Positions 1-57,245 of a stretch of 57,245 nt of DNA are shown piece after piece (positions within the stretch are counted from its first letter, which is position 1; the number at the start of each line of letters is the position of its first letter). Made by a program: the position numbers and the translations under genes. The notes below the pieces were generated by a model that saw nothing but the letters and a program-made list of their open reading frames with translations, did no database searches and was not told where the DNA came from. The DNA is taken from positions 1 through 57,245 of the forward strand of contig DATFKK010000163.1 of NCBI GenBank assembly GCA_035268685.1. Direction: 5' to 3'. This DNA comes from Candidatus Krumholzibacteriia bacterium. Lineage in GTDB: Bacteria > Krumholzibacteriota > Krumholzibacteriia > JAJRXK01.

Positions 1-104
1 GCCAGGCCCTGCGCGCGGTGATCGATGCCTCGCCCCTGCCGCCCCTGCCGCCTCGCTATCCCGATGGCGTGCACATCAACTTCCGCTTCGAGTACGAGCG
101 ATGA
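1..104 (+). CDS. C-terminal end of a TonB/TolA-like periplasmic energy-transduction protein (partial)
   Basis: The reading frame beginning at base 3 is open from the window edge to a TGA at 102-104 and encodes about 33 residues. It ends in a pattern with SPLPPLPPRYPDG followed by an alternating hydrophobic/aromatic strand (VHINFRFEYE). This is the usual end of the TonB/TolA C-terminal domain, where a proline-rich turn precedes the last beta strand. Its place directly upstream of tolB suggests the TolA role, linking the TolQR inner-membrane motor to Pal and TolB in the periplasm. Only the tail is visible, so TonB versus TolA cannot be settled; the gene starts outside the window. Confidence 0.7.
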   Translation, partial: QALRAVIDASPLPPLPPRYPDGVHINFRFEYER

Positions 105-123
105 CCCGGCCGGAGGCCGACGC

Positions 124-1464
124 ATGAAGCCACGCCCTTCCCGTTCTCCCCTGCTCCTCGCGTTGCTGCTGGTCGTCGCCGCGGCCGTGCCGGCGCGTGC
201 CCAGGAGGGCGGCGAACCGAGCTTCGAGCTCCGCTTCAAACGACAGGGCATCGTCCGGGCACTCGTCGAACTCGAAGAGCTGCGCGTCGAGACCAGCCTC
301 GCGGGAGCGCGCGAGGCCGCGGGCGCGCTGGCGTCCCGGCTGGTGCAGGACCTGATCTGGAGTGGGCACTTCGCGATCGCGTCGCCCCTTCCCGAGGGAG
401 TCCGGCGCCCGCGGTACGTGCCCGACGACTGGACGCGCGGGGAGGACGCGCGCACGAGGCTCCGCCTGACCCTGGCCGGTATCCGTCGCGACGAGATGGT
501 GTGGACGGCCCTGCTCTTCGAGGGTTCGGCCCGGCGTCAGATCCTCGGCAAGCGCTACGTGATCGACCTGGACGCATCGGAGCGGCACGTGCACCACCTC
601 GCCGATCAGATCGTCCAACGCGTCACGGGCGATCAGGGGATCGCGCAGACGCGGATCATCTTCAGCCGCAAGGTCGGCGACGGTCGCGAGATCTTCCTGG
701 TCGACTACGACGGCGAGAACCTCCGGCAGATCACCCGCAACGGCAGCCTGAATCTCCTGCCACGATGGTCGCCGAGTGCCGATCGCGTCAGCTACACGTC
801 GTACTGGCGCGGACGGCAGCGGTTGCTCGTGCTCGACGGTCGCAGCGGCGAGAGCCGCAAGGTGACGGAGTTCGACGGCCTGAACTACGGGGCGTCGTGG
901 GCGCCGGACGGAGCGCACCTGCTCGTGACCTTCACGCGGGACGGCGATCCGGAGATCTACCGTATCGACCTGCAGGGCGACGTCGGAGCCCGTCTGACCT
1001 TCGAACCGTCGATCGAGTGCAGTCCGGTGTTCGATCCCACGGGCAACCAGATCGCATACACCAGTGATCGCAGTGGGGTCCCGCAGATCTACCGCATGTC
1101 GCGCGACGGCACCGATCGCCGAAGGCTGACCCGCAGCGGTGGATACAACGACGCGCCGGCCTGGTCGCCGCGGGGCGATCGGATCGCGTACGTGACGCGA
1201 CGCGCCGGGCGCTTCCACGTCATGGTCATGGACTCGAGCGGTGGCGACGCGATCCCGATCACGATCACCGCCGATGGGAACAACGAAGAGCCCGCCTGGG
1301 CGCCGGACGGGCGTCATCTCGTGGTCAGCAGTGATCGCGACGGCACGCGGCGGCTCTGGGTGATCGACGTCGACACGGCCTGGGCGCGTCCGCTGACGCG
1401 GGGCGACGTCGACGACAACGGACCCGATTGGAGTGCCGCCCCGAGCAGCGGGAGCGGTTCCTGA
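124..1464 (+). CDS. tolB: TolB, periplasmic beta-propeller protein of the Tol-Pal system
   Basis: A 446-residue protein with a signal peptide (MKPRPSRSPLLLALLLVVAA, cleavage near ARAQ), an N-terminal TolB domain to about residue 170, and a C-terminal six-bladed propeller built of WSPxGDRIAY/WAPDG-type repeats (e.g. RWSPSADRVSY, AWSPRGDRIAY, AWAPDGRHLVV). TolB binds Pal and TolA and helps outer-membrane constriction at division. I chose ATG 124 over the in-frame upstream start because GGAGG lies 7 nt before it and the signal peptide begins there. The upstream gene ends 20 nt earlier, and pal and cpoB follow, the standard tol operon order. Confidence 0.95.
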   Translation: MKPRPSRSPLLLALLLVVAAAVPARAQEGGEPSFELRFKRQGIVRALVELEELRVETSLAGAREAAGALASRLVQDLIWSGHFAIASPLPEGVRRPRYVPDDWTRGEDARTRLRLTLAGIRRDEMVWTALLFEGSARRQILGKRYVIDLDASERHVHHLADQIVQRVTGDQGIAQTRIIFSRKVGDGREIFLVDYDGENLRQITRNGSLNLLPRWSPSADRVSYTSYWRGRQRLLVLDGRSGESRKVTEFDGLNYGASWAPDGAHLLVTFTRDGDPEIYRIDLQGDVGARLTFEPSIECSPVFDPTGNQIAYTSDRSGVPQIYRMSRDGTDRRRLTRSGGYNDAPAWSPRGDRIAYVTRRAGRFHVMVMDSSGGDAIPITITADGNNEEPAWAPDGRHLVVSSDRDGTRRLWVIDVDTAWARPLTRGDVDDNGPDWSAAPSSGSGS

Positions 1465-1515
1465 ACCCGGGCGGACGAGACCGTCCGCCCACTCGCACGA
1501 GGAGACCGGAGCGTC

Positions 1516-2136
1516 ATGAAGAGTCTGCAGTCCGATGCGAACCGAGCCGATGCCGGCCGCGTGGCCCTGATCACCCTCGTCGCTCTGAGTGCGGTGCTGC
1601 TGGTCGGCCTGCTGAGCGGCTGTGGCGGCAAACCCGAAGCGCAGCCCGACACCGGGGCAACGCCGACCGAGGAGCCCCTCGACGAGATCCCCGTCACCAC
1701 GCCGGACGAACAGCCGGCCTTTCCCGACGAGGCCGACGCCATGGACCAGGACACCGTGGCCGGCGAGGACATGGAGGCCGAGACCCGGCCCCTGCCCGTG
1801 GTGCAGGACGTGTTCTTCGGGTACGACTCCTTCGAGCTCGATGCCGAGGCCCAGGCCACCCTGCAGACGAACGCGAGGATCCTGCGTCGGAATCCCGATG
1901 TCGACGTGATCATCGAGGGTCATTGCGACGAGCGGGGCACCGCCCAGTACAACATGGCGCTGGGCTGGAAGCGCGCGAACACGACGAAGGACTACCTGGT
2001 GTCCCTGCGCATTCCCGCGTCGCGCATTCGTACGGTGAGCTTCGGCAAGGAGAAGCCCTTCGTGACGGGGAGCGGAGAAGACGTCTGGTCGCTGAACCGC
2101 CGCGCCCACATCGTACTCGAACGGTCCGGGCGCTGA
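1516..2136 (+). CDS. pal: Pal, peptidoglycan-associated outer-membrane lipoprotein
   Basis: A 206-residue lipoprotein. A hydrophobic segment ends in the lipobox LLSGC, which would be lipidated at Cys36. An acidic, proline-rich linker follows to about residue 95, then an OmpA-like domain. The peptidoglycan-binding signature is clear: IIEGHCDERGTAQYNMALGW and, near the end, NRRAHIVL. Pal anchors the outer membrane to the cell wall and is the partner of TolB. The linker is longer than in the E. coli protein. The gene lies 51 nt after tolB with a GGAG-type ribosome site (GAGGAGACCGGAG). Confidence 0.95.
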   Translation: MKSLQSDANRADAGRVALITLVALSAVLLVGLLSGCGGKPEAQPDTGATPTEEPLDEIPVTTPDEQPAFPDEADAMDQDTVAGEDMEAETRPLPVVQDVFFGYDSFELDAEAQATLQTNARILRRNPDVDVIIEGHCDERGTAQYNMALGWKRANTTKDYLVSLRIPASRIRTVSFGKEKPFVTGSGEDVWSLNRRAHIVLERSGR

Positions 2137-2139
2137 GCC

Positions 2140-2940
2140 ATGCGACGTATCCTGGGTTCCGTCCTCCTCGTCGCGGTCCTGACCGGTTCGTCGGGGTGCG
2201 CCAAGCAGCTACAGCGCATCGAGACCCGTACGGATGAGATCGCGACCATCCAGGCGCGGCTCGCGGCGGAACAACGCGAGCTCGCATCCATCGTGGAGCG
2301 TCTCGACGAGCGGGATGCCGAACGCGAGGCCGAGCTCGTGGAGCGCCGCGCCGAGCTGGAATATCAGCTTCGTGCCCTCGACCGCGTCGTCCGACAACTC
2401 GATGCCCGCGCGCAGGAGCAGCAGGAACTCCTGCAGAGGATCAGTGCGGCGCTCGACCTGTTGACCCGTCGGACGCCGTCGGGACCCGACGCTCCCACGG
2501 CGACGGCCCCGACCGATTCGACGATCGCGGCGGCGTCGGGGGGCGATCCCCTCGAGTCGCCGGGACAGGACGTGTTCGACGCTGCCTTCGACGACTACAC
2601 GGGGGGACGCTACGCCCTCGCGAGGGAGGGCTTCCAGGAGGTCCTCGATCGGTTCGAGGACAGCGAGCTGGCCGACGACGCGCGGTACTGGGTGGCCGAG
2701 ACGCACTACGCAGAAGGCGACCACGCGACCGCGCGCGACGGCTTCGCCGAGGTCGTCGAACGATGGTCGGAGAGCGACGTGGTGCCTCCGGCCCTGCTGA
2801 AGCTCGCCTACTCCATGCTGGAGCTCGGCGAATCCGAGGATGCCATCGCGACCCTGCAGCGACTCGTCGACGAGCACCCCGACAGCGATGAGGCCCTGAT
2901 CGCGGAGCACAGATTGAGTACACTGTCGGCCGAGGAGTGA
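2140..2940 (+). CDS. cpoB: CpoB/YbgF-like cell-division coordinator with coiled coil and TPR domain
   Basis: A 266-residue exported protein that starts 3 nt after pal. The N-terminus carries a lipobox-like TGSSGC (Cys20), so it is probably a lipoprotein rather than freely periplasmic like E. coli CpoB. Residues about 25-110 form a charged heptad coiled coil that would trimerise. After a low-complexity linker, residues 145-265 hold three TPR-like units in YbgF style (AFDDYTGGRYALAREGF, YWVAETHYAEGDHATA, KLAYSMLELGESEDAI). CpoB links Tol-Pal to peptidoglycan synthesis at the septum. The family call is firm; the lipid anchor is inferred from the motif. Confidence 0.9.
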   Translation: MRRILGSVLLVAVLTGSSGCAKQLQRIETRTDEIATIQARLAAEQRELASIVERLDERDAEREAELVERRAELEYQLRALDRVVRQLDARAQEQQELLQRISAALDLLTRRTPSGPDAPTATAPTDSTIAAASGGDPLESPGQDVFDAAFDDYTGGRYALAREGFQEVLDRFEDSELADDARYWVAETHYAEGDHATARDGFAEVVERWSESDVVPPALLKLAYSMLELGESEDAIATLQRLVDEHPDSDEALIAEHRLSTLSAEE

Positions 2941-2970
2941 TTCCGTCCGCCCCCCCCTCCGTGGTGGATC

Positions 2971-4986
2971 ATGCGATCCTTCGTGCGTCCGCTGACCTGG
3001 CTCGTCGTCTGCGCGACCCTGCTCGTGTCGGCTCCGTCCACCGCGGCGGAGCGGTGGTGGGTGGAACTGCCCCGGGACCGGGGGGTCTCCGAGCCGGAGG
3101 ACCTGCCCTTCCCGCCCGCACCGAACGATGCTGCCCTCGAGCGACGGGCCCGGCGTGGCCGGGCCGAGCGCGTGGCGGTCCTCGGCCGGGGGCCGAGCGA
3201 GGAGGCCCTGCGCGCGGTGCAGGCCACCGGAGCTCGGATCGTCCGCGTGAGCCGCTGGCTGAGTGCGGCCAGCGTGGAGGCCGACGCCACCATCCTGGAG
3301 CGTCTGCGAGAACGCTTCGGCCGCGCCGCCCTACGACCCGTGAGGAGCTGGGCCGGCGAGCGTGACCCGCGAGTCGTCCGGGTGACGCCCGGCCCGCGCC
3401 GGCGGGTCGGCGCCTTCGACTACGGCCGGTCCTTCGACCAGCTCGCGCAGATCGGGATCGATCGTCTGCACGACCGGGGTCTCACCGGGCAGGGGGTCCG
3501 GGTCCTCGTGCTCGACACGGGCTTCCTGGTCGACCATCCCGCGATCGACCATCTCGACGTCCTGGCGACCCGGGACTTCGTGAACGACGACGCGGACGTG
3601 GGCATCGACGAGGGCGAGGCGATCAACCAGGACCGACACGGGACGGGCGTGGTCGGCACCCTCGCCGGCTACGAACCCGGCTCGTTGATCGGGGCCGCGC
3701 CCGACGTCTCGGTGCTGCTCGCCAAGACCGAGGTCGTCGACAGCGAGACCCGGGTCGAAGAGGACCACTTCGTCGCCGCCCTCGAGTGGGGAGAAGCCCT
3801 CGGGGCCGATCTCATGACCGCGTCGCTGGGCTACCGCACCTTCTACGACGAGCCCGACACCTTCGCCTACTCGCCGGAGGATCTCGACGGCGACACCGCG
3901 ATCACGACGCGCGCCGTGGACGACCTGGTGGCGATGGGGGTGGTCGCGATCAGCTCGGCCGGCAACGACGGGGACGACCCGGGAACCCTTCTCACGCCCG
4001 CCGACAGCGACAGCGGACTCGCCATCGCCGCCGTCGACTCGAACGGTGCCGTCGCCTGGTTCTCGAGCCGCGGACCGACCGCCGACGGCCGCACGAAGCC
4101 CGACCTGGCCGCCCGCGGCGTGCGCGTGGTGTGGGCCGACACCTGGATCGGGGTCGGCCTCGCGTCGGGCACCTCGCTGGCCGCGCCTCTCGTGGCCGGA
4201 GCAGGCGCTCTGCTCCTTCAGGCGCACCCGGACTGGGGTCCGCACGAGGTCGCTTCGGCGCTCCGGAGCACCGCGAGTCAGGCCATGGCTCCCGACACGG
4301 TCCTCGGATGGGGGATCGTCGACGCCCAGGCGGCGGTCTTCGACGTCGAGGCTCCGCAGGTGCCCCTGCCCTTCGATCTGGTGGCCCCGGAACCCGGAGC
4401 CGTGATCGACGGGCCCCGGGTCGATTTCGCCTGGGAGGCCGCAGAGGATCTGCAGACACCACAACAGATCGACTACCGCGTCGAGATCGCGCGGGACGAG
4501 GCCTTCGACGAGGTGGCCGCCGTCTTCGAGGTGGGACCCGCGGTCGTCCGCTCCGCCTGGGTCCCGGTGAGCGGGCAGCTGTGGTGGCGGGTGGTGGCCA
4601 CCGATCCGCAGGGACACGTCCGGACGAGTGCCGCCCGGGCCCTCGAGGTCCCGACGGCCACCGGGGCCCCGACCCGGACGCGCGTGGCCTGGGCGCGCTG
4701 GGAAGGTCCGTGGCCCAATCCGACGAGCGACCGCAGCGCGGCGCGGCTGGTGCTGAACCGGCCGGCACGGGTGCGCGCGGTCGAGGTCTTCGACGTCGCG
4801 GGCCGGCGGATCCGGACCCTTCGCCGGCAGGTCGAACTGCTGCCCGGCGAGTGGCGCGTGGAATGGGACGGAAGGGACTCCAGGGGGCGCTCCGCGGCCT
4901 CCGGCGTGTATTTCCTCCGGGCGCTCGTCGAGGACTCCGACGGCCGCGCGGCCCGGCTGCGCGCCCGCGTGGTTCGCCTTCGCTGA
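2971..4986 (+). CDS. Secreted subtilisin-like S8 serine protease with FlgD/T9SS-like C-terminal sorting domain
   Basis: A 671-residue protein with a signal peptide (hydrophobic 10-26, cleavage near STAA). A pro-region follows and then an S8 peptidase domain with a complete triad: Asp182 in VLVLDTG, His223 in DRHGTG, Ser402 in GTSLAAP; the oxyanion Asn is in SSAGND. A fibronectin-like region follows at about 470-560. The last 80 residues have the WPNPTSD start, VEVFDVAGRRIRTL and GVYFLRA strands typical of FlgD-Ig/Por-type sorting domains. The gene starts 30 nt after cpoB and may be the last gene of the tol operon. The substrate is unknown; export by a type IX-like route is inferred from the C-terminus only. 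Confidence 0.88.
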   Translation: MRSFVRPLTWLVVCATLLVSAPSTAAERWWVELPRDRGVSEPEDLPFPPAPNDAALERRARRGRAERVAVLGRGPSEEALRAVQATGARIVRVSRWLSAASVEADATILERLRERFGRAALRPVRSWAGERDPRVVRVTPGPRRRVGAFDYGRSFDQLAQIGIDRLHDRGLTGQGVRVLVLDTGFLVDHPAIDHLDVLATRDFVNDDADVGIDEGEAINQDRHGTGVVGTLAGYEPGSLIGAAPDVSVLLAKTEVVDSETRVEEDHFVAALEWGEALGADLMTASLGYRTFYDEPDTFAYSPEDLDGDTAITTRAVDDLVAMGVVAISSAGNDGDDPGTLLTPADSDSGLAIAAVDSNGAVAWFSSRGPTADGRTKPDLAARGVRVVWADTWIGVGLASGTSLAAPLVAGAGALLLQAHPDWGPHEVASALRSTASQAMAPDTVLGWGIVDAQAAVFDVEAPQVPLPFDLVAPEPGAVIDGPRVDFAWEAAEDLQTPQQIDYRVEIARDEAFDEVAAVFEVGPAVVRSAWVPVSGQLWWRVVATDPQGHVRTSAARALEVPTATGAPTRTRVAWARWEGPWPNPTSDRSAARLVLNRPARVRAVEVFDVAGRRIRTLRRQVELLPGEWRVEWDGRDSRGRSAASGVYFLRALVEDSDGRAARLRARVVRLR

Positions 4987-5018
4987 GGGATGTCCGCGGG
5001 GCCGCAGCCGTCAGTGCC

Positions 5019-5048
5019 TTGACCTTCGGTTTTTCCGTCATCTACTCT
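5019..5048 (+). promoter_or_regulatory. Putative promoter of the lexA-like gene
   Basis: TTGACC (5019-5024) and TACTCT (5043-5048) are separated by 18 nt. They lie in the 208-nt gap between the protease and the regulator, which leaves an approximately 140-nt 5' leader. No convincing LexA-type dyad (GTTC/GAAC class) was found next to it, so autoregulation is not evident. Confidence 0.5.
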
Positions 5049-5194
5049 TTGTACGAATCCCTTGGAGCGCCACGAGGCCTCCGGCCCCTCTCGCCGAATT
5101 CCCGGAATGGCCGGCTGATCCTCGTCGACTGCCCCGCATCAGCATGCGCCCCCACTCCGGGCGCGTCGGTTCTGCTACCAGGAGGGTCTCCGTC

Positions 5195-5818
5195 GTGTTC
5201 CTGACGAAGCGTCAGTCGGAGCTGTTGGACTACCTGCGCCGCACCATCGCCGTGCAGGGCTACGCTCCGAGCCTCGAGGAGATGGCGGCTCACTTCCAGC
5301 TGTCATCGGTCGGAACGGTCCACAAGCACCTGAAGGCCCTCGAGGAGAAGGGCTTCATCCGTCGCCAGTGGAACCGTTCCCGTGCGATCGAGATCGTCGA
5401 GACCCACGACGGACGGGCCCGTCGCGTGCCCATGCTCGGCTCGCTCAAGGGACAGCAACCGATCGAGAACGGGGTCCAGAGCGGAAGCATCGCGGTTCCG
5501 GAGGAGTTCCTGAACGGAAACGGTGCCTTCGTCCTGCAGGTGGGTGACGACTCCCTGCGCGACGAATTCCTCGACTGCGGCGATTTCGTGGTGTGCGAGC
5601 CGAGCGAGTCGCCCGAACCCGGGGCCACCGTCGTGGTCACGGTCGACGGACGGAGCACGATGGTCCGTCGGTGGGAGCCGACCTCGGACCGGGTCCAGCT
5701 GCGCTCCCGGCGTCCGGGGGCCGAGGACTTCGAGGTCGGACTGCAGCGGTGCCGGATCGAAGGGGTGGTCGTCGGCGTGCTCCGCCGCCTGCAGGCGGAC
5801 CGTCAGGCCGCTTCCTGA
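5195..5818 (+). CDS. lexA: LexA-family transcriptional regulator lacking autocleavage residues
   Basis: A 207-residue protein starting at GTG 5195, with AGGAGGG at 5180-5186; the in-frame ATG 5144 has no such site. Residues 1-65 form the LexA winged helix-turn-helix (PSLEEMAAHFQLSSVGTVHKH). The C-terminal S24 domain keeps Ser120 (VGDDSLRD). The position of the catalytic lysine is Arg158 (STMVRRW, where LexA has TVKR), and the Ala-Gly scissile bond is Lys85-Gly86 (GSLKGQQP). By family knowledge both changes should block RecA-stimulated self-cleavage. It probably represses DNA targets without being a classical SOS switch, or is derepressed in another way. Hsp20 and lon lie downstream. Confidence 0.88.
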   Translation: MFLTKRQSELLDYLRRTIAVQGYAPSLEEMAAHFQLSSVGTVHKHLKALEEKGFIRRQWNRSRAIEIVETHDGRARRVPMLGSLKGQQPIENGVQSGSIAVPEEFLNGNGAFVLQVGDDSLRDEFLDCGDFVVCEPSESPEPGATVVVTVDGRSTMVRRWEPTSDRVQLRSRRPGAEDFEVGLQRCRIEGVVVGVLRRLQADRQAAS

Positions 5819-5841
5819 ATCGTGCCACGAATTTCGCTCGG

Positions 5842-5871
5842 TTGACGTTTCGGCGTCCGCCTCCCTACCAT
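5842..5871 (+). promoter_or_regulatory. Putative promoter upstream of hsp20
   Basis: TTGACG (5842-5847), an 18-nt spacer and TACCAT (5866-5871) match the promoter pattern seen elsewhere in the window. It begins 24 nt after the lexA-like stop codon. The start point would fall within the hairpin at 5874-5895, so promoter and terminator overlap. Confidence 0.5.
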
Positions 5872-5873
5872 GC

Positions 5874-5904
5874 GGCCGGCCCTCAGGGGCCGGCCTTCTT
5901 CTTC
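5874..5904 (+). terminator. Intrinsic terminator after the lexA-like gene
   Basis: A perfect 9-bp stem GGCCGGCCC/GGGCCGGCC with a 4-nt TCAG loop (5874-5895) is followed by TTCTTCTTC. This is a textbook Rho-independent terminator for the lexA-like transcript. Confidence 0.85.
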
Positions 5905-5973
5905 GTGCTCCGGCGGGTCGTGGACTCCACGGCGGGTACGGAGTGCGCGCCCACCACGCACGGGAAGCCAGAC

Positions 5974-6447
5974 ATGATCTCCTCGTCCAGGCCCACACCC
6001 GACGACCGGCCGCTCGACGTGACGCGTGATCCCGACGACATGGAAGAGGTGTTCGAGGTCTACTTCACCTCGACGCCCGGTCCGTCCCGCGTCGTTCGTA
6101 TGGAGGGCGGTCTGGGGTGGCGACCGGCCACCGACGTCTACGAGACCGAGCACGAATTCGTCGTCCAGATGGACCTGGCGGGCATGGACCGCAACGCGAT
6201 CGAGATCCACGTCGACGACGAGTTCCTGGTGGTGCGCGGCACGCGTAGCAACATCGCGCCCCCGGGCAAGAAGCACTTCCACAAGATGGAGATCCGGGTC
6301 GGACCCTTCGAGCGTCACGTCCGGGTTCCCGGACACGTGGACGCCAACACCGCACGGGCCCGCTACGAGAGCGGGTTCCTGTTCGTCGTCATGGAACGGG
6401 GCCAGGGACGGTGCGGAGAGCGTCGTAGCATCGCCATCGGATCCTGA
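5974..6447 (+). CDS. Hsp20/alpha-crystallin family small heat-shock protein
   Basis: A 157-residue protein. The alpha-crystallin domain spans about residues 48-145: TDVYETEHEFVVQMDLAGM, then IEIHVDDEFLVVRGTR, and a strand with FERHVRVPGHVD. It closes with the modified GFLFVVMER motif in place of the usual G-x-L. The family forms oligomers that hold unfolding proteins in an ATP-independent way. Start ATG 5974 is preceded by a weak GGAAG, and the longer upstream reading frame crosses the terminator, so it is not used. Lon follows after 57 nt, so holding chaperone and protease may share a transcript; a small hairpin (CCCCGC/GCGGGG, 6455-6470) lies between them. Confidence 0.88.
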   Translation: MISSSRPTPDDRPLDVTRDPDDMEEVFEVYFTSTPGPSRVVRMEGGLGWRPATDVYETEHEFVVQMDLAGMDRNAIEIHVDDEFLVVRGTRSNIAPPGKKHFHKMEIRVGPFERHVRVPGHVDANTARARYESGFLFVVMERGQGRCGERRSIAIGS

Positions 6448-6504
6448 CCGCAGCCCCCGCCGTCGCGGGGACCGAAGATCTCAGCCCGCCCTCGAGGAGT
6501 CGTC

Positions 6505-8895
6505 GTGGCCGATCAGTCCGAAGCCCCGGGATTCGATCTGGAAGATGGTGTCCGGGTTCCCGACCAGCTCGCCGTCCTGCCGATCAGTGACGCGGTGGTC
6601 TTTCCGTACATGATGGTGCCGCTGGTCCTCAGCGACGCCAATCTCATCCAGTTGGCCGACGACGTCCTGGCCGACTCGAAGATGCTCGGGACCTTCACCC
6701 AGTTGCCGGAAGCGACCACCAACGGCAGCGAGGAAGAAGAGTCGAACGTCGGCGAAGAGGACGTCTACGAGATCGGCACGGCGGTGGTGATCCAGAAGAT
6801 GCTTCGCTTCCCCGACGGGAGCATGCGGCTGCTGGGTCAGGGCATCACACGGATCCGCCGCAAGAAGGTCCTGCAGACCGAGCCCTACATGGTCGCCGAG
6901 GTCGAGGTCCTCGACGAGAAGGAATCGACCGACGCCAAGACCGTGGCCTACATGCGCGGTGTGGCGAACAACTTCATCAAGATCGTCGACGCGTCCGAGA
7001 AGCTCAGCGACGAGCTGAAGGTCGTGGCCATGAACATCGACGAGCCCGGCCGGCTCGCCGACATGGTCGCCACGAACCTGGACATCGACGTGACCGAGAA
7101 GCAGAAGGTGCTCGAGATCCTCGACCCGCGGGCGCGGCTCGAGCTGCTCAGCGAGATCGTGATGCGCGAGCTGGAGATGGTCGAGCTCGGCGAGAAGCTG
7201 CAGAGCCGCGTGCGCAAGGCGATCGACAAGGACCAGCGCGAGTACTACCTGCGCCAGCAGCTGAAGGCGATCCAGCGCGAACTCGGCGACACCGACCAGA
7301 GTTCGGTGGAACTCGACGAACTCCGCGAACGGATCGAGGAGGCGTCGCTGCCCGACCACGTACGCGAGGCGGCGTTGAAGGAGTACGACCGGCTCACCCG
7401 CATGAGTCCCGGTGCCAGTGAGTACACGGTGAGCAAGACCTACGTGGACTGGCTGCTCGAGCTGCCGTGGCTGGAGAGCAGTGTCGACAACCTGCAGCTG
7501 AAGAAGGCCGAGGAAGTGCTGGAGCGCGATCACTACGGTCTGGAAGACGTGAAGGAGCGCGTACTCGAGTACCTGGCGGTGAAGAAGCTGAAGGACGACA
7601 TGCGCGGTCCCATCCTGTGCCTGGTCGGACCGCCGGGTGTGGGCAAGACCAGCCTGGGCAAGTCGATCGCCGAGGCCATGGGGCGCAAGTTCTACCGTCT
7701 GAGCCTGGGCGGCATGCGGGACGAGGCCGAGATCCGCGGGCATCGCCGCACCTATGTCGGGGCGATGCCGGGCCGTGTCATCCACGGGGTGAAGGTCGCG
7801 GGGACGAACAACCCGCTGTTCATGCTCGACGAGATCGACAAGCTCGGCAGTGATTTCCGGGGCGATCCGGCGAGTGCGTTGCTCGAGGTGCTCGATCCCG
7901 CGCAGAACAGTACCTTCACCGACCACTACCTGAACCTACCCTTCGATCTCAGCAACGTCCTCTTCATGACGACGGCCAACGTGCTCGACACGATCCCACG
8001 TCCGCTGCGCGACCGCATGGAGATCATCCAGCTCCCGGGCTACACCCGGCTCGAGAAGCTCGAGATCGCCAAGCGCTACCTCGTGCCGAGGCAGGTCGCC
8101 GAGAACGGCCTCAGCTCCTCCAGCATCCGATTCACCGATGCCGGGCTGAACTCGATCATCTCCGACTACACGGCCGAGGCCGGGGTACGTTCGCTGGAGC
8201 GGACGATCGGGCGGGTGTGCCGTAAGGTCGCGCGTGGTGTCGCGGGATCGCGCAAGAAGAAGCGTGTGAACGTGTCCGTGAAGAACGTCCACGACTATCT
8301 GGGCGCGCCGGTGTACTCGGACGAGGCACGGAAGTCCCGCCCCGAGGTGGGCGTGTGTGCCGGCCTGGCCTGGACCCCGGTGGGGGGGAAGATCCTCTTC
8401 GTGGAGGCGGTGGCGATGCCGGGGCAGGGTGCCCTTCGGCTGACCGGGCAGCTCGGCAACGTCATGCAGGAGTCGGCGCAGGCCGCCCTCAGCTACATCC
8501 GGAGTCGCTACAGCGCGGGCCCGCAGGACATCGAATGGTTGCGGACGCACGACCTCCACGTGCACCTTCCCGCGGGGGCGATCCCGAAGGACGGACCCAG
8601 TGCCGGGATCACGATGGCCACGGCCCTGGTGTCGCTGTACCGGGGGATCCCGATCAGCAACAGGGTGGCCATGACGGGAGAGATCTCGCTCACCGGCGAG
8701 GTGCACCCGGTGGGGGGTCTCGTCCAGAAGATCCTGGCCGCGCACCGGGCGCGGATCTCCCAGGTGATCATTCCCGCCGACAACGAGCGCGACCTCGAGG
8801 AGCTGCCCGAGGAGGTGCTCGAGGCCATCGAGTTCCATCCGGTCGAACGGGTGGAGCAGGTCTGGGAGCTCGCCCTCACGCGGCCCCTGCAGTGA
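6505..8895 (+). CDS. lon: Lon ATP-dependent serine protease
   Basis: A 796-residue protein, usual for bacterial LonA. It has the N-terminal substrate domain starting [18 protein letters not shown], an AAA+ module with Walker [10 protein letters not shown] (Lys381), Walker B LFMLDEID, and a C-terminal peptidase with the Ser-Lys dyad Ser699 (PKDGPSAGI) and Lys742 ([10 protein letters not shown]). It degrades misfolded and regulatory proteins in the cytoplasm. The start is GTG 6505, with GAGGAG 5 nt upstream. An acidic insertion (EEEESN) occurs near residue 77. It lies downstream of hsp20, which suggests a common stress-linked unit. Confidence 0.97.
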
Positions 8896-8916
8896 GACCA
8901 CGTTCCCGGTGCAGGT

Positions 8917-8945
8917 TTGACCGGCCCCCGAGCGGCTGCTAGTTT
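8917..8945 (+). promoter_or_regulatory. Putative promoter of the LPS-core operon
   Basis: TTGACC (8917-8922), a 17-nt spacer and TAGTTT (8940-8945) lie 21 nt after the lon stop codon and 46 nt before the first ATG (8992) of the glycosyltransferase/ABC-transporter operon. Confidence 0.55.
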
Positions 8946-8991
8946 GCCACGCGTTCGCGCCGGCTGGTGTCCGGCGCGGTCAGGACGACCG

Positions 8992-10059
8992 ATGCCTTCC
9001 AGCTTGTTGCGACGTCTCCTGGGGCGCGCCGGTGCTTCCCCCAACGGGGCGGTGGCCGGTGAAGCCTTCTCGCTGCCCGGATCGCTGCAACCGGGCGCGC
9101 GCGTTCTCCTGCTCGCGTCCGACGACCTGACGGATCTGCTCTTCGCCATGCCGCTGGTCGAGGCCGTGCACGGTGCGATCGAGGGCGTGGAGTTCGGTCT
9201 GCTCTGCGACGAGCGCACCAGTCACCTGGCGCTGAGCACCGACCGCTTCGCCGACGTTCTCGTCGTCGACCCACAGCAGGCCGGTTCCGGGTCGGCGTCC
9301 CATCGGGAACTGCAGGAGGCCCTCCAGGGCGAGTCCTGGGACGTGGCGATCCTGCTCGGTCAGGATCCCGATCCCGATCGCGACGAGTTCGCCCACCTGA
9401 GCGGGGCGACGCTTCGCATGGGGCCCGATCATCCACTGGCCTTCCCGCGGCTCAACTGTCAGGTCCGGCCCCCGTCCTCCGAGAGCTATCCCTACGGCCG
9501 TGCCCAGCTCTGGGGTCGCCTGCTCGGAGTGAACGTCGATGCGCGCCGACTGCACTGGCGCCTGGCCCCGAAGCGCGCGCGCCAGATGGGGCAGTTGGTG
9601 CACTTCAACAAGCCGCGGAAGCAGCAGCGGCTGATCGGCATCGACCCCGGAGTGGGCAAGGCCGGCACGCGGTTGGGCGCCGCGAACCTGGGCCTGATCG
9701 CGAACCACCTCTCGCGGACGATCGATTCGAGAACGATCGTGCTGACGGCCGACGAGGATCCGACGGTGGTCGACGAGTTCGTCGGTGTACTCGAGAACAC
9801 ACCCCTCGATCTGCCGCGGCCCACGCTGCTCGAGACCGTGCTCCTGCTGAACGAGTGCGACCTGCTCGTGAGCGGGAACACCGATCTCCTGCACTTCGCC
9901 GCCGCACTGGACGTGCCCGCACTGACCGTGTTCGCCGACGCCGATGCCGACGCCTGGATCCCGGATCGAGCCGAGCGTCTGGAGGTCGTGAGGGCAGCAC
10001 GGGGCGAGGCCCTGGACCTGGCCGAGATCATGGATCGGGTGGAAAGGCTCCTGGCGTAG
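8992..10059 (+). CDS. Divergent GT9 (heptosyltransferase-like) family protein
   Basis: A 355-residue protein with two Rossmann-like halves as in ADP-heptose:LPS heptosyltransferases. The N-terminal motif reads LTDLLFAMPLVEAV (LGDVLLATPLL in typical members). The C-terminal donor-site motif, normally NDSGPxHxAAA, is replaced by GNTDLLHFAAALDVPAL. The usual C-terminal cysteine motif is missing. Either it uses a different donor or it has lost transferase activity. ATG 8992 was chosen because the longer frame would include the promoter. The neighbours are lon and an MsbA-type transporter, so an LPS role is likely. The family assignment is moderately sure, the activity unsure. Confidence 0.65.
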   Translation: MPSSLLRRLLGRAGASPNGAVAGEAFSLPGSLQPGARVLLLASDDLTDLLFAMPLVEAVHGAIEGVEFGLLCDERTSHLALSTDRFADVLVVDPQQAGSGSASHRELQEALQGESWDVAILLGQDPDPDRDEFAHLSGATLRMGPDHPLAFPRLNCQVRPPSSESYPYGRAQLWGRLLGVNVDARRLHWRLAPKRARQMGQLVHFNKPRKQQRLIGIDPGVGKAGTRLGAANLGLIANHLSRTIDSRTIVLTADEDPTVVDEFVGVLENTPLDLPRPTLLETVLLLNECDLLVSGNTDLLHFAAALDVPALTVFADADADAWIPDRAERLEVVRAARGEALDLAEIMDRVERLLA

Positions 10060-10114
10060 TCGTCGGTGCCCATCGGCACCGGTCGGCATCGCGGCTCATC
10101 GCGAAGGATCGAGT

Positions 10115-12037
10115 GTGCACGACATACCCCGCGTCCTGTCGCTGTTGCGTCACTTCCGCTGGCGGATGCCCGCGCTCGTCGTGTGCATCGTGATCGCCTC
10201 GTCGCTCTCGAGTGTCGGAATCACCTTCGTGTCGCCCCTGGTGCGGATCCTCTTCGAGGAGGATCCGGCCCCGCTCGCCGCCGAGGCCCAGCAGGATCCC
10301 ACGGCGGGCACGCCCGCCGGTGTTCCGCTCGAGCAGGTCGAACTGCCGGACTTCATGGAGCGTGCCCGTACGACGATCTCCCAGGAGGTCGAGGGCTGGC
10401 TCTACCGCGGCGACCGCACGGACATGCTCTGGCGGCTGTGCCTTTCCCTGCTCGTGGTCTTCCTCACGCGGAATCTCTTCGCCTTCCTGCAGGAGGCGTT
10501 GAGGGTCCAGATCGAACAGCGCACGATCCATCGTCTTCGCGAGGATCTGCACCTGTCGATCCAGCGGCTCCCTCTCCAACAGTTCTCGCGCGAGCGTACC
10601 GGTTATCTCATGAGCCGGGTGATCGCCGACGTCGACGCCATGCGCGGGGCCATCATCGGTGTGTGGACCCAGCTCGCGAGCAATTGCCTGATGATCGTGA
10701 TCGCGCTGACGATGGTCGCGCTCGTCAGCTGGAAACTGCTGTTGACCACCCTTCTGGTCGTTCCGCCGAACATGTTGCTGATCGCGTGGATCAGTCGTCG
10801 GTTGCGCCGCGGCAGTCAGCGTGTCCAGGAATCGATGGGCGATGCCGCGGCCGTCCTCCAGGAAGCGATCAGCGGGATCCGGATCGTGAAGGCCTTCGAT
10901 CCCGAGGGACACGAGAACCGGCGTTTCGACCGGGTGAACGCCAGCTACACCCGCTCCTACGAACGTCTGAAGATCCTGTCGGCGATGAGCAGCCCCGTGA
11001 GCGAGGTCCTGGGAATCCTGACCGCCGTCGTCATCATCGTCATGGGGGGACGCCTGGTGCTGACAGGACAGCTGCGCCCCGACCTGCTGGTCCTGTTCCT
11101 GGGTGTGATCCTCTGGGTGATCGGACCGATCAAGTCGATCATCCGTGCCAACAACACGCTGCAACAGAGTCTGGCCGCGGCGCGGAGGATCTTCGACGTC
11201 CTCGATGCACCGAAGGAGTCGCGCGGACCGGTGGACGCGAGACCCTTCTCCGCGCCGGAACGAGCGCTGCGCTTCGAGAACGTGAGCTTCGAGTACGAGA
11301 CCGACATTCCGGTGCTGCACGACGTCGACCTCGAAGTCGGTGCCGGACAGGTCGTCGCCCTGGTGGGTCCATCGGGAGCGGGCAAGAGCACGCTCGTGGA
11401 TCTCGTGCCGCGTTTCCTGGATCCGACCGGGGGCCGCGTGACCGTCGACGGAGTCGATCTGCGCGAGTTCGACCTTGCCTCGTTGCGTGGCCACGTGGGA
11501 GTGGTGTCCCAGGAGGTGATCCTCTTCCACGACACGGTGGCGGGGAACATCGCCTTCGGGTCGGGCGAGGTGTCGGAGGAACGCATGATCGACGCGGCGA
11601 AGACCGCGAACGCGCACGACTTCGTCGCGGCGTTGCCGCGCGGCTACGACACGTTGGTGGGCGAACGGGGACTTCAGCTCTCAGGTGGGCAGCGACAACG
11701 TCTGGCGATCGCGCGTGCGGTCCTGAAGAATCCGCCGATCCTCATCCTCGACGAAGCGACCAGCGCGCTCGACACCGAGAGCGAGCGTGCCGTGCAGGAA
11801 GCCATGCAGCGACTCATGGTGGGGCGGACCACGCTCGTGATCGCGCACCGGCTGTCGACGATCACGGCGGCCGACCGCATCGTCGTGTTGCAGCAGGGTC
11901 GGATCGTCGAGAGTGGGACCCACGAGCAACTCCTCGCGCACGACGGAGCCTACCGTCGTCTCTACGACCTCCAGTTCGGTCCGGGCACGGGCGACGATGG
12001 CGACGCGTCTGTCGGTTCTTCCCAACTGGCTGGGTGA
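10115..12037 (+). CDS. msbA: MsbA-like ABC exporter (lipid A/glycolipid flippase)
   Basis: A 640-residue half-transporter: one six-helix transmembrane domain (about residues 15-350) fused to an ATPase. The ATPase has Walker A GPSGAGKST (Lys424), signature LSGGQRQRLAIARA, Walker B ILILDEATSALD and H-loop IAHRLS. Homodimers of this type flip lipid A-core across the inner membrane. A periplasmic loop of about 80 residues between the first two helices is longer than in E. coli MsbA. The GTG start has AAGGA upstream. The next gene starts inside its last 41 nt, and its heptosyltransferase neighbours support the LPS substrate. Other lipid substrates cannot be ruled out. Confidence 0.85.
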   Translation: MHDIPRVLSLLRHFRWRMPALVVCIVIASSLSSVGITFVSPLVRILFEEDPAPLAAEAQQDPTAGTPAGVPLEQVELPDFMERARTTISQEVEGWLYRGDRTDMLWRLCLSLLVVFLTRNLFAFLQEALRVQIEQRTIHRLREDLHLSIQRLPLQQFSRERTGYLMSRVIADVDAMRGAIIGVWTQLASNCLMIVIALTMVALVSWKLLLTTLLVVPPNMLLIAWISRRLRRGSQRVQESMGDAAAVLQEAISGIRIVKAFDPEGHENRRFDRVNASYTRSYERLKILSAMSSPVSEVLGILTAVVIIVMGGRLVLTGQLRPDLLVLFLGVILWVIGPIKSIIRANNTLQQSLAAARRIFDVLDAPKESRGPVDARPFSAPERALRFENVSFEYETDIPVLHDVDLEVGAGQVVALVGPSGAGKSTLVDLVPRFLDPTGGRVTVDGVDLREFDLASLRGHVGVVSQEVILFHDTVAGNIAFGSGEVSEERMIDAAKTANAHDFVAALPRGYDTLVGERGLQLSGGQRQRLAIARAVLKNPPILILDEATSALDTESERAVQEAMQRLMVGRTTLVIAHRLSTITAADRIVVLQQGRIVESGTHEQLLAHDGAYRRLYDLQFGPGTGDDGDASVGSSQLAG

Positions 12038-13022
12038 CCTCGTCATGGCCACGCCGGCCCTGCGCCGTTTCGGTGCGGGGTCCGAGCACGTGGTCGTGGG
12101 GGCGCCCCACCTCGTGGACCTCGTGCTCGATCTCGGGCTCGCCGATCGAGGCGTGGACTACGACCGGCGGGGCGCCGACCGCGGCGTGTCCGGACTGTGG
12201 CGGGCAGCGCGAGGCCTGTCGGCGCTCGAGCCCGAGGTCGCGCTGGTGCTCGGACCGAGTCTGCGCGCGGCCGCTCTGCCGGCCCTGGCCGGGATTCCGC
12301 AGCGTCAGGGTGTCGGCGGAGAGGGGCGGGAGCTGTTCCTGACCCGGGTGCACCGGGTTCGGGGTGGACTGCGGTCGCAGCACCTCTCGCAGACCTGGTG
12401 GGACGTCACGGGAGGCGCCGGGCAGGTGCCGTCGCCGCGCTGGCGACCGGGCCGTCGTGGACAGGAGGGATGGAGGGCGCTGATGGAGCGCCGCCCCGAA
12501 CTCACGGCTCCCTTCGCGGTCTTCGCCGCCGGAGCCACCTTCGGTCCGACCAAGCGGTGGCCGACGCATTTCTTCGCCGAGACCGCAGGGCGCCTCCACG
12601 CCTCCCATGGCCTCCGTCCGGTCTTCGTGGGCTCGGGCGACGCCCGCGAGCGCGAGACCGCGGCGGCGCTGGCGGAAGCAACCGGAGGGGTCTCGCTCGC
12701 CGGCGAGACCGACCTCCCGGTGCTCGTCGGCGCATTGGCCGACGCGTCTCTGTTCGTGGGCAACGACAGCGGTCCCATGCACGTCGCGGCCGCGGTGGGG
12801 ATTCCGACCGTGGGCATCTTCGGATCGACGAGCCCCGTGTGGACGGCTCCGCGCGGGCCCGCCGCCCGGACCGTGGGGCCGGCCCCCGTCGACTGCAGTC
12901 CGTGTTTCCGGGCGACCTGTCCCTTCGCCCTGGAGTGCCTTCGCCAGCTCGAGCCGTCCGCAGTCCTGGGCGCGGTCGAGCGGCTCCTCGGTTCACCCCC
13001 TCCGCGGGAGGCCCGTCCGTGA
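11997..13022 (+). CDS. GT9 heptosyltransferase (WaaF/RfaF type)
   Basis: A 341-residue enzyme expected to transfer L,D-heptose from ADP-heptose to the LPS inner core at the cytoplasmic face. It shows the N-terminal VLPNWLGDLVMATPALRRF motif with the conserved Gly-Asp, the donor-site motif GNDSGPMHVAAAVGIP, and the family's C-terminal cysteine pattern (DCSPCFRATCPF...CL). ATG 11997 gives a 41-nt overlap with the ABC transporter and places the GD motif at the usual distance from the N-terminus; the upstream in-frame sequence is unlike the family. gmhB follows with a GTGA overlap. Confidence 0.88.
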   Translation: MATRLSVLPNWLGDLVMATPALRRFGAGSEHVVVGAPHLVDLVLDLGLADRGVDYDRRGADRGVSGLWRAARGLSALEPEVALVLGPSLRAAALPALAGIPQRQGVGGEGRELFLTRVHRVRGGLRSQHLSQTWWDVTGGAGQVPSPRWRPGRRGQEGWRALMERRPELTAPFAVFAAGATFGPTKRWPTHFFAETAGRLHASHGLRPVFVGSGDARERETAAALAEATGGVSLAGETDLPVLVGALADASLFVGNDSGPMHVAAAVGIPTVGIFGSTSPVWTAPRGPAARTVGPAPVDCSPCFRATCPFALECLRQLEPSAVLGAVERLLGSPPPREARP

Positions 13023-13612
13023 ACCATCGCGCCGTCGTCTGGCTCGATCGTGACGGGACGATCGTCGACGATCCGGGCTACCTTCGCGATCCTCTTGCCC
13101 TGCGCCTCTTGCCCGGTGCCGGAGAGGCCGTGAGCCGTCTGAACAGGGCCGGGATCGCGGTCGTACTCGTGACCAACCAGAGCGGAATCGCCCGGGGGCT
13201 CCTGACCGAGCAGGACCTCCGCTCGGTGCACGCGGAGCTGCGGCGCCGCCTGGCGTCGTCGGGTGCCCACCTCGATGCGATCCGTCACTGCCCGCACCTG
13301 CCCGACCATCTGCTTCCCGACGGCGCGAGGCCCTGTGCCTGCCGGAAGCCGCGGCCCGGCATGATCGAGGCGGCACGGGACGAACTGGGCGTACCGAGCG
13401 ACACGCCGCAGTTCGTGGTGGGCGACAAACCGGCCGATGTCCGACTGGCACGTGCCGCCGGATGCCGTTCCGTTCTGGTCCTCACCGGGGAGGGACGAAC
13501 CACGCGGCGGCACCACGACGCCGACGCCGACCTCGTGGTGCCCGACGTCGGAGCGGCCGTGAGCCACATCCTCGAGCAGCTCTCCCTCGCCGATGGCGGG
13601 CCGAGCTGTTAG
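13019..13612 (+). CDS. gmhB: GmhB, D-glycero-D-manno-heptose 1,7-bisphosphate 7-phosphatase
   Basis: A 197-residue HAD phosphatase. The nucleophile motif is WLDRDGTIVDD (Asp10, Asp12), followed by LVTNQSGIARG, the zinc-binding cysteine/histidine cluster CPHLPDH...CACRKP, and the metal-binding VGDKPADV. It removes the 7-phosphate in the ADP-heptose pathway. The GTG start overlaps the preceding stop by 4 nt, with GGGAGG about 8 nt upstream. Histidinol-phosphate phosphatases are close relatives, but the heptosyltransferase and rfaE2 neighbours favour heptose. Confidence 0.9.
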   Translation: MNHRAVVWLDRDGTIVDDPGYLRDPLALRLLPGAGEAVSRLNRAGIAVVLVTNQSGIARGLLTEQDLRSVHAELRRRLASSGAHLDAIRHCPHLPDHLLPDGARPCACRKPRPGMIEAARDELGVPSDTPQFVVGDKPADVRLARAAGCRSVLVLTGEGRTTRRHHDADADLVVPDVGAAVSHILEQLSLADGGPSC

Positions 13613-13663
13613 GTTCCGCTCTTGCTCCCCGTGGGCCGCGGAGGCGGCCAGGAGTCGAACCGC

Positions 13664-14893
13664 ATGCGCATCCTGATCATCGCGGCGACCTACCCGCCGA
13701 CCCGCTGCGGCGTGGGTGACTACGTCCGTAGGGTCGGCCGCGAACTCCGCGGGATCGACGAAGAGGTCTTCGTCCTCACCGGCGAGGCAGAGGACCTCGA
13801 CCACGATCACGGGGACCCGACGATCGCCTCGGTGGGCAGGCGGCCCGCGCCACGCCGCGTCGACGATCTCCGCTTCGACACCGAGGACCACGGAGTCCGG
13901 CTGTCGCGACGGGTCCCGGCCTGGGACTGGGGCGCGCTCGACTGGATCGAGGCCGCCCTGCGGGACCTGGAGCCCGACGTCGTGAGCCTCCAGTTCCACG
14001 GCGAGGACTATCTGCTCCACCCGGCGGTGTGCGCGGTTCCCGACCTGGCGCGGCGTCGGGGATGTCCCGTGGTCACGACGCTGCACAACCTGCAGCGCCC
14101 GGTGGCGTGGGCGGAGCCGGCCGACCCACTGGATCACCTCCTGCGCGGGAGTGCGGCCTGGATCTGCACCAACGCGATCGACGAAGCCCGGCTCCGATCG
14201 CACGAACTCTCCGAGCGCCTGCACGTGATCCCCACCGGGCCGTGCATCACCGACGACCGCGGACGCCGGACCGCCGATCCCCATGGGCCGCTGCGCATCG
14301 GCTACTTCGGCTTCCTGAATCCCTTCAAGGGCATCGAGTACCTTCTGCGCGCGGTGGCGGCCCTGCACACCGAGGGCCGCGCGATCCGGCTCGAACTGGC
14401 GGCCGGGATCCACACCGACGCACCCGGGCGCCTGCGCGACTACGCGGACTTCGTCGGCGGCGAGATCGAGCGTCTCGGGATCGGACCGGTCCTCGAACGC
14501 CACGGCTACGTGTCCGACGAAGAGGTGGGTGCGCTGCTCGGACGATCGCACGTCGCCGTGTTCCCCTTCCGCGACGGGGTGAGCGGCAAGAACTCCAGTT
14601 TCTGGAGCACCATGCACCACGCGACGCCGACGCTGACCACGCGGGGTCCGGGCGTGCCGCCGGGACTCGTCGACGGTCAGAACGCCCTTCTCGTCCCGGC
14701 GGAGGACGCCGAGGCCATCGCCGAACGGTTGCGATGGTCGGATGCCCACCGCGCCGAGCTCGAGGCGATCGGCCGGGCCGGGCGGGAGTTCGTTCTCCGT
14801 TCGTTCGACTGGAGCGTGATCGCGCGTTCGATGCACGAGGTCTTCGCGGCGTCGGTCGATCGGGGTACCGCCGGCGCGGAGGAGCCGCGGTGA
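13664..14893 (+). CDS. GT4-like glycosyltransferase
   Basis: A 409-residue GT-B enzyme. The N-terminus has the acceptor-domain pattern MRILIIAATYPPTRCGVGDY; the C-terminal donor domain shows FGFLNPFKGIEYLLRAV, a glycine-rich region and GVSGKNSSFWSTMHHATP where GT4 enzymes have the EX7E segment. The usual first glutamate is not obvious. It begins after a 51-nt gap with AGGAG 10 nt before ATG 13664, and is followed by rfaE2 with a GTGA overlap. It probably adds a sugar to the LPS core or a linked glycan; the sugar is unknown. Confidence 0.75.
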   Translation: MRILIIAATYPPTRCGVGDYVRRVGRELRGIDEEVFVLTGEAEDLDHDHGDPTIASVGRRPAPRRVDDLRFDTEDHGVRLSRRVPAWDWGALDWIEAALRDLEPDVVSLQFHGEDYLLHPAVCAVPDLARRRGCPVVTTLHNLQRPVAWAEPADPLDHLLRGSAAWICTNAIDEARLRSHELSERLHVIPTGPCITDDRGRRTADPHGPLRIGYFGFLNPFKGIEYLLRAVAALHTEGRAIRLELAAGIHTDAPGRLRDYADFVGGEIERLGIGPVLERHGYVSDEEVGALLGRSHVAVFPFRDGVSGKNSSFWSTMHHATPTLTTRGPGVPPGLVDGQNALLVPAEDAEAIAERLRWSDAHRAELEAIGRAGREFVLRSFDWSVIARSMHEVFAASVDRGTAGAEEPR

Positions 14894-15363
14894 ACCTTCG
14901 TGCCCCGAAGCTTCGCGACGACGCGGCGCTGGCCGCATGGATCCGGGCCGAGCAGGCCCGGCAGCGGCGGGTGGTCTTCACCAGCGGTTGCTTCGACGTG
15001 CTGCACGTCGGACACGTACGTTCGCTGCGCGCCGCCCGGTCCCTCGGCGATCGGCTGGTCATCGGATTGAACTCCGACGATTCGGTGCGAGGCCTCAAGG
15101 GTCCCGATCGGCCCTACTTCCCGCAGGAGGAGCGGGCGGAGGTCCTGAGCGAACTCGAGTGCGTGGATGCGCTCGTGATCGTGCCCGAGTCGACCATGGA
15201 CCGCGTTCTCGACGCGATGCGCCCCGATGTCTTCGCGAAGGGGACCGACTACACGGTCGAGACGATTCCCGAGCGCGAGACCGTGCTGGCCTACGGTGGC
15301 GAACTGGCGATCGTCGGGGACCCGAAGACACGGAGCAGCAGGCAGTTCCGTGTGGTGAAGTGA
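14890..15363 (+). CDS. rfaE2: RfaE2/HldE C-terminal domain: heptose-1-phosphate adenylyltransferase
   Basis: A 157-residue stand-alone nucleotidyltransferase, matching the C-terminal half of E. coli HldE. It has the phosphate-binding SGCFDVLHVGH signature (His39, His42), LVIGLNSDDSVRGLKG and the final KTRSSRQ segment that parallels the ISSTS motif of nucleotidyltransferases. It makes ADP-D-glycero-D-manno-heptose from ATP and heptose-1-phosphate. The kinase half (RfaE1), GmhA and HldD are not in the window, so the pathway is split across the genome. GTGA overlaps occur on both sides. Confidence 0.92.
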   Translation: MNLRAPKLRDDAALAAWIRAEQARQRRVVFTSGCFDVLHVGHVRSLRAARSLGDRLVIGLNSDDSVRGLKGPDRPYFPQEERAEVLSELECVDALVIVPESTMDRVLDAMRPDVFAKGTDYTVETIPERETVLAYGGELAIVGDPKTRSSRQFRVVK

Positions 15364-16370
15364 GCACGGTGAGCGGCGAGCACTTCCTCGTGACCCGCCT
15401 GCGTTTCCTGGGTGACATCGTCCTGTGTACGCCGTTGCTCGAGGCCCTGCGCGAGGCGCGTCCCGACTCCCGGATCGAATTCCTGGGCGCATCTCCGCAC
15501 GTGGACGTCCTGCGTGATCACCCCGCCGTGGACCGCCTGCACGTCCTGCCCGGAAGGGCGACGACGGCGGACATGCTCCGGATGGCATTACGCCTGAGAC
15601 AGTGTCGCTTCGATGCCGTGTTCGATCTGTTCGGCAATCCGCGCAGCGCCCTGCTGACCCGGCTCACGGGAGCACCGTTGCGTGTGGGGCCGGACCGTGG
15701 AACACGGGCGCGCCTGTACACGCATCGGCGGGGGCGTCCGGCGGGCGACCGGTCGGCGGTCCGGCACCATCTGGACAAACTGGTTCCCCTGCTCGGGGAA
15801 GCGCCGCCGCCGCGCCCGACGTCACTCCGTGTGCATCCCGCGGAGCGGGAGCGTGTCCGCGCTGCTCTCGATCTGCCGGAGCGGGTCCGGGTGATCCATC
15901 CGGGCAGCACCTGGCCCGACAAGGCCTGGCCCGGGGATCGCTGGCCGATCCTGGTGCAGCGCCTCACCGAGCAGGGGGGCGCCCCGCTGGTCGTGATCGA
16001 GCCGCCGACGCAGCGTGGTCTGGCCGCGAGGGTGGCCGGAGACACCGGGGCCCGTCCGCTCGACGTCCTCGACGTTCGCTCGATCCTGGCCCTGCTGACG
16101 CATGCCGACTTGTACGTCGGCAACGATGGCGGCATCCTGCACGCGGCCATCGCCCTCGGCGTGCCCAGTGTCGGTCTGCTGGGCCCGACCGAGCCGGACA
16201 TCTGGTTTCCCTACGAACACCTCGGTCCTTTCCGCGTGATCCACCGTTGCGACGAAGCCGGCACCGATGCCCGTGGACGTCCCCGGAGTCGTCTGACCCG
16301 GATCGACGTCGAAGAGGTGCTGGCGCGTGTGGGTGAGGTCACCGCGGCGACCCGGGACGGCGCGACGTGA
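15360..16370 (+). CDS. GT9 heptosyltransferase (second of three intact)
   Basis: A 336-residue GT9 enzyme with FLVTRLRFLGDIVLCTPLLEAL at the N-terminus, the conserved HPGSTWPDKAWPGDRW strand that contacts ADP-heptose, and donor-site GNDGGILHAAIALGVP (Ser of NDSG is Gly). GTG 15360 overlaps the preceding stop; GTG 15369 is an alternative start. It is expected to act on the LPS inner or outer core at the inner face of the membrane. The C-terminal cysteine pattern of WaaF is absent, which makes it closer to WaaQ-like enzymes. Confidence 0.85.
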   Translation: MSTVSGEHFLVTRLRFLGDIVLCTPLLEALREARPDSRIEFLGASPHVDVLRDHPAVDRLHVLPGRATTADMLRMALRLRQCRFDAVFDLFGNPRSALLTRLTGAPLRVGPDRGTRARLYTHRRGRPAGDRSAVRHHLDKLVPLLGEAPPPRPTSLRVHPAERERVRAALDLPERVRVIHPGSTWPDKAWPGDRWPILVQRLTEQGGAPLVVIEPPTQRGLAARVAGDTGARPLDVLDVRSILALLTHADLYVGNDGGILHAAIALGVPSVGLLGPTEPDIWFPYEHLGPFRVIHRCDEAGTDARGRPRSRLTRIDVEEVLARVGEVTAATRDGAT

Positions 16371-17416
16371 TCGATCCCGAACGCATCCTGTTGATCCGAC
16401 GCAAAGCGATCGGGGACGTCCTCGTGTCCATGGACGTCGCTCGCGCGCTGCGTGAGCGCTGGCCCGCGGCATCGATCCATCTCGTGGTCGATCGTTTCGC
16501 CGCCCCGGTCGTGGACGGGTCGCCGCTGATCGACGACTTGCTCGTGTACGACCGCAAGGCGCAGTCGACCGGATCCTGGACCGCGCGCGTCGACGCACTG
16601 TTGCACTGGGTGGAGAGCTTGCGTGGGGTCCGGGCCGACCTGGCCGTCGACCTGATGGGCACCCCGCAGACGGCGTTGTGGACCCGACTGAGTGGGGCCC
16701 GCATGCGGGTCGGACCGCGCAAGCGCTTCCGCACGTGGGCGTACCACCGTGCCATCGAAGCCCGGCGTGATCCCGTGTTCGCCGGCGAGCGCTTCCTGGA
16801 CTGGGTCCGCGCGCTCGACGTCGATCCTGGCGCGTGGCGGCCGCAGCGCGTGCCGGTGAGCCCTCGCGACTCCGAGCGTGTGGTCTCGATCCTGTCGACA
16901 CGGGGAACGAGCGACGCCGGGTTGATCCTGTTGAACGCGAGCGCGACGTGGCCGGCGAAGGCCTGGCCGCTCGATCACTTCGCCCGTCTGGGACGTCGAC
17001 TTCGCGAGGACACCGGTGCCGAGGTGGCCCTCGCATGGGGTCCCGGCGAAGAGGAGGGGATCGACACCGTCGTCCGGAACGCCGGAGGAAGTGTCTGGCC
17101 CCTGCCGCCGACCACGCTCCCGGAACTGGCTGCGTGGTTGGATCGCGCCGATCTGCTGGTGACCACCGACAGTGGACCGAAGCATCTGGCGGTGGCCCAG
17201 GGCACACCCACCGTGACCGTTTTCGGAAGCACCGACCCCCGCGGCTGGCAGCCGCCGGGGCCGAGACACCGCGCCCTGACGAACCTCGTGGATTGTCATC
17301 CCTGCAATCTGCTGGAATGTCCCGTGCCCGGGCACCCGTGCCTCGACGCGCTGGACCCGGAGATCGTGGCCACGGCTGCGGTCGAGCTCCTGGCGCAGAC
17401 GAGGAGCGCGGCATGA
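16367..17416 (+). CDS. GT9 heptosyltransferase (third of three intact)
   Basis: A 349-residue protein with ILLIRRKAIGDVLVSMDVARAL, then LNASATWPAKAWPLDHF and the donor motif TDSGPKHLAVAQGTP. The C-terminal cysteines follow (DCHPCNLLECPVPGHPC). All key GT9 segments are present. The GTG start overlaps the previous TGA by 4 nt and the next gene starts with ATGA, so it is translationally coupled on both sides. The acceptor position on the core is unknown. Confidence 0.87.
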   Translation: MIDPERILLIRRKAIGDVLVSMDVARALRERWPAASIHLVVDRFAAPVVDGSPLIDDLLVYDRKAQSTGSWTARVDALLHWVESLRGVRADLAVDLMGTPQTALWTRLSGARMRVGPRKRFRTWAYHRAIEARRDPVFAGERFLDWVRALDVDPGAWRPQRVPVSPRDSERVVSILSTRGTSDAGLILLNASATWPAKAWPLDHFARLGRRLREDTGAEVALAWGPGEEEGIDTVVRNAGGSVWPLPPTTLPELAAWLDRADLLVTTDSGPKHLAVAQGTPTVTVFGSTDPRGWQPPGPRHRALTNLVDCHPCNLLECPVPGHPCLDALDPEIVATAAVELLAQTRSAA

Positions 17417-18261
17417 CCACGGGCATCGGAGCGCTGGTGATCACGCGCGACGAGGAGCACCACCTGGAGGACTGCCTCCGCACCCTCGACTTCTGCGACG
17501 AGCGCGTCGTGGTCGACTCCTTCAGCTCGGACCGGACCATCGAGATCGCCTGCGCGCACGCCGACCACGTGTATCGGCGCACCTTCCGCGACTTCGCCGA
17601 GCAGAAGGACTGGGGCCTGGCCCGGTTGTCGACACCGTGGGCCCTGATCGTCGATGCCGACGAAAGGGTGGGTGCCGAACTGGCCCGCGAGATCGTGGAG
17701 CGCGTGCGTCGCGACGACCACGACGGGTTCTGGCTCTTCCGTCGCAACCGCTTCTTCGGGCACGTCGTGACGGGGGCCGGATGGCAGCACGACAGGGTGC
17801 TCCGGCTCTTTCGCCGAGAGGGCGCACACCACCCTTCGCGTCTGGTCCACGAGGAGGCCCACCTGCCCGAAGGAGCGAGGATCGGGACCTGCCGGGCGCG
17901 GCTCGAACACCACAGCTACTCCGACTGGCCCTCGACATTCGGAAGGCTGCTGTCGTACACCACCCGGGGTGCGGCGGAGCGTGCGCAGCGCGGGCGGAGC
18001 GGATCCGCCTGGCGCGTGGGCACGAAGCCGCTGGGGCGATTCCTGAAGCAGTACCTGCTGCAGGGTGGTTGGCGCGACGGTGTGCACGGCTACGTTCTGT
18101 GCACCTGGAGTGCGATCGGTGTGTTCGTGCGCGAGGCGAAACTGCGCGCGGGGGAGATCGAACGACCAGTGGCACCTTCCGCCGAGGTCCGCGTAGAAGT
18201 GATCCGGGGCCGTCCGGTGGACGACGGCTCCGTCCCACCAGGGGGAGGCCGGCAACGATGA
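17413..18261 (+). CDS. GT2 glycosyltransferase, WaaE/KdtX type
   Basis: A 282-residue GT-A enzyme with the WaaE pattern: ALVITRDEEHHLEDCLRTL at the N-terminus, VVVDSFSSDRTIEIA, and the metal-binding DADERV. A conserved FFGHVVTGAGWQHD segment and RLVHEEAH near residue 150 follow. WaaE-like enzymes add glucose or another hexose to the first heptose of the LPS core, which fits the heptosyltransferases directly upstream. The sugar itself is inferred by family only. ATG 17413 overlaps the upstream stop. Confidence 0.85.
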   Translation: MTTGIGALVITRDEEHHLEDCLRTLDFCDERVVVDSFSSDRTIEIACAHADHVYRRTFRDFAEQKDWGLARLSTPWALIVDADERVGAELAREIVERVRRDDHDGFWLFRRNRFFGHVVTGAGWQHDRVLRLFRREGAHHPSRLVHEEAHLPEGARIGTCRARLEHHSYSDWPSTFGRLLSYTTRGAAERAQRGRSGSAWRVGTKPLGRFLKQYLLQGGWRDGVHGYVLCTWSAIGVFVREAKLRAGEIERPVAPSAEVRVEVIRGRPVDDGSVPPGGGRQR

Positions 18262-19091
18262 CGCTCGGGGCACGATCGACGCGAACCGGAAACGGTTGGA
18301 TCGGCGCCTGCCTGCTGGTCGCGATCGTCTGGGGTCCGGCCATGGCCAGCGCTTCCGGAGACGCCCCCGCGGATTCGTTGCCTCCGGCGCCGAGCGACGA
18401 CCTTCCGGTCTCCCTGGACGAACTTCCCTACGATCTCGGCGAGGTGTCGACCTTCGAGATCGGGTACGGACCGATCAAGGCAGGGCGTGCGACGATCACG
18501 GTCGAGGACACCCTGACCTACTTCGGCCAGAAGGTCGTGCACGTCCGCACCCGTGCTCGGAGCAATCGGTTCTTCGACGCCTTCTTCAAGGTCCGCGACC
18601 AGGCCAACAGTTACATCGACGCCGACTCCCTCTTCGCGCGCTACTACAGCAAGACGCTGCGTGAGGGTGGATACGAGCGCGACGTGGAGATCCACTTCGA
18701 CCAGATCGACGGCATCGCCTACTACCCGAGTGGAAAGGAATCGAAGTTCCCGGCACCGATCCACGACGTCCTCTCGGCCTTCTTCCGCGTGCGCACGCTT
18801 CCGCTGCCCCCCGGTGCGAGCTTCCGACTGCCGACCCACGGGGACGACGAGATCTACGATCTTCGGATCGACGTGGTCCGGCGCGAGGTGCGTGACACCC
18901 CGCTCGGTCGTGTGCGGTGCGTGGTGGTCCGACCCACGCTCGGCGACGAGGGCCTGTTCCGGCACGAAGGAGATCTCCTGGTCTGGTTCACGGACGACGA
19001 GCGGAGGGTTCCGGTCCTGATGCGTGCGACCGTTCCGGTGGGGGCGATCGAGGCCCGGCTGACCGACTACGATCCGGGGGGACGTCGGTGA
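18258..19091 (+). CDS. DUF3108-like exported protein
   Basis: A 277-residue protein with a signal peptide (TM-like 14-30, cleavage near MASA). The mature part matches the DUF3108 pattern: FEIGYGPIKAGRATITVED at the start, internal strands such as DRFFDAFFKVRDQ-type and a C-terminal VWFTDDERRVPVLMRA followed by GAIEARLTDY. Members are beta-rich periplasmic or outer-membrane-facing proteins of unknown function. It sits with 4-nt overlaps inside the LPS operon, so a role in moving or checking a glycolipid is possible but unproved. Confidence 0.75.
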   Translation: MTLGARSTRTGNGWIGACLLVAIVWGPAMASASGDAPADSLPPAPSDDLPVSLDELPYDLGEVSTFEIGYGPIKAGRATITVEDTLTYFGQKVVHVRTRARSNRFFDAFFKVRDQANSYIDADSLFARYYSKTLREGGYERDVEIHFDQIDGIAYYPSGKESKFPAPIHDVLSAFFRVRTLPLPPGASFRLPTHGDDEIYDLRIDVVRREVRDTPLGRVRCVVVRPTLGDEGLFRHEGDLLVWFTDDERRVPVLMRATVPVGAIEARLTDYDPGGRR

Positions 19092-20359
19092 GCGAAGCCG
19101 CATCGTTGCGGCCCCGGGTCGACGTCCTGGTCTTCGGCGGCGGCATCGCGGGGTTGTGGACCCTGCACGAGCTGCTCGCACGGGGATACGATGCCCATCT
19201 CTGTGAGACGTCGGCGCTGGGCGCGGGGCAGACGATCCAGTCGCAGGGGATCGTGCACGGTGGAGGCAAGTACGCGCTGCGCTCGGTCGGCGATCTGGAC
19301 GCGGTGCGTGCGATCCGCGACATGCCGGAACGATGGCGTGCGCATCGCAGTGGACTGCGACGCGATCCCGATCTCCGGGCAGCCCGGTTGAACAGTGAGG
19401 GTTGTTGGTTGTGGTTGCCACGCGGCTCGTGGTGGTCGCGCCTCCAGTCGTGGGGGATCGTGCCGCTGCTGCGCCACGGTGGACTGCTGGCCTGTCCTCC
19501 TGAGTCGCGCCCGCGCTCCGAGTGGCCGCCGGTGCTGCAGCGCCACGCGCACCTGGCGCTGCGCATGGAGGAGCCCGTCTTCGACACCCAGAGCGTGATG
19601 GCAGCGCTGCGCGAGCCCGTCGTCGATCGTCTGCTGCACATTGCACCGATCGATCCGGCCGACGGCTTCGGACCCTTCGAGGACGACCGGGGAACTCGTC
19701 GCGTGCGCCTCCGCGCGCCCCACGGTCCGGAGCTCGAGGTGGACACCCGAGCGGTGGTCTTCTCGGCGGGCGACGGCAACGCCGCGCTCCTGCGCTCGAT
19801 CGGGAGCGAACCGGAGTTGATGCAACGACGTCCCCTGCTGATGACCGTCCTGCGCGGCTCGCTGCCGCCCCTGCATGCGCACTGTGTCAGCGGAGGGCGG
19901 ACGCGGATCACGGTCACCAGTGTCGGTGCCGGCGACGAGACGGTGTGGCAGGTCGGGGGTGAGGTCTCCGAACGGCACGCGGCCGACGAGGCCGGCCCCG
20001 GGGTGCGAGCGGCGGCCCTCGACGAGATCCGGGCCTGCCTGCCGGGTCTGGATCTTTCCGGTGTGCAGATCGCGAACTATCGTGCCGTGAGGGCCGAAGC
20101 CCGGGACGGTGGATCGCGACGACCGAGTGGAGCGCACGTGCGGGCGGTCAGCTCCCGGGCGGTCGTGGCATGGCCCACGAAGTGGGCCCTGGCGCCCCTG
20201 TTGGCCGAGGACGTGCTCCGAGAACTCCGGGACGCCGGTGTGGAGCCGTCGGGTCCGAACCCCCTGCACGGCGCGGGCCGCTGGCCGCGTCCCGACGTCG
20301 CCCCCTACCCCTGGGAGGATGCCGCGTGGACCGACGTGAACTCGGTCGAACCGGCCTGA
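19088..20359 (+). CDS. FAD-dependent oxidoreductase (DAO / glycerol-3-phosphate dehydrogenase-like)
   Basis: A 423-residue flavoprotein. The dinucleotide-binding VLVFGGGIAGLWTLHELLA is at residues 14-32, followed by GAGQTIQSQGIVHGGGKYAL, the segment that contacts FAD in the DAO family. A cluster of tryptophans and arginines lies at 110-150. No signal peptide is visible. The substrate is unknown; homologues oxidise glycerol-3-phosphate, 2-hydroxyglutarate or amino acids. It overlaps the DUF3108 gene by 4 nt and the next gene by 34 nt, so it is firmly part of the operon although no standard LPS step needs it. Confidence 0.72.
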   Translation: MSEAASLRPRVDVLVFGGGIAGLWTLHELLARGYDAHLCETSALGAGQTIQSQGIVHGGGKYALRSVGDLDAVRAIRDMPERWRAHRSGLRRDPDLRAARLNSEGCWLWLPRGSWWSRLQSWGIVPLLRHGGLLACPPESRPRSEWPPVLQRHAHLALRMEEPVFDTQSVMAALREPVVDRLLHIAPIDPADGFGPFEDDRGTRRVRLRAPHGPELEVDTRAVVFSAGDGNAALLRSIGSEPELMQRRPLLMTVLRGSLPPLHAHCVSGGRTRITVTSVGAGDETVWQVGGEVSERHAADEAGPGVRAAALDEIRACLPGLDLSGVQIANYRAVRAEARDGGSRRPSGAHVRAVSSRAVVAWPTKWALAPLLAEDVLRELRDAGVEPSGPNPLHGAGRWPRPDVAPYPWEDAAWTDVNSVEPA

Positions 20360-21141
20360 CCGTTCCCGCTCTCGGGCTCGGAACGGTGAAGATCGGACGC
20401 AACCGCGACGTCAAGTATCCGCAGGGGTTCGACCTGCCCGACGACGCGGCCGTCGAGCGGCTGCTCGAGACCGCCGTCGAGGAGGGCGTGGTGCTCTGGG
20501 ACACCGCGCCGGCCTACGGTGCGGCCGAGGAGCGCCTGGGTCCGTTCGTGGCCCGGCACCGGGAACGGCTGGTCCTGTGCACCAAGGCGGGCGAGGAATA
20601 CGACGGCGAGGGTTCGCGGCACGCTTTCGACCGGGCATCGCTGACCGCATCGGTGCACCGCAGCCTGCGTCGCCTGCGGACGGATGCCATCGACGTCCTG
20701 CTGCTGCACTCCGACGGACGGGATCTCGAGATCCTGGATGACAGTGACGCACTGGACACGATCGCCCGGCTGCGCGACGCCGGTGACGTGCGGTTCGCCG
20801 GGATCTCGGCGAAGACGGCCCTGGGGATCGAGCGAGGCGGAGCGTGTCTGGACGTCGTCATGGCGCCGTTCGGACCCGACCATCCCGAACTCGGGGACAT
20901 GCTCCGGAAGGTCCACGGCGGAGGAACTGGAGTGCTGGCGATCAAGACGCTGGGGCAGGGACATGCCGTCGATCGCGGCACCGGCGACACGGCGGATCCG
21001 GTCGAGGCTGCGCTGGAGTCCGTCCTGAGACCCGGTTTCGTGGACTGTGCGGTCGTCGGAACCCGGAGCGCTGCACACCTGCGACACGCCGCGGCCGCGG
21101 TGCGCCGGATCGTCGGGCGAGCGAGCGGGAGCGCGTCATGA
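20326..21141 (+). CDS. Aldo/keto reductase
   Basis: A 271-residue AKR barrel protein with LGRTGLTVPALGLGT at the start. The full catalytic tetrad is visible: Asp59 and Tyr64 in WDTAPAYG, Lys87 in LCTKAG, His128 in LLLHSDG. AKRs reduce aldehydes or ketones with NADPH. Start GTG 20326 has GGGAGG 7 nt upstream and lies inside the end of the FAD gene. The pairing with that oxidoreductase suggests a two-step redox modification of the same or a related compound; the compound is unknown. Confidence 0.82.
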   Translation: MDRRELGRTGLTVPALGLGTVKIGRNRDVKYPQGFDLPDDAAVERLLETAVEEGVVLWDTAPAYGAAEERLGPFVARHRERLVLCTKAGEEYDGEGSRHAFDRASLTASVHRSLRRLRTDAIDVLLLHSDGRDLEILDDSDALDTIARLRDAGDVRFAGISAKTALGIERGGACLDVVMAPFGPDHPELGDMLRKVHGGGTGVLAIKTLGQGHAVDRGTGDTADPVEAALESVLRPGFVDCAVVGTRSAAHLRHAAAAVRRIVGRASGSAS

Positions 21142-22760
21142 CCGTGCACGAAGAGACGTACGACGCACAGGGCCGACCCCGGTCCAAGCTCCTGCCAGAC
21201 GACAACGTCACGCTGGCGCTGGCCCTGACCACGCTGCTGGCGCTGCTGTTGCGACTGTTCCGGCTGGGCCACCAGAGCCTGTGGGTCGACGAACTGATGA
21301 CCATCCGCCAGGGCGCCGTGCCCGGAACGACGCTCTGGCAGCAGTTCCTGCACGACACCCAGAATCCTCTGCCGATGGTGATCGTGACCCTGCTGGGTTC
21401 GGTGTCGGAGCACGAGGCGTGGTTGCGGATGCCGGGGGCGCTCCTGGGGGCGTTGAGCATCCCGATCTTCTTCGAGGTGGTGCGTCGGATCGCGGACGCG
21501 CGGACGGCGCTGCTGGCGGCGATGCTCCTGGCGATCCATCCCATGCACATAGACCACTCGCAGGAAGTACGTGGCTACGCCTTCCTCGTGTTCTTCGGTC
21601 TGGCCGCCACGTGGATCGTGCTCGACGCGGGGACGCGCCTGTCGTGGGCCCGCATGCCGTGGCTCGTGCTGACGGGGGTGGCTGCCGGTCTCAGCAATCT
21701 GCAGGGTCTCTTCTGGATGGCCGGGCTGGCGCTGGGAATCGTGGTCAGCGGCCGGTATCCGGTACGCACGTGGGGACGCTGGGCGATTCCCTTCGTCCTG
21801 ATCCTCGTGGTGCTCACTCCGTGGTGGAGCCTGAGCCTGGGAGTGCACGAGACGGGTCGACTGCTGCCCGAGGCCGAGACCGGCGAGCCGCTGCGCGGCG
21901 AGAGCACCTTCACGCCGTGGGCCTTTCCGTACGCGGGGCTCGTTCTGTCGATGGGAAGCAGTCTGGGGCCGAGTGACGACGAACTGCACGAGGAGGTGAC
22001 GACGGGAGGCGGTCTTTCGTTGGACGCCGACGACCTCGCGATCGTCGGGATCGCGGCGCTGCTGGTGGTGGCGCTCGCGTGCCTGGGCCTGCGGGCGTTG
22101 GGGCGGCGTTCGTGGGAGCTGTTGGCCTGGGCGTCGGTGGCGATCGTAATGGCAGGGTTGTTGGCGGCCCGCAACGTGAAACCATTCAACCCGCGCTACG
22201 TGATCACCGCCCTGCCGGTGTTGCTGGTCTTCGTCGCCGCCGGATTGAATCGCCTGCCCGTTCGTTGGGGTCTCGTGCTCCTCCTGGTGTGGATCGGACT
22301 CACCGGGGTTTCCCTGCAGCGGATGTGGTTCGATCCCGAGCACGTGCACGAGGACGTGCGCGGCGCCGCGCGGCTCATCGCGAACCGCGAGGGTCCGGAC
22401 GACGCGATCCTGGTCCCCACCGTGCGTCACGTCTTCGATTTCTACTATCGCGGCGAGAGCCCGCGTTCGGGCATGCAGTTCCGGCGCGCGATGCCGCCGG
22501 ACGAGGTCGACGAAGCTCTCGAGCGGGTGGGCGAGGGGCGCCGGTTCCTGTGGTACGTGAAGTCACGTCCCTGGTTCGGCGATCCCGAACGGCGCATCGA
22601 CGAGAGCCTCCGGCGGCGCCACGAGCAGATTTCCCGGTTCGAGATGCCCGGAGTCGAGGTGTACCTCTTCGACCGGTCGGCGGAGCCGACGGCGCCGGAG
22701 GAGAGTTCCGCGGAGGGTGAGAGCGGGAACGCGGTCCCGGATTCGGTGCGGGTCGATTGA
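21138..22760 (+). CDS. GT39/PMT-like integral-membrane glycosyltransferase
   Basis: A 540-residue membrane protein with about ten hydrophobic helices between residues 24 and 390 and a C-terminal soluble domain. The first luminal loop carries QSLWVDELMTI, with the Asp-Glu pair typical of polyprenyl-phosphate-sugar-using GT39/ArnT-type enzymes, and HPMHIDHSQEVRGYA follows later. Such enzymes add a sugar from a lipid-phosphate donor on the periplasmic side, as ArnT does to lipid A. The start overlaps the AKR stop (ATGA). It is the last of the tightly coupled genes. Confidence 0.8.
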   Translation: MTVHEETYDAQGRPRSKLLPDDNVTLALALTTLLALLLRLFRLGHQSLWVDELMTIRQGAVPGTTLWQQFLHDTQNPLPMVIVTLLGSVSEHEAWLRMPGALLGALSIPIFFEVVRRIADARTALLAAMLLAIHPMHIDHSQEVRGYAFLVFFGLAATWIVLDAGTRLSWARMPWLVLTGVAAGLSNLQGLFWMAGLALGIVVSGRYPVRTWGRWAIPFVLILVVLTPWWSLSLGVHETGRLLPEAETGEPLRGESTFTPWAFPYAGLVLSMGSSLGPSDDELHEEVTTGGGLSLDADDLAIVGIAALLVVALACLGLRALGRRSWELLAWASVAIVMAGLLAARNVKPFNPRYVITALPVLLVFVAAGLNRLPVRWGLVLLLVWIGLTGVSLQRMWFDPEHVHEDVRGAARLIANREGPDDAILVPTVRHVFDFYYRGESPRSGMQFRRAMPPDEVDEALERVGEGRRFLWYVKSRPWFGDPERRIDESLRRRHEQISRFEMPGVEVYLFDRSAEPTAPEESSAEGESGNAVPDSVRVD

Positions 22761-22785
22761 CCGACCCGGAACGGTGCGCTAGCCT
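22757..22785 (+). promoter_or_regulatory. Putative promoter on the GT39 stop codon
   Basis: TTGACC (22757-22762), a 17-nt spacer and TAGCCT (22780-22785). The TGA stop of the GT39 gene (22758-22760) is part of the -35 box. It would start a transcript about 73 nt before the ATG of the next gene. Confidence 0.5.
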
Positions 22786-22864
22786 TGATGCGTACACCAC
22801 GGGCGTCGGCCTCGAGCGCCGTGTCGCCGCCCTCGCCGGCCCGCACACCCTGGCACCGTCATCC

Positions 22865-23587
22865 ATGACCGCCGCGCCCGAGACCTCCAGATCGTCTCCC
22901 GTGCCCCGCGAATCCGCGTTGCGGGAGTGCTCCGTGCCCATTCCGTCGCGCTTCGACACGCTGCGCAGGGAGCTCCGGGGCCAGTGGGCCACCGAACTCT
23001 GCAAACGGGTCGTCGACGTCGTCGCCGCGATCGCCGGGCTACTGCTGTTCCTGCCCCTCCTGCCCTTTCTGGCCGTCGTGATCAAGCTGGAGTCGAGGGG
23101 GCCGCTGCTCTTCCGTCAGACCCGCATCGGTCGCGATGGGCACCCCTTCACCTGCTACAAGATCCGATCCATGGTGCAGGACGCGGAGGGGCTGAAGGAC
23201 AAGTACGCGCATCTGAACGAGGCCGACGGGGCGGCCTTCAAGATCCGCCAGGATCCCCGGATCACCCGCGTCGGGCGCTTCGTGCGGCGGAGCTCGCTCG
23301 ACGAATTCCCGCAGTTGCTCAACGTGCTGCGCGGTGACATGTCGATCGTCGGGCCCCGGCCACAGATCCCGGCCGAGGTGGCCGCGTACGAGGAGCGCCA
23401 CAAGGCCCGGCTGCTGGTGAAACCGGGCATCACGTGCCTGTGGCAGGTCAGCGGGCGCAACGACGTGGACTTCGAGGAGTGGATGCGGCTGGACCGTGAA
23501 TACGTGGAACGGCGCAGTCTGGCCCTGGACTTCTCGATCCTCCTTCGTACCCTTCCCGCGGTCATCCATCGCCGCGGCGCGTACTGA
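22865..23587 (+). CDS. Monotopic phosphoglycosyl transferase (WbaP/PglC-type sugar transferase)
   Basis: A 240-residue protein with one reentrant hydrophobic segment (about residues 48-72) followed by the conserved core: RQTRIGRDGHPFTCYKIRSM, the catalytic SLDEFPQLLNVL (Asp-Glu pair), MSIVGPRPQIP, and KPGITCLWQVSGRN. It transfers a sugar-phosphate from a nucleotide sugar to undecaprenyl phosphate, starting a glycan on the cytoplasmic face. It lacks the four N-terminal helices of WbaP. ATG 22865 was preferred; a TTG at 22757 that overlaps the previous stop would add a low-complexity tail and lie within the promoter. Confidence 0.88.
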   Translation: MTAAPETSRSSPVPRESALRECSVPIPSRFDTLRRELRGQWATELCKRVVDVVAAIAGLLLFLPLLPFLAVVIKLESRGPLLFRQTRIGRDGHPFTCYKIRSMVQDAEGLKDKYAHLNEADGAAFKIRQDPRITRVGRFVRRSSLDEFPQLLNVLRGDMSIVGPRPQIPAEVAAYEERHKARLLVKPGITCLWQVSGRNDVDFEEWMRLDREYVERRSLALDFSILLRTLPAVIHRRGAY

Positions 23588-23624
23588 GCCCGGCGCCTCC
23601 CTGCACCGACGAGGTCCGGGTCCG

Positions 23625-24557
23625 ATGAGCAGCTCCACCGGCAACCCGACGCGGCCGTCGCGCTGGCGTGTCTACGTCGACTTCACACGGCCGTTCACGC
23701 TGTGGCCTCCGGCGCTCGGAATGGTCAGCGGCGGGGTCACGGCGTGGGGCGCGGCCGGTACCAAGGTCAGTGACGACCCGGTGATCCTCGTGGTGAACGT
23801 CTTCGTCGGCGCGCTGATGGCTGCCGTGCTGAACGCCGCGAGCAACGGGATCAACCAGATCTACGACCTGCCCCTCGACGCCATCAACAAGCCGAAGCGT
23901 CCACTGCCCAGTGGGACCATGGAGGTCCGGGAGGCGAAGCAGCTCACGGCGATCCTGTACGTCGTCGCCCTTGCGCTGGCTGCCTTCGTCAACTGGATGT
24001 GCTTCGTCCTGGCCGCCGCGGCCGCAGCACTCACCTGGGCCTACTCGGCGCCACCGTTCCGCACCAAGCGCGACGCGATCGGAGCCAATCTCACGATCGC
24101 GATCCCGCGCGGCCTCATGTTGAAGGTCGCCGGCTGGACCACGGTCAAGGCCTTCGACGCCGTCGAGCCTTGGTACATCGGATCCATCTTCTTCCTGTTC
24201 CTGCTCGGGGCCGCCACGACGAAGGACTTCGCCGACATGAAGGGCGACGAGGCCCATGGGTGCATGACCCTTCCCGTGAAGTACGGCGTGAAGAAGGCAG
24301 CGTGGATGATCGCACCCTTCTTCGTGCTGCCCTTCGCCATGATCCCGATCGGCGTCGCCACCGGCATCCTGACGGGCAATGCGCTCTTCCTCGATCTCAT
24401 GGGGCTGGCTCTGGCGGTATGGGGCGTGTACACGGTGTGGTTGCTGGTCCGACGGCCCGAGGAACTCGCCACGACCGAGAACCATCCTTCGTGGACGCAC
24501 ATGTACCTCATGATGATGGCCCTGCAGATCGGGTTCGCCCTGGCCTACGTGGTGTGA
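23625..24557 (+). CDS. UbiA-superfamily prenyltransferase (chlorophyll-synthase / DGGGP-synthase type)
   Basis: A 310-residue protein with eight or nine transmembrane helices. Two Asp-rich Mg-diphosphate motifs are present: NQIYDLPLDAINKPKRPLPS (Asn77, Asp81, Asp85) and DFADMKGDEAHGCMTLPV (Asp201, Asp204, Asp208). The second motif with GD...TLPV resembles enzymes that use geranylgeranyl or phytyl diphosphate (ChlG, DGGGP synthase) rather than UbiA or protohaem IX farnesyltransferase. The acceptor is unknown. The next genes are acpS and two isoprenol-kinase-like genes, which could supply its donor. A start with GAGG lies 11 nt upstream. Confidence 0.85.
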   Translation: MSSSTGNPTRPSRWRVYVDFTRPFTLWPPALGMVSGGVTAWGAAGTKVSDDPVILVVNVFVGALMAAVLNAASNGINQIYDLPLDAINKPKRPLPSGTMEVREAKQLTAILYVVALALAAFVNWMCFVLAAAAAALTWAYSAPPFRTKRDAIGANLTIAIPRGLMLKVAGWTTVKAFDAVEPWYIGSIFFLFLLGAATTKDFADMKGDEAHGCMTLPVKYGVKKAAWMIAPFFVLPFAMIPIGVATGILTGNALFLDLMGLALAVWGVYTVWLLVRRPEELATTENHPSWTHMYLMMMALQIGFALAYVV

Positions 24558-24568
24558 GGAGCACGGAA

Positions 24569-24955
24569 ATGATCGTGGGCATCGGAGTGGACGTGTGTGA
24601 CACCGCACGGGTGCGGGACCTGATCGAGCGTTACGGCGATCGGGTGATCCGTCGCCTGTTCACCGAGGCGGAGGCCGCACGGTGCCGGAATCCGCGGCGC
24701 ATGCACGAATGCTTCGGGGGCCGATTCGCGGCGAAGGAGGCCACGCTGAAGGCGCTCGGCACCGGCCTCTCGAACGGCATCGGGTGGCGCGACGTCGAGC
24801 TGGTGTCCGGGGAAGCGCAACCTCCACGGATCACACTGCACCGGCGTGCCCGCGAGATCGCCGACCTTCGCGGAGTGACGGGCTCGCACGTGACGATCAG
24901 TCACGACGCCGGCATCGCGGTGGCCGTGGTCATCCTCATGGGCGAGCCCCGATGA
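24569..24955 (+). CDS. acpS: AcpS, holo-acyl carrier protein synthase
   Basis: A 128-residue phosphopantetheinyl transferase of normal AcpS length. It has MIVGIGVDVCDTARV with the metal ligand Asp8, and FAAKEATLKALGTG with Glu57 and Lys60-type residues, then HVTISHDAG near the end. It attaches 4'-phosphopantetheine from CoA to apo-ACP. GAGGAG lies 7 nt before ATG 24569. It is embedded between the prenyltransferase and an isoprenol kinase-like gene, overlapping the latter by 4 nt. Confidence 0.95.
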   Translation: MIVGIGVDVCDTARVRDLIERYGDRVIRRLFTEAEAARCRNPRRMHECFGGRFAAKEATLKALGTGLSNGIGWRDVELVSGEAQPPRITLHRRAREIADLRGVTGSHVTISHDAGIAVAVVILMGEPR

Positions 24956-25632
24956 GCGCCTTCCTCGACGATCTGGACGCGATGGCGATCTCGACGGTCT
25001 ACGTGCTGTCGGTGCTCGGCCTCGCCGAGTTCGCGCGACGGCGTGGAATGCCGCGGACGAACACGCGAAAGATCGTGCACGTGGGGATCGGGACGTGGGT
25101 GATCCCGACCTTCCTGCTGTTCGACCACCGTCTGTGGGCGGTGATTCCGCCCGCATGCTTCGTGGTGGTCAACGCGCTGAGTTTCCGCTTCCACCTGATC
25201 CGCAGCGTCGAGGGCGAGACCGCGAATGTGGGCACGATCCTGTATCCGATCAGCGTGGCGGCGGCCCTGGGGCTCTTCTGGACTCATCCATGGCCCGCGG
25301 TGGGGGCGGCGGCGATCCTCGTCATGGCCTGGGGGGACGCGGCCGCTTCGCTGATCGGGCGGCGCCACGGCCGTCATGTCTACCGGGCCTGGGGCCACCC
25401 GCGGACCCTGGAGGGAAGCGCGGCCATGTTGGTGGTGGGAGTGGCCGGCATTCTGGTGGGTTTCGTGTCGTTGGGGCGGCCGATCGACGGTGGCGTGGTC
25501 GCGGCTGCCGCGCTGGCCGCGGCCGTGGGAACCGCACTGGAGTCGATCTCGTTGTGGGGCTTCGACAACCTCCTGGTGCCGGCGGGGGTGGCCGCCACGC
25601 TCGTGCTGACCTTCGGGAGCGTGTGGGGGTGA
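24952..25632 (+). CDS. Phytol/dolichol kinase-like protein (SEC59/DGK1/VTE5 family)
   Basis: A 226-residue protein with six or seven transmembrane helices. Family marks are TRKIVHVGIGTW near residue 40, NALSFRFH, and MAWGDAAASLIGRRHG with HPRTLEGSAAM near residues 125-160. These are the conserved CTP-dependent kinase segments in VTE5, SEC59 and DGK1. Such enzymes phosphorylate phytol, dolichol or diacylglycerol. Neighbour logic (UbiA upstream, DUF92 downstream) favours an isoprenol substrate, as VTE5 with VTE6 makes phytyl diphosphate in plants. Some members are annotated as phosphatidate cytidylyltransferase, an alternative here. ATGA overlap with acpS. Confidence 0.8.
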   Translation: MSAFLDDLDAMAISTVYVLSVLGLAEFARRRGMPRTNTRKIVHVGIGTWVIPTFLLFDHRLWAVIPPACFVVVNALSFRFHLIRSVEGETANVGTILYPISVAAALGLFWTHPWPAVGAAAILVMAWGDAAASLIGRRHGRHVYRAWGHPRTLEGSAAMLVVGVAGILVGFVSLGRPIDGGVVAAAALAAAVGTALESISLWGFDNLLVPAGVAATLVLTFGSVWG

Positions 25633-26363
25633 CCGACGTCGCAACGACCTGGGCGACGGCCGTGGCCGTGAACCTCGTGCTCGGGGGACTGGCCTGGTGG
25701 CGAGGTGCCGTCAGCCGGAGCGGGTTCGTCGGCGGTGCCCTGATCGGGACGCTGATCCTCGCACTGGGAGGGGGCGGCGCCTATCTCACCCTGTGCGCCT
25801 TCTTCGTCGTGGGAACGGCAGCCACGCGCCTGGGCTACTCGAGGAAGGCCCGTGCGGGGCTGGCCCAGGAGGAGAGGGGACGACGGGGAAGTCGGCACGC
25901 CCTGGCGAACTGCGCGACGGGGACCGTCCTCGCGGTGTCCATGGCGTTCTGGCCCGCGATCGCTCCGGCGGTGGGCCTCGTGGCGGCCTTCGCGACCGCC
26001 GCGAGCGACACCCTGGGCAGTGAGATCGGTCAGTTGTACGGCCGGCGCCCCTACCTTCCGACCACGTTCCGGCCCGTGCCTCCCGGGACCGAGGGCGCCG
26101 TGTCCCTCGAGGGCACACTGGCGGGCGTCCTGGGGTCGACGGCCCTCGGAGCACTCGGTTGGGCGAGTGGGATGTTCCCACCCCTCGGAATCGGTGTGGT
26201 CGTGATCGCCGCGTTCGTGGGGACCACCGTCGAGAGCTACGTCGGGGCGATCTGGGGCCGCGAGGCCCGGATCGGGAACGAGGCGATGAATTTCCTGAAC
26301 ACGCTGGTGGGTGCAGCGGTCGCGGTGCTCATCGTGTGGCCGCTGGGCTGGGGGCGTCCGTGA
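25629..26363 (+). CDS. DUF92/TMEM19 family membrane protein (VTE6 phytyl-phosphate kinase-like)
   Basis: A 244-residue protein with six or seven transmembrane helices. It has the DUF92 marks RSGFVGGALIGTLILALGG near residue 30, TRLGYSRKARAGLAQE with RRGSRHALANCATG, ATAASDTLGSEIGQLYG around residues 125-140, and a final NEAMNFLNTLVGA. The plant member VTE6 converts phytyl phosphate to phytyl diphosphate. Here it directly follows a VTE5-like gene with a GTGA overlap, which is the order of the two reactions. The enzymatic role is inferred from family and context. Nothing convincing is coded between its end and the promoter at 26575. Confidence 0.82.
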   Translation: MTDVATTWATAVAVNLVLGGLAWWRGAVSRSGFVGGALIGTLILALGGGGAYLTLCAFFVVGTAATRLGYSRKARAGLAQEERGRRGSRHALANCATGTVLAVSMAFWPAIAPAVGLVAAFATAASDTLGSEIGQLYGRRPYLPTTFRPVPPGTEGAVSLEGTLAGVLGSTALGALGWASGMFPPLGIGVVVIAAFVGTTVESYVGAIWGREARIGNEAMNFLNTLVGAAVAVLIVWPLGWGRP

Positions 26364-26574
26364 GGACGGAACCGGATCGGCAGGGCTCCGGACGCGGCCG
26401 GGGGACGGTTCCCGACGGCGACCGCGCCCGGACCGGCGCGCGGCGCGACGTCCCCGGGCCAGGACGACACATCGGGGGGCACATCGGGTGACGACCCTCC
26501 GCAATCGGCCACGGACGACCGCAACTGTCCCAGTGCGAACGGCTTTCGCGAACACACGGGCGCGTTTCCGGGGC

Positions 26575-26604
26575 TTGTTCGCCTCGGTACGGGTCTGCTA
26601 GACT
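26575..26604 (+). promoter_or_regulatory. Putative promoter of the ExeA/BY-kinase-like operon
   Basis: TTGTTC (26575-26580), an 18-nt spacer and TAGACT (26599-26604). It is the best promoter-like match in the 730-nt gap after the DUF92 gene and would give a leader of about 480 nt before the ATG at 27094. The 210 nt upstream of it (26364-26574) hold no gene that I can support. Confidence 0.5.
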
Positions 26605-26610
26605 CAGAAC

Positions 26611-27093
26611 TCCACGGGAGAACGACGAAGCCGACGGGGGGACGCGGCGTCGTTCGAGCTACCCACCCGATCCACGCGGTCGCGCGGCACAGAGCCCGCG
26701 ATCCGTGAGCACGCCAACCCCAACCGGAGGGTCGGCCAGGCACGAGGCGATCGAAATCGACCGGAGCCGCGCGAAGCGCGGTGATGGCGACCGAGAGGAC
26801 GAGCAGGACCGGGAACCCACGGGTGCCCCCGCTCGTTCACTCGTGCCGAGTGGACGCGAAGTTGCTGGTGACGGCACCGGGCAACCGACGAGGGGATCGC
26901 CGGCGTGGATCGGTCGACGACCGGTCGCGGCGGCGCAGGGTAGAAGGTCTTCACGATCATGATCCGGATTCCGCGTCGCGGTCCCCGCGGGGTCTGAACC
27001 GGCGGTCGTCGAATCCGATGCAACGGTTCGGTTCCGGCGAGTGCCGGGGCGCGCGAGCCGGATGGCGTCGAGGATCGTGCCAGAGGTCGGCTG
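26611..27093 (+). other. Long 5' leader without a supported gene; several hairpins
   Basis: This is a 480-nt stretch between the promoter and the ExeA-like gene. Short open frames exist but their sequences are Arg/Pro/Gly-rich shadows without family features or ribosome sites. Visible RNA structure: GAACGACG/CGTCGTTC (26620-26627 with 26648-26655), CCGCGC-GAA-GCGCGG (26767-26781), and a small CGAT-CGAA-ATCG hairpin just before it. No known riboswitch consensus was recognised. It may regulate the downstream genes or contain a small RNA. Confidence 0.4.
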
Positions 27094-28578
27094 ATGTACG
27101 AACAACACTTCGGATTCCACACCATGCCTTTCCGGGTCGTTCCGAGCCCGTCGTTCCTGTTCCCGTCGGACACGCACGAGGAGAGCCGGGCGCGGATCCT
27201 GTACGGAATCCGGGAGAACCGCGGATTCGTGGTCGTGACCGGTGCCGTCGGGCTGGGCAAGACCACGGTCTTGCTGTCGGTGCTGGAGGAACTCGAGGAC
27301 TCGCTCGAGATCGCGCTCGTGGTTCATCCGGTGCAGTCGTTCCGCGAGCTCCTGCGGCTCGTCTGCCTCGAGTTCGGAGTGCAGTTCGCCTCCGACGACG
27401 AGGTGACGATGCTCTGGGAGCTGAATCTCTTCCTGGTCGAACGGTTGTCCGAGGGCAAGAACTGCGTGCTGATGATCGACGAGGCGCAGAATCTGCCGGT
27501 CGAGGTCCTCGAGCGGGTCCGGACCCTGAGCAACCTGCAGACCGAGAGTTCGTCGTTGCTGCAGATCGTGCTCGTGGGCCAGCCCGAGCTGAGGACGAAT
27601 CTCGACGACCCGCGTTTGCCGCAGCTCCGTCAGCGGGTCGGCGTGTGGCACGAGATCGGCCCATTGGACCGCGAGGACACCCGGAGCTACATCCGGCATC
27701 GCCTGAGGCTGGCCGGGGCGAGCGCACCCGAGGAACTGGCCCCGGAGTCCGTCTGCGATCGAGTCTTCTCGGCCACCCGCGGAATTCCCCGGCTGGTGAA
27801 CCAGGTCTGCGACACCGCACTGGTGATCGCCTACGGACGCGACAGGAAGGTCCTCGGGACCGACCACGTCGACGAGGCCCGGCGCGAGTTGCGGCTGGAC
27901 GTTGCGCCCGCTCCGAAGGCGCCGAACGCGAAGGCGGCGGCGGTCGAGGCACCCGATCCGGCCCCGTCCCCGCCCGAAACGGTCCCGGCCGACTCCCCGA
28001 CGGCGACACGTCGGCACCAGTGGCTGCCGCCGGTCGCCGCGGTCGTGATCCTGGCACTGTTGGTGCTCGCTGCCTTCCGATTCGGGTTCGTGCCGGACTG
28101 GCCGCTGTCGTGGGCCACCGCGTCCGACGAGTCGGGGTCCGAGGTCGAGGTGGTGGCCCCCGATCCGACTCCGGCCGCCGCGCAGAGCGCCGCGACGCGA
28201 TCCGTGCCGGAGTCCTGGCTCGCGTCGGTGTCCGACGTCCGGTCCTGGCGCGAACAGGGGCGTCCCGTCTACACCGCCTACGTGGCGAGTTTCCGCGACC
28301 CCGATGCGGTCGCCCGGTTCGCGGACGACCTCGTCGTCGAGAACGAGGACTGGACCGTCCCCCTCTTCGTCGAGACCACCGGAGACGACCCACCCTGGCA
28401 CCGCGTCTACGGTGGCGCCTACGCCGACCGCTCGGACGCCCAGCGTTTCGCCAGGAAGATCAAACAGGACGGAAGTGTGGACTTCGCACACGTGAAGAGA
28501 CTGGCGCCCACGGCCGAGGACATCCTACCTTCGGTGTTCACGGCTCCCGCCGAATCCAACCCGGGAGAGTCGGGATGA
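27094..28578 (+). CDS. ExeA/GspA-type AAA ATPase with transmembrane helix and C-terminal SPOR domain
   Basis: A 494-residue protein in three parts. Residues 1-270 are an ExeA-type AAA domain starting MYEQHFGFHTMPFRVVPSP, with Walker A GAVGLGKTT (Lys56), Walker B VLMIDEAQNL and the sensor region LVGQPELRTNL. A Pro/Ala linker and one transmembrane helix (about 310-332) follow. The periplasmic end (about 390-475) is SPOR-like: VYTAYVASFRDPDAVARF and VYGGAYADRSDAQRFARKIK. SPOR domains bind denuded peptidoglycan. Related ATPases accompany exopolysaccharide or type II secretion assembly. The following gene, a BY-kinase-like protein, overlaps by 4 nt. The function in glycan export is an inference. 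Confidence 0.82.
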   Translation: MYEQHFGFHTMPFRVVPSPSFLFPSDTHEESRARILYGIRENRGFVVVTGAVGLGKTTVLLSVLEELEDSLEIALVVHPVQSFRELLRLVCLEFGVQFASDDEVTMLWELNLFLVERLSEGKNCVLMIDEAQNLPVEVLERVRTLSNLQTESSSLLQIVLVGQPELRTNLDDPRLPQLRQRVGVWHEIGPLDREDTRSYIRHRLRLAGASAPEELAPESVCDRVFSATRGIPRLVNQVCDTALVIAYGRDRKVLGTDHVDEARRELRLDVAPAPKAPNAKAAAVEAPDPAPSPPETVPADSPTATRRHQWLPPVAAVVILALLVLAAFRFGFVPDWPLSWATASDESGSEVEVVAPDPTPAAAQSAATRSVPESWLASVSDVRSWREQGRPVYTAYVASFRDPDAVARFADDLVVENEDWTVPLFVETTGDDPPWHRVYGGAYADRSDAQRFARKIKQDGSVDFAHVKRLAPTAEDILPSVFTAPAESNPGESG

Positions 28579-29411
28579 GCAGTATCCGTGAGGCCCTCAA
28601 GCGCGCCGAGCGAGAGCGCCGCGCGCGCCTGGTGGGCGACGATTCCCCGCCATCGCACGCCACTGCCGTACCCGAGGCCGATCCGGTCTCGGCGGTGCCC
28701 GAGGCAGCGCCTGCCCGTCGATCCGATCCCACGCCCGCGGATCTGCGGGTCGTCCATCCGAACCCGGTTCCGCTCGTCGAGGTCCCGATCGAGCTGACCG
28801 AGGAGCTCGGACGGTTCCGGCACGCCGTCGAGAGCGCACTGCCGCAGCCGCACCGCACCGTGGCCATGACGAGTGCCAACGGAGGTGAGGGGACGACCAC
28901 GCTCACGGTGCTCCTGGGAACCAGCCTGGCCGTCCGTGACGGGCGGAAGACCTGCATCGTCGATGCGAACTTCAAGTCGCCGCGTGCGAGCAATGTCTTC
29001 GGCCTGCTCGGTCAGCCCGGCTACTCGGACTACTGCACCGGGAAGGCGGAGCTGAGTCGCGTGTTGCGACGTACCGAGTCTCCCGATCTGTTCGTCATGG
29101 GAATCGGCACCGACGTCCTCAATCCTTCCCTGGTGCTCAGTCACGAGCGGGCCCGAGGGCTCGCGTCCGAACTCGGACAGCGTTTCGACTACGTCCTGTT
29201 CGATTGCGGTCCGGCGCTGACGACCGCCGAGACCACGCAGGTGGCGGCCACGGTCGACGGCACGGTGCTCGTCGTCCGCGCCCATCGGACCAAGCGTGAA
29301 GTGCTGGCCAAGGCGGAGAAGATGGTTCGCCTCGGCGGAGGAAGCGTGATCGGCGCCGTGCTGAACCGCCGGCACTTCCCGATCCCGGAACAGATCTACC
29401 GGCGCCTCTGA
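28575..29411 (+). CDS. BY-kinase/CpsD-like P-loop protein with degenerate Walker A
   Basis: A 278-residue cytoplasmic protein. An N-terminal MSSIREALKRAERERRA helix and a low-complexity linker to about 70 come before a MinD/CpsD fold: VAMTSANGGEGTTTLTVLLG, CIVDANFKSPRAS (Walker A', Asp130) and YVLFDCGPALTTAET (Walker B). In active tyrosine autokinases the P-loop is GEGKST; here Lys is Thr107 and there is no C-terminal tyrosine cluster (only one Tyr near the end). It is therefore probably a non-catalytic or nucleotide-binding regulatory member. The ATGA overlap with the ExeA-SPOR gene implies a working pair. Confidence 0.8.
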   Translation: MSSIREALKRAERERRARLVGDDSPPSHATAVPEADPVSAVPEAAPARRSDPTPADLRVVHPNPVPLVEVPIELTEELGRFRHAVESALPQPHRTVAMTSANGGEGTTTLTVLLGTSLAVRDGRKTCIVDANFKSPRASNVFGLLGQPGYSDYCTGKAELSRVLRRTESPDLFVMGIGTDVLNPSLVLSHERARGLASELGQRFDYVLFDCGPALTTAETTQVAATVDGTVLVVRAHRTKREVLAKAEKMVRLGGGSVIGAVLNRRHFPIPEQIYRRL

Positions 29412-29576
29412 TTCCGGAGGCGGCGCTCGCGGCTGCGCTCCGGCTGCTCTTCGTCACCGGGGCCGGGACGACACGTCCGGGCCGCTGACGGCACCCTCGA
29501 ACGACATCGCGGCGTTCGCCGACGACGCCGCCCCGGGCCGCATCCGGGCCGAGCGGATCCTCCGAGGAGCGCGACG

Positions 29577-30731
29577 ATGAAGCAGCGACGACTTGGCGTG
29601 TTCGTGATGATCGATGCGCTGGGCTTCCGATTCCTGCGCGAACACGAGTTCTTGCCGGAGTTGGACTTCCGGGTGGGATTGCGCACCGTCCTCGGCGATT
29701 CCGGCGCCTGCCAGCCGACACTGCTCACCGGCCGCCTTCCCCACGCGCACGGCCATGCTGCGATGTTCCAGCGGGCGAACGGCACCACTCCGCTCGCCGT
29801 TGCCAGGCGCTACGCCTGGTTGCCGCCGATCGTCCGCGACGACCCCCGCATCCGCCGTCGTATCCACGCGAGGGTCGCCGACCGGATCGACGCCGACTTC
29901 TCGCTCTACGAGTGTCCGACGCGCCTGCTGCCCGAGTTCGATCTGGCCGCGCACGGCCGCATGTTCGAGCCCGGCAGCGTGCGCCGAGGGACGAACATCT
30001 TCGATCGATTCCGCGAACTGGGAATCCGGTACCGGCACTACGACTCGAGGACCCCGGAGGAGCAGAACATCCTCCGGTCCGAGGACGACCTGCGGTCCGG
30101 CGACGTCGAGATGCTCTTCCTGTACCTCCCGGCGCTCGACGGTCTCCTGCACGAGCACGGGACGGCCGGCGACCCGGTGTTCACACACCTCGCATGGTAC
30201 GAGGACCGGATCCGGCGACTGCGGGAGATCGCCGAGGAAACGGCCGAAGAGGTCGAGCTGTTCGTCTTCAGTGACCACGGCATGAGCGACGTGCACGGCG
30301 CGATCGCCCTGGTCCCCGAGATCGAGCGGGTCTTCGGGCGCAACGGCGGTCGCTACCTCGCCTTCTACGACTGGACCATGGCTCGGTTCTGGAGCGACGA
30401 CCCCGGTCTGCTCGAAGACCTGCGGGCCGCACTGGGCGATCGGCACGATGGGCGCTGCATCCACGAGGACGAGAAGGCGGAACTGGGGATCGCCTTCGAG
30501 GACCGCAGCCAGGGCGACCTCCACTTCGTGGTCGACGAAGGCCTTCTGATCGTTCCCAGCTACATGGGGCGTACCATGTTGGCCGGCATGCACGGTTACC
30601 ACCCCGACGCGGTCGACGCCGATGCGTGTCTACTCGGGAACTTCTCGCCGTCGCTCGATCCGACCCACATCCGCCATGTCTACGACCTGATGGACGCCAC
30701 GGCGGGCCGGCTGGTCGGGGAACGCGTGTGA
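29577..30731 (+). CDS. Alkaline-phosphatase-superfamily phosphodiesterase, soluble
   Basis: A 384-residue protein without a signal peptide. The two-metal site of the nucleotide pyrophosphatase/phosphodiesterase type is readable: Asp13 in MIDALGF, nucleophile Ser42 in GDSGACQPTLLTG (Thr in many relatives), LDGLLHEHG, FSDHGM and a final GMHGYHPD. All metal ligands appear intact, so it should be active. It may hydrolyse a nucleotide-sugar or polymer phosphodiester; the substrate is unknown. It follows the BY-kinase-like gene after 165 nt in which I see no gene. The converging rmlD-like gene ends 69 nt further on. Confidence 0.78.
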   Translation: MKQRRLGVFVMIDALGFRFLREHEFLPELDFRVGLRTVLGDSGACQPTLLTGRLPHAHGHAAMFQRANGTTPLAVARRYAWLPPIVRDDPRIRRRIHARVADRIDADFSLYECPTRLLPEFDLAAHGRMFEPGSVRRGTNIFDRFRELGIRYRHYDSRTPEEQNILRSEDDLRSGDVEMLFLYLPALDGLLHEHGTAGDPVFTHLAWYEDRIRRLREIAEETAEEVELFVFSDHGMSDVHGAIALVPEIERVFGRNGGRYLAFYDWTMARFWSDDPGLLEDLRAALGDRHDGRCIHEDEKAELGIAFEDRSQGDLHFVVDEGLLIVPSYMGRTMLAGMHGYHPDAVDADACLLGNFSPSLDPTHIRHVYDLMDATAGRLVGERV

Positions 30732-30799
30732 CGGGCGTCCTGCGCCCCGTCGATTCCCGGAGTCCGATCGCGCGTGGCGTCGAGGTGCGGGCCCGTGCG

Positions 30800-31678
30800 T
30801 CAGAGCAACACGGTCTCGATGTAGTCCCGAAGGGCGTCGCGCCAGTGCGGTTGGGGGCGGAGTCCGATCAGGCGGGCGTGGAGGCCGTCCATGGCCTCCA
30901 TCCGTGGCCGGGGCGCGGGCAGCGGGAACTCGGCGGAGCTGCAAGGATCGACGCGGCAATCGCGGACGCCGGCGAACTCGACGATCGCGCGGGCCATCTC
31001 GTAGCGTGAACACATGCCGTCGTTCGCCGCGTGGAAGGTTCCGTAGTGCCCGGTCTGCAGGAGTTCGAGGCAGCGACGGCTGATGTCACGGGTGTAGCAG
31101 GGGCTGCCGAACTTGTCGTCGACCGCCCTGAGGACATCCCGGCCGCGCGCGAGTTCGATCATCTTCGCCACGAACTTCTTGTCCTCCGCGCCTCCGCCGA
31201 ACATCCATCCGGCCCGGACCACGTAGTGGTGGGGGACCAGCTCGCGGACGGCGACTTCGCCAGCCCACTTGCTGCGAGCGTAGACACTGGCCGGGGCCGG
31301 GTCGTCGAACTCGTGGTAGGGCGTCGGTTTGGATCCGGCAAAGATGCTTCCGGTACTGATATAGACCAGGTCGAGTTCGTGGCGACGACACAACAGAGCG
31401 ACGTTGCGTGTACCCACCGCGTTGATCGCGTAGGCCTCCTCGGGCCGCTTCTCGCAGTCGTCGACCTGCGTCATGGCGGCGAGGTGGAACACGGCATCGG
31501 GGCGAAAATTCGCGACAGCCCGGTCGAGACCAGCGGCGTCGGTGACGTCGATCCGATCCTGCGGATCGTGGGCGAGACGCTCGATGTCCGTCGGCCAGAC
31601 CTCGTGCCCCTGCTCCTCGGCCTGGGCGGACAGGGCGCGGCCCATCATGCCGCGGGCGCCGGTGATGAGAAATCGCAT
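30800..31678 (-). CDS. RmlD-like NAD(P)-dependent sugar-nucleotide reductase
   Basis: A 292-residue extended SDR enzyme and the only supported minus-strand gene. It starts MRFLITGARGMMGRAL (GxxGxxG), then FHLAAMTQVDDCE, the YISTGSIFAG strand with the catalytic Ser/Thr, and YARSKWAGE (YxxxK). The pattern fits dTDP-4-dehydrorhamnose reductase (RmlD). RmlABC are not in the window, so it could reduce another 4-keto sugar nucleotide. ATG 31678 has the family N-terminus; the frame is open further upstream but without family sequence. It diverges from the DegT gene, with 253 nt between. Confidence 0.82.
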   Translation of the reverse strand: MRFLITGARGMMGRALSAQAEEQGHEVWPTDIERLAHDPQDRIDVTDAAGLDRAVANFRPDAVFHLAAMTQVDDCEKRPEEAYAINAVGTRNVALLCRRHELDLVYISTGSIFAGSKPTPYHEFDDPAPASVYARSKWAGEVAVRELVPHHYVVRAGWMFGGGAEDKKFVAKMIELARGRDVLRAVDDKFGSPCYTRDISRRCLELLQTGHYGTFHAANDGMCSRYEMARAIVEFAGVRDCRVDPCSSAEFPLPAPRPRMEAMDGLHARLIGLRPQPHWRDALRDYIETVLL

Positions 31679-31813
31679 GTCTTCGATGGCCTCGTCGTCG
31701 GGGGTCACGCGTGCAATTGGAACGTCGCGGATCAAGATTGCGCGAAGCGCCGATGGTGATCGCGTGGATCGTCGTCGGGGCGGAGCGTTCCGCGGGCGTC
31801 CGACGCTGCAACC

Positions 31814-31819
31814 ATCATA
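31814..31819 (-). promoter_or_regulatory. Candidate -10 box for the RmlD-like gene
   Basis: On the minus strand TATGAT reads at 31819-31814, with TTCACG 15 nt upstream as a weak -35. It would give a leader of about 130 nt. It is the best match on this strand in the divergent gap but is not strong. Confidence 0.35.
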
Positions 31820-31894
31820 GTCACTGGAACTTGCCGTGAACACCGGAAAGGCGACACGAGCGTCGGACATGCTCCGATCCGGTGATTCTGTGGG

Positions 31895-31924
31895 TTGGGT
31901 CGTGTGAATTCCCTGTGCTATACT
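31895..31924 (+). promoter_or_regulatory. Putative promoter of the DegT aminotransferase (leaderless)
   Basis: TTGGGT (31895-31900), an 18-nt spacer and TATACT (31919-31924). Only 7 nt separate the -10 box from the ATG at 31932, so the transcript would start at or next to the A of the start codon. No ribosome-binding site is present in between. Confidence 0.6.
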
Positions 31925-31931
31925 CCGTCCC

Positions 31932-33047
31932 ATGAGTACCGAAACCCGGACAGTGCGTTTCCTGGACCTCGAGGCCCAGAACGCCCCCATCCGAGACGAG
32001 GTTCTGGCCCGGTGGGGCGAGATCCTCGACAGCAACGCCTTCATCCTCGGACCCGCGGTCCGCTCGTTCGAGCAGGCCTTCGCCGCGTACTGCGAGGCGG
32101 AGCACTGCATCGGAACGAGCTCGGGCACCACGGCCATCCAGCTCATGCTGATGGGCGCTGGGGTCGGTCCGGGCGACGAGGTGATCACGGCCCCGAACAC
32201 CTTCATCGCCACGGTCGAGGCCATCGCGGCGGTCGGCGCCACTCCGGTCTTCGCCGACGCCGACCCGACGACCTGGCTGCTGGACCCGGAGGCGACCGAG
32301 GCGGCGATCACCGAGCGCACGAAGGCGATCATGCCCGTCCATCTCTACGGAATTCCGGTCGATCTCGACCGGTTTCGTGTATTGGCGGACCGGCACGGCC
32401 TGCTGTTGATGGAGGACGCGGCGCAGGCCCACGGTGCGCGCTGGAAGGGTCGGCGGATCGGTCACGGCAGCTACGGCGCCGGCTTCAGCTTCTACCCTGG
32501 CAAGAACCTGGGAGCCTTCGGCGACGGTGGTGCCGTCGTGACCAACGATCCGGAACTCGCTGATCAGGTGGAAGCCCTTCGACACCATGGTCAAGCCGAG
32601 AAGAACGTGCATGCCGTCCCCGGCGTGACGGGTCGACTCGATTCGCTCCAGGCTGCCGTCCTGGAGATCAAGCTGGGTCGTCTCGACGCGTGGAACGCAC
32701 GGCGGCGTGCCCATGCAGCTCTCTACCGTGAACTCCTGGCCGGCTCACGGTACTCGACGCCGCAGGCCCCCGAGGGCTGCGAGCCGGTGTATCACCTCTT
32801 TGCCATCAATCATCCGGAGACCGACAGAGTACGGACCGCGCTGACGGAGAACGGCATCCAGTGGGGGATGCACTACCCTCGGGCGGTGCACCGCCAACCC
32901 GCGTTCGCCCATCTCGGAGCCGAGGGGGCGTTTCCGATCGCCGAGTCGATCTGCGACAACATCGTGTCCCTGCCGATGTATGCGGAGCTCGCGGATTCGG
33001 ACGTCAGGCGGGTGTGCGAGGTCCTCCTCTCGGTCGATCACGAATGA
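31932..33047 (+). CDS. DegT/DnrJ/EryC1-family sugar aminotransferase
   Basis: A 371-residue PLP enzyme. The N-terminus has the family pattern FLDLEAQNAPIRDEVLARW, then GTSSGTTAIQLMLM, EDAAQAHGARWKG and FSFYPGKNLGAFGDGGAVVT with the PLP lysine Lys191. Such enzymes aminate keto sugar nucleotides to amino sugars. With the Gfo/Idh/MocA dehydrogenase two genes on, it fits oxidation then transamination of a UDP- or dTDP-sugar. ATG 31932 lies 7 nt from the -10 box and has no Shine-Dalgarno. The 80-nt gap after it has no gene. Confidence 0.9.
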   Translation: MSTETRTVRFLDLEAQNAPIRDEVLARWGEILDSNAFILGPAVRSFEQAFAAYCEAEHCIGTSSGTTAIQLMLMGAGVGPGDEVITAPNTFIATVEAIAAVGATPVFADADPTTWLLDPEATEAAITERTKAIMPVHLYGIPVDLDRFRVLADRHGLLLMEDAAQAHGARWKGRRIGHGSYGAGFSFYPGKNLGAFGDGGAVVTNDPELADQVEALRHHGQAEKNVHAVPGVTGRLDSLQAAVLEIKLGRLDAWNARRRAHAALYRELLAGSRYSTPQAPEGCEPVYHLFAINHPETDRVRTALTENGIQWGMHYPRAVHRQPAFAHLGAEGAFPIAESICDNIVSLPMYAELADSDVRRVCEVLLSVDHE

Positions 33048-33157
33048 TGTGACGGTGGTGATGCGACGACGCCGAAGTATTCCGGACCAGCGATGAGAGA
33101 CTCTCGGTTCCTCGACCCGTCAACCTCGTGCTCGAACATCCTTGGACGGCTCCCCAG

Positions 33158-33877
33158 ATGAAGAAAGACGCGACTGCCCTCGATCTCGCCACGATCAACG
33201 AGGTCGTCGAAGCACACGAACCGCTCCGCCTGCGCATCGGCTCGCCCCGGTACGCATGGTGGGAGCGTGCCATCAAACGGGCGTTCGACATCGTGTTCGC
33301 CCTCACGGTGCTCGCCCTGGGCGCCCCTGCCTTCTTCCTGATCGGTCTGCTCGTCAAACTGAGCAGTCCCGGCCCGGTCCTGTTCTGCCAGACGCGTCTC
33401 GGTCGAGACGGTCGACCGTTCGTGTTCTACAAATTCCGCTCGATGCGCCACAACAACGACGACCAGGTGCACCGGGAGTTCTGCGCGGACTTCATCAGCG
33501 GCAACGGGCAGGACGAACCGCAGGTCTTCAAGATGGTGGAGGACCCCCGCGTCACGCGGATCGGTGGATTCCTCCGCCGGACGAGCCTCGACGAGCTCCC
33601 CCAGTTCTGGAACGTCCTCAAGGGCGAGATGAGCGTGGTCGGACCGCGACCGCCGATCGCCTACGAGTACGAGCACTACCAGGAATGGCACAAGGATCGC
33701 TTGAAGGTGAAACCCGGCTTGACCGGGCTCTGGCAGGTGAGCGGTCGCAGCCAGGTCGGCTTCGACGAGATGGTCATGCTCGACCTGCACTACATCAGCC
33801 GCTGGAGCCTGCTGCTGGACCTCCGGATCGTGGCCCGGACCCTTCCGGTCATGGTACGGGGAGAGGGTGCCTACTAG
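33158..33877 (+). CDS. Second monotopic phosphoglycosyl transferase
   Basis: A 239-residue sugar-phosphate transferase: a hydrophobic reentrant helix (about 45-70), then CQTRLGRDGRPFVFYKFRSM, catalytic SLDELPQFWNVL, MSVVGPRPPIAYE, and KPGLTGLWQVSGRSQ. It is parallel in build to the gene at 22865. It starts a separate lipid-linked glycan on undecaprenyl phosphate. ATG 33158 has a modest GGACGG 8 nt upstream; GTG 33128, which gives ten more residues, is an alternative. The neighbouring aminotransferase and dehydrogenase suggest that it uses an amino or diamino sugar. Confidence 0.87.
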   Translation: MKKDATALDLATINEVVEAHEPLRLRIGSPRYAWWERAIKRAFDIVFALTVLALGAPAFFLIGLLVKLSSPGPVLFCQTRLGRDGRPFVFYKFRSMRHNNDDQVHREFCADFISGNGQDEPQVFKMVEDPRVTRIGGFLRRTSLDELPQFWNVLKGEMSVVGPRPPIAYEYEHYQEWHKDRLKVKPGLTGLWQVSGRSQVGFDEMVMLDLHYISRWSLLLDLRIVARTLPVMVRGEGAY

Positions 33878-33964
33878 AATCCGGAGACCGAGCGAATCCA
33901 CCCGGGCCGCGACACCGCATCGCCAGCCCGCGAGCATGGGTCCGCAGACGAGGAGCGAAACGCC

Positions 33965-35002
33965 GTGACGTCACCCGTCCGCGTGGGGGTGATCGGGGTC
34001 GGCTACTGGGGCCCCAACCTGCTGCGCAACTTCAACAGCATCAAGGGCGCCGAGGCCACCTGGTGCGCCGATCCGAACGAGGCCCGCCTGCGGCACATGG
34101 CCAATCTCTATCCGGGGGTCCGGACCACCACGGACTACGGAGAGATCCTGGCCGATCCGGACGTCGACGCCGTGGTCGTGGCCACTCCCGCCAACACGCA
34201 TTGCGAGATCACCTGCGAGGCCTTCGCGGCCGGTAAGCACGTGTTCGTGGAGAAGCCCATGGCCGTCTCCACGGTCGAATGCCATCGCATGGTCGAGGCC
34301 GGACAGAAGGCGGGCCGGAAGCTCATGGTGGGCCACACCTTCCTGTTCAACAACGCGGTGCACCGGATCAAGGAACTCATCGTTTCCGGTGAACTGGGCG
34401 ACATCTTCTACGTCTACGTGAATCGGGTGAACCTGGGCCTGTTCCGTGAGGACTGCAACGTGGTGTGGGATCTTGCCCCGCACGACATCGCGATCCTCAA
34501 CTGGTTGCTCGATTCCACGCCCGAGCGGCTGACGGGCAAGGGGCACGCCTACGTGCAGCCGAAGATCGAGGACGTGGCCTTCATCAACCTGCATTACCCG
34601 AACGACGTCATGGCGCACCTGCACGTCAGCTGGCTCGATCCCAACAAGGTGCGCACGATCACCGTCGTCGGGAGCAAGAAGATGCTCGTGTACGACGACG
34701 TGTCGAACACCGAGAAGCTGCGGGTGTACGACAAGGGCGTGACCGTGCTTCCCCACTACGACACCTTCGGCGAGTTCCAGCTGAGCTATCGCTACGGGGA
34801 CATCGTCATCCCGAAGATCGACGGAGCCGAACCGCTGAAGAACGAGGCCGAGCACTTCGTGCAGGCCATCGTCGAGGACGTTCCGCTGCGCAGTGACGGG
34901 CAGAGCGGACTGGACGTCGTGCACGCACTCGAACTGGCCTGCGCGTCGATCTGCGACGACGGGCGGAGCCTGGAGTTCGATCCGGCCCGCACCGTGGGCT
35001 GA
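33965..35002 (+). CDS. Gfo/Idh/MocA-family sugar-nucleotide dehydrogenase
   Basis: A 345-residue NAD-dependent oxidoreductase: VGVIGVGYWGPNLLRNF (GxGxxG) at the N-terminus, AVVVATPANTHCE, the signature FVEKPMAVS and VWDLAPHDIAILNWL in the C-terminal domain. Family members in polysaccharide loci oxidise the C3 hydroxyl of UDP-GlcNAc-type sugars so that a DegT enzyme can aminate them. Start GTG 33965 has GAGGAGCG 6 nt upstream. With the DegT gene it forms the sugar-modification part of the second glycan locus. Confidence 0.87.
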   Translation: MTSPVRVGVIGVGYWGPNLLRNFNSIKGAEATWCADPNEARLRHMANLYPGVRTTTDYGEILADPDVDAVVVATPANTHCEITCEAFAAGKHVFVEKPMAVSTVECHRMVEAGQKAGRKLMVGHTFLFNNAVHRIKELIVSGELGDIFYVYVNRVNLGLFREDCNVVWDLAPHDIAILNWLLDSTPERLTGKGHAYVQPKIEDVAFINLHYPNDVMAHLHVSWLDPNKVRTITVVGSKKMLVYDDVSNTEKLRVYDKGVTVLPHYDTFGEFQLSYRYGDIVIPKIDGAEPLKNEAEHFVQAIVEDVPLRSDGQSGLDVVHALELACASICDDGRSLEFDPARTVG

Positions 35003-35007
35003 TCGTC

Positions 35008-36144
35008 GTGAGCGACGGAGCGGACCGCCTGCGGGTGGCCTTCGTCGTGGACTCCCTGGTCGTGGGGGGCGCCGAACGCGTCGTCGAGGCACTGGTCACC
35101 GGCCTGCAACACGAGGGCTTCGAGGTGGTCGTCGGATGCCTCCGCGGTCCCGGACCGATCGGTGAAGCGCTCCGTGCGCGCGGCGTCCGCGTGGACGAAG
35201 GACTCGCGACGCGTCGCGCGGACCCTCTCCAGATTCCCGCGGTGATCCGGTGGCTGCGCGGTGTGGGTGCCGAGGTGGCCTTCGTCCTCGATCACTCGAA
35301 TGCGCTGTTCTTCGGTAGAGTGGCAGCCCGCTTCGCCGGGATTCCGGCGGTGGTGGGGGTCCACCGCACGCGACGCGCGGACGGATCCCCCAGCCTCGGA
35401 CGGATCGATCGTCTGCTCGAGCCGTGGACCGCGGCGGTCGTCGCCGTCAGCCACGGCCATGCCGAGTACCTGGCGCAGTTCGAGGGCGTGGACCGGTCGC
35501 GGCTGCGGGTCGTGTACAACGGAGTCGACGTGGACCGCTTCGCCGCGAGCGCGGAGCCGGGATCGCGGGCTCCGGCGCGTGGCCGCCTGGGTCTTCCGAA
35601 GGCAGCCGTGGTGTTCGCGGTCGTAGCGGCTCTGAGACCCGAGAAGAACCACGAATCCCTGTTAGGAGCCCTTGCAGCGCCAGAACTCGCCGCCGTTCAC
35701 CTCGCCGTGGTGGGCGACGGCGCGCGGCGGGATGCACTCCGCGTCCGGGCCGCAGAACTCGGTGTCGACACGCGGGTCCATTGGTTGGGTTGGCGCAACG
35801 ACGTCGAACAGGTGCTCGCCGCTGCCGACGGCCTGGTGTTGCCATCCCACCCGAACGTGGAGACGTTTCCGATGTGCGTGCTCGAAGCCATGGCGGCCGC
35901 GCGGGCGGTGGTGGCCACGCGGGTCGGTTCGCTCGACGAGATGGTCGAGGAGGGACGCACGGGCTGGCTGGTGCCGCCCGGTGATGCCGCGGCCCTGCGG
36001 GCCGCGCTCGTGGAGGCCGCATCGACTCCACGGGAGAGGCAGCGCCGGGGCGAGGCGGGTCGTGCGCACGTGATCGAGAACTTCACCGAGGCACGGATGG
36101 TGGCCGGCGTTGCCGCCGTCCTCCGGGAGGCGGTCCGAGGGTGA
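35008..36144 (+). CDS. GT4 glycosyltransferase
   Basis: A 378-residue GT-B enzyme with VAFVVDSLVVGGAERVVEALV at the N-terminus, VYNGVDVDRFA in the hinge, and the donor-site EX7E region EGRTGWLVPPG preceded by PMCVLEAMAAARAVVATRVG. This is a classical retaining GT4. It starts 5 nt after the dehydrogenase stop and ends in a 4-nt overlap with a polyprenyl synthase. It probably extends the lipid-linked sugar made by the phosphoglycosyl transferase upstream. Confidence 0.88.
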   Translation: MSDGADRLRVAFVVDSLVVGGAERVVEALVTGLQHEGFEVVVGCLRGPGPIGEALRARGVRVDEGLATRRADPLQIPAVIRWLRGVGAEVAFVLDHSNALFFGRVAARFAGIPAVVGVHRTRRADGSPSLGRIDRLLEPWTAAVVAVSHGHAEYLAQFEGVDRSRLRVVYNGVDVDRFAASAEPGSRAPARGRLGLPKAAVVFAVVAALRPEKNHESLLGALAAPELAAVHLAVVGDGARRDALRVRAAELGVDTRVHWLGWRNDVEQVLAAADGLVLPSHPNVETFPMCVLEAMAAARAVVATRVGSLDEMVEEGRTGWLVPPGDAAALRAALVEAASTPRERQRRGEAGRAHVIENFTEARMVAGVAAVLREAVRG

Positions 36145-37049
36145 GTGCGAAGGAGGGGCGGATCGACCTGTTCGGCGCGCTGGAGGGGTTCCGGCGGCGC
36201 TTCGAGCCGCGACTCGAGGCGGCCCTGGAGCGCCGCGAGCACCGGTACACGCCTCGCCTGGTCCAGGCCCTCCGATATACGCCCCTCGCCGGCGGCAAGC
36301 GACTCCGTCCGCTGGTCATCGAGCTCTTCGCGCGCCTGGGTGAGACGGGAACCGAGCGGGAGTGGCTGGACGCCGGTGTCGCCGTGGAGCTGATCCACAG
36401 CTGTTCGCTGGTCCTCGACGACCTTCCGAGCATGGACGATGCCGCCCTGCGTCGCGGACGTCCGACCTGCCACGTCGTCTACGGACTCGACACCGCGATC
36501 CTGGCTGCCAACGCGCAGCTCATGCTCGCCTTCGAGATCCTCGGCGAGCTCGAGACCTGGAGACCGAAGCTCGAGGCGACGTCGCTGATGGCCCGCTCCG
36601 TGGGTGTCGGGGGCATGATCGGTGGACAGCACGTCGATCTGCACCTGGCCGACGAGGCCCGCGACCTCGACGCGCTGGAGTACATCCACCGACACAAGAC
36701 GGGCGTGCTGTTCGAAGCGTCGGCCCGCCTCGGTGTGCGTCTGGGGGGCGCCACCGACGGCGTGGAGGAGTGCGCCGCGGTGTACGCGCGGAACCTGGGT
36801 CTGGCCTTCCAGATCAAGGACGATCTGCTCGACGTGACGGCCAGTGCCGAGCAGATCGGCAAGGACACGCACCAGGACCGCGAGCACGGGACCTTCGTGG
36901 GACGACTCGGGCTGGCCGAGAGCGAGGAGATCATGCATCGTCTGCTCGCGACGGCCCGTGAGTCGATCGGGCCGCTCGGCGGCCACGACCCCGAGACGCT
37001 GGGCCTGTTGCACGCGGTGTGCGACTACGTCGGCGTGCGCCGTCACTAG
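36141..37049 (+). CDS. Trans-polyprenyl diphosphate synthase (IspA/GGPPS-like), glycan-locus copy
   Basis: A 302-residue isoprenyl synthase. The first Asp-rich motif is LDDLPSMDDAALRRGRPTC; the second is FQIKDDLLD. A PLAGGKRLRPLV segment and HKTGVLF motif complete the family pattern. Short- to medium-chain products (C15-C20) are expected because the residues before the first motif are small or polar, but this is only a guess. It is one of two such genes in the window, the other at 55632 next to dxs. Its GTGA overlap with a glycosyltransferase is unusual for a core isoprenoid gene. Confidence 0.85.
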   Translation: MSAKEGRIDLFGALEGFRRRFEPRLEAALERREHRYTPRLVQALRYTPLAGGKRLRPLVIELFARLGETGTEREWLDAGVAVELIHSCSLVLDDLPSMDDAALRRGRPTCHVVYGLDTAILAANAQLMLAFEILGELETWRPKLEATSLMARSVGVGGMIGGQHVDLHLADEARDLDALEYIHRHKTGVLFEASARLGVRLGGATDGVEECAAVYARNLGLAFQIKDDLLDVTASAEQIGKDTHQDREHGTFVGRLGLAESEEIMHRLLATARESIGPLGGHDPETLGLLHAVCDYVGVRRH

Positions 37050-37077
37050 ATTCCCGCGCGCTCCACGAGGTCGGTCC

Positions 37078-38934
37078 TTGGACGAACCGCCGGTCGACAG
37101 TCGGCACGACCCGCAGCGCCTCGAAGAGGGGCTGCAGCGGTTGCGCGAACTCGGCTACCTGCAGACCCCGGCGGAATCCTACGTCGCCGCGCGCGTGGGC
37201 CGGGCGGGTTCGCGACGTCGGTCGGCCGCCGCTGCCGGGGTCTGGATCGGCGGCGGCGGTGGTCTGATCATCTCGTTCCTGCTCACGCTCTCGGCCGTGG
37301 TGTCCGAGCCGATCCTGCTGGAGCGTCCGCGCAGTCTGCTCTGGCTGTGGTTGGACATGACGGCGGTGCTGGTGGTCCTGGCCGGTCTCGGCACCGGTGC
37401 GGTGGCGTGGGGACTCTTGGCCTCTTCGGAACGGGGACGGGGACCGACGGTGGCGCGCGTCGAGCGGCTGTTGCTCTGGTTGCCCGGCCTGGTCGCGTCG
37501 TTGTACCTCGCCGATCGTCTCGGGCGGGTGGCCCTGGTCGACCTCTCGGGTCCGTCGTGGTTGCTCGGAACCTCGGCGGTGGCGGTTCTGGTCGGGCTGG
37601 TCGGAGCGCTGGTGTCGTGGAGTCTTTCGGGCGCACTGGCGCTGGCGCGTCTGCAGGGTCGCGGGGTCTTCCGCCCCGTGAGACTGCGAGCCTGGGAACG
37701 ACCCCTGCCGTTCCTCGTGTTCGCGGCGGCGGCGGCCTCGATCCTCACCGCCGGACCCTATCGGGGCCTCGACCCGATCCCACGTCTGGGAGAACTCGAG
37801 GTCCGCGTCTCGGGTCCACCGACGCGGATGCTGGTCGTCGCCGTCGACGGTGTGACCGGTCCCGTCGTCTGGCCGGGCGACGATCGGCCCCGGCCCGGCG
37901 TTCCCCGCGCCCAGGACGGACGGCAGCATCCGGCCGGGTACTGGAACGAGCTGGCGACCGGCTTTCCACCGTCCGAACACGGGCTCGGCTCGGCGTCCGC
38001 TGCGGGCCCGCGCGGCTTCGACCAGGGGATCGGCGGCCTGACCCGGGATCCGGTCCTGGCCCTGCTCGTGCGCCATCTGCTGCCCGGCGTCGGTCTCGGT
38101 CGTACCGTCGCGGCCGACCGGCGCGACCTGCGTCGGCCCCCGGTCTGGGAGATCCTGGCGGCAGCGGGCCGTTCCGTCCGGGTCGTCAACTGGTGGGCGA
38201 CGTATCCCGCCATGGTCGTTCCGGGACTGGAGGTCGTGTCCGACCGTCACTTCCTCCGTCTGCACGACGGGCGCGGCGACGGACCGGGACTCGTGGCACC
38301 GCCGGACCTGCTCGTGGAGGACGCCAGAGCCTGGCGGACCGAACTGGAGGCGGCGCGACGACGGATCGAGGGCTACACGCGCGGGCGGGACTGGCTGGAC
38401 GACCATTCCGCGTCCGAGCCCGTGCGACAGGCCTGGGACCTGGCAACGGGAGCGGACCTCTACCACGTGGCCCGGGCGATCGAGGCCGGGCGGGGAACCG
38501 ATCTCGTCGTCGTGCATCTCAACGGGATGGACATCGTCCGCCGCGCCCTCGAGCGGTCCGACGTGGAGGCCACGGCGTCCCCGGGGCTGCGCTCGGCGCA
38601 GGAGGCCTATGTCCATGCGTTGCTCGAGCGACTCGTCGACGCCTGGAGCGGCGAGGTGGTCACCGTACTGAGAGGCGCCGACGACGGCCGATCGGTGTGG
38701 GCGAGAGGACCCACAGCCATGCCACGGCGTGCGAGGGCCTGGGCGCCATGGTTGCTCTGGTCGCAGGGCGTGGTCCCGCCGCTCGACATGGAGCTCCCCT
38801 CGCGCCTGCGCGGATCCCCGCTACCGGCCGATCGTCCGGAGACCTACGGCCGGACGGATCCTCCGCGGTATCCGGCCGGCCGATCCGTCGACGATCTGGA
38901 GCGACTGCGAAGCCTGGGCTACATTGACGGTTGA
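37078..38934 (+). CDS. Membrane-anchored AlkP-superfamily protein with degenerate active site
   Basis: A 618-residue protein. After an N-terminal helix with LQRLRELGYLQ there are five or six transmembrane helices (about 55-245), then a large domain with AlkP-fold marks: LVVAVDGVTGP, LATGFPPSEHGLGSA, VNWWATYPAM and VVVHLNGMDIVRRA. The nucleophile position is Pro, the DxxxH histidine is Arg, and the SDHG motif reads GADDG, so most metal ligands are lost. The last residues, LERLRSLGYIDG, repeat the N-terminal motif. Start TTG 37078 has GAGG 7 nt upstream; it is the first start after the synthase stop. The function is unknown; it is possibly a glycan-binding scaffold. Confidence 0.6.
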   Translation: MDEPPVDSRHDPQRLEEGLQRLRELGYLQTPAESYVAARVGRAGSRRRSAAAAGVWIGGGGGLIISFLLTLSAVVSEPILLERPRSLLWLWLDMTAVLVVLAGLGTGAVAWGLLASSERGRGPTVARVERLLLWLPGLVASLYLADRLGRVALVDLSGPSWLLGTSAVAVLVGLVGALVSWSLSGALALARLQGRGVFRPVRLRAWERPLPFLVFAAAAASILTAGPYRGLDPIPRLGELEVRVSGPPTRMLVVAVDGVTGPVVWPGDDRPRPGVPRAQDGRQHPAGYWNELATGFPPSEHGLGSASAAGPRGFDQGIGGLTRDPVLALLVRHLLPGVGLGRTVAADRRDLRRPPVWEILAAAGRSVRVVNWWATYPAMVVPGLEVVSDRHFLRLHDGRGDGPGLVAPPDLLVEDARAWRTELEAARRRIEGYTRGRDWLDDHSASEPVRQAWDLATGADLYHVARAIEAGRGTDLVVVHLNGMDIVRRALERSDVEATASPGLRSAQEAYVHALLERLVDAWSGEVVTVLRGADDGRSVWARGPTAMPRRARAWAPWLLWSQGVVPPLDMELPSRLRGSPLPADRPETYGRTDPPRYPAGRSVDDLERLRSLGYIDG

Positions 38935-38959
38935 CCTGCACGAAGCCCGGAGGGCTCCC

Positions 38960-39586
38960 ATGCGACATCGATTCCACGTGACCCTGGCCTTGGCCGCTGC
39001 CTGCGCGCTCACGCTCAACGCCTGCAGCCAACCGCCGCGAGAGCCGCGCTCGGACCCGGCCGCGGACCTACCCGCGCCTCCGGCCGACGACACCGACGGG
39101 AACGGGACCAAGGTCTACGACCTCGAGTCCGAGGGCGAGTTCCCACCGCCGCCCCGAGACGTGGAATTCGAGGAGGACCAGCTCCCACCGCCGGAGACCT
39201 TGCCGTCGACCCCGATCGGCGCGGCCGCGGACACCGTCGCGGGCCAGGACGTGGAGCCCCGGAAGGTGGAGCCCAGCGTGGAGGTCCCCGTCGAGCCGAC
39301 CGCCGAGGCGGATCGACGCTCCGAGACCCTGGAGACCGCGCGCGGCTGGCGTGTGCAACTGGCCGCGGCCGGTGCCCGGGGCGACGCCGACCGCGTCGCG
39401 CGTGAGGCCTCGGCCCGTCTCGGCGTGCCGTGCTACGTGGACTTCGAAGCACCACTGTTCAAGGTCCGGGCGGGCGACTTCGTGGACCGTGCCGAAGCCC
39501 TTCGTCTGCGCGACCGCGCCCGGGCGAACGGCTACGACGGAGCCTGGATCGTGACCACCGAGGTCGTGAGCGGCCGCGGCTCTTGA
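38960..39586 (+). CDS. SPOR-domain lipoprotein
   Basis: A 208-residue protein with a signal peptide and the lipobox LTLNAC (lipidated Cys23). A long Pro/Glu/Asp-rich linker spans about residues 30-130, and a SPOR domain (about 131-205) has WRVQLAAAGARGDADRVA and KVRAGDFVDRAEALRLRD. SPOR domains bind glycan strands stripped of peptides, as at the division septum. ATG 38960 has GGAGG 6 nt upstream. Its stop codon is part of the -35 box of the tRNA promoter downstream. Confidence 0.82.
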   Translation: MRHRFHVTLALAAACALTLNACSQPPREPRSDPAADLPAPPADDTDGNGTKVYDLESEGEFPPPPRDVEFEEDQLPPPETLPSTPIGAAADTVAGQDVEPRKVEPSVEVPVEPTAEADRRSETLETARGWRVQLAAAGARGDADRVAREASARLGVPCYVDFEAPLFKVRAGDFVDRAEALRLRDRARANGYDGAWIVTTEVVSGRGS

Positions 39587-39610
39587 CGCGGCGCCGGTCT
39601 CGACTACAAT
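39583..39610 (+). promoter_or_regulatory. Promoter of the tRNA-Gly/Cys cluster
   Basis: TTGACG (39583-39588), a 16-nt spacer and TACAAT (39605-39610). This is the closest match to the sigma-70 consensus in the window. The preceding gene's TGA (39584-39586) lies inside the -35 box. The first tRNA starts 91 nt downstream of the -10. Confidence 0.75.
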
Positions 39611-39701
39611 TGCGTACTCCGCGGCGATCGCGACGGGATCGAGGATCTGCGACGACGTCCGTGGCCGCCCGGAACACCGGATCGCGAGTTCCGGTACGGG
39701 A

Positions 39702-39777
<76 letters not shown>

Positions 39778-39804
39778 TTCAGTCTTCTAGCCTGAACGGA
39801 CTTG

Positions 39805-39879
39805 GGCGGCATAGCCAAGTGGTAAGGCGACGGACTGCAAATCCGTTATTCCCCGGTTCGAATCCGGGTGCCGCCTCCA
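39805..39879 (+). tRNA. tRNA-Cys (anticodon GCA)
   Basis: A 75-nt cloverleaf: acceptor GGCGGCA/TGCCGCC, anticodon stem ACGGA/TCCGT with loop CTGCAAA, discriminator U as usual for Cys, CCA encoded. It lies 27 nt after tRNA-Gly and is probably cotranscribed with it. Confidence 0.97.
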
Positions 39880-39955
39880 GCTTCGGCCGTGCCTCCGGCA
39901 GGCCACCGACGGTTCGATCGATCGTGCGCGACACCGATCACCGTCGGGCGAGATC

Positions 39956-39992
39956 GACGGGCGATGCGGAGGCATCGCCCGTCGTTCGTTGT
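39956..39992 (+). terminator. Hairpin terminator between tRNA-Cys and tRNA-Leu
   Basis: A perfect 12-bp stem GACGGGCGATGC/GCATCGCCCGTC with a 4-nt GGAG loop (39956-39983) is followed by GTTCGTTGT. The tail is only moderately T-rich, so termination may be partial. The tRNA-Leu gene starts 11 nt later with no clear promoter of its own. Confidence 0.6.
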
Positions 39993-40003
39993 CGGACCCG
40001 GGT

Positions 40004-40092
40004 GCCCGGGTGGCGGAACCGGTAGACGCGCTGGACTTAAAATCCGGTGGGGCTCACGCCCCGTGAGGGTTCGAGACCCTCCCCGGGCACCA
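40004..40092 (+). tRNA. tRNA-Leu (anticodon TAA)
   Basis: An 89-nt class II tRNA with a long variable arm: acceptor GCCCGGG/CCCGGGC, anticodon loop CTTAAAA (anticodon TAA), variable stem GGGGCTCACGCCCC, discriminator A and encoded CCA. Confidence 0.97.
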
Positions 40093-40143
40093 CGAGTTCG
40101 CGTCGGGACCGGCGGCGCGACGGCGACGAGGGGAGCACGGCGC

Positions 40144-41280
40144 GTGCGTCTGGCCTTCCTGAGCATCGGACGGCACCTGCACACCGAGCGATGGGTGGGC
40201 TGGTTCGCCGAGCGTGGACACGAGTGCCATCTCCTGACCGTCCAGCCGGGACCGATCGAGGGTGTCACCGTCCACGACATCCGGTCCGCGGCACCGACCA
40301 AACCCCTTCGGTACCTGCGGAGCCTCCGGGTCGTACGCCGCCTGTTGGGCGACATCCGGCCGGACCTCCTGAACACGCATTTCCTGACCGGCTACGGCTA
40401 CTGGGGCGACTTCAGTGGTTTCCACCCGAACGTACTCACGGTGTGGGGCGACGACGTCTACGTCACGCCGCACGAGAACGCTCTGAAGAAGTGGCTGGCC
40501 CGGCGTGCGCTGCGCAATGCCGAGGCCGTCACCGGGGACTCGCTCGACATCCTGCACGGTTGCGTGGATCTCGGTGCCGATGCCTCTCGATGCTACGAGG
40601 TCCTCTGGGGGGTCGATTTCGAACGGTTCCGTCCCGACCGTCCGCAGTCCGTCCGCGAGGAGCTGGGCGTTCCCGCCGAGGCACCGGTGATCTTCTCGCC
40701 CCGAAGCTTCACGCAGCCCTACTACAACCTCGACGTGATCATCGAGGCCTGCGTGGCGCTGCGGAGGGACCGCCCCGACGTGCACGTGGTCTTCGCCGGG
40801 TACGAGGGCGATCCGGCGCCCTTCGTCGAACGTGCGCGAGCCGCCGGACTGTCCGAGAACACCCACTTCGTCGGACGGATCCCGCACGATCGGTTCGGCG
40901 AGTACCTCGTGGGGACCGACGTCTTCGTGAGCGTGCCGTCGGTCGATGCGACGGCCGTGTCCCTCCTGGAAGCCATGGCCTGCGGGACGGGCATCGTGGT
41001 CAGTTCGTTGCCGAGTTCCACGGAGTGGATCCGGGACGGCGAGAACGGCCTGGTCGTTCCGCCACGCGACGTCGAAGCCCTGACCGACGCACTGGGGCGA
41101 GCGGTCGCGGATCCGGACGCACGACGACGATGGGGTGAGGCCGCTCATGCCCGGGCGCGCGCGGTGGCCGACCACGACGCGAACATGCGTCGCGCCGAGT
41201 CGATCTACCTGGAACTCGTCGAAGCACGGCCACTGCCCGAGGACCTCTCGAGCCTGGCCGAGCTCCGCGCGCGTCCGTGA
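40144..41280 (+). CDS. GT4 glycosyltransferase
   Basis: A 378-residue GT-B enzyme starting LAFLSIGRHLHTERWVGWFA; the acceptor domain has THFLTGYGYWGDFSGFHPN and TVWGDDVYV. The donor domain has FSPRSFTQPYYNLDVIIEA and the EX7E-containing AVSLLEAMACGTGIVVSSL, then DGENGLVVPP. Start GTG 40144 has a GGGGAG site about 10 nt upstream; the longer frame runs into the tRNA-Leu gene. The next GT2 gene overlaps by 4 nt. Confidence 0.87.
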   Translation: MRLAFLSIGRHLHTERWVGWFAERGHECHLLTVQPGPIEGVTVHDIRSAAPTKPLRYLRSLRVVRRLLGDIRPDLLNTHFLTGYGYWGDFSGFHPNVLTVWGDDVYVTPHENALKKWLARRALRNAEAVTGDSLDILHGCVDLGADASRCYEVLWGVDFERFRPDRPQSVREELGVPAEAPVIFSPRSFTQPYYNLDVIIEACVALRRDRPDVHVVFAGYEGDPAPFVERARAAGLSENTHFVGRIPHDRFGEYLVGTDVFVSVPSVDATAVSLLEAMACGTGIVVSSLPSSTEWIRDGENGLVVPPRDVEALTDALGRAVADPDARRRWGEAAHARARAVADHDANMRRAESIYLELVEARPLPEDLSSLAELRARP

Positions 41281-42248
41281 CCGTGATGTTGAGCGTCGTC
41301 GTCCCGACCTATCGCAAGGCCGACCTGCTCCGCCGTACACTGGAGGCGCTGGCGGACCAGTGGCTTCCCGATGCGGTCGAGTGGGAGGTGGTGGTCGTCG
41401 ACGACGGTTCCGACGACGAGGGGGCCACGGACGCTGTCCTCGAGGATCTGGCTGCGCGCATTCCGCTGGTCGAAGCCGGCTGCGGCCGGAACGAAGGGCG
41501 GGCTCGGGCCCGGAACCGCGGTTGGCGTGCGGCACGCGGACGCTGGATCCTGTTCCTCGACGACGACATCGTGCTGCGTTCCGGGGCGCTGGTGGCCCAC
41601 GTCGAGGCGCAGCGCGCGCGCGAGGGCGTCCACCTGGGGACCGTGGTCACCGCCCCCGAGATCGTGGACTCGGCACTGTTCGACTACCTCGACACGCGAG
41701 GGGTGGCGAAGTGCCCTCCGGCCTCGGAGGTCCCGTCCCGGTACCTGCTCACGCAGAACGTCTCGATCCCGCGTGCGGCGCTGGAGCGGGTGGGGGGATT
41801 CGACGAGGACTTCGGCGCCTACGGTTTCGAGGACATGGAGATCGCGTTCCGCCTCGAGGACCACGCGGGCATGCGCTTCTACGCGCTCCCCGCGGCAGTG
41901 GGAGAACACGTCCACCACCATAGCCTGGACGAGTACCTCCAGAAGAAGGTCGTCTGCGGACGGGAGACGCTTCCGCGCCTCGCCGAGCTGCACCCGCACC
42001 GTCTCGCGGAGATGAAGCTCGACGTCCTGCCGGGTCTCTCCGCGAACGCCGCGGCGTCACGCCGCGCACTGGCAGTGGCCCTTGCCGCGAGCTGGTCCCT
42101 GGGGTTCCCCGGATTGGTGAGGGCACTGTTGCTGCGGTGGCCGGACGGCGCTTTTTCCGCCCTCCGCCACCGCGCCTACGACTACGCCGTCCTGAGCGCC
42201 TATGCGGCAGGTCTCCGGCAGCGCACATCTGCCATTTCGGACCACTGA
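41277..42248 (+). CDS. GT2 glycosyltransferase
   Basis: A 323-residue GT-A enzyme: LSVVVPTYRKADLLRRTLEAL, VVVDDGSDDEG, and GRWILFLDDDIVL with the metal-binding DDD. GAYGFEDMEIAFRLED follows, the C-terminal acceptor/catalytic motif of this group. It ends without transmembrane helices. The GTG start overlaps the previous stop. It forms a two-gene unit with the GT4 gene; the product is unknown. The 159-nt gap that follows holds a CAGGCCGGCCTG palindrome (42285-42296) but no gene. Confidence 0.86.
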   Translation: MTVMLSVVVPTYRKADLLRRTLEALADQWLPDAVEWEVVVVDDGSDDEGATDAVLEDLAARIPLVEAGCGRNEGRARARNRGWRAARGRWILFLDDDIVLRSGALVAHVEAQRAREGVHLGTVVTAPEIVDSALFDYLDTRGVAKCPPASEVPSRYLLTQNVSIPRAALERVGGFDEDFGAYGFEDMEIAFRLEDHAGMRFYALPAAVGEHVHHHSLDEYLQKKVVCGRETLPRLAELHPHRLAEMKLDVLPGLSANAAASRRALAVALAASWSLGFPGLVRALLLRWPDGAFSALRHRAYDYAVLSAYAAGLRQRTSAISDH

Positions 42249-42407
42249 CTGCCGTTATGACAGCCTCGGCTCCGGCCGGCGGCAGGCCGGCCTGTAGGGC
42301 CTGAAGCGCAAGTAGCTGCATTACAACGAGTTGAGAGAGTGCGCCTGGGCGGCACGGCGCTTGGTAGAGGGCGGGTGGAATCTCTGCAACCACGCTACGG
42401 AGGAATC

Positions 42408-44345
42408 ATGGGCAAGATCATCGGCATCGACCTCGGCACGACGAACAGCTGTGTGGCGGTCGTCGAGGGAACCGAGGTGAAGGTCATCCCGAACGCGGAG
42501 GGTCAGAAGACCACTCCGTCGGTCGTCGGCTGGAACAAGGACGGCGAGCGCCTGGTGGGCGTCGTCGCGAAGCGTCAGGCCGTGACCCGGCCGACCGAGA
42601 CCGTCTTCTCGATCAAGCGCTTCATGGGCCGCGGCTACGACGAGGTCGCGACCGAGATCTCCGAGGTGCCCTACGAGGTCGAGCGCAATGCGAACGGCCA
42701 GGTCTCGGTGAAGGTCGAGGCGGGTGAATTCGCCCCGCCGCAGATCTCGGCCATGGTCCTGCAGAAGATGAAGGAGACCGCCGAGGCCTACCTGGGCGAA
42801 CCCGTCAGCGAGGCCGTGATCACCGTTCCGGCGTACTTCAACGACGCCCAGCGGCAGGCGACCAAGGACGCCGGCAAGATCTCGGGTCTCGACGTCAAGC
42901 GGATCATCAACGAGCCGACCGCGGCTGCGCTCGCCTACGGACTCGACAAGAAGCAGAAGAGCGAGACGATCGCCGTGTACGACCTCGGCGGCGGGACCTT
43001 CGACATCTCGATCCTCGAGCTGGGCGAGGGCGTGTTCGAGGTCAAGAGCACCAACGGGGACACGCACCTCGGAGGAGACGACTTCGACCAGGTCGTCATG
43101 GACTGGCTCGTGAAGGAGTTCAAGGGCGCCGAGGGCATCGACCTGAGCAAGGATCCGATGGCCCTGCAGCGTCTGAAGGAGGCCGCCGAGCGCGCCAAGT
43201 GCGAGCTCAGCTCGAGCACCCAGACCGAGGTGAACCTGCCGTTCATCTCCGCCGACGCGAACGGTCCCAAGCACCTGAATCTCACGCTGACACGCAGCCG
43301 CTTCGAGCAGCTCGTCGACCAGCTCGTCGAGCGTACCGTGGATCCCTGCCGCAAGGCCCTGGCCGACGCCGGCATGAAGCCGGGTGACGTCGACGAGGTG
43401 ATCCTCGTGGGCGGGAGTACCCGCATTCCCGCGGTGCAGGCGAAGGTGAAGGAGATCTTCGGCAAGGAGCCGAACCACTCCGTGAATCCGGACGAGTGCG
43501 TCGCCATGGGTGCGGCCGTCCAGGGTGGCGTGCTGAGTGGTGAGGAACACCTGACCGACGTGGTCCTGCTCGACGTGACACCGCTGTCGCTGGGGATCGA
43601 GACGCTCGGCGGGGTCAGCACCAAACTGATCGAGCGCAACACCACGATCCCGGTGAAGAAGTCGCAGGTCTTCTCGACCGCGGACGACAACCAGAGCGTG
43701 GTCGACATCCACGTCCTGCAGGGCGAGCGCGAGATGGCCCAGGACAACAAGACCATCGGGCGCTTCCAGCTCACGGGCATCCCGCCGGCCCCGCGCGGCG
43801 TGCCGCAGATCGAAGTGACCTTCGACATCGACGCCAACGGCATCCTGAACGTCAGCGCGAAGGACAAGGCCACGGGTAAGGAGCAGTCGATCGTCATCCA
43901 GGCCAGCAGTGGTCTCAGCGAGAGCGAGATCGACGACATGGTCCAGCAGGCCGAATCCAACGCGGAGGCCGATCGCAAGCGGCGCGAGCTGGTCGACGCG
44001 CGGAACCAGGCCGACAGTCTGGTCTACAGCACGCGCAAGACGCTCAAGGACCTCGAGGGCAAGGTCGACGACAACGCGAAGGGCGCCGTCGAGAGCGCTC
44101 TGAGCGACCTCGAGGGCGTCTTGAACACCGAGGACGTCGACGTCCTCAAGCAGAAGACCGAGAACCTGCAGACGGTCGTGTCGGCGATGTCGCAGAAGGC
44201 CTACGAGAGCGCCCAGGGCGGTCCGCAGGCCGACGAGGCGGCGGCCGGAGGCGCCGAGGGAGCCTCGGACCAGCAGGAGAAGTCCGAGTCGGACGACGGG
44301 CCGGTGGACGCCGACTTCGAGGTCGTCGACGAAGACAAGAAATAG
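42408..44345 (+). CDS. dnaK: DnaK, Hsp70 chaperone
   Basis: A 645-residue Hsp70 with all family signatures: [46 protein letters not shown]; the substrate-binding domain starts near [14 protein letters not shown] and the helical lid near DDMVQQAES. It ends in an acidic EVVDEDKK tail. DnaK folds proteins with DnaJ and GrpE, neither of which is nearby. ATG 42408 has GGAGG 6 nt upstream; the longer frame is not homologous. No CIRCE element was found in front. Confidence 0.98.
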
Positions 44346-44807
44346 ACGGACTGGCGCAAGTTGTGGTCCGTGACTAGACCATAGCGCCGGAAGCGATCTC
44401 GGGTCCTCTTCATGGGGCCCGAGGTTGCATCTCCGGCCGGCCTTGACACGAAATCACAGGTGGACGAGACTCGTGCGGCACTTCGGCGTCCCGGGCGGGA
44501 CGCGACCGGCGACCGAAGGGCATGAGACGCGGTCGGGCCGGGTCGCAAGAGGCGAAGTCGTGATCGCTGCGCCCGCGCTGGACGTGACGGTCGCCGACTC
44601 GACACGCCGGTGCGATGCCGTCCGTGGAAGACCGGGACGGGAACTCCCGTCCTCGCCGGCCGTTCATTCAGAACGACGGCACATCGCCGCAGCGACCCTC
44701 GCTCCGGCGACGAGGTAAAGCCCGAACGCGCGGACTCGCAACCCGCGTGCGACGGCGAGCGGGACCGGCGGCCCCGACCGGGGCCCGCTCACGGTGGAGG
44801 AAACCAG
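44346..44807 (+). other. 462-nt gap between dnaK and the sigma-factor gene; hairpins and a leader
   Basis: No gene is supported here. Directly after dnaK comes a two-part hairpin (GGCGC/GCGCC outside TGGTC/GACCA, 44353-44388). Then a 10-bp stem with CTCGGG/CCCGAG (44398-44423) follows. Neither has a T-tract, so they may be processing or Rho-type end signals. GGCCCC-GACC-GGGGCC (44770-44785) forms a hairpin just before the Shine-Dalgarno of the sigma gene and could limit its translation. Confidence 0.5.
44443..44471 (+). promoter_or_regulatory. Candidate promoter of the sigma-factor gene
   Basis: A perfect TTGACA (44443-44448) is followed after 17 nt by GAGACT (44466-44471), a weak -10. It would make a leader of about 330 nt before the sigma gene. 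Confidence 0.4.
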
Positions 44808-45665
44808 ATGTACGAAGTCGAGCGGAGCCCTGACCGCCGTCAGGACCAGGCTCTCCAGCACTACTTGAAGGTCATCGGACGCTACCCGCTCCTCACGAAG
44901 GAGCAGGAGTTCGATCTGGCCCGTCGGATCCGCAGCGGAGACGACCGTGCGCTCGAGAAGCTGGTGTACAGTAATCTCAGGTTCGTGGTCAGTGTGGCCA
45001 AGCGCTACGTCGGACACGGACTCAGCTTCCTCGATCTGATCGCCGAGGGGAACGTGGGCCTCATCACGGCGGCCCACCGCTTCGACGAGCGCCGCAACTT
45101 CCGTTTCATCAGCTACGCCGTCTGGTGGATCCGTCAGGCCATCCAGAAGGCCCTGGCCGAGCAGACGCACACCGTGCGGTTGCCGATCAACCGGGCCCAG
45201 CAGGCGCAGAAGCTGCGCAAGATCAACAACCGCCTCGAGCAGACCCGCGGCGGTTCGGTGCACGAGGAAGAGCTGGCCAAGGAACTCGAGATCACCGTTG
45301 GCAAGCTGAACGAGATCAACGCCGTGTTGCGGCCGTTGCTGTCGTTGGACGAGAGCGTCCACGACGACGACAGCCAGCCGCTGCAGGAGATCCTGGCCGA
45401 TCCCGAGGACACCACACCCGAGGACGATTTCGTCCAGGACGAGCTCCATGGTCAGCTCATGGCAGCCATGGACAAGCTCACCGATCGCGAGAAGGACATC
45501 GTCACCCGCTACTACGGCCTGGGCGACGAAGAGAGCACCTCGCTCGAAGCCATCGGTGAGGACATCAACCTGAGTCGTGAGCGCGTGCGCCAGATCCGCA
45601 ACGACGCCCTGCGCAAGATGCGGCACGCCGTGGCGGGCGCGGGTCTCGGCGACTATCTGGCCTGA
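44808..45665 (+). CDS. rpoD: Sigma-70 family RNA polymerase sigma factor, short primary type
   Basis: A 285-residue sigma factor. Region 1.2 begins at ALQHYLKVIGRYPLLT; region 2 has NLRFVVSVAKRYVGHGLSFLDLI and FRFISYAVWWIRQAI; region 3 follows; region 4 has REKDIVTRYYGLG and LSRERVRQIRNDALRKMR. It lacks region 1.1 and the long non-conserved insert, as primary sigma factors of Bacteroidota do. It may be the housekeeping factor or a RpoS-like group 2 member. The start has GGAGG 8 nt upstream. Confidence 0.9.
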   Translation: MYEVERSPDRRQDQALQHYLKVIGRYPLLTKEQEFDLARRIRSGDDRALEKLVYSNLRFVVSVAKRYVGHGLSFLDLIAEGNVGLITAAHRFDERRNFRFISYAVWWIRQAIQKALAEQTHTVRLPINRAQQAQKLRKINNRLEQTRGGSVHEEELAKELEITVGKLNEINAVLRPLLSLDESVHDDDSQPLQEILADPEDTTPEDDFVQDELHGQLMAAMDKLTDREKDIVTRYYGLGDEESTSLEAIGEDINLSRERVRQIRNDALRKMRHAVAGAGLGDYLA

Positions 45666-45687
45666 TGGCGACCGAAGACGGCGCGAG

Positions 45688-45716
45688 TTGACAAAACGGG
45701 GGCTCAGAACTAGAAG
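45688..45716 (+). promoter_or_regulatory. Promoter of tRNA-Val
   Basis: TTGACA (45688-45693), exactly 17 nt, then TAGAAG (45711-45716), 14 nt before the mature tRNA end. A strong match. Confidence 0.75.
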
Positions 45717-45730
45717 TAGATGCCTGATGT

Positions 45731-45807
45731 GGGCGATTAGCTCAGCTGGTTAGAGTGCTTGCTTGACATGCAAGAGGTCACTGGTTCGAGTCCAGTATCG
45801 CCCACCA
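45731..45807 (+). tRNA. tRNA-Val (anticodon GAC)
   Basis: A 77-nt cloverleaf: acceptor GGGCGAT/ATCGCCC, anticodon stem CTTGC/GCAAG with loop TTGACAT, discriminator A, encoded CCA. Confidence 0.97.
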
Positions 45808-45817
45808 TCCGTTCCGA

Positions 45818-45857
45818 GCCGCCGCCGAGCCCCCGCGCCCGGCGGCGGCTTCTGTCT
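45818..45857 (+). terminator. Intrinsic terminator after tRNA-Val
   Basis: GCCGCCGCCG (45818-45827) pairs with CGGCGGCGGC (45840-45849) over a 12-nt loop and is followed by TTCTGTCT. Confidence 0.75.
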
Positions 45858-45956
45858 AGAGGGGGGAACCGGAGGCGCCGTTCGTAGGGCGCCCCGGCGA
45901 CCACGACCCGCCGGCCGCCGGACGTGACGGGCCGCGCGGACGACAGGAGGAAGACC

Positions 45957-47879
45957 ATGACGGACATCGCGCTCACCCTGCCCGACGGTTCGAAGAAGGA
46001 GGTCGAGAGCGGTTCCACCGTCCTCGACGCGATCAAGGCCATCGGTCCGGGACTGGCACGCGCCGCGGTGGCCGCCAGGGTCGACGGACAGTGGGAGCCC
46101 TTCGACGAACCCATCGACCACGACGCGACGCTCGAGGTGGTGACCCGCGACAGCGAAGAGGGCCTGTTCGTGCTACGTCACAGCACGGCGCACCTCATGG
46201 CCTACGCCGTCCAGGAACTCTTCCCCGACGCTCGCTTCGGCTTCGGTCCGCCGGTCGACAACGGCTTCTACTACGACATCAAGGTCGACCGCCCCTTCAC
46301 CGAGGAAGACCTCGAGCGCATCGAGACGCGCATGAAGGAGCTGGCCAAGGAGAAGCATCCGATCGTGCGGGAGAAGCTCGAGCCCACCGAGGCCACCGAG
46401 CGTTTCGGCGACCAGCCCTTCAAGGTCGAGCAGATCGACCTGTTGAAGGAGAACAACGAGCTCTTCGCCTACCACATGGGCGACTTCACCGACCTCTGCG
46501 AGGGACCGCACGTCCCGAACACCGGCGAACTGAAGGCCTTCAAGCTGCTGAGCGTGGCCGGCGCCTACTGGCGCGGCGACGAGAACCGTGAACAGTTGCA
46601 GCGGATCTACGGCACGAGCTGGTTCAGCAAGAAGGACCTCGACGAGTACCTCCACCAGCTCGAAGAGGCGAAGAAGCGCGACCACCGCAAGCTCGGCGGC
46701 GAACTCGACCTGTACGGCGTGCAGGACGAGGCGGGCGGGGGCCTGGCCTTCTACTACCCGAAGGGCAGCGCGCTGCGGAGCACGCTCGTCGACTTCTGGA
46801 AGCGCGAGCACTTGAAGGCGGGCTACCAGTTCGTCGACACGCCGCACATCTCCAAGAGCGACCTGTGGCACACCTCGGGCCACATGCAGTTCTACAAGGA
46901 GAACATGTACACCTTCGGCATCGAGGATCAGGAGTTCGTGGTCAAGCCCATGAACTGCCCGGGGCACATCCTGATCTACAAGCGCAAGCTGTGGAGCTAC
47001 CGCGAGCTCCCGGTGCGCTACGCCGAACTCGGAACGGTGTATCGCTACGAACGCAGTGGCACGCTGCACGGCATGCTGCGCGTCCGTGGCTTCACGCAGG
47101 ACGACGCCCACATCTTCTGCACGCCGGACCAGCTCGAGGCCGAGATCGTCGGCGTGCTCGAACTCATGCAGCGCATCCTCACCGCCTGCGGCTTCGAGAA
47201 GTACGAGGTCGAGCTGTCGGTACGCGACTCGCAGGACACGAGCAAGTACGCCGGGACCGACGAGGAGTGGGAGGCGGCGGAGCGTTCGCTGGTCCACGCC
47301 ATCGAGAAGATGGGCTTCCCGTACAAGCGGATGGAGGGGGAGGCGGTCTTCTACGGTCCGAAGATCGACGTCAAGCTGGTCGACGCGATCGGTCGCCGCT
47401 GGCAGTGCAGCACCACGCAGTTCGACTTCAACCTGCCCCGCCGCTTCGGCGTGGAGTACGTCGACGCCGACGGCGAGCGGAAGAACTGCTTCATGGTGCA
47501 CCGGGCGATCTACGGCTCGCTCGAGCGCTTCATCGGGATGCTCACCGAGCACTACGCCGGTGCCTTCCCGCTGTGGCTGGCCCCGGTGCAGGCCACGGTG
47601 CTGCCGGTGAGCGAGCACCAGGCGGAGTACGCGAAGGCGGTCGGCTCGCAGCTCCGCCAGGCGGGCCTGCGGACCGAGGTCGACGCTCGCGACGAGAAGA
47701 TCGGCCGCAAGATCCGCGAGGCCGAACTGGCCAAGGTGCCGGTCATGCTGGTGGTGGGCGGCCGCGAGGCCGAGAGCGGCACGGTCACCGTGCGGCGCCA
47801 CGGCGGCGAGGACCAGGGGACGATGGAGGTCGACGAGGTCGTCCGTCGACTCCTTGACGAGAACGAGCCCCTCGACTAG
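45957..47879 (+). CDS. thrS: ThrS, threonyl-tRNA synthetase
   Basis: A 640-residue class II synthetase with full architecture: TGS domain (residues 1-62), the editing domain with HSTAHLMAYAVQ (around 75-225), the catalytic core with KPMNCPGHILIY and RYERSGTLHGMLRVRGFTQD, the zinc-site Cys of NCPGH, and the anticodon-binding domain ending near VRRLLDE. It charges tRNA-Thr and edits Ser-tRNA-Thr. AGGAGG lies 6 nt before ATG 45957. It is followed by infC-rpmI-rplT, a conserved order. No T-box was seen upstream. Confidence 0.98.
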   Translation: MTDIALTLPDGSKKEVESGSTVLDAIKAIGPGLARAAVAARVDGQWEPFDEPIDHDATLEVVTRDSEEGLFVLRHSTAHLMAYAVQELFPDARFGFGPPVDNGFYYDIKVDRPFTEEDLERIETRMKELAKEKHPIVREKLEPTEATERFGDQPFKVEQIDLLKENNELFAYHMGDFTDLCEGPHVPNTGELKAFKLLSVAGAYWRGDENREQLQRIYGTSWFSKKDLDEYLHQLEEAKKRDHRKLGGELDLYGVQDEAGGGLAFYYPKGSALRSTLVDFWKREHLKAGYQFVDTPHISKSDLWHTSGHMQFYKENMYTFGIEDQEFVVKPMNCPGHILIYKRKLWSYRELPVRYAELGTVYRYERSGTLHGMLRVRGFTQDDAHIFCTPDQLEAEIVGVLELMQRILTACGFEKYEVELSVRDSQDTSKYAGTDEEWEAAERSLVHAIEKMGFPYKRMEGEAVFYGPKIDVKLVDAIGRRWQCSTTQFDFNLPRRFGVEYVDADGERKNCFMVHRAIYGSLERFIGMLTEHYAGAFPLWLAPVQATVLPVSEHQAEYAKAVGSQLRQAGLRTEVDARDEKIGRKIREAELAKVPVMLVVGGREAESGTVTVRRHGGEDQGTMEVDEVVRRLLDENEPLD

Positions 47880-48040
47880 CTTCTACCGTCCGTGTGGCGA
47901 ATGCCGCGCGGACGGCAGACAGACGAAACAGACGAACAAGCAGAAGGCCCGCTTCTCACCGGGCGGAGCGCCGACGCGGCGCATCCTCCCCGGTCCGATC
48001 CGCGTCCGACGGCAATGGTCGTCCGGCGGCGGAGCGTGTG

Positions 48041-48072
48041 ACGAGCAGGCCCTCCCTGCTCGTTTTCTTGTT
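48041..48072 (+). terminator. Intrinsic terminator/attenuator in the infC leader
   Basis: A 9-bp stem ACGAGCAGG/CCTGCTCGT with a 5-nt loop (48041-48063), directly followed by a T-rich tail (TTTTCTTGTT). It stands 29 nt before the infC Shine-Dalgarno. Upstream in the same gap a CCGTCCG/CGGACGG stem (47886-47915) could take part in an alternative fold; downstream CCCGGT-TCCG-ACCGGG (48081-48096) sits just before the ribosome site. Confidence 0.75.
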
Positions 48073-48115
48073 CCCAGGACCCCGGTTCCGACCGGGATCG
48101 AGAGGAGAGTTCGAC

Positions 48116-48664
48116 ATCGCCAGAGGATTTCCGCGAGATTCGCGGGACCAACAGGACCGGACGCGCGTCAACGAGATGATCCGCATTCCGCAGCTGCGGG
48201 TGGTGGACGAGAACGGCGATCAGCTCGGAATCCTGGACCGCAACGAGGCCCTCGACCTCGCGCGCGAGCGCGGGCTCGACCTCGTCGAAGTGGCGCCCAA
48301 CGCCAGGCCCCCCGTGTGCCGGATCATGGATTACGGGAAGTTCCGGTACGAGGAGAGCAAGAAGGCCAAGCGCGCCAAGGCGAAGCAGCACCAGCAGAAG
48401 GTCAAGACCGTCAAGTTCCGGCCCAAGACCGAGGAACACGACTACAGCTTCAAGAAGAAGCACATCGTCGAATTCCTGCGGGCGGGCGACAAGGTCAAGA
48501 TCGAGGTGCGCTTCCGCGGTCGTGAAATGGCCCATCTCGAGTTGGGCGAGCGCATCGTCGCGCGTCTGCTCGAGGATCTCCAGGACGAGGCCATGATGGA
48601 CGGAGATCCGAAGATGGAAGGTCGGAACCTGAGCCTGATCCTGTCGCCGAAGAAGAAGGCCTAG
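48116..48664 (+). CDS. infC: InfC, translation initiation factor IF-3, with an AUC start codon
   Basis: A 182-residue IF-3 of usual length. The N-terminal domain begins RVNEMIRIPQLRVVDENGD; the domain linker is Lys-rich (EESKKAKRAKAKQHQQK); the C-terminal domain has FLRAGDKVKIEVRFRGREM. No ATG, GTG or TTG lies at the proper place. ATC 48116 lies 8 nt after AGGAG (48103-48107) in frame and gives an extension of normal size. ATG 48176 would cut the conserved RVNE segment and has no ribosome site. Rare start codons in infC are a known basis of IF-3 autoregulation. Confidence 0.93.
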   Translation: MARGFPRDSRDQQDRTRVNEMIRIPQLRVVDENGDQLGILDRNEALDLARERGLDLVEVAPNARPPVCRIMDYGKFRYEESKKAKRAKAKQHQQKVKTVKFRPKTEEHDYSFKKKHIVEFLRAGDKVKIEVRFRGREMAHLELGERIVARLLEDLQDEAMMDGDPKMEGRNLSLILSPKKKA

Positions 48665-48670
48665 ACGCCG

Positions 48671-48696
48671 GTGGCCGTTCCCATGGGGACGGCCAC
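48671..48696 (+). promoter_or_regulatory. Hairpin between infC and rpmI
   Basis: An 11-bp stem GTGGCCGTTCC/GGGACGGCCAC with one G-U pair and a CATG loop starts 6 nt after the infC stop. There is no T-tract, so it is more likely a protein-binding or processing element than a terminator. Autoregulation by L20 is known at this place in E. coli. Confidence 0.5.
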
Positions 48697-48751
48697 GGTG
48701 GGAGCTCCGGGCACGAGCCCGGGCCGAGAACCGAAGTCAGGAGTGACCAAC

Positions 48752-48949
48752 ATGCCGAAGATGAAGTCGAACCGCGCCGCCATGAAGCGATTCCGGCGCA
48801 CGGGAACGGGCAAGGTCCGGCGTCAGCAGGCCTACCACGGGCACATCTTCACGAAGAAGTCGCCCAAGCGGAAGCGGAACCTGCGCAAGACCACGTTGCT
48901 GCACCACGCCGACGAGTCGCGCGTGAAGCGTATGCTGGCCGGCAACTAG
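48752..48949 (+). CDS. rpmI: RpmI, ribosomal protein bL35
   Basis: A 65-residue basic protein: MPKMKSNRAAMKRFRRTGTG at the start and KSPKRKRNLRK in the middle, which is typical bL35. It is part of the large ribosomal subunit. ATG 48752 has AGGAG 9 nt upstream; the open frame before it is not part of the family. rplT follows after 42 nt. Confidence 0.97.
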   Translation: MPKMKSNRAAMKRFRRTGTGKVRRQQAYHGHIFTKKSPKRKRNLRKTTLLHHADESRVKRMLAGN

Positions 48950-48991
48950 TCGCCGGGTCATCGATCCTCACCACCACGGAGCAACGGAACC

Positions 48992-49357
48992 ATGTCCCGC
49001 GCCACGAACAATTCCGCCAGCCGTCAGCGCCGGAACAAGATCCTGTCGAACGCTCGCGGCTACCGCGGCGGACGCAGCAAGCTTCATCGTACGGCCGCCG
49101 TCTCGGTCGATCGTGCCCTGGCCTACGCGTACCGCGATCGGCGCCAGAAGAAGCGGAACTTCCGCCAGCTGTGGATCGCGCGTATCAACGCGGCGGCCCG
49201 GCTGCACGGACTCAGCTACAACCGCTTCATCCACGGTCTGAAGGCCGCCGACGTCGAGATCGACCGCAAGGTCCTGGCCGACATCGCCATCCACGACGAG
49301 CCGGCCTTCGCTCGCCTCGCCGAGATCGCGAAGCAGAACGTCCAGTCCGAGGCCTGA
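48992..49357 (+). CDS. rplT: RplT, ribosomal protein bL20
   Basis: A 121-residue protein with the bL20 features: [38 protein letters not shown], and [14 protein letters not shown]. It is needed early in 50S assembly and is the usual regulator of the infC-rpmI-rplT operon. After the stop a GCCGAGCACGTGCTCGGC palindrome (49364-49381) and a CGGCG/CGCCG hairpin with TTT (to about 49400) may be a weak terminator before pheS. Confidence 0.97.
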
Positions 49358-49468
49358 TCCCGCGCCGAGCACGTGCTCGGCCCGGCGGCCCCGCCGTTTC
49401 CGCGCGCCTCGGCTCTCGCAAGGGGGTCGAGGCGCTCTCGTTCCGAACCGACTCCGGAGGACCGGACC

Positions 49469-50455
49469 GTGCAGCAGGAGATCGACACCCTCGTTCGCGA
49501 GGCCCGCGCTCGGATCGACGCCACCGAGGACCTCGACGAACTCGACGCGCTCCGCGTGCACTACCTCGGACGCAAGGGCGAGCTCACGCGGTTGCTCCGC
49601 GGCCTGGGTTCGATGCCCGCCGAGGACCGCCCGGCGGCGGGTCAGGCGCTGAACCGCGCCAAGGTCGAGCTGCAGGCAGCCGTCGACGCACGGCAGGAGA
49701 GCCTCCGGGGACGACGGGACGCCGCACCCTTCGCCGGTGACCTCACCCTGCCCGCGCGCGGCGCGTTGCGCGGGAGCCTGCATCCGGTCTACGAGGTCAT
49801 CGAGGAGGTCTGCGACATCTTCCACGGCCTCGGCTTCACCCGCGTCGGCGGTCCCGAGGTGGAACTCGACGCGCTGAACTTCACGGCGCTGAACTTTCCC
49901 GACGACCACCCGAGCCGGGACCTGCAGGACACCTTCTACGTGAACGAAGAAGTGGTCCTGCGCACGCAGACTTCGCCGGTGCAGATCCGGACCATGCGCG
50001 AGACCGAGCCGCCGCTGGCCGTGGTCGTCCCCGGACGCGTGTACCGGCAGGAGCAGCCCGACGCGAGCCATGCCGCCGAGTTCCACCAGATCGAGGGCCT
50101 TCTCGTCGACCACGACGTCTCGTTGGCCGATCTGAAGTCGACCGTGCACCACTTCGTGCGCACCTTCTTCGGCGAAGACAAGACCCTTCGCTTCCGTCCG
50201 CACTTCTTCCCGTTCACCGAGCCGAGCGTCGAGGTCGACCTGTGGTGGGAGAGCGAGCGCGGCGGGCGCTGGCTCGAGATCATGGGTGCCGGGATGGTGC
50301 ACCCGAACGTGTTCCGCAATGCCGACGTCGACCCCGAGCGCTGGACGGGCTTCGCTTTCGGTATGGGCGTGGAGCGCATGGTCCTCGTCCGTCACGGCAT
50401 CGACGACATCCGCCTGCTCCTCGACAACGACATCCGCCTGCTGCGGCAGTTCTGA
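49469..50455 (+). CDS. pheS: PheS, phenylalanyl-tRNA synthetase alpha subunit
   Basis: A 328-residue class II synthetase subunit: an N-terminal coiled coil with YLGRKGELTRLL, then HPVYEVIEEVCDIF, DTFYVNEEVVLRTQTSPVQI (motif 2 region), HQIEGLLVD and GFAFGMGVERMVLVRHGIDD (motif 3). It forms the alpha2-beta2 enzyme with PheT. Start GTG 49469 has CGGAGG 8 nt upstream. pheT follows 36 nt after. Confidence 0.97.
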   Translation: MQQEIDTLVREARARIDATEDLDELDALRVHYLGRKGELTRLLRGLGSMPAEDRPAAGQALNRAKVELQAAVDARQESLRGRRDAAPFAGDLTLPARGALRGSLHPVYEVIEEVCDIFHGLGFTRVGGPEVELDALNFTALNFPDDHPSRDLQDTFYVNEEVVLRTQTSPVQIRTMRETEPPLAVVVPGRVYRQEQPDASHAAEFHQIEGLLVDHDVSLADLKSTVHHFVRTFFGEDKTLRFRPHFFPFTEPSVEVDLWWESERGGRWLEIMGAGMVHPNVFRNADVDPERWTGFAFGMGVERMVLVRHGIDDIRLLLDNDIRLLRQF

Positions 50456-50491
50456 TCGGTCCGCGCGCGACGCCCACCGGAGGATCCACCC

Positions 50492-52924
50492 GTGAAACTT
50501 TCCCTGAACTGGTTGCGTGAGCTCGTCGACCTGCCCGAGGACCTCGACGAGATCTGCGAGCGCCTCACGTTGCTCGGACTCGAGGTGGAAGAGGTCGAGC
50601 ACTTCGACCTGTCCTTCCCGGACGTCGTCGTCGGGCGCGTGCTCGAAGCCGAACCGCACCCCGACGCCGACCGGCTGCGGGTGTGCCGGGTCGACGCCGG
50701 GGGGGAGACGCTGGGCATCGTCTGCGGAGCCCCGAACGTCGCTGCCGGTCAGCGCGTTCCGGTGGCGAAGGTGGGCGCCGTCCTGCCGGGCGACTTCCGG
50801 ATCAAGAAGAGCAAGATCCGCGGACAGGTCTCGCTCGGCATGATCTGCAGCGAGAAGGAACTCGGCCTGGGCCAGGCCCAGGACGGCATCATGGTGCTCG
50901 ACACCGAGGCCGCGCCGGGCACGCCCTTCGACGAGTTGTACGGCGTGCAGGACACGGTGATCGAGTTCGAGGTCACGCCGAACCGTCCCGACTGGCTCAG
51001 CCACATCGGCGTGGCGCGCGAGCTGGCGGCCTACTACGGCGGCGAGTTGCGCATCCCGGAGGTCGACGCCGACGTGCCCGTGGTCGAGGAGGACTCCGGC
51101 TGGCGGATCCGCATCGACGACGCCGAGGGCTGCTGGCGGTTCCGCGGTCGTCTGATCGACGACGTCGAGGTCGGGCCGTCGCCCTGGTGGATGCGCCGTC
51201 GCCTGCTGGCCATCGGTCAGCGACCGATCAACGCGATCGTCGACGCCAGCAACTACGTCCTGCACGAATGCGGGCATCCGAACCACTGCTTCGATCGCGA
51301 CAAGGTCCACGGCGAAACGATCGTGGTGCGGCGCGCGGCCGAGGGCGAACGCTTCACGACACTGGACGACACCGAGCGCACACTCCGCGATCACCACCTG
51401 CTCGTGGCCGACGAAGAGGGCGGCCTGGCCCTGGCCGGGATCATGGGCGGTGCCGGAAGCGAGGTCGACGAGAGCACGAAGAACCTGCTGCTCGAGGTCG
51501 CGGTCTTCGATCCGCAGACCGTGCGCCGCGGCCGCCGGGCCGAGACCCTGTCGACCGACGCCAGTTACCGCTTCGAACGCGGTGTCGACCACGATCTGGT
51601 GCCGTGGGCGAGTGCCCGTCTGGCCGGATTGATCGAGCGGGTCGCCGGCGGACGCGTGCACGAAGTGGTCGTGGAAGCGACCGGTGCCCGGCCCGATCGA
51701 ACGGAGTCGTTCCCCGTGCGGCTCTCGCAGGTCCGCCGCCTGCTCGGCGTGGACGTCGAGATGGGCGAGGTGACGCGCATCCTGCGTGGGCTCGACATCG
51801 GCGCCGACCCGGTCGACGGGGATGCACCCGCGGTGCGCGTGACGCCGCCGAGCTTCCGCCACGACCTGGTCGGCGAGGTCGACGTCGTCGAGGAGATCGG
51901 GCGCCACCACGGCTTCGACCGCCTGCCCGAGCGTGCGCGTGTGCCCATGGTCGTTCCGGCGACCCGCGGTCGCGGCGAGGTCTTCCGGCAGCGCCTGCGG
52001 CAGGCATTCGCCGCGCGCGGTTTCCACGAGATGCTCGGAAGCGCCTTCTTCCGCGACGACGATCCCGACGCCCTCGGCCTCGCCGACGACGATCGGCGAC
52101 GGGCGACGGTGGGCGTTCTCAATCCCGTCGCGCAGGACGAATCGCAGCTGCGCACCACGGCCGTCCCGGAAATGGCTCGGACCGTCGAGCGCAACCGCCG
52201 GCGCGGCTGGACCGGGCCGATCCGGCTTTTCCAGATCGCGAGGACCTACCGTGCCCGGACCGATGAGCCTCTCCCCGACGAGCGGGAGCAGCTGGTCGTG
52301 GCCTGGAGCGGTCCCGCCCGCCCGCTGCACGCCGAAGAGCCGGGCCGCGCTGTGGATCCCTTCGACGCGCTGGGCGATCTGGAGGGCGTGCTGGGGGGGC
52401 TGGGCGTGGAGATCACGCGTCGGCCGGGGGCCGACGAGCCCTACCTGCGGGAGGGATCCGCAGTGGATCTCGTGCAGGGCGAGCAGACGATGGGCCGGAT
52501 CGGAGAGGTCGCACCGGGCGTGCGCCGTGCGCTCGACGTCCAGGACACGGTGCTGCTGGCCGAACTCGACCTCGAGGCCCTCGTCACCGCCCAGGAGGGG
52601 GTCGCGCGCTACGCGCCCTTCTCCGCCTTCCCGCCGTCGCGGCGTGACCTGAGCCTGGTCGTGCCCGAGGCCGTGCCCTGGGCCGAGATCCGGGCGACCG
52701 TGGCCGAGAGCCTGGATCCCCTGCTGGAGTCCTGCGAGCTCTTCGACGTCTACCGGGGCGAGGACCTGCCCGCAGGAACCGCCGCCTACGGCGTGCGTTT
52801 GACCCTGAGGAGCCCCAAGGGCACGCTCAAGGACAAACACGTCGACAAGCAGGTCGCGCGGCTCCTCGACGCTCTCTCGGAACGGCACGGTATCCGACTC
52901 CGCTCGAGCGGCGAAGAGGCCTGA
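50492..52924 (+). CDS. pheT: PheT, phenylalanyl-tRNA synthetase beta subunit
   Basis: An 810-residue subunit with the tRNA-binding OB domain (residues 40-150, GRVLEAEPHPDADRL), the B3/B4 editing domain (about 205-400), B5 domain (about 400-475), a class II-like core and a C-terminal anticodon-binding (FDX-ACB) domain beginning near YAPFSAFPPSRRDLSLV. The start is GTG 50492 with GGAGG 10 nt before. The length is normal. Confidence 0.97.
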   Translation: MKLSLNWLRELVDLPEDLDEICERLTLLGLEVEEVEHFDLSFPDVVVGRVLEAEPHPDADRLRVCRVDAGGETLGIVCGAPNVAAGQRVPVAKVGAVLPGDFRIKKSKIRGQVSLGMICSEKELGLGQAQDGIMVLDTEAAPGTPFDELYGVQDTVIEFEVTPNRPDWLSHIGVARELAAYYGGELRIPEVDADVPVVEEDSGWRIRIDDAEGCWRFRGRLIDDVEVGPSPWWMRRRLLAIGQRPINAIVDASNYVLHECGHPNHCFDRDKVHGETIVVRRAAEGERFTTLDDTERTLRDHHLLVADEEGGLALAGIMGGAGSEVDESTKNLLLEVAVFDPQTVRRGRRAETLSTDASYRFERGVDHDLVPWASARLAGLIERVAGGRVHEVVVEATGARPDRTESFPVRLSQVRRLLGVDVEMGEVTRILRGLDIGADPVDGDAPAVRVTPPSFRHDLVGEVDVVEEIGRHHGFDRLPERARVPMVVPATRGRGEVFRQRLRQAFAARGFHEMLGSAFFRDDDPDALGLADDDRRRATVGVLNPVAQDESQLRTTAVPEMARTVERNRRRGWTGPIRLFQIARTYRARTDEPLPDEREQLVVAWSGPARPLHAEEPGRAVDPFDALGDLEGVLGGLGVEITRRPGADEPYLREGSAVDLVQGEQTMGRIGEVAPGVRRALDVQDTVLLAELDLEALVTAQEGVARYAPFSAFPPSRRDLSLVVPEAVPWAEIRATVAESLDPLLESCELFDVYRGEDLPAGTAAYGVRLTLRSPKGTLKDKHVDKQVARLLDALSERHGIRLRSSGEEA

Positions 52925-52926
52925 GC

Positions 52927-52956
52927 TTGCCCGCGACCGGCCGCACCGCATAGACT
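52927..52956 (+). promoter_or_regulatory. Putative promoter of zapB-like/zapA genes, inside an inverted repeat
   Basis: TTGCCC (52927-52932), an 18-nt spacer and TAGACT (52951-52956). The -10 box lies in the 12-nt loop of a perfect 8-bp inverted repeat CCGGCCGC/GCGGCCGG (52937-52944 and 52957-52964). The repeat may be the pheT terminator, an operator, or both. Confidence 0.5.
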
Positions 52957-52987
52957 GCGGCCGGGACCGCAATCTGGGAGTGACGAC

Positions 52988-53278
52988 ATGATCGACGGGG
53001 ATGCCTTCGAACACCTCGAGCGCCGCGTGGAGCAGGCGATCGGGCGGATCCGCGAGCTGCAGGAGGAGCGTGACCAGCTCGTGAGGCAGCGCGAGCAGCT
53101 CGAACAGCAGGTCGAGGAATTGAGTGGCACGCACACACGCCTGGTCGACGAGCTGGAGCAGGTGCGGCAGAACAGTGTGGGGCGCGAGGAATACGAAACG
53201 CGCCGGGCCGAGATCGAGCGCAGGGTCGAAGAGCTCCTGCGTCGTTTCGGCGAGCTGGACGAAGCGCCCGAACACTGA
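52988..53278 (+). CDS. Small coiled-coil protein, ZapB-like
   Basis: A 96-residue, almost wholly helical charged protein with continuous heptads from residue 7 to 88 (e.g. IRELQEERDQLVRQREQLEQ). No signal peptide or other domain. Its size, coiled coil and place directly before zapA suggest a cell-division partner such as ZapB, but coiled coils are poor evidence of homology. ATG 52988 has a GGGAG site 5 nt upstream; zapA starts 23 nt after its stop. Confidence 0.7.
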   Translation: MIDGDAFEHLERRVEQAIGRIRELQEERDQLVRQREQLEQQVEELSGTHTRLVDELEQVRQNSVGREEYETRRAEIERRVEELLRRFGELDEAPEH

Positions 53279-53300
53279 GCGCGGTCCGGGGAGGTCCCGC

Positions 53301-53672
53301 GTGGAACCGGGGACGACGACCGTTCACATCTACGGTCAACGCTACACCGTGCGATCGGACGACGATCCAGAGCACGTGGAGCGCGTGGCCGCCTACCTGG
53401 ACAGCCGCATGCGCGAGGTCGCGCGGGCGTCCAGCCAGGTCACGTCGCTGCGGGTCGCGATCCTCGCGGCCCTGAACATCACCGACGAGCTCTTCCGCGA
53501 GCGCGAGAGCCGGTCGGAGGGGAGCGACGAGATCCACGAGCGCGCCCGGCGCCTCGCCAGCGAGCTCGAGCGGACCATCGGCGACGCGGAATCGGCGCCG
53601 GAGGACGAATCCACGGCGGCCGATGGCGGATCCGGGGCCGCGGACCCACATTCGGAACGGGGGGACGCCTGA
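53301..53672 (+). CDS. zapA: ZapA, FtsZ-ring associated protein
   Basis: A 123-residue protein with the ZapA pattern: VHIYGQRYTVRSDDDPEHVERVAAYLD (first 35 residues), then LRVAILAALNITDELFRERE and a long helix; the tail from about 95 is acidic and unstructured. ZapA bundles FtsZ filaments at midcell. GTG 53301 has GGGGAGG 6 nt upstream. A 6S RNA gene follows, as is usual in many Proteobacteria. Confidence 0.9.
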   Translation: MEPGTTTVHIYGQRYTVRSDDDPEHVERVAAYLDSRMREVARASSQVTSLRVAILAALNITDELFRERESRSEGSDEIHERARRLASELERTIGDAESAPEDESTAADGGSGAADPHSERGDA

Positions 53673-53698
53673 GCGGCGACCCCGCGGAAGCTTCGATT

Positions 53699-53890
53699 CG
53701 AGAGGAGTCACCCTGCCGGGTGCGTGATGCGCCAACAGCGCTGAGCCAACACTCCAACCACGGAAGCCCGCCGTCCGGGGCGTGAGAGCGAGTCCGCAAG
53801 GGAAGGCTCGATCGTCTCGGTAGGGCATCCACCTGGTCGAAATCGGTTCGAGCCGGTTTCGCGCACACGGCTCGGCGGGGCCTCCTCTCG
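53699..53890 (+). ncRNA. ssrS: 6S RNA (SsrS)
   Basis: A 192-nt segment whose ends form a perfect 9-bp closing stem, CGAGAGGAG (53699-53707) with CTCCTCTCG (53882-53890). Next inside, CCTGCCG pairs with CGGCGGG, and GTGCG with CGCAC. The 3' side has CATCCACCTGG followed by a TCGAA-ATCGG-TTCGA hairpin and CCGGT. This matches the E. coli 6S 3' arm (CATTCACCTTGAACC...), the small hairpin beside the central bubble. 6S RNA binds sigma-70 RNA polymerase by mimicking an open promoter. Its place after zapA is the classical one. The exact ends are estimated. Confidence 0.85.
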
Positions 53891-53947
53891 TACACTTCGA
53901 CCCGGAACCGCGCGCGACGCGGGGCCTTCCCCCCCTGGATCTCCGGC

Positions 53948-54742
53948 ATGCGCATTCTCCTGATCGGCGACATCGTGGGTCGGCCGGGCCGCGTCGCACT
54001 GCGCGAGCTGTTGCCCCGCGTGCGCGAGGAGCGGCGCCCCGACCTCGTGGTCTGCAACGTGGAGAACGCGGCCGCCGGCTTCGGACTCACCGAGTCGATC
54101 GGCCGTGAGATCGTCGGCGCGGGAGTCGACGTCATGACCGGCGGCAACCACATCTGGGACAAGAAGGGCAGCGACGAGTACCTGACCGGCGAGGCGCTCC
54201 TGGCCTGTCCGGCGAACGCCGCGCCCGGGGCGCCGGGCCGTCGCCACGTGATCGTGGAAGCGGGTGAGATCCGGGTCGGGGTGATCTCGCTGCTCGGTCA
54301 GGTGTTCATGAATCCGGTCGACTCGCCCTTCCGGGCCCTCGACCGGAAGCTCGAGGAGCTCGAGGACGAGGCCGATCTCTTCCTGGTCGACTTCCACGCC
54401 GAAGCCACGAGCGAGAAGCAGGCCCTGGGGGAGTACGCCGACGGACGCGTCAGCGTCCTGGTGGGCACCCACACGCACGTCCCCACCGCCGACACCCGGA
54501 TCCTGCCCCGGGGCACGGCCTACCAGAGCGATCTCGGGATGACCGGACCCTACCGATCGATCATCGGGATGGACGTCGACGCGGTCCTGAGGAAATTCTT
54601 GACGGGGATGCCGTCGCGGTTCGAAGTGGCCCGGGACGAGGCACGACTCTGTGGGCTGTGCGTGGACCTCGACGAATGGAGCGGCCAGGCGACGGCGGTC
54701 GAGCGCCTGGACGTTCCGCTGGATCCGGAGGGTTGGTCATGA
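53948..54742 (+). CDS. ymdB: YmdB-family metallophosphoesterase (cyclic nucleotide phosphodiesterase)
   Basis: A 264-residue enzyme: MRILLIGDIVGRPGR, VVCNVENAAAGFGLT, GGNHIWDKK, LVDFHAEATSEKQA and VGTHTHVPTAD give the complete di-metal site of the YmdB group, which hydrolyses 2',3'-cAMP in Bacillus. The usual partner rny is not adjacent; a 6S RNA occupies the gap between zapA and this gene. ATG 53948 has no good ribosome site. folD overlaps by 4 nt. Confidence 0.92.
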   Translation: MRILLIGDIVGRPGRVALRELLPRVREERRPDLVVCNVENAAAGFGLTESIGREIVGAGVDVMTGGNHIWDKKGSDEYLTGEALLACPANAAPGAPGRRHVIVEAGEIRVGVISLLGQVFMNPVDSPFRALDRKLEELEDEADLFLVDFHAEATSEKQALGEYADGRVSVLVGTHTHVPTADTRILPRGTAYQSDLGMTGPYRSIIGMDVDAVLRKFLTGMPSRFEVARDEARLCGLCVDLDEWSGQATAVERLDVPLDPEGWS

Positions 54743-55635
54743 GCCAGGCGGTGAAGGTCGACGGCAAGGCCCTCGCCCAGGAGCGGAGGACGGCGCTCGC
54801 AGAGCGCGTAGCGCGGCTGACGGATCGTTTCGGTCGTCGGCCCGCACTCACCGTGATCCTGGTCGGCGAGGACCCGGCGAGCCAGGTCTACGTGCGCAAC
54901 AAGCACAAGGCCTGTGAGAAGACGGGCATCGAGAGTGAAGTCGTGACACTCCCGGCCACCACGAGTCCCGACGAACTGTACGAGGCGGTCCGTCGGGTGA
55001 ACGAGGCCGACGGCCGCGACGGTCTGTTGGTCCAGCTCCCGGTGCCCGAGCAGATCGACCCCGCCCGAGTAAGGGAGTGGATCGATCCCGACAAGGACGT
55101 CGACGGCCTGAACCCCGACAACGTGGGACGACTGGCCAGCGGCACCCCGCGTTTCGTCCCCTGCACGCCGCTGGGCTGTCTTCGCATGCTCCAGCGCTAC
55201 GACGTGCCGATCGCGGGCCGCCGCGCGGTCGTGCTCGGACGCAGCCTGATCGTCGGGCGTCCCATGGAAGTCCTCCTGTCGACGAAGGGTGTCGACGCGA
55301 CGGTCACCCTCGCCCACAGCCGCAGCGGAGACCTCGCCGCGCTCTGTCGCGAGGCGGACATCCTGATCGCCGCCGCCGGACAGCCGCAGATGGTCCGGCG
55401 CGACTGGGTCCGCGAGGGGGCGGCCGTGATCGACGTCGGAATCCACCGCGTCGAGGATCCTTCGCATCCGAAGGGCTCGCGGCTGGTCGGGGACGTGCAC
55501 CCCGAAGTGGCCGCGGTCGCCGGACACCTCTCGCCGGTCCCCGGTGGTGTGGGCCCCATGACGATCGCCATGTTGCTCGAGAACACCGTCGACGCCTTCG
55601 AGCGTCGGAACGCGGGCGAGGTCGGGGCGGCGTGA
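54739..55635 (+). CDS. folD: FolD, methylene-THF dehydrogenase/cyclohydrolase
   Basis: A 298-residue bifunctional enzyme: VILVGEDPASQVYVRNKHKA (with catalytic Lys of YVRNK), GLLVQLPVPEQI, VDGLNPDNVG, the NADP-binding VLGRSLIVGRPM and TPLGC; the C-terminus has VPGGVGPMTIAMLLENT. It interconverts methylene-, methenyl- and 10-formyl-THF. It overlaps ymdB (ATGA) and ispA (GTGA). Confidence 0.97.
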   Translation: MSQAVKVDGKALAQERRTALAERVARLTDRFGRRPALTVILVGEDPASQVYVRNKHKACEKTGIESEVVTLPATTSPDELYEAVRRVNEADGRDGLLVQLPVPEQIDPARVREWIDPDKDVDGLNPDNVGRLASGTPRFVPCTPLGCLRMLQRYDVPIAGRRAVVLGRSLIVGRPMEVLLSTKGVDATVTLAHSRSGDLAALCREADILIAAAGQPQMVRRDWVREGAAVIDVGIHRVEDPSHPKGSRLVGDVHPEVAAVAGHLSPVPGGVGPMTIAMLLENTVDAFERRNAGEVGAA

Positions 55636-56507
55636 TCGATCTCGACCCGCTCCTGGCCGAGGAGGCCTCCGCGGTCGAGGCCGCACTGGAGCACCGTCTC
55701 CCGCCGGGCGACGGCGATGCGGCACCACGACTGGTCGAGGCGATGCGCTACAGCCTCCTCGGAGGCGGGAAGCGTCTGCGCCCGGTGCTGTGTCTCTGGG
55801 TCCACGACGCAGCGGGGGCGGCGCGCGACGAAGCCGTGTGGAACGCGGCATGTGCTCTGGAGATGATCCACACCTATTCGCTCATCCACGACGACCTACC
55901 GGCCATGGACGACGACGATCTCCGGCGCGGACAAGCGTCGTGCCACCGACGCTTCGACGAGGCCACGGCCGTCCTCGCCGGCGACACGCTCCAGACCGAG
56001 GCCTTCGGTCTCCTGGCCGCGGTTCGCCCGCCGGAACTGGCCGTCCGCCTGGGCCGCCTGCTGAGCGAGGCCTCGGGACGCCACGGCATGGCGTCGGGAC
56101 AGCAATTCGATCTCGAGGCGACCGGACACGCGGGCGACATGCTCCGGATCCATCGTCTGAAGACGGGACGGCTGCTCGGCGCGGCGGCGGCCATGGGTGC
56201 CGCCTGCGCGGGAGTCGAGGACGAGCGCGTGGAGCGGATCCGCGAGGCGGGCGTGGAGCTCGGCGTGGCCTTCCAGATGGTCGACGACGTGCTCGACGTG
56301 ACCGTCAGCGCCGAGGAACTGGGCAAGAGTGCCGGCAAGGACCCGGCCCAGGGCAAGCTGACGGCCGTGGGGGAGCTGGGGGTCGAGGGAGCCCGCGAGG
56401 ATGCACGACGACGCCTCGGCGAGGCCGTGGTCGCGTTGGAACGGTCCGGTGTCGCCGACGATCGGGTCCGCGCGCTGGCGCTTCGACTGGTGGAGCGAGG
56501 CCGCTGA
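55632..56507 (+). CDS. ispA: IspA, farnesyl/geranylgeranyl diphosphate synthase
   Basis: A 291-residue prenyl synthase: LLGGGKRLRPVLCL, SLIHDDLPAMDDDDLRRGQ (first Asp-rich motif), HRLKTGRLL, and FQMVDDVLDVT (second). It condenses IPP with DMAPP/GPP. It lies two genes before dxs, giving an MEP-isoprenoid operon context, and overlaps folD by 4 nt. Confidence 0.95.
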   Translation: MIDLDPLLAEEASAVEAALEHRLPPGDGDAAPRLVEAMRYSLLGGGKRLRPVLCLWVHDAAGAARDEAVWNAACALEMIHTYSLIHDDLPAMDDDDLRRGQASCHRRFDEATAVLAGDTLQTEAFGLLAAVRPPELAVRLGRLLSEASGRHGMASGQQFDLEATGHAGDMLRIHRLKTGRLLGAAAAMGAACAGVEDERVERIREAGVELGVAFQMVDDVLDVTVSAEELGKSAGKDPAQGKLTAVGELGVEGAREDARRRLGEAVVALERSGVADDRVRALALRLVERGR

Positions 56508-56959
56508 TGGCATCCGGGTTCACGGTCGCACCCTACGAGCTGGTGATCGCCGCCGGGGTCGGCGCCCAGCTCCTGAAGTTCGTCCTGTACGGTGTGGCGA
56601 ACCGTCGCCCCTCCCTGCGGGTGCTGGTGACCACCAACGGACTGCCCAGTTTCTACGCCGTCACCCTGTCCTGCCTCTGCACCGTGGTCGCGCTCGACGT
56701 GGGGGTGCGGTCTCCGCTCTTCGCGGGGTCCATGGTGTTCTCCGGGGTGGTTCTGCACGACATCGTGCGTGTGCAGCGCTCGGTCGACCGGGGGCGCCGT
56801 TCGACGGCCCTCGTCGCGCGATCGATGGACAACGGCGAGCGCCCGGAGTGGACGCGCTCGGTGACCGAGATCCTGCGGGACCGCGGGCACCGGCCCCTGC
56901 ACATCGGCGTGGGAATGGTTCTGGGCCTCCTGGCCGGCCTGGCCTGGAGGCCGGGTTGA
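56507..56959 (+). CDS. DUF212/divergent PAP2-family membrane protein
   Basis: A 150-residue protein with four hydrophobic helices. It has the DUF212 marks [11 protein letters not shown] near residue 20, [18 protein letters not shown] (usually GG.PSSHSA), [15 protein letters not shown] (usually YDA.GVRR..G) and [18 protein letters not shown] (GHTP.QV..G). The histidines of SSH are replaced (PSFYA), so phosphatase activity is doubtful. The ATG shares one base with the ispA stop (TGATG). It lies between ispA and dxs; a lipid-phosphate role is possible. Confidence 0.85.
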
Positions 56960-56965
56960 TCCCAT

Positions 56966-57001
56966 CGGATCCGGGCTCGGCCGGAATCCGTTGTTTTCGT
57001 T
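56966..57001 (+). terminator. Intrinsic terminator before dxs
   Basis: CGGATCCGG (56966-56974) pairs with CCGGAATCCG (56981-56990, one bulged A) over a 6-nt loop, followed by TTGTTTTCGTT. It ends the ymdB-folD-ispA-DUF212 unit; dxs must have its own start or rely on read-through. Confidence 0.8.
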
Positions 57002-57035
57002 ATCCTTGTGCGAGTGTTCGCCCCGAGGAGCATCG

Positions 57036-57245
57036 ATGACCAAACGAAGTCTACTGGAGCAGATCGAGTCCCCCGACCAGATCTCGGGCCTCGGCCGCGA
57101 AGAACTGCAGCAGCTCGCCGACGAGCTACGGGCCGAGATCATCGAGATCGTCAGTTCGGTGGGAGGACATCTCGGTGCGAGCCTCGGGGTCGTCGAACTC
57201 ACCGTGGCCCTGCACCACGTCTACGACTCTCCGCGCGATCGGATC
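57036..57245 (+). CDS. dxs: Dxs, 1-deoxy-D-xylulose-5-phosphate synthase (5' end only)
   Basis: The first 70 codons of a gene running off the window. The start [16 protein letters not shown] and then [20 protein letters not shown] match the thiamine-diphosphate-binding N-terminus of Dxs. It makes the first intermediate of the MEP isoprenoid pathway from pyruvate and glyceraldehyde-3-phosphate. ATG 57036 has GAGGAG 5 nt upstream. Confidence 0.95.

Follow-up and report, generated by a model that had tools for sequence, protein, structure and literature searches.

What might a UbiA-family prenyltransferase be doing in one run of genes with two putative isoprenoid kinases? The question is raised by a contig of a Candidatus Krumholzibacteriia bacterium (Krumholzibacteriota), whose genome assembly comprises 4.59 Mb in 202 contigs and is 99% complete. 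The window, by which we mean the whole stretch of DNA analysed, is 57,245 nucleotides long. The genes discussed here are as follows.

20844..22760, + strand: open reading frame of a PMT/ArnT-like membrane glycosyltransferase (PF13231, 1.6e-07)
22757..23587, + strand: bacterial sugar transferase, directly 5′ of UbiA (PF02397, 1.4e-65)
23625..24557, + strand: UbiA-family integral membrane prenyltransferase, ATG start (PF01040, 2e-39)
24569..24955, + strand: holo-ACP synthase AcpS (PF01648, 2.2e-18; TIGR00516)
24952..25632, + strand: SEC59/VTE5-type putative CTP-dependent isoprenol kinase, ATG start (41-homologue profile, AlphaFold2, hhalign)
25629..26363, + strand: DUF92/COG1836/VTE6-type putative isoprenyl-phosphate kinase, GTG start (PF01940, 2.6e-50)

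The initial annotation described the last four as closely spaced or overlapping genes, and all four open reading frames lie in the frames and order that it gave. AcpS starts 11 bases on from the UbiA stop, the VTE5-like start overlaps the AcpS stop by 4 bases, and the DUF92 start overlaps the VTE5-like stop by another 4. No promoter or terminator pattern was found in the region.

The two kinase-like proteins

Neither Pfam nor NCBIfam gives a match for the VTE5-like protein, so its family had to be established in other ways: from an alignment profile, a fold model and a comparison of profiles. Nine positions are invariant across a profile of 41 homologues, among them G128, D129, A132, G136, G155, E197, D205 and N206, and the invariant G-D...A...G, G, E and D-N residues are all present in the window's protein. 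Position 151, four residues before invariant G155, is K in 38 of the 41 aligned sequences and R in all three Krumholzibacteriota VTE5-like proteins, the window's included. Because of R151, we say that the protein probably works like a phytol kinase, not that it is one. Its identity to the corresponding domains of the fused proteins described below is only about 21-32%.

The best PDB folds for its AlphaFold2 model (pLDDT 90.8) are those of CDP-DAG synthase (4q2e/4q2g; probability 0.87-0.89), although the matches are weak (E 0.13, TM 0.34-0.40). This fold match would suit a role for the SEC59-like and DUF92 proteins as cytidylyltransferases forming CDP-lipids, as would a hit to PF01148 in one relative (20.5 bits, under the cut-off). 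Such a role is nonetheless very unlikely. The VTE5-like profile is much closer to a relative's SEC59-like protein than to a relative's CdsA: hhalign gave 98.6% (E 1.3e-15, 172 columns) for the former and 70.7% (E 3.8e-5, 77 columns) for the latter. Furthermore, the CDS signature is absent from both window proteins and present in a relative's CdsA (L130), which is a separate gene there. The gene thus sides with the SEC59 type, as first proposed, and not with the CDP-diacylglycerol synthase type. Searching the PDB sequences with profiles of the two kinases returned no useful match. We regard the VTE5-like protein as a putative SEC59/VTE5-type isoprenol kinase and predict CTP-dependent phosphorylation.

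Besides its Pfam match, the DUF92 protein matches TIGR00297 (6.5e-54) with a score of 183, below the cut-off of 205.85. Its conserved D-T..S-E motif (D127, T128, S131, E132) is invariant in 28 sequences. A fold search with the AlphaFold2 model (pLDDT 94.4) gave no clear match, and CDP-DAG synthase ranked only sixth. The literature places dolichol kinase and COG1836 in the CDP-DAG synthase superfamily (PMC5898192), and a 2011 paper linked COG1836 to phytol phosphate (PMC3223725). We consider the protein a putative isoprenyl-phosphate kinase.

Conservation and neighbours of the unit

Scanning with a profile of the UbiA clade yielded 80 loci which, by record titles, come from Acidobacteriota, Eisenbacteria, Wallbacteria, Coatesbacteria, Planctomycetota and others; the closest relatives are metagenome-assembled Candidatus Krumholzibacteriota. 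DUF92 shares the locus with UbiA in 58 of the 80, nearly always directly 5′ of it. It mostly forms part of a fused VTE5-DUF92 frame of ∼430-480 residues, the first 200 of which make up the VTE5-type domain. At least 190 residues lie ahead of DUF92 in 46 of these frames, and alignment of 38 fused frames showed that they contain the SEC59/VTE5 domain, invariant residues included. A further 12 of the remaining 22 genomes encode DUF92 elsewhere, for a total of 70/80. UbiA stands without DUF92 in 10/80 genomes, in three of which it lies at or near a contig end.

An even draw of 247 Acidobacteriota genomes served as an independent sample. DUF92 occurs in 107 of these. The UbiA clade is present in 73 genomes, every one of which also has DUF92. 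The two genes lie within 5 kb of each other in 53 genomes and within 500 bp on the same strand in 47; the DUF92 frame has at least 380 residues in 71/73, as expected of a fusion. Co-occurrence across the 247 genomes gives a Fisher p of about 1e-36 when shared ancestry is ignored. The linkage between UbiA and DUF92 is far above chance. The dependence is one-sided: 34 of the 107 genomes with DUF92 lack this UbiA, which suggests that DUF92 serves other routes too.

Gene order varies between phyla, so the linkage is not merely one inherited arrangement. The order is UbiA-AcpS-VTE5-(SDR)-DUF92 in Krumholzibacteriota, SDR-[VTE5-DUF92]-UbiA in Acidobacteriota, and DUF92-UbiA-SDR in two Planctomycetota. 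The kinase pair and UbiA form a conserved unit, and the association first seen in one genome holds up in its relatives. One genome of the same genus (G001) has UbiA on a 3.1 kb contig and is missing AcpS, the linked VTE5-like gene and DUF92. Loss of the kinases was not concluded in this case: an essential AcpS is unlikely to have been lost, so the gap is probably an unassembled stretch.

The third partner in relatives is an NAD-dependent SDR, for which HpnA, SdmB and OleD are the best-scoring models. By inspection, it lies within the module in about 32/80 loci. In Acidobacteriota it precedes the fused kinase, in two Krumholzibacteriota it separates VTE5 from DUF92, and in two Planctomycetota loci it follows UbiA. 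No SDR is present in the window, and no clear ortholog was found in the host genome (best match 29% identity). The three models concern lipid alcohols and ketones, and an isoprenoid substrate would fit them. AcpS had initially been counted as a module member. This role was rejected, as it is the sole copy in the host genome and adjoins UbiA only within the host's Krumholzibacteriota family, not in other phyla; it is probably a passenger in the gene run, outside the module.

The surroundings of the module differ while the core stays, which marks the core as the functional unit. The 5′ context in the window comprises genes for a DUF3108 protein, an FAD oxidoreductase, an aldo/keto reductase, the PMT-like glycosyltransferase and the sugar transferase, most of them conserved within the host's Krumholzibacteriota family. 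The sugar transferase keeps its position in relatives L008, L009 and L014/L043, and a gene similar to the PMT/ArnT-like one is found in L008 and L009. Translations of the neighbouring frames suggest Wza- and Wzc-like proteins 3′ of DUF92 in two relatives, and FolC, LptD and sugar SDRs beside the Acidobacteriota module. Both settings are envelope-related.

This context raises the alternative that the kinases act on a long polyprenol of the undecaprenol type, for an exopolysaccharide lipid carrier, with UbiA as a neighbour that has a task of its own. The two glycosyl-transferring enzymes directly 5′ would agree with such a carrier, as would the Wza- and Wzc-like frames and the location of archaeal COG1836 with uppS (PMC5898192). 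However, no UbiA without DUF92 was found among the 247 Acidobacteriota genomes, a monophosphate carrier needs no second phosphorylation to a diphosphate, and the LptD, FolC and sugar SDR neighbours in Acidobacteriota are not this exopolysaccharide set. We consider a polyprenol role rather unlikely.

The UbiA protein and its acceptor

Two Asp-rich motifs and PF01040 place the protein in the UbiA superfamily. The motifs, N74..N77-Q78..D81...D85 and K200-D201..D204..G207-D208, are as initially described and are invariant in 21 homologues. Its nearest solved relatives in the PDB are DGGGP synthase (6m31, the best at 1.2e-23) and chlorophyll a synthase (9sas). The protein reaches the curated cut-off of none of the NCBIfam families listed for it. 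It scores below both ChlG/BchG models (122 bits, cut-off 313; 101 bits, cut-off 212) and gives only 54 bits against the EboC model (cut-off 250). In a tree with few references and long branches, it groups with homologues from many phyla in a clade of its own (support 99/98). This clade is separate both from GGGP-transferase-like UbiA proteins found in the same class and from the host's three other UbiA proteins. By sequence, the module UbiA belongs to an orphan subfamily whose closest neighbours are chlorophyll synthase and DGGGP synthase.

The other UbiA proteins of the host narrow the choice of acceptor. One matches MqnP-like quinone prenyltransferases and adjoins an MqnA-like gene, a second matches heme o synthase, and a third matches decaprenyl-phosphate phosphoribosyltransferase. 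Menaquinone, heme and the phosphoribosyl lipid are thus covered by paralogues, so the module UbiA probably uses another acceptor. A phosphoribosyl-transferring role, as in three-component pentofuranose systems (PMC11127046), was considered and rejected in favour of a separate host UbiA that fits it better: the paralogue C45 matches the PRK12324-type polyprenyl phosphoribose synthase family at 2.7e-63, a family that is not among the 25 NCBIfam families listed for the module UbiA.

Could the kinases instead feed an aromatic prenyltransferase of the quinone or tocochromanol-like kind? The canonical two-Asp motifs would allow it, the protein bears a weak similarity to the homogentisate phytyltransferase model (95.5 bits, cut-off 226), and the plant VTE5/VTE6 pair supplies tocopherol and phylloquinone synthesis (PMC9782597). 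However, the MqnP-like UbiA already sits by an MqnA-like gene elsewhere in the host genome, the nearest solved relatives are O-prenyltransferases, and the conserved neighbourhood revealed no gene of an aromatic pathway. An aromatic acceptor is unlikely.

The initial annotation also offered another role: UbiA would be a DGGGP synthase in the production of archaeal-type ether lipids. Although 6m31 is the best solved relative, the clade lies apart from the GGGP-transferase-like proteins of the same class, and no PcrB/GGGP synthase was found in the host genome or, above the cut-off, in any of 27 module genomes, while archaeal controls were positive. The absence of PcrB largely refutes this proposal, which we regard as extremely improbable. 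A home-made phytyl chain is also unlikely, as the host genome lacks a geranylgeranyl reductase: its best match is partial, at 29 bits against a cut-off of 158.8, and only 9 of the 27 genomes searched pass that cut-off.

A proposed recharging route and its known counterparts

The reading that we favour, with a probability of roughly 0.6, is that two CTP-dependent kinases recharge an isoprenol to its diphosphate, which UbiA then transfers to a lipid acceptor. The VTE5-like protein would convert a free isoprenol to isoprenyl phosphate at the expense of CTP; farnesol or geranylgeraniol would be examples of the most likely chain length, C15-C20. DUF92 would use a second CTP to form isoprenyl diphosphate. 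UbiA would then move the isoprenyl group onto an acceptor other than a menaquinone ring, heme or ribosyl phosphate. Our best guess for the product is an O-prenylated envelope or membrane lipid, because the nearest solved relatives, DGGGP synthase and chlorophyll synthase, form C-O bonds. The kinases may be supplied by product turnover or by free isoprenol from elsewhere. In the many relatives that have it, the SDR perhaps acts on the isoprenol or the prenylated product.

The kinase steps are proposed from family precedent in plants (PMC9782597) and from published predictions (PMC3223725, PMC5898192), and the transfer step from the UbiA family and motifs. What we observed is which genes are present, how they are ordered and fused, and how they co-occur; all of the reactions, as well as chain length and acceptor, we infer. 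The interpretation first put forward for this locus therefore survives in part: a two-kinase isoprenol module with UbiA, in reaction order, is supported, whereas the membership of AcpS and the ether-lipid alternative are not. More speculatively, and with the balance tilting somewhat against it, the module may make and recycle prenylated envelope lipids of a new class; the groups concerned would be Acidobacteriota, Krumholzibacteriota, Eisenbacteria and some Planctomycetota. The dedicated kinase pair, in many cases a single bifunctional protein, would then work with its own UbiA and the SDR as the bacterial equivalent of the chlorophyll-phytol cycle in plants.

According to a 2022 review, isoprenol-salvage genes are known only in plants and cyanobacteria, while the activity is more widespread (PMC9782597). 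The same review states that E. coli has no isoprenol kinase activity. A conserved, fused kinase pair with one UbiA clade provides a concrete set of genes that could be cloned from beyond those two groups, and it offers a route to the UbiA acceptor. It also gives a firm bacterial context to DUF92/TIGR00297, which Pfam and NCBIfam name only as a family of unknown function. The fusion of SEC59 with COG1836 and its predicted isoprenoid kinase role were already described in archaea in 2015 (PMC5898192). In the open-licence literature, we found no paper linking the kinase pair to this UbiA clade.

Several known systems resemble the module in part. The UbiA of the Ebo cluster (EboC/Ubi-297) and the DPPRS/PPPRS enzymes are likewise orphan or glycan-linked bacterial UbiA enzymes. 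However, the EboC model scores the module UbiA far below its cut-off, and the host genome encodes a DPPRS-like UbiA separately. ChlG and DGGGP synthase are the closest solved relatives and share the canonical Asp motifs, but the module UbiA lies far under the family cut-offs, forms a separate clade and is accompanied by no GGGP synthase. Archaeal SEC59-COG1836 fusions, such as Methanosarcina Mbar_A3310, have the same domain pair in the same N-to-C order; the conserved partner of archaeal COG1836 is uppS, whereas that of the bacterial module is a UbiA prenyltransferase with an SDR. Finally, phytol salvage in plants and cyanobacteria employs the same two families, VTE5 phytol kinase and VTE6 phytyl-phosphate kinase (COG1836), which are predicted to act sequentially here as well, and the module product would likewise feed a UbiA-family prenyltransferase. 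In contrast to phytol salvage, the host genome has no geranylgeranyl reductase and the VTE5-like sequence is divergent, and most relatives have the module kinases as a fusion, in physical linkage with a single orphan clade of UbiA proteins.

The interval 3′ of DUF92 and RNA genes of the window

In two Krumholzibacteriota relatives that carry the UbiA module (L008 and L009), Wza- and Wzc-like ORFs lie directly 3′ of DUF92. The window has only a short interval at this position, followed by an AAA/SPOR ATPase gene, and thus the export genes and the HpnA/SdmB/OleD-like dehydrogenase (SDR) seem to have been relocated or lost. Elsewhere, the window carries four tRNA genes as well as a 6S RNA, which matches RF00013 at 77.5 bits.

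26364-27093, interval after DUF92
27094 (start), AAA/SPOR ATPase gene
53707-53885, 39702-40092, 45731-45807, 6S RNA and four tRNA genes

Further UbiA and SEC59-like proteins

The window genome encodes a further UbiA protein (C45; loci L004 and L012), which matches decaprenyl-phosphate phosphoribosyltransferase models. UbiA proteins in other families of the class (L017, L018, L022, L025-L027 and L031) score against GGGP geranylgeranyltransferase models at about 156-179 bits, below the cut-offs. The same-genus genome G001 encodes a 200-aa SEC59-like protein distinct from the module VTE5-like protein, which scores 62.9 bits against the VTE5 profile; its gene is flanked by MeaB-like and aromatic amino-acid hydroxylase-like genes.

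L129:1510-2112, SEC59-like protein

Proteins encoded 3′ of the module UbiA

In three loci, titled as two Eisenbacteria and one 'bacterium', UbiA is followed by look-alike membrane proteins of ∼245 aa; the one searched had no Pfam or NCBIfam match. In Wallbacteria, the protein encoded after UbiA is conserved, 400 aa long and bears a C..C..C-type cysteine motif; it is a possible clue to the UbiA acceptor.

L046:1627-2397, L048:5943-6668, L049:8860-9645, membrane proteins
L050:3252-4460, L062:8899-10101, cysteine-motif proteins
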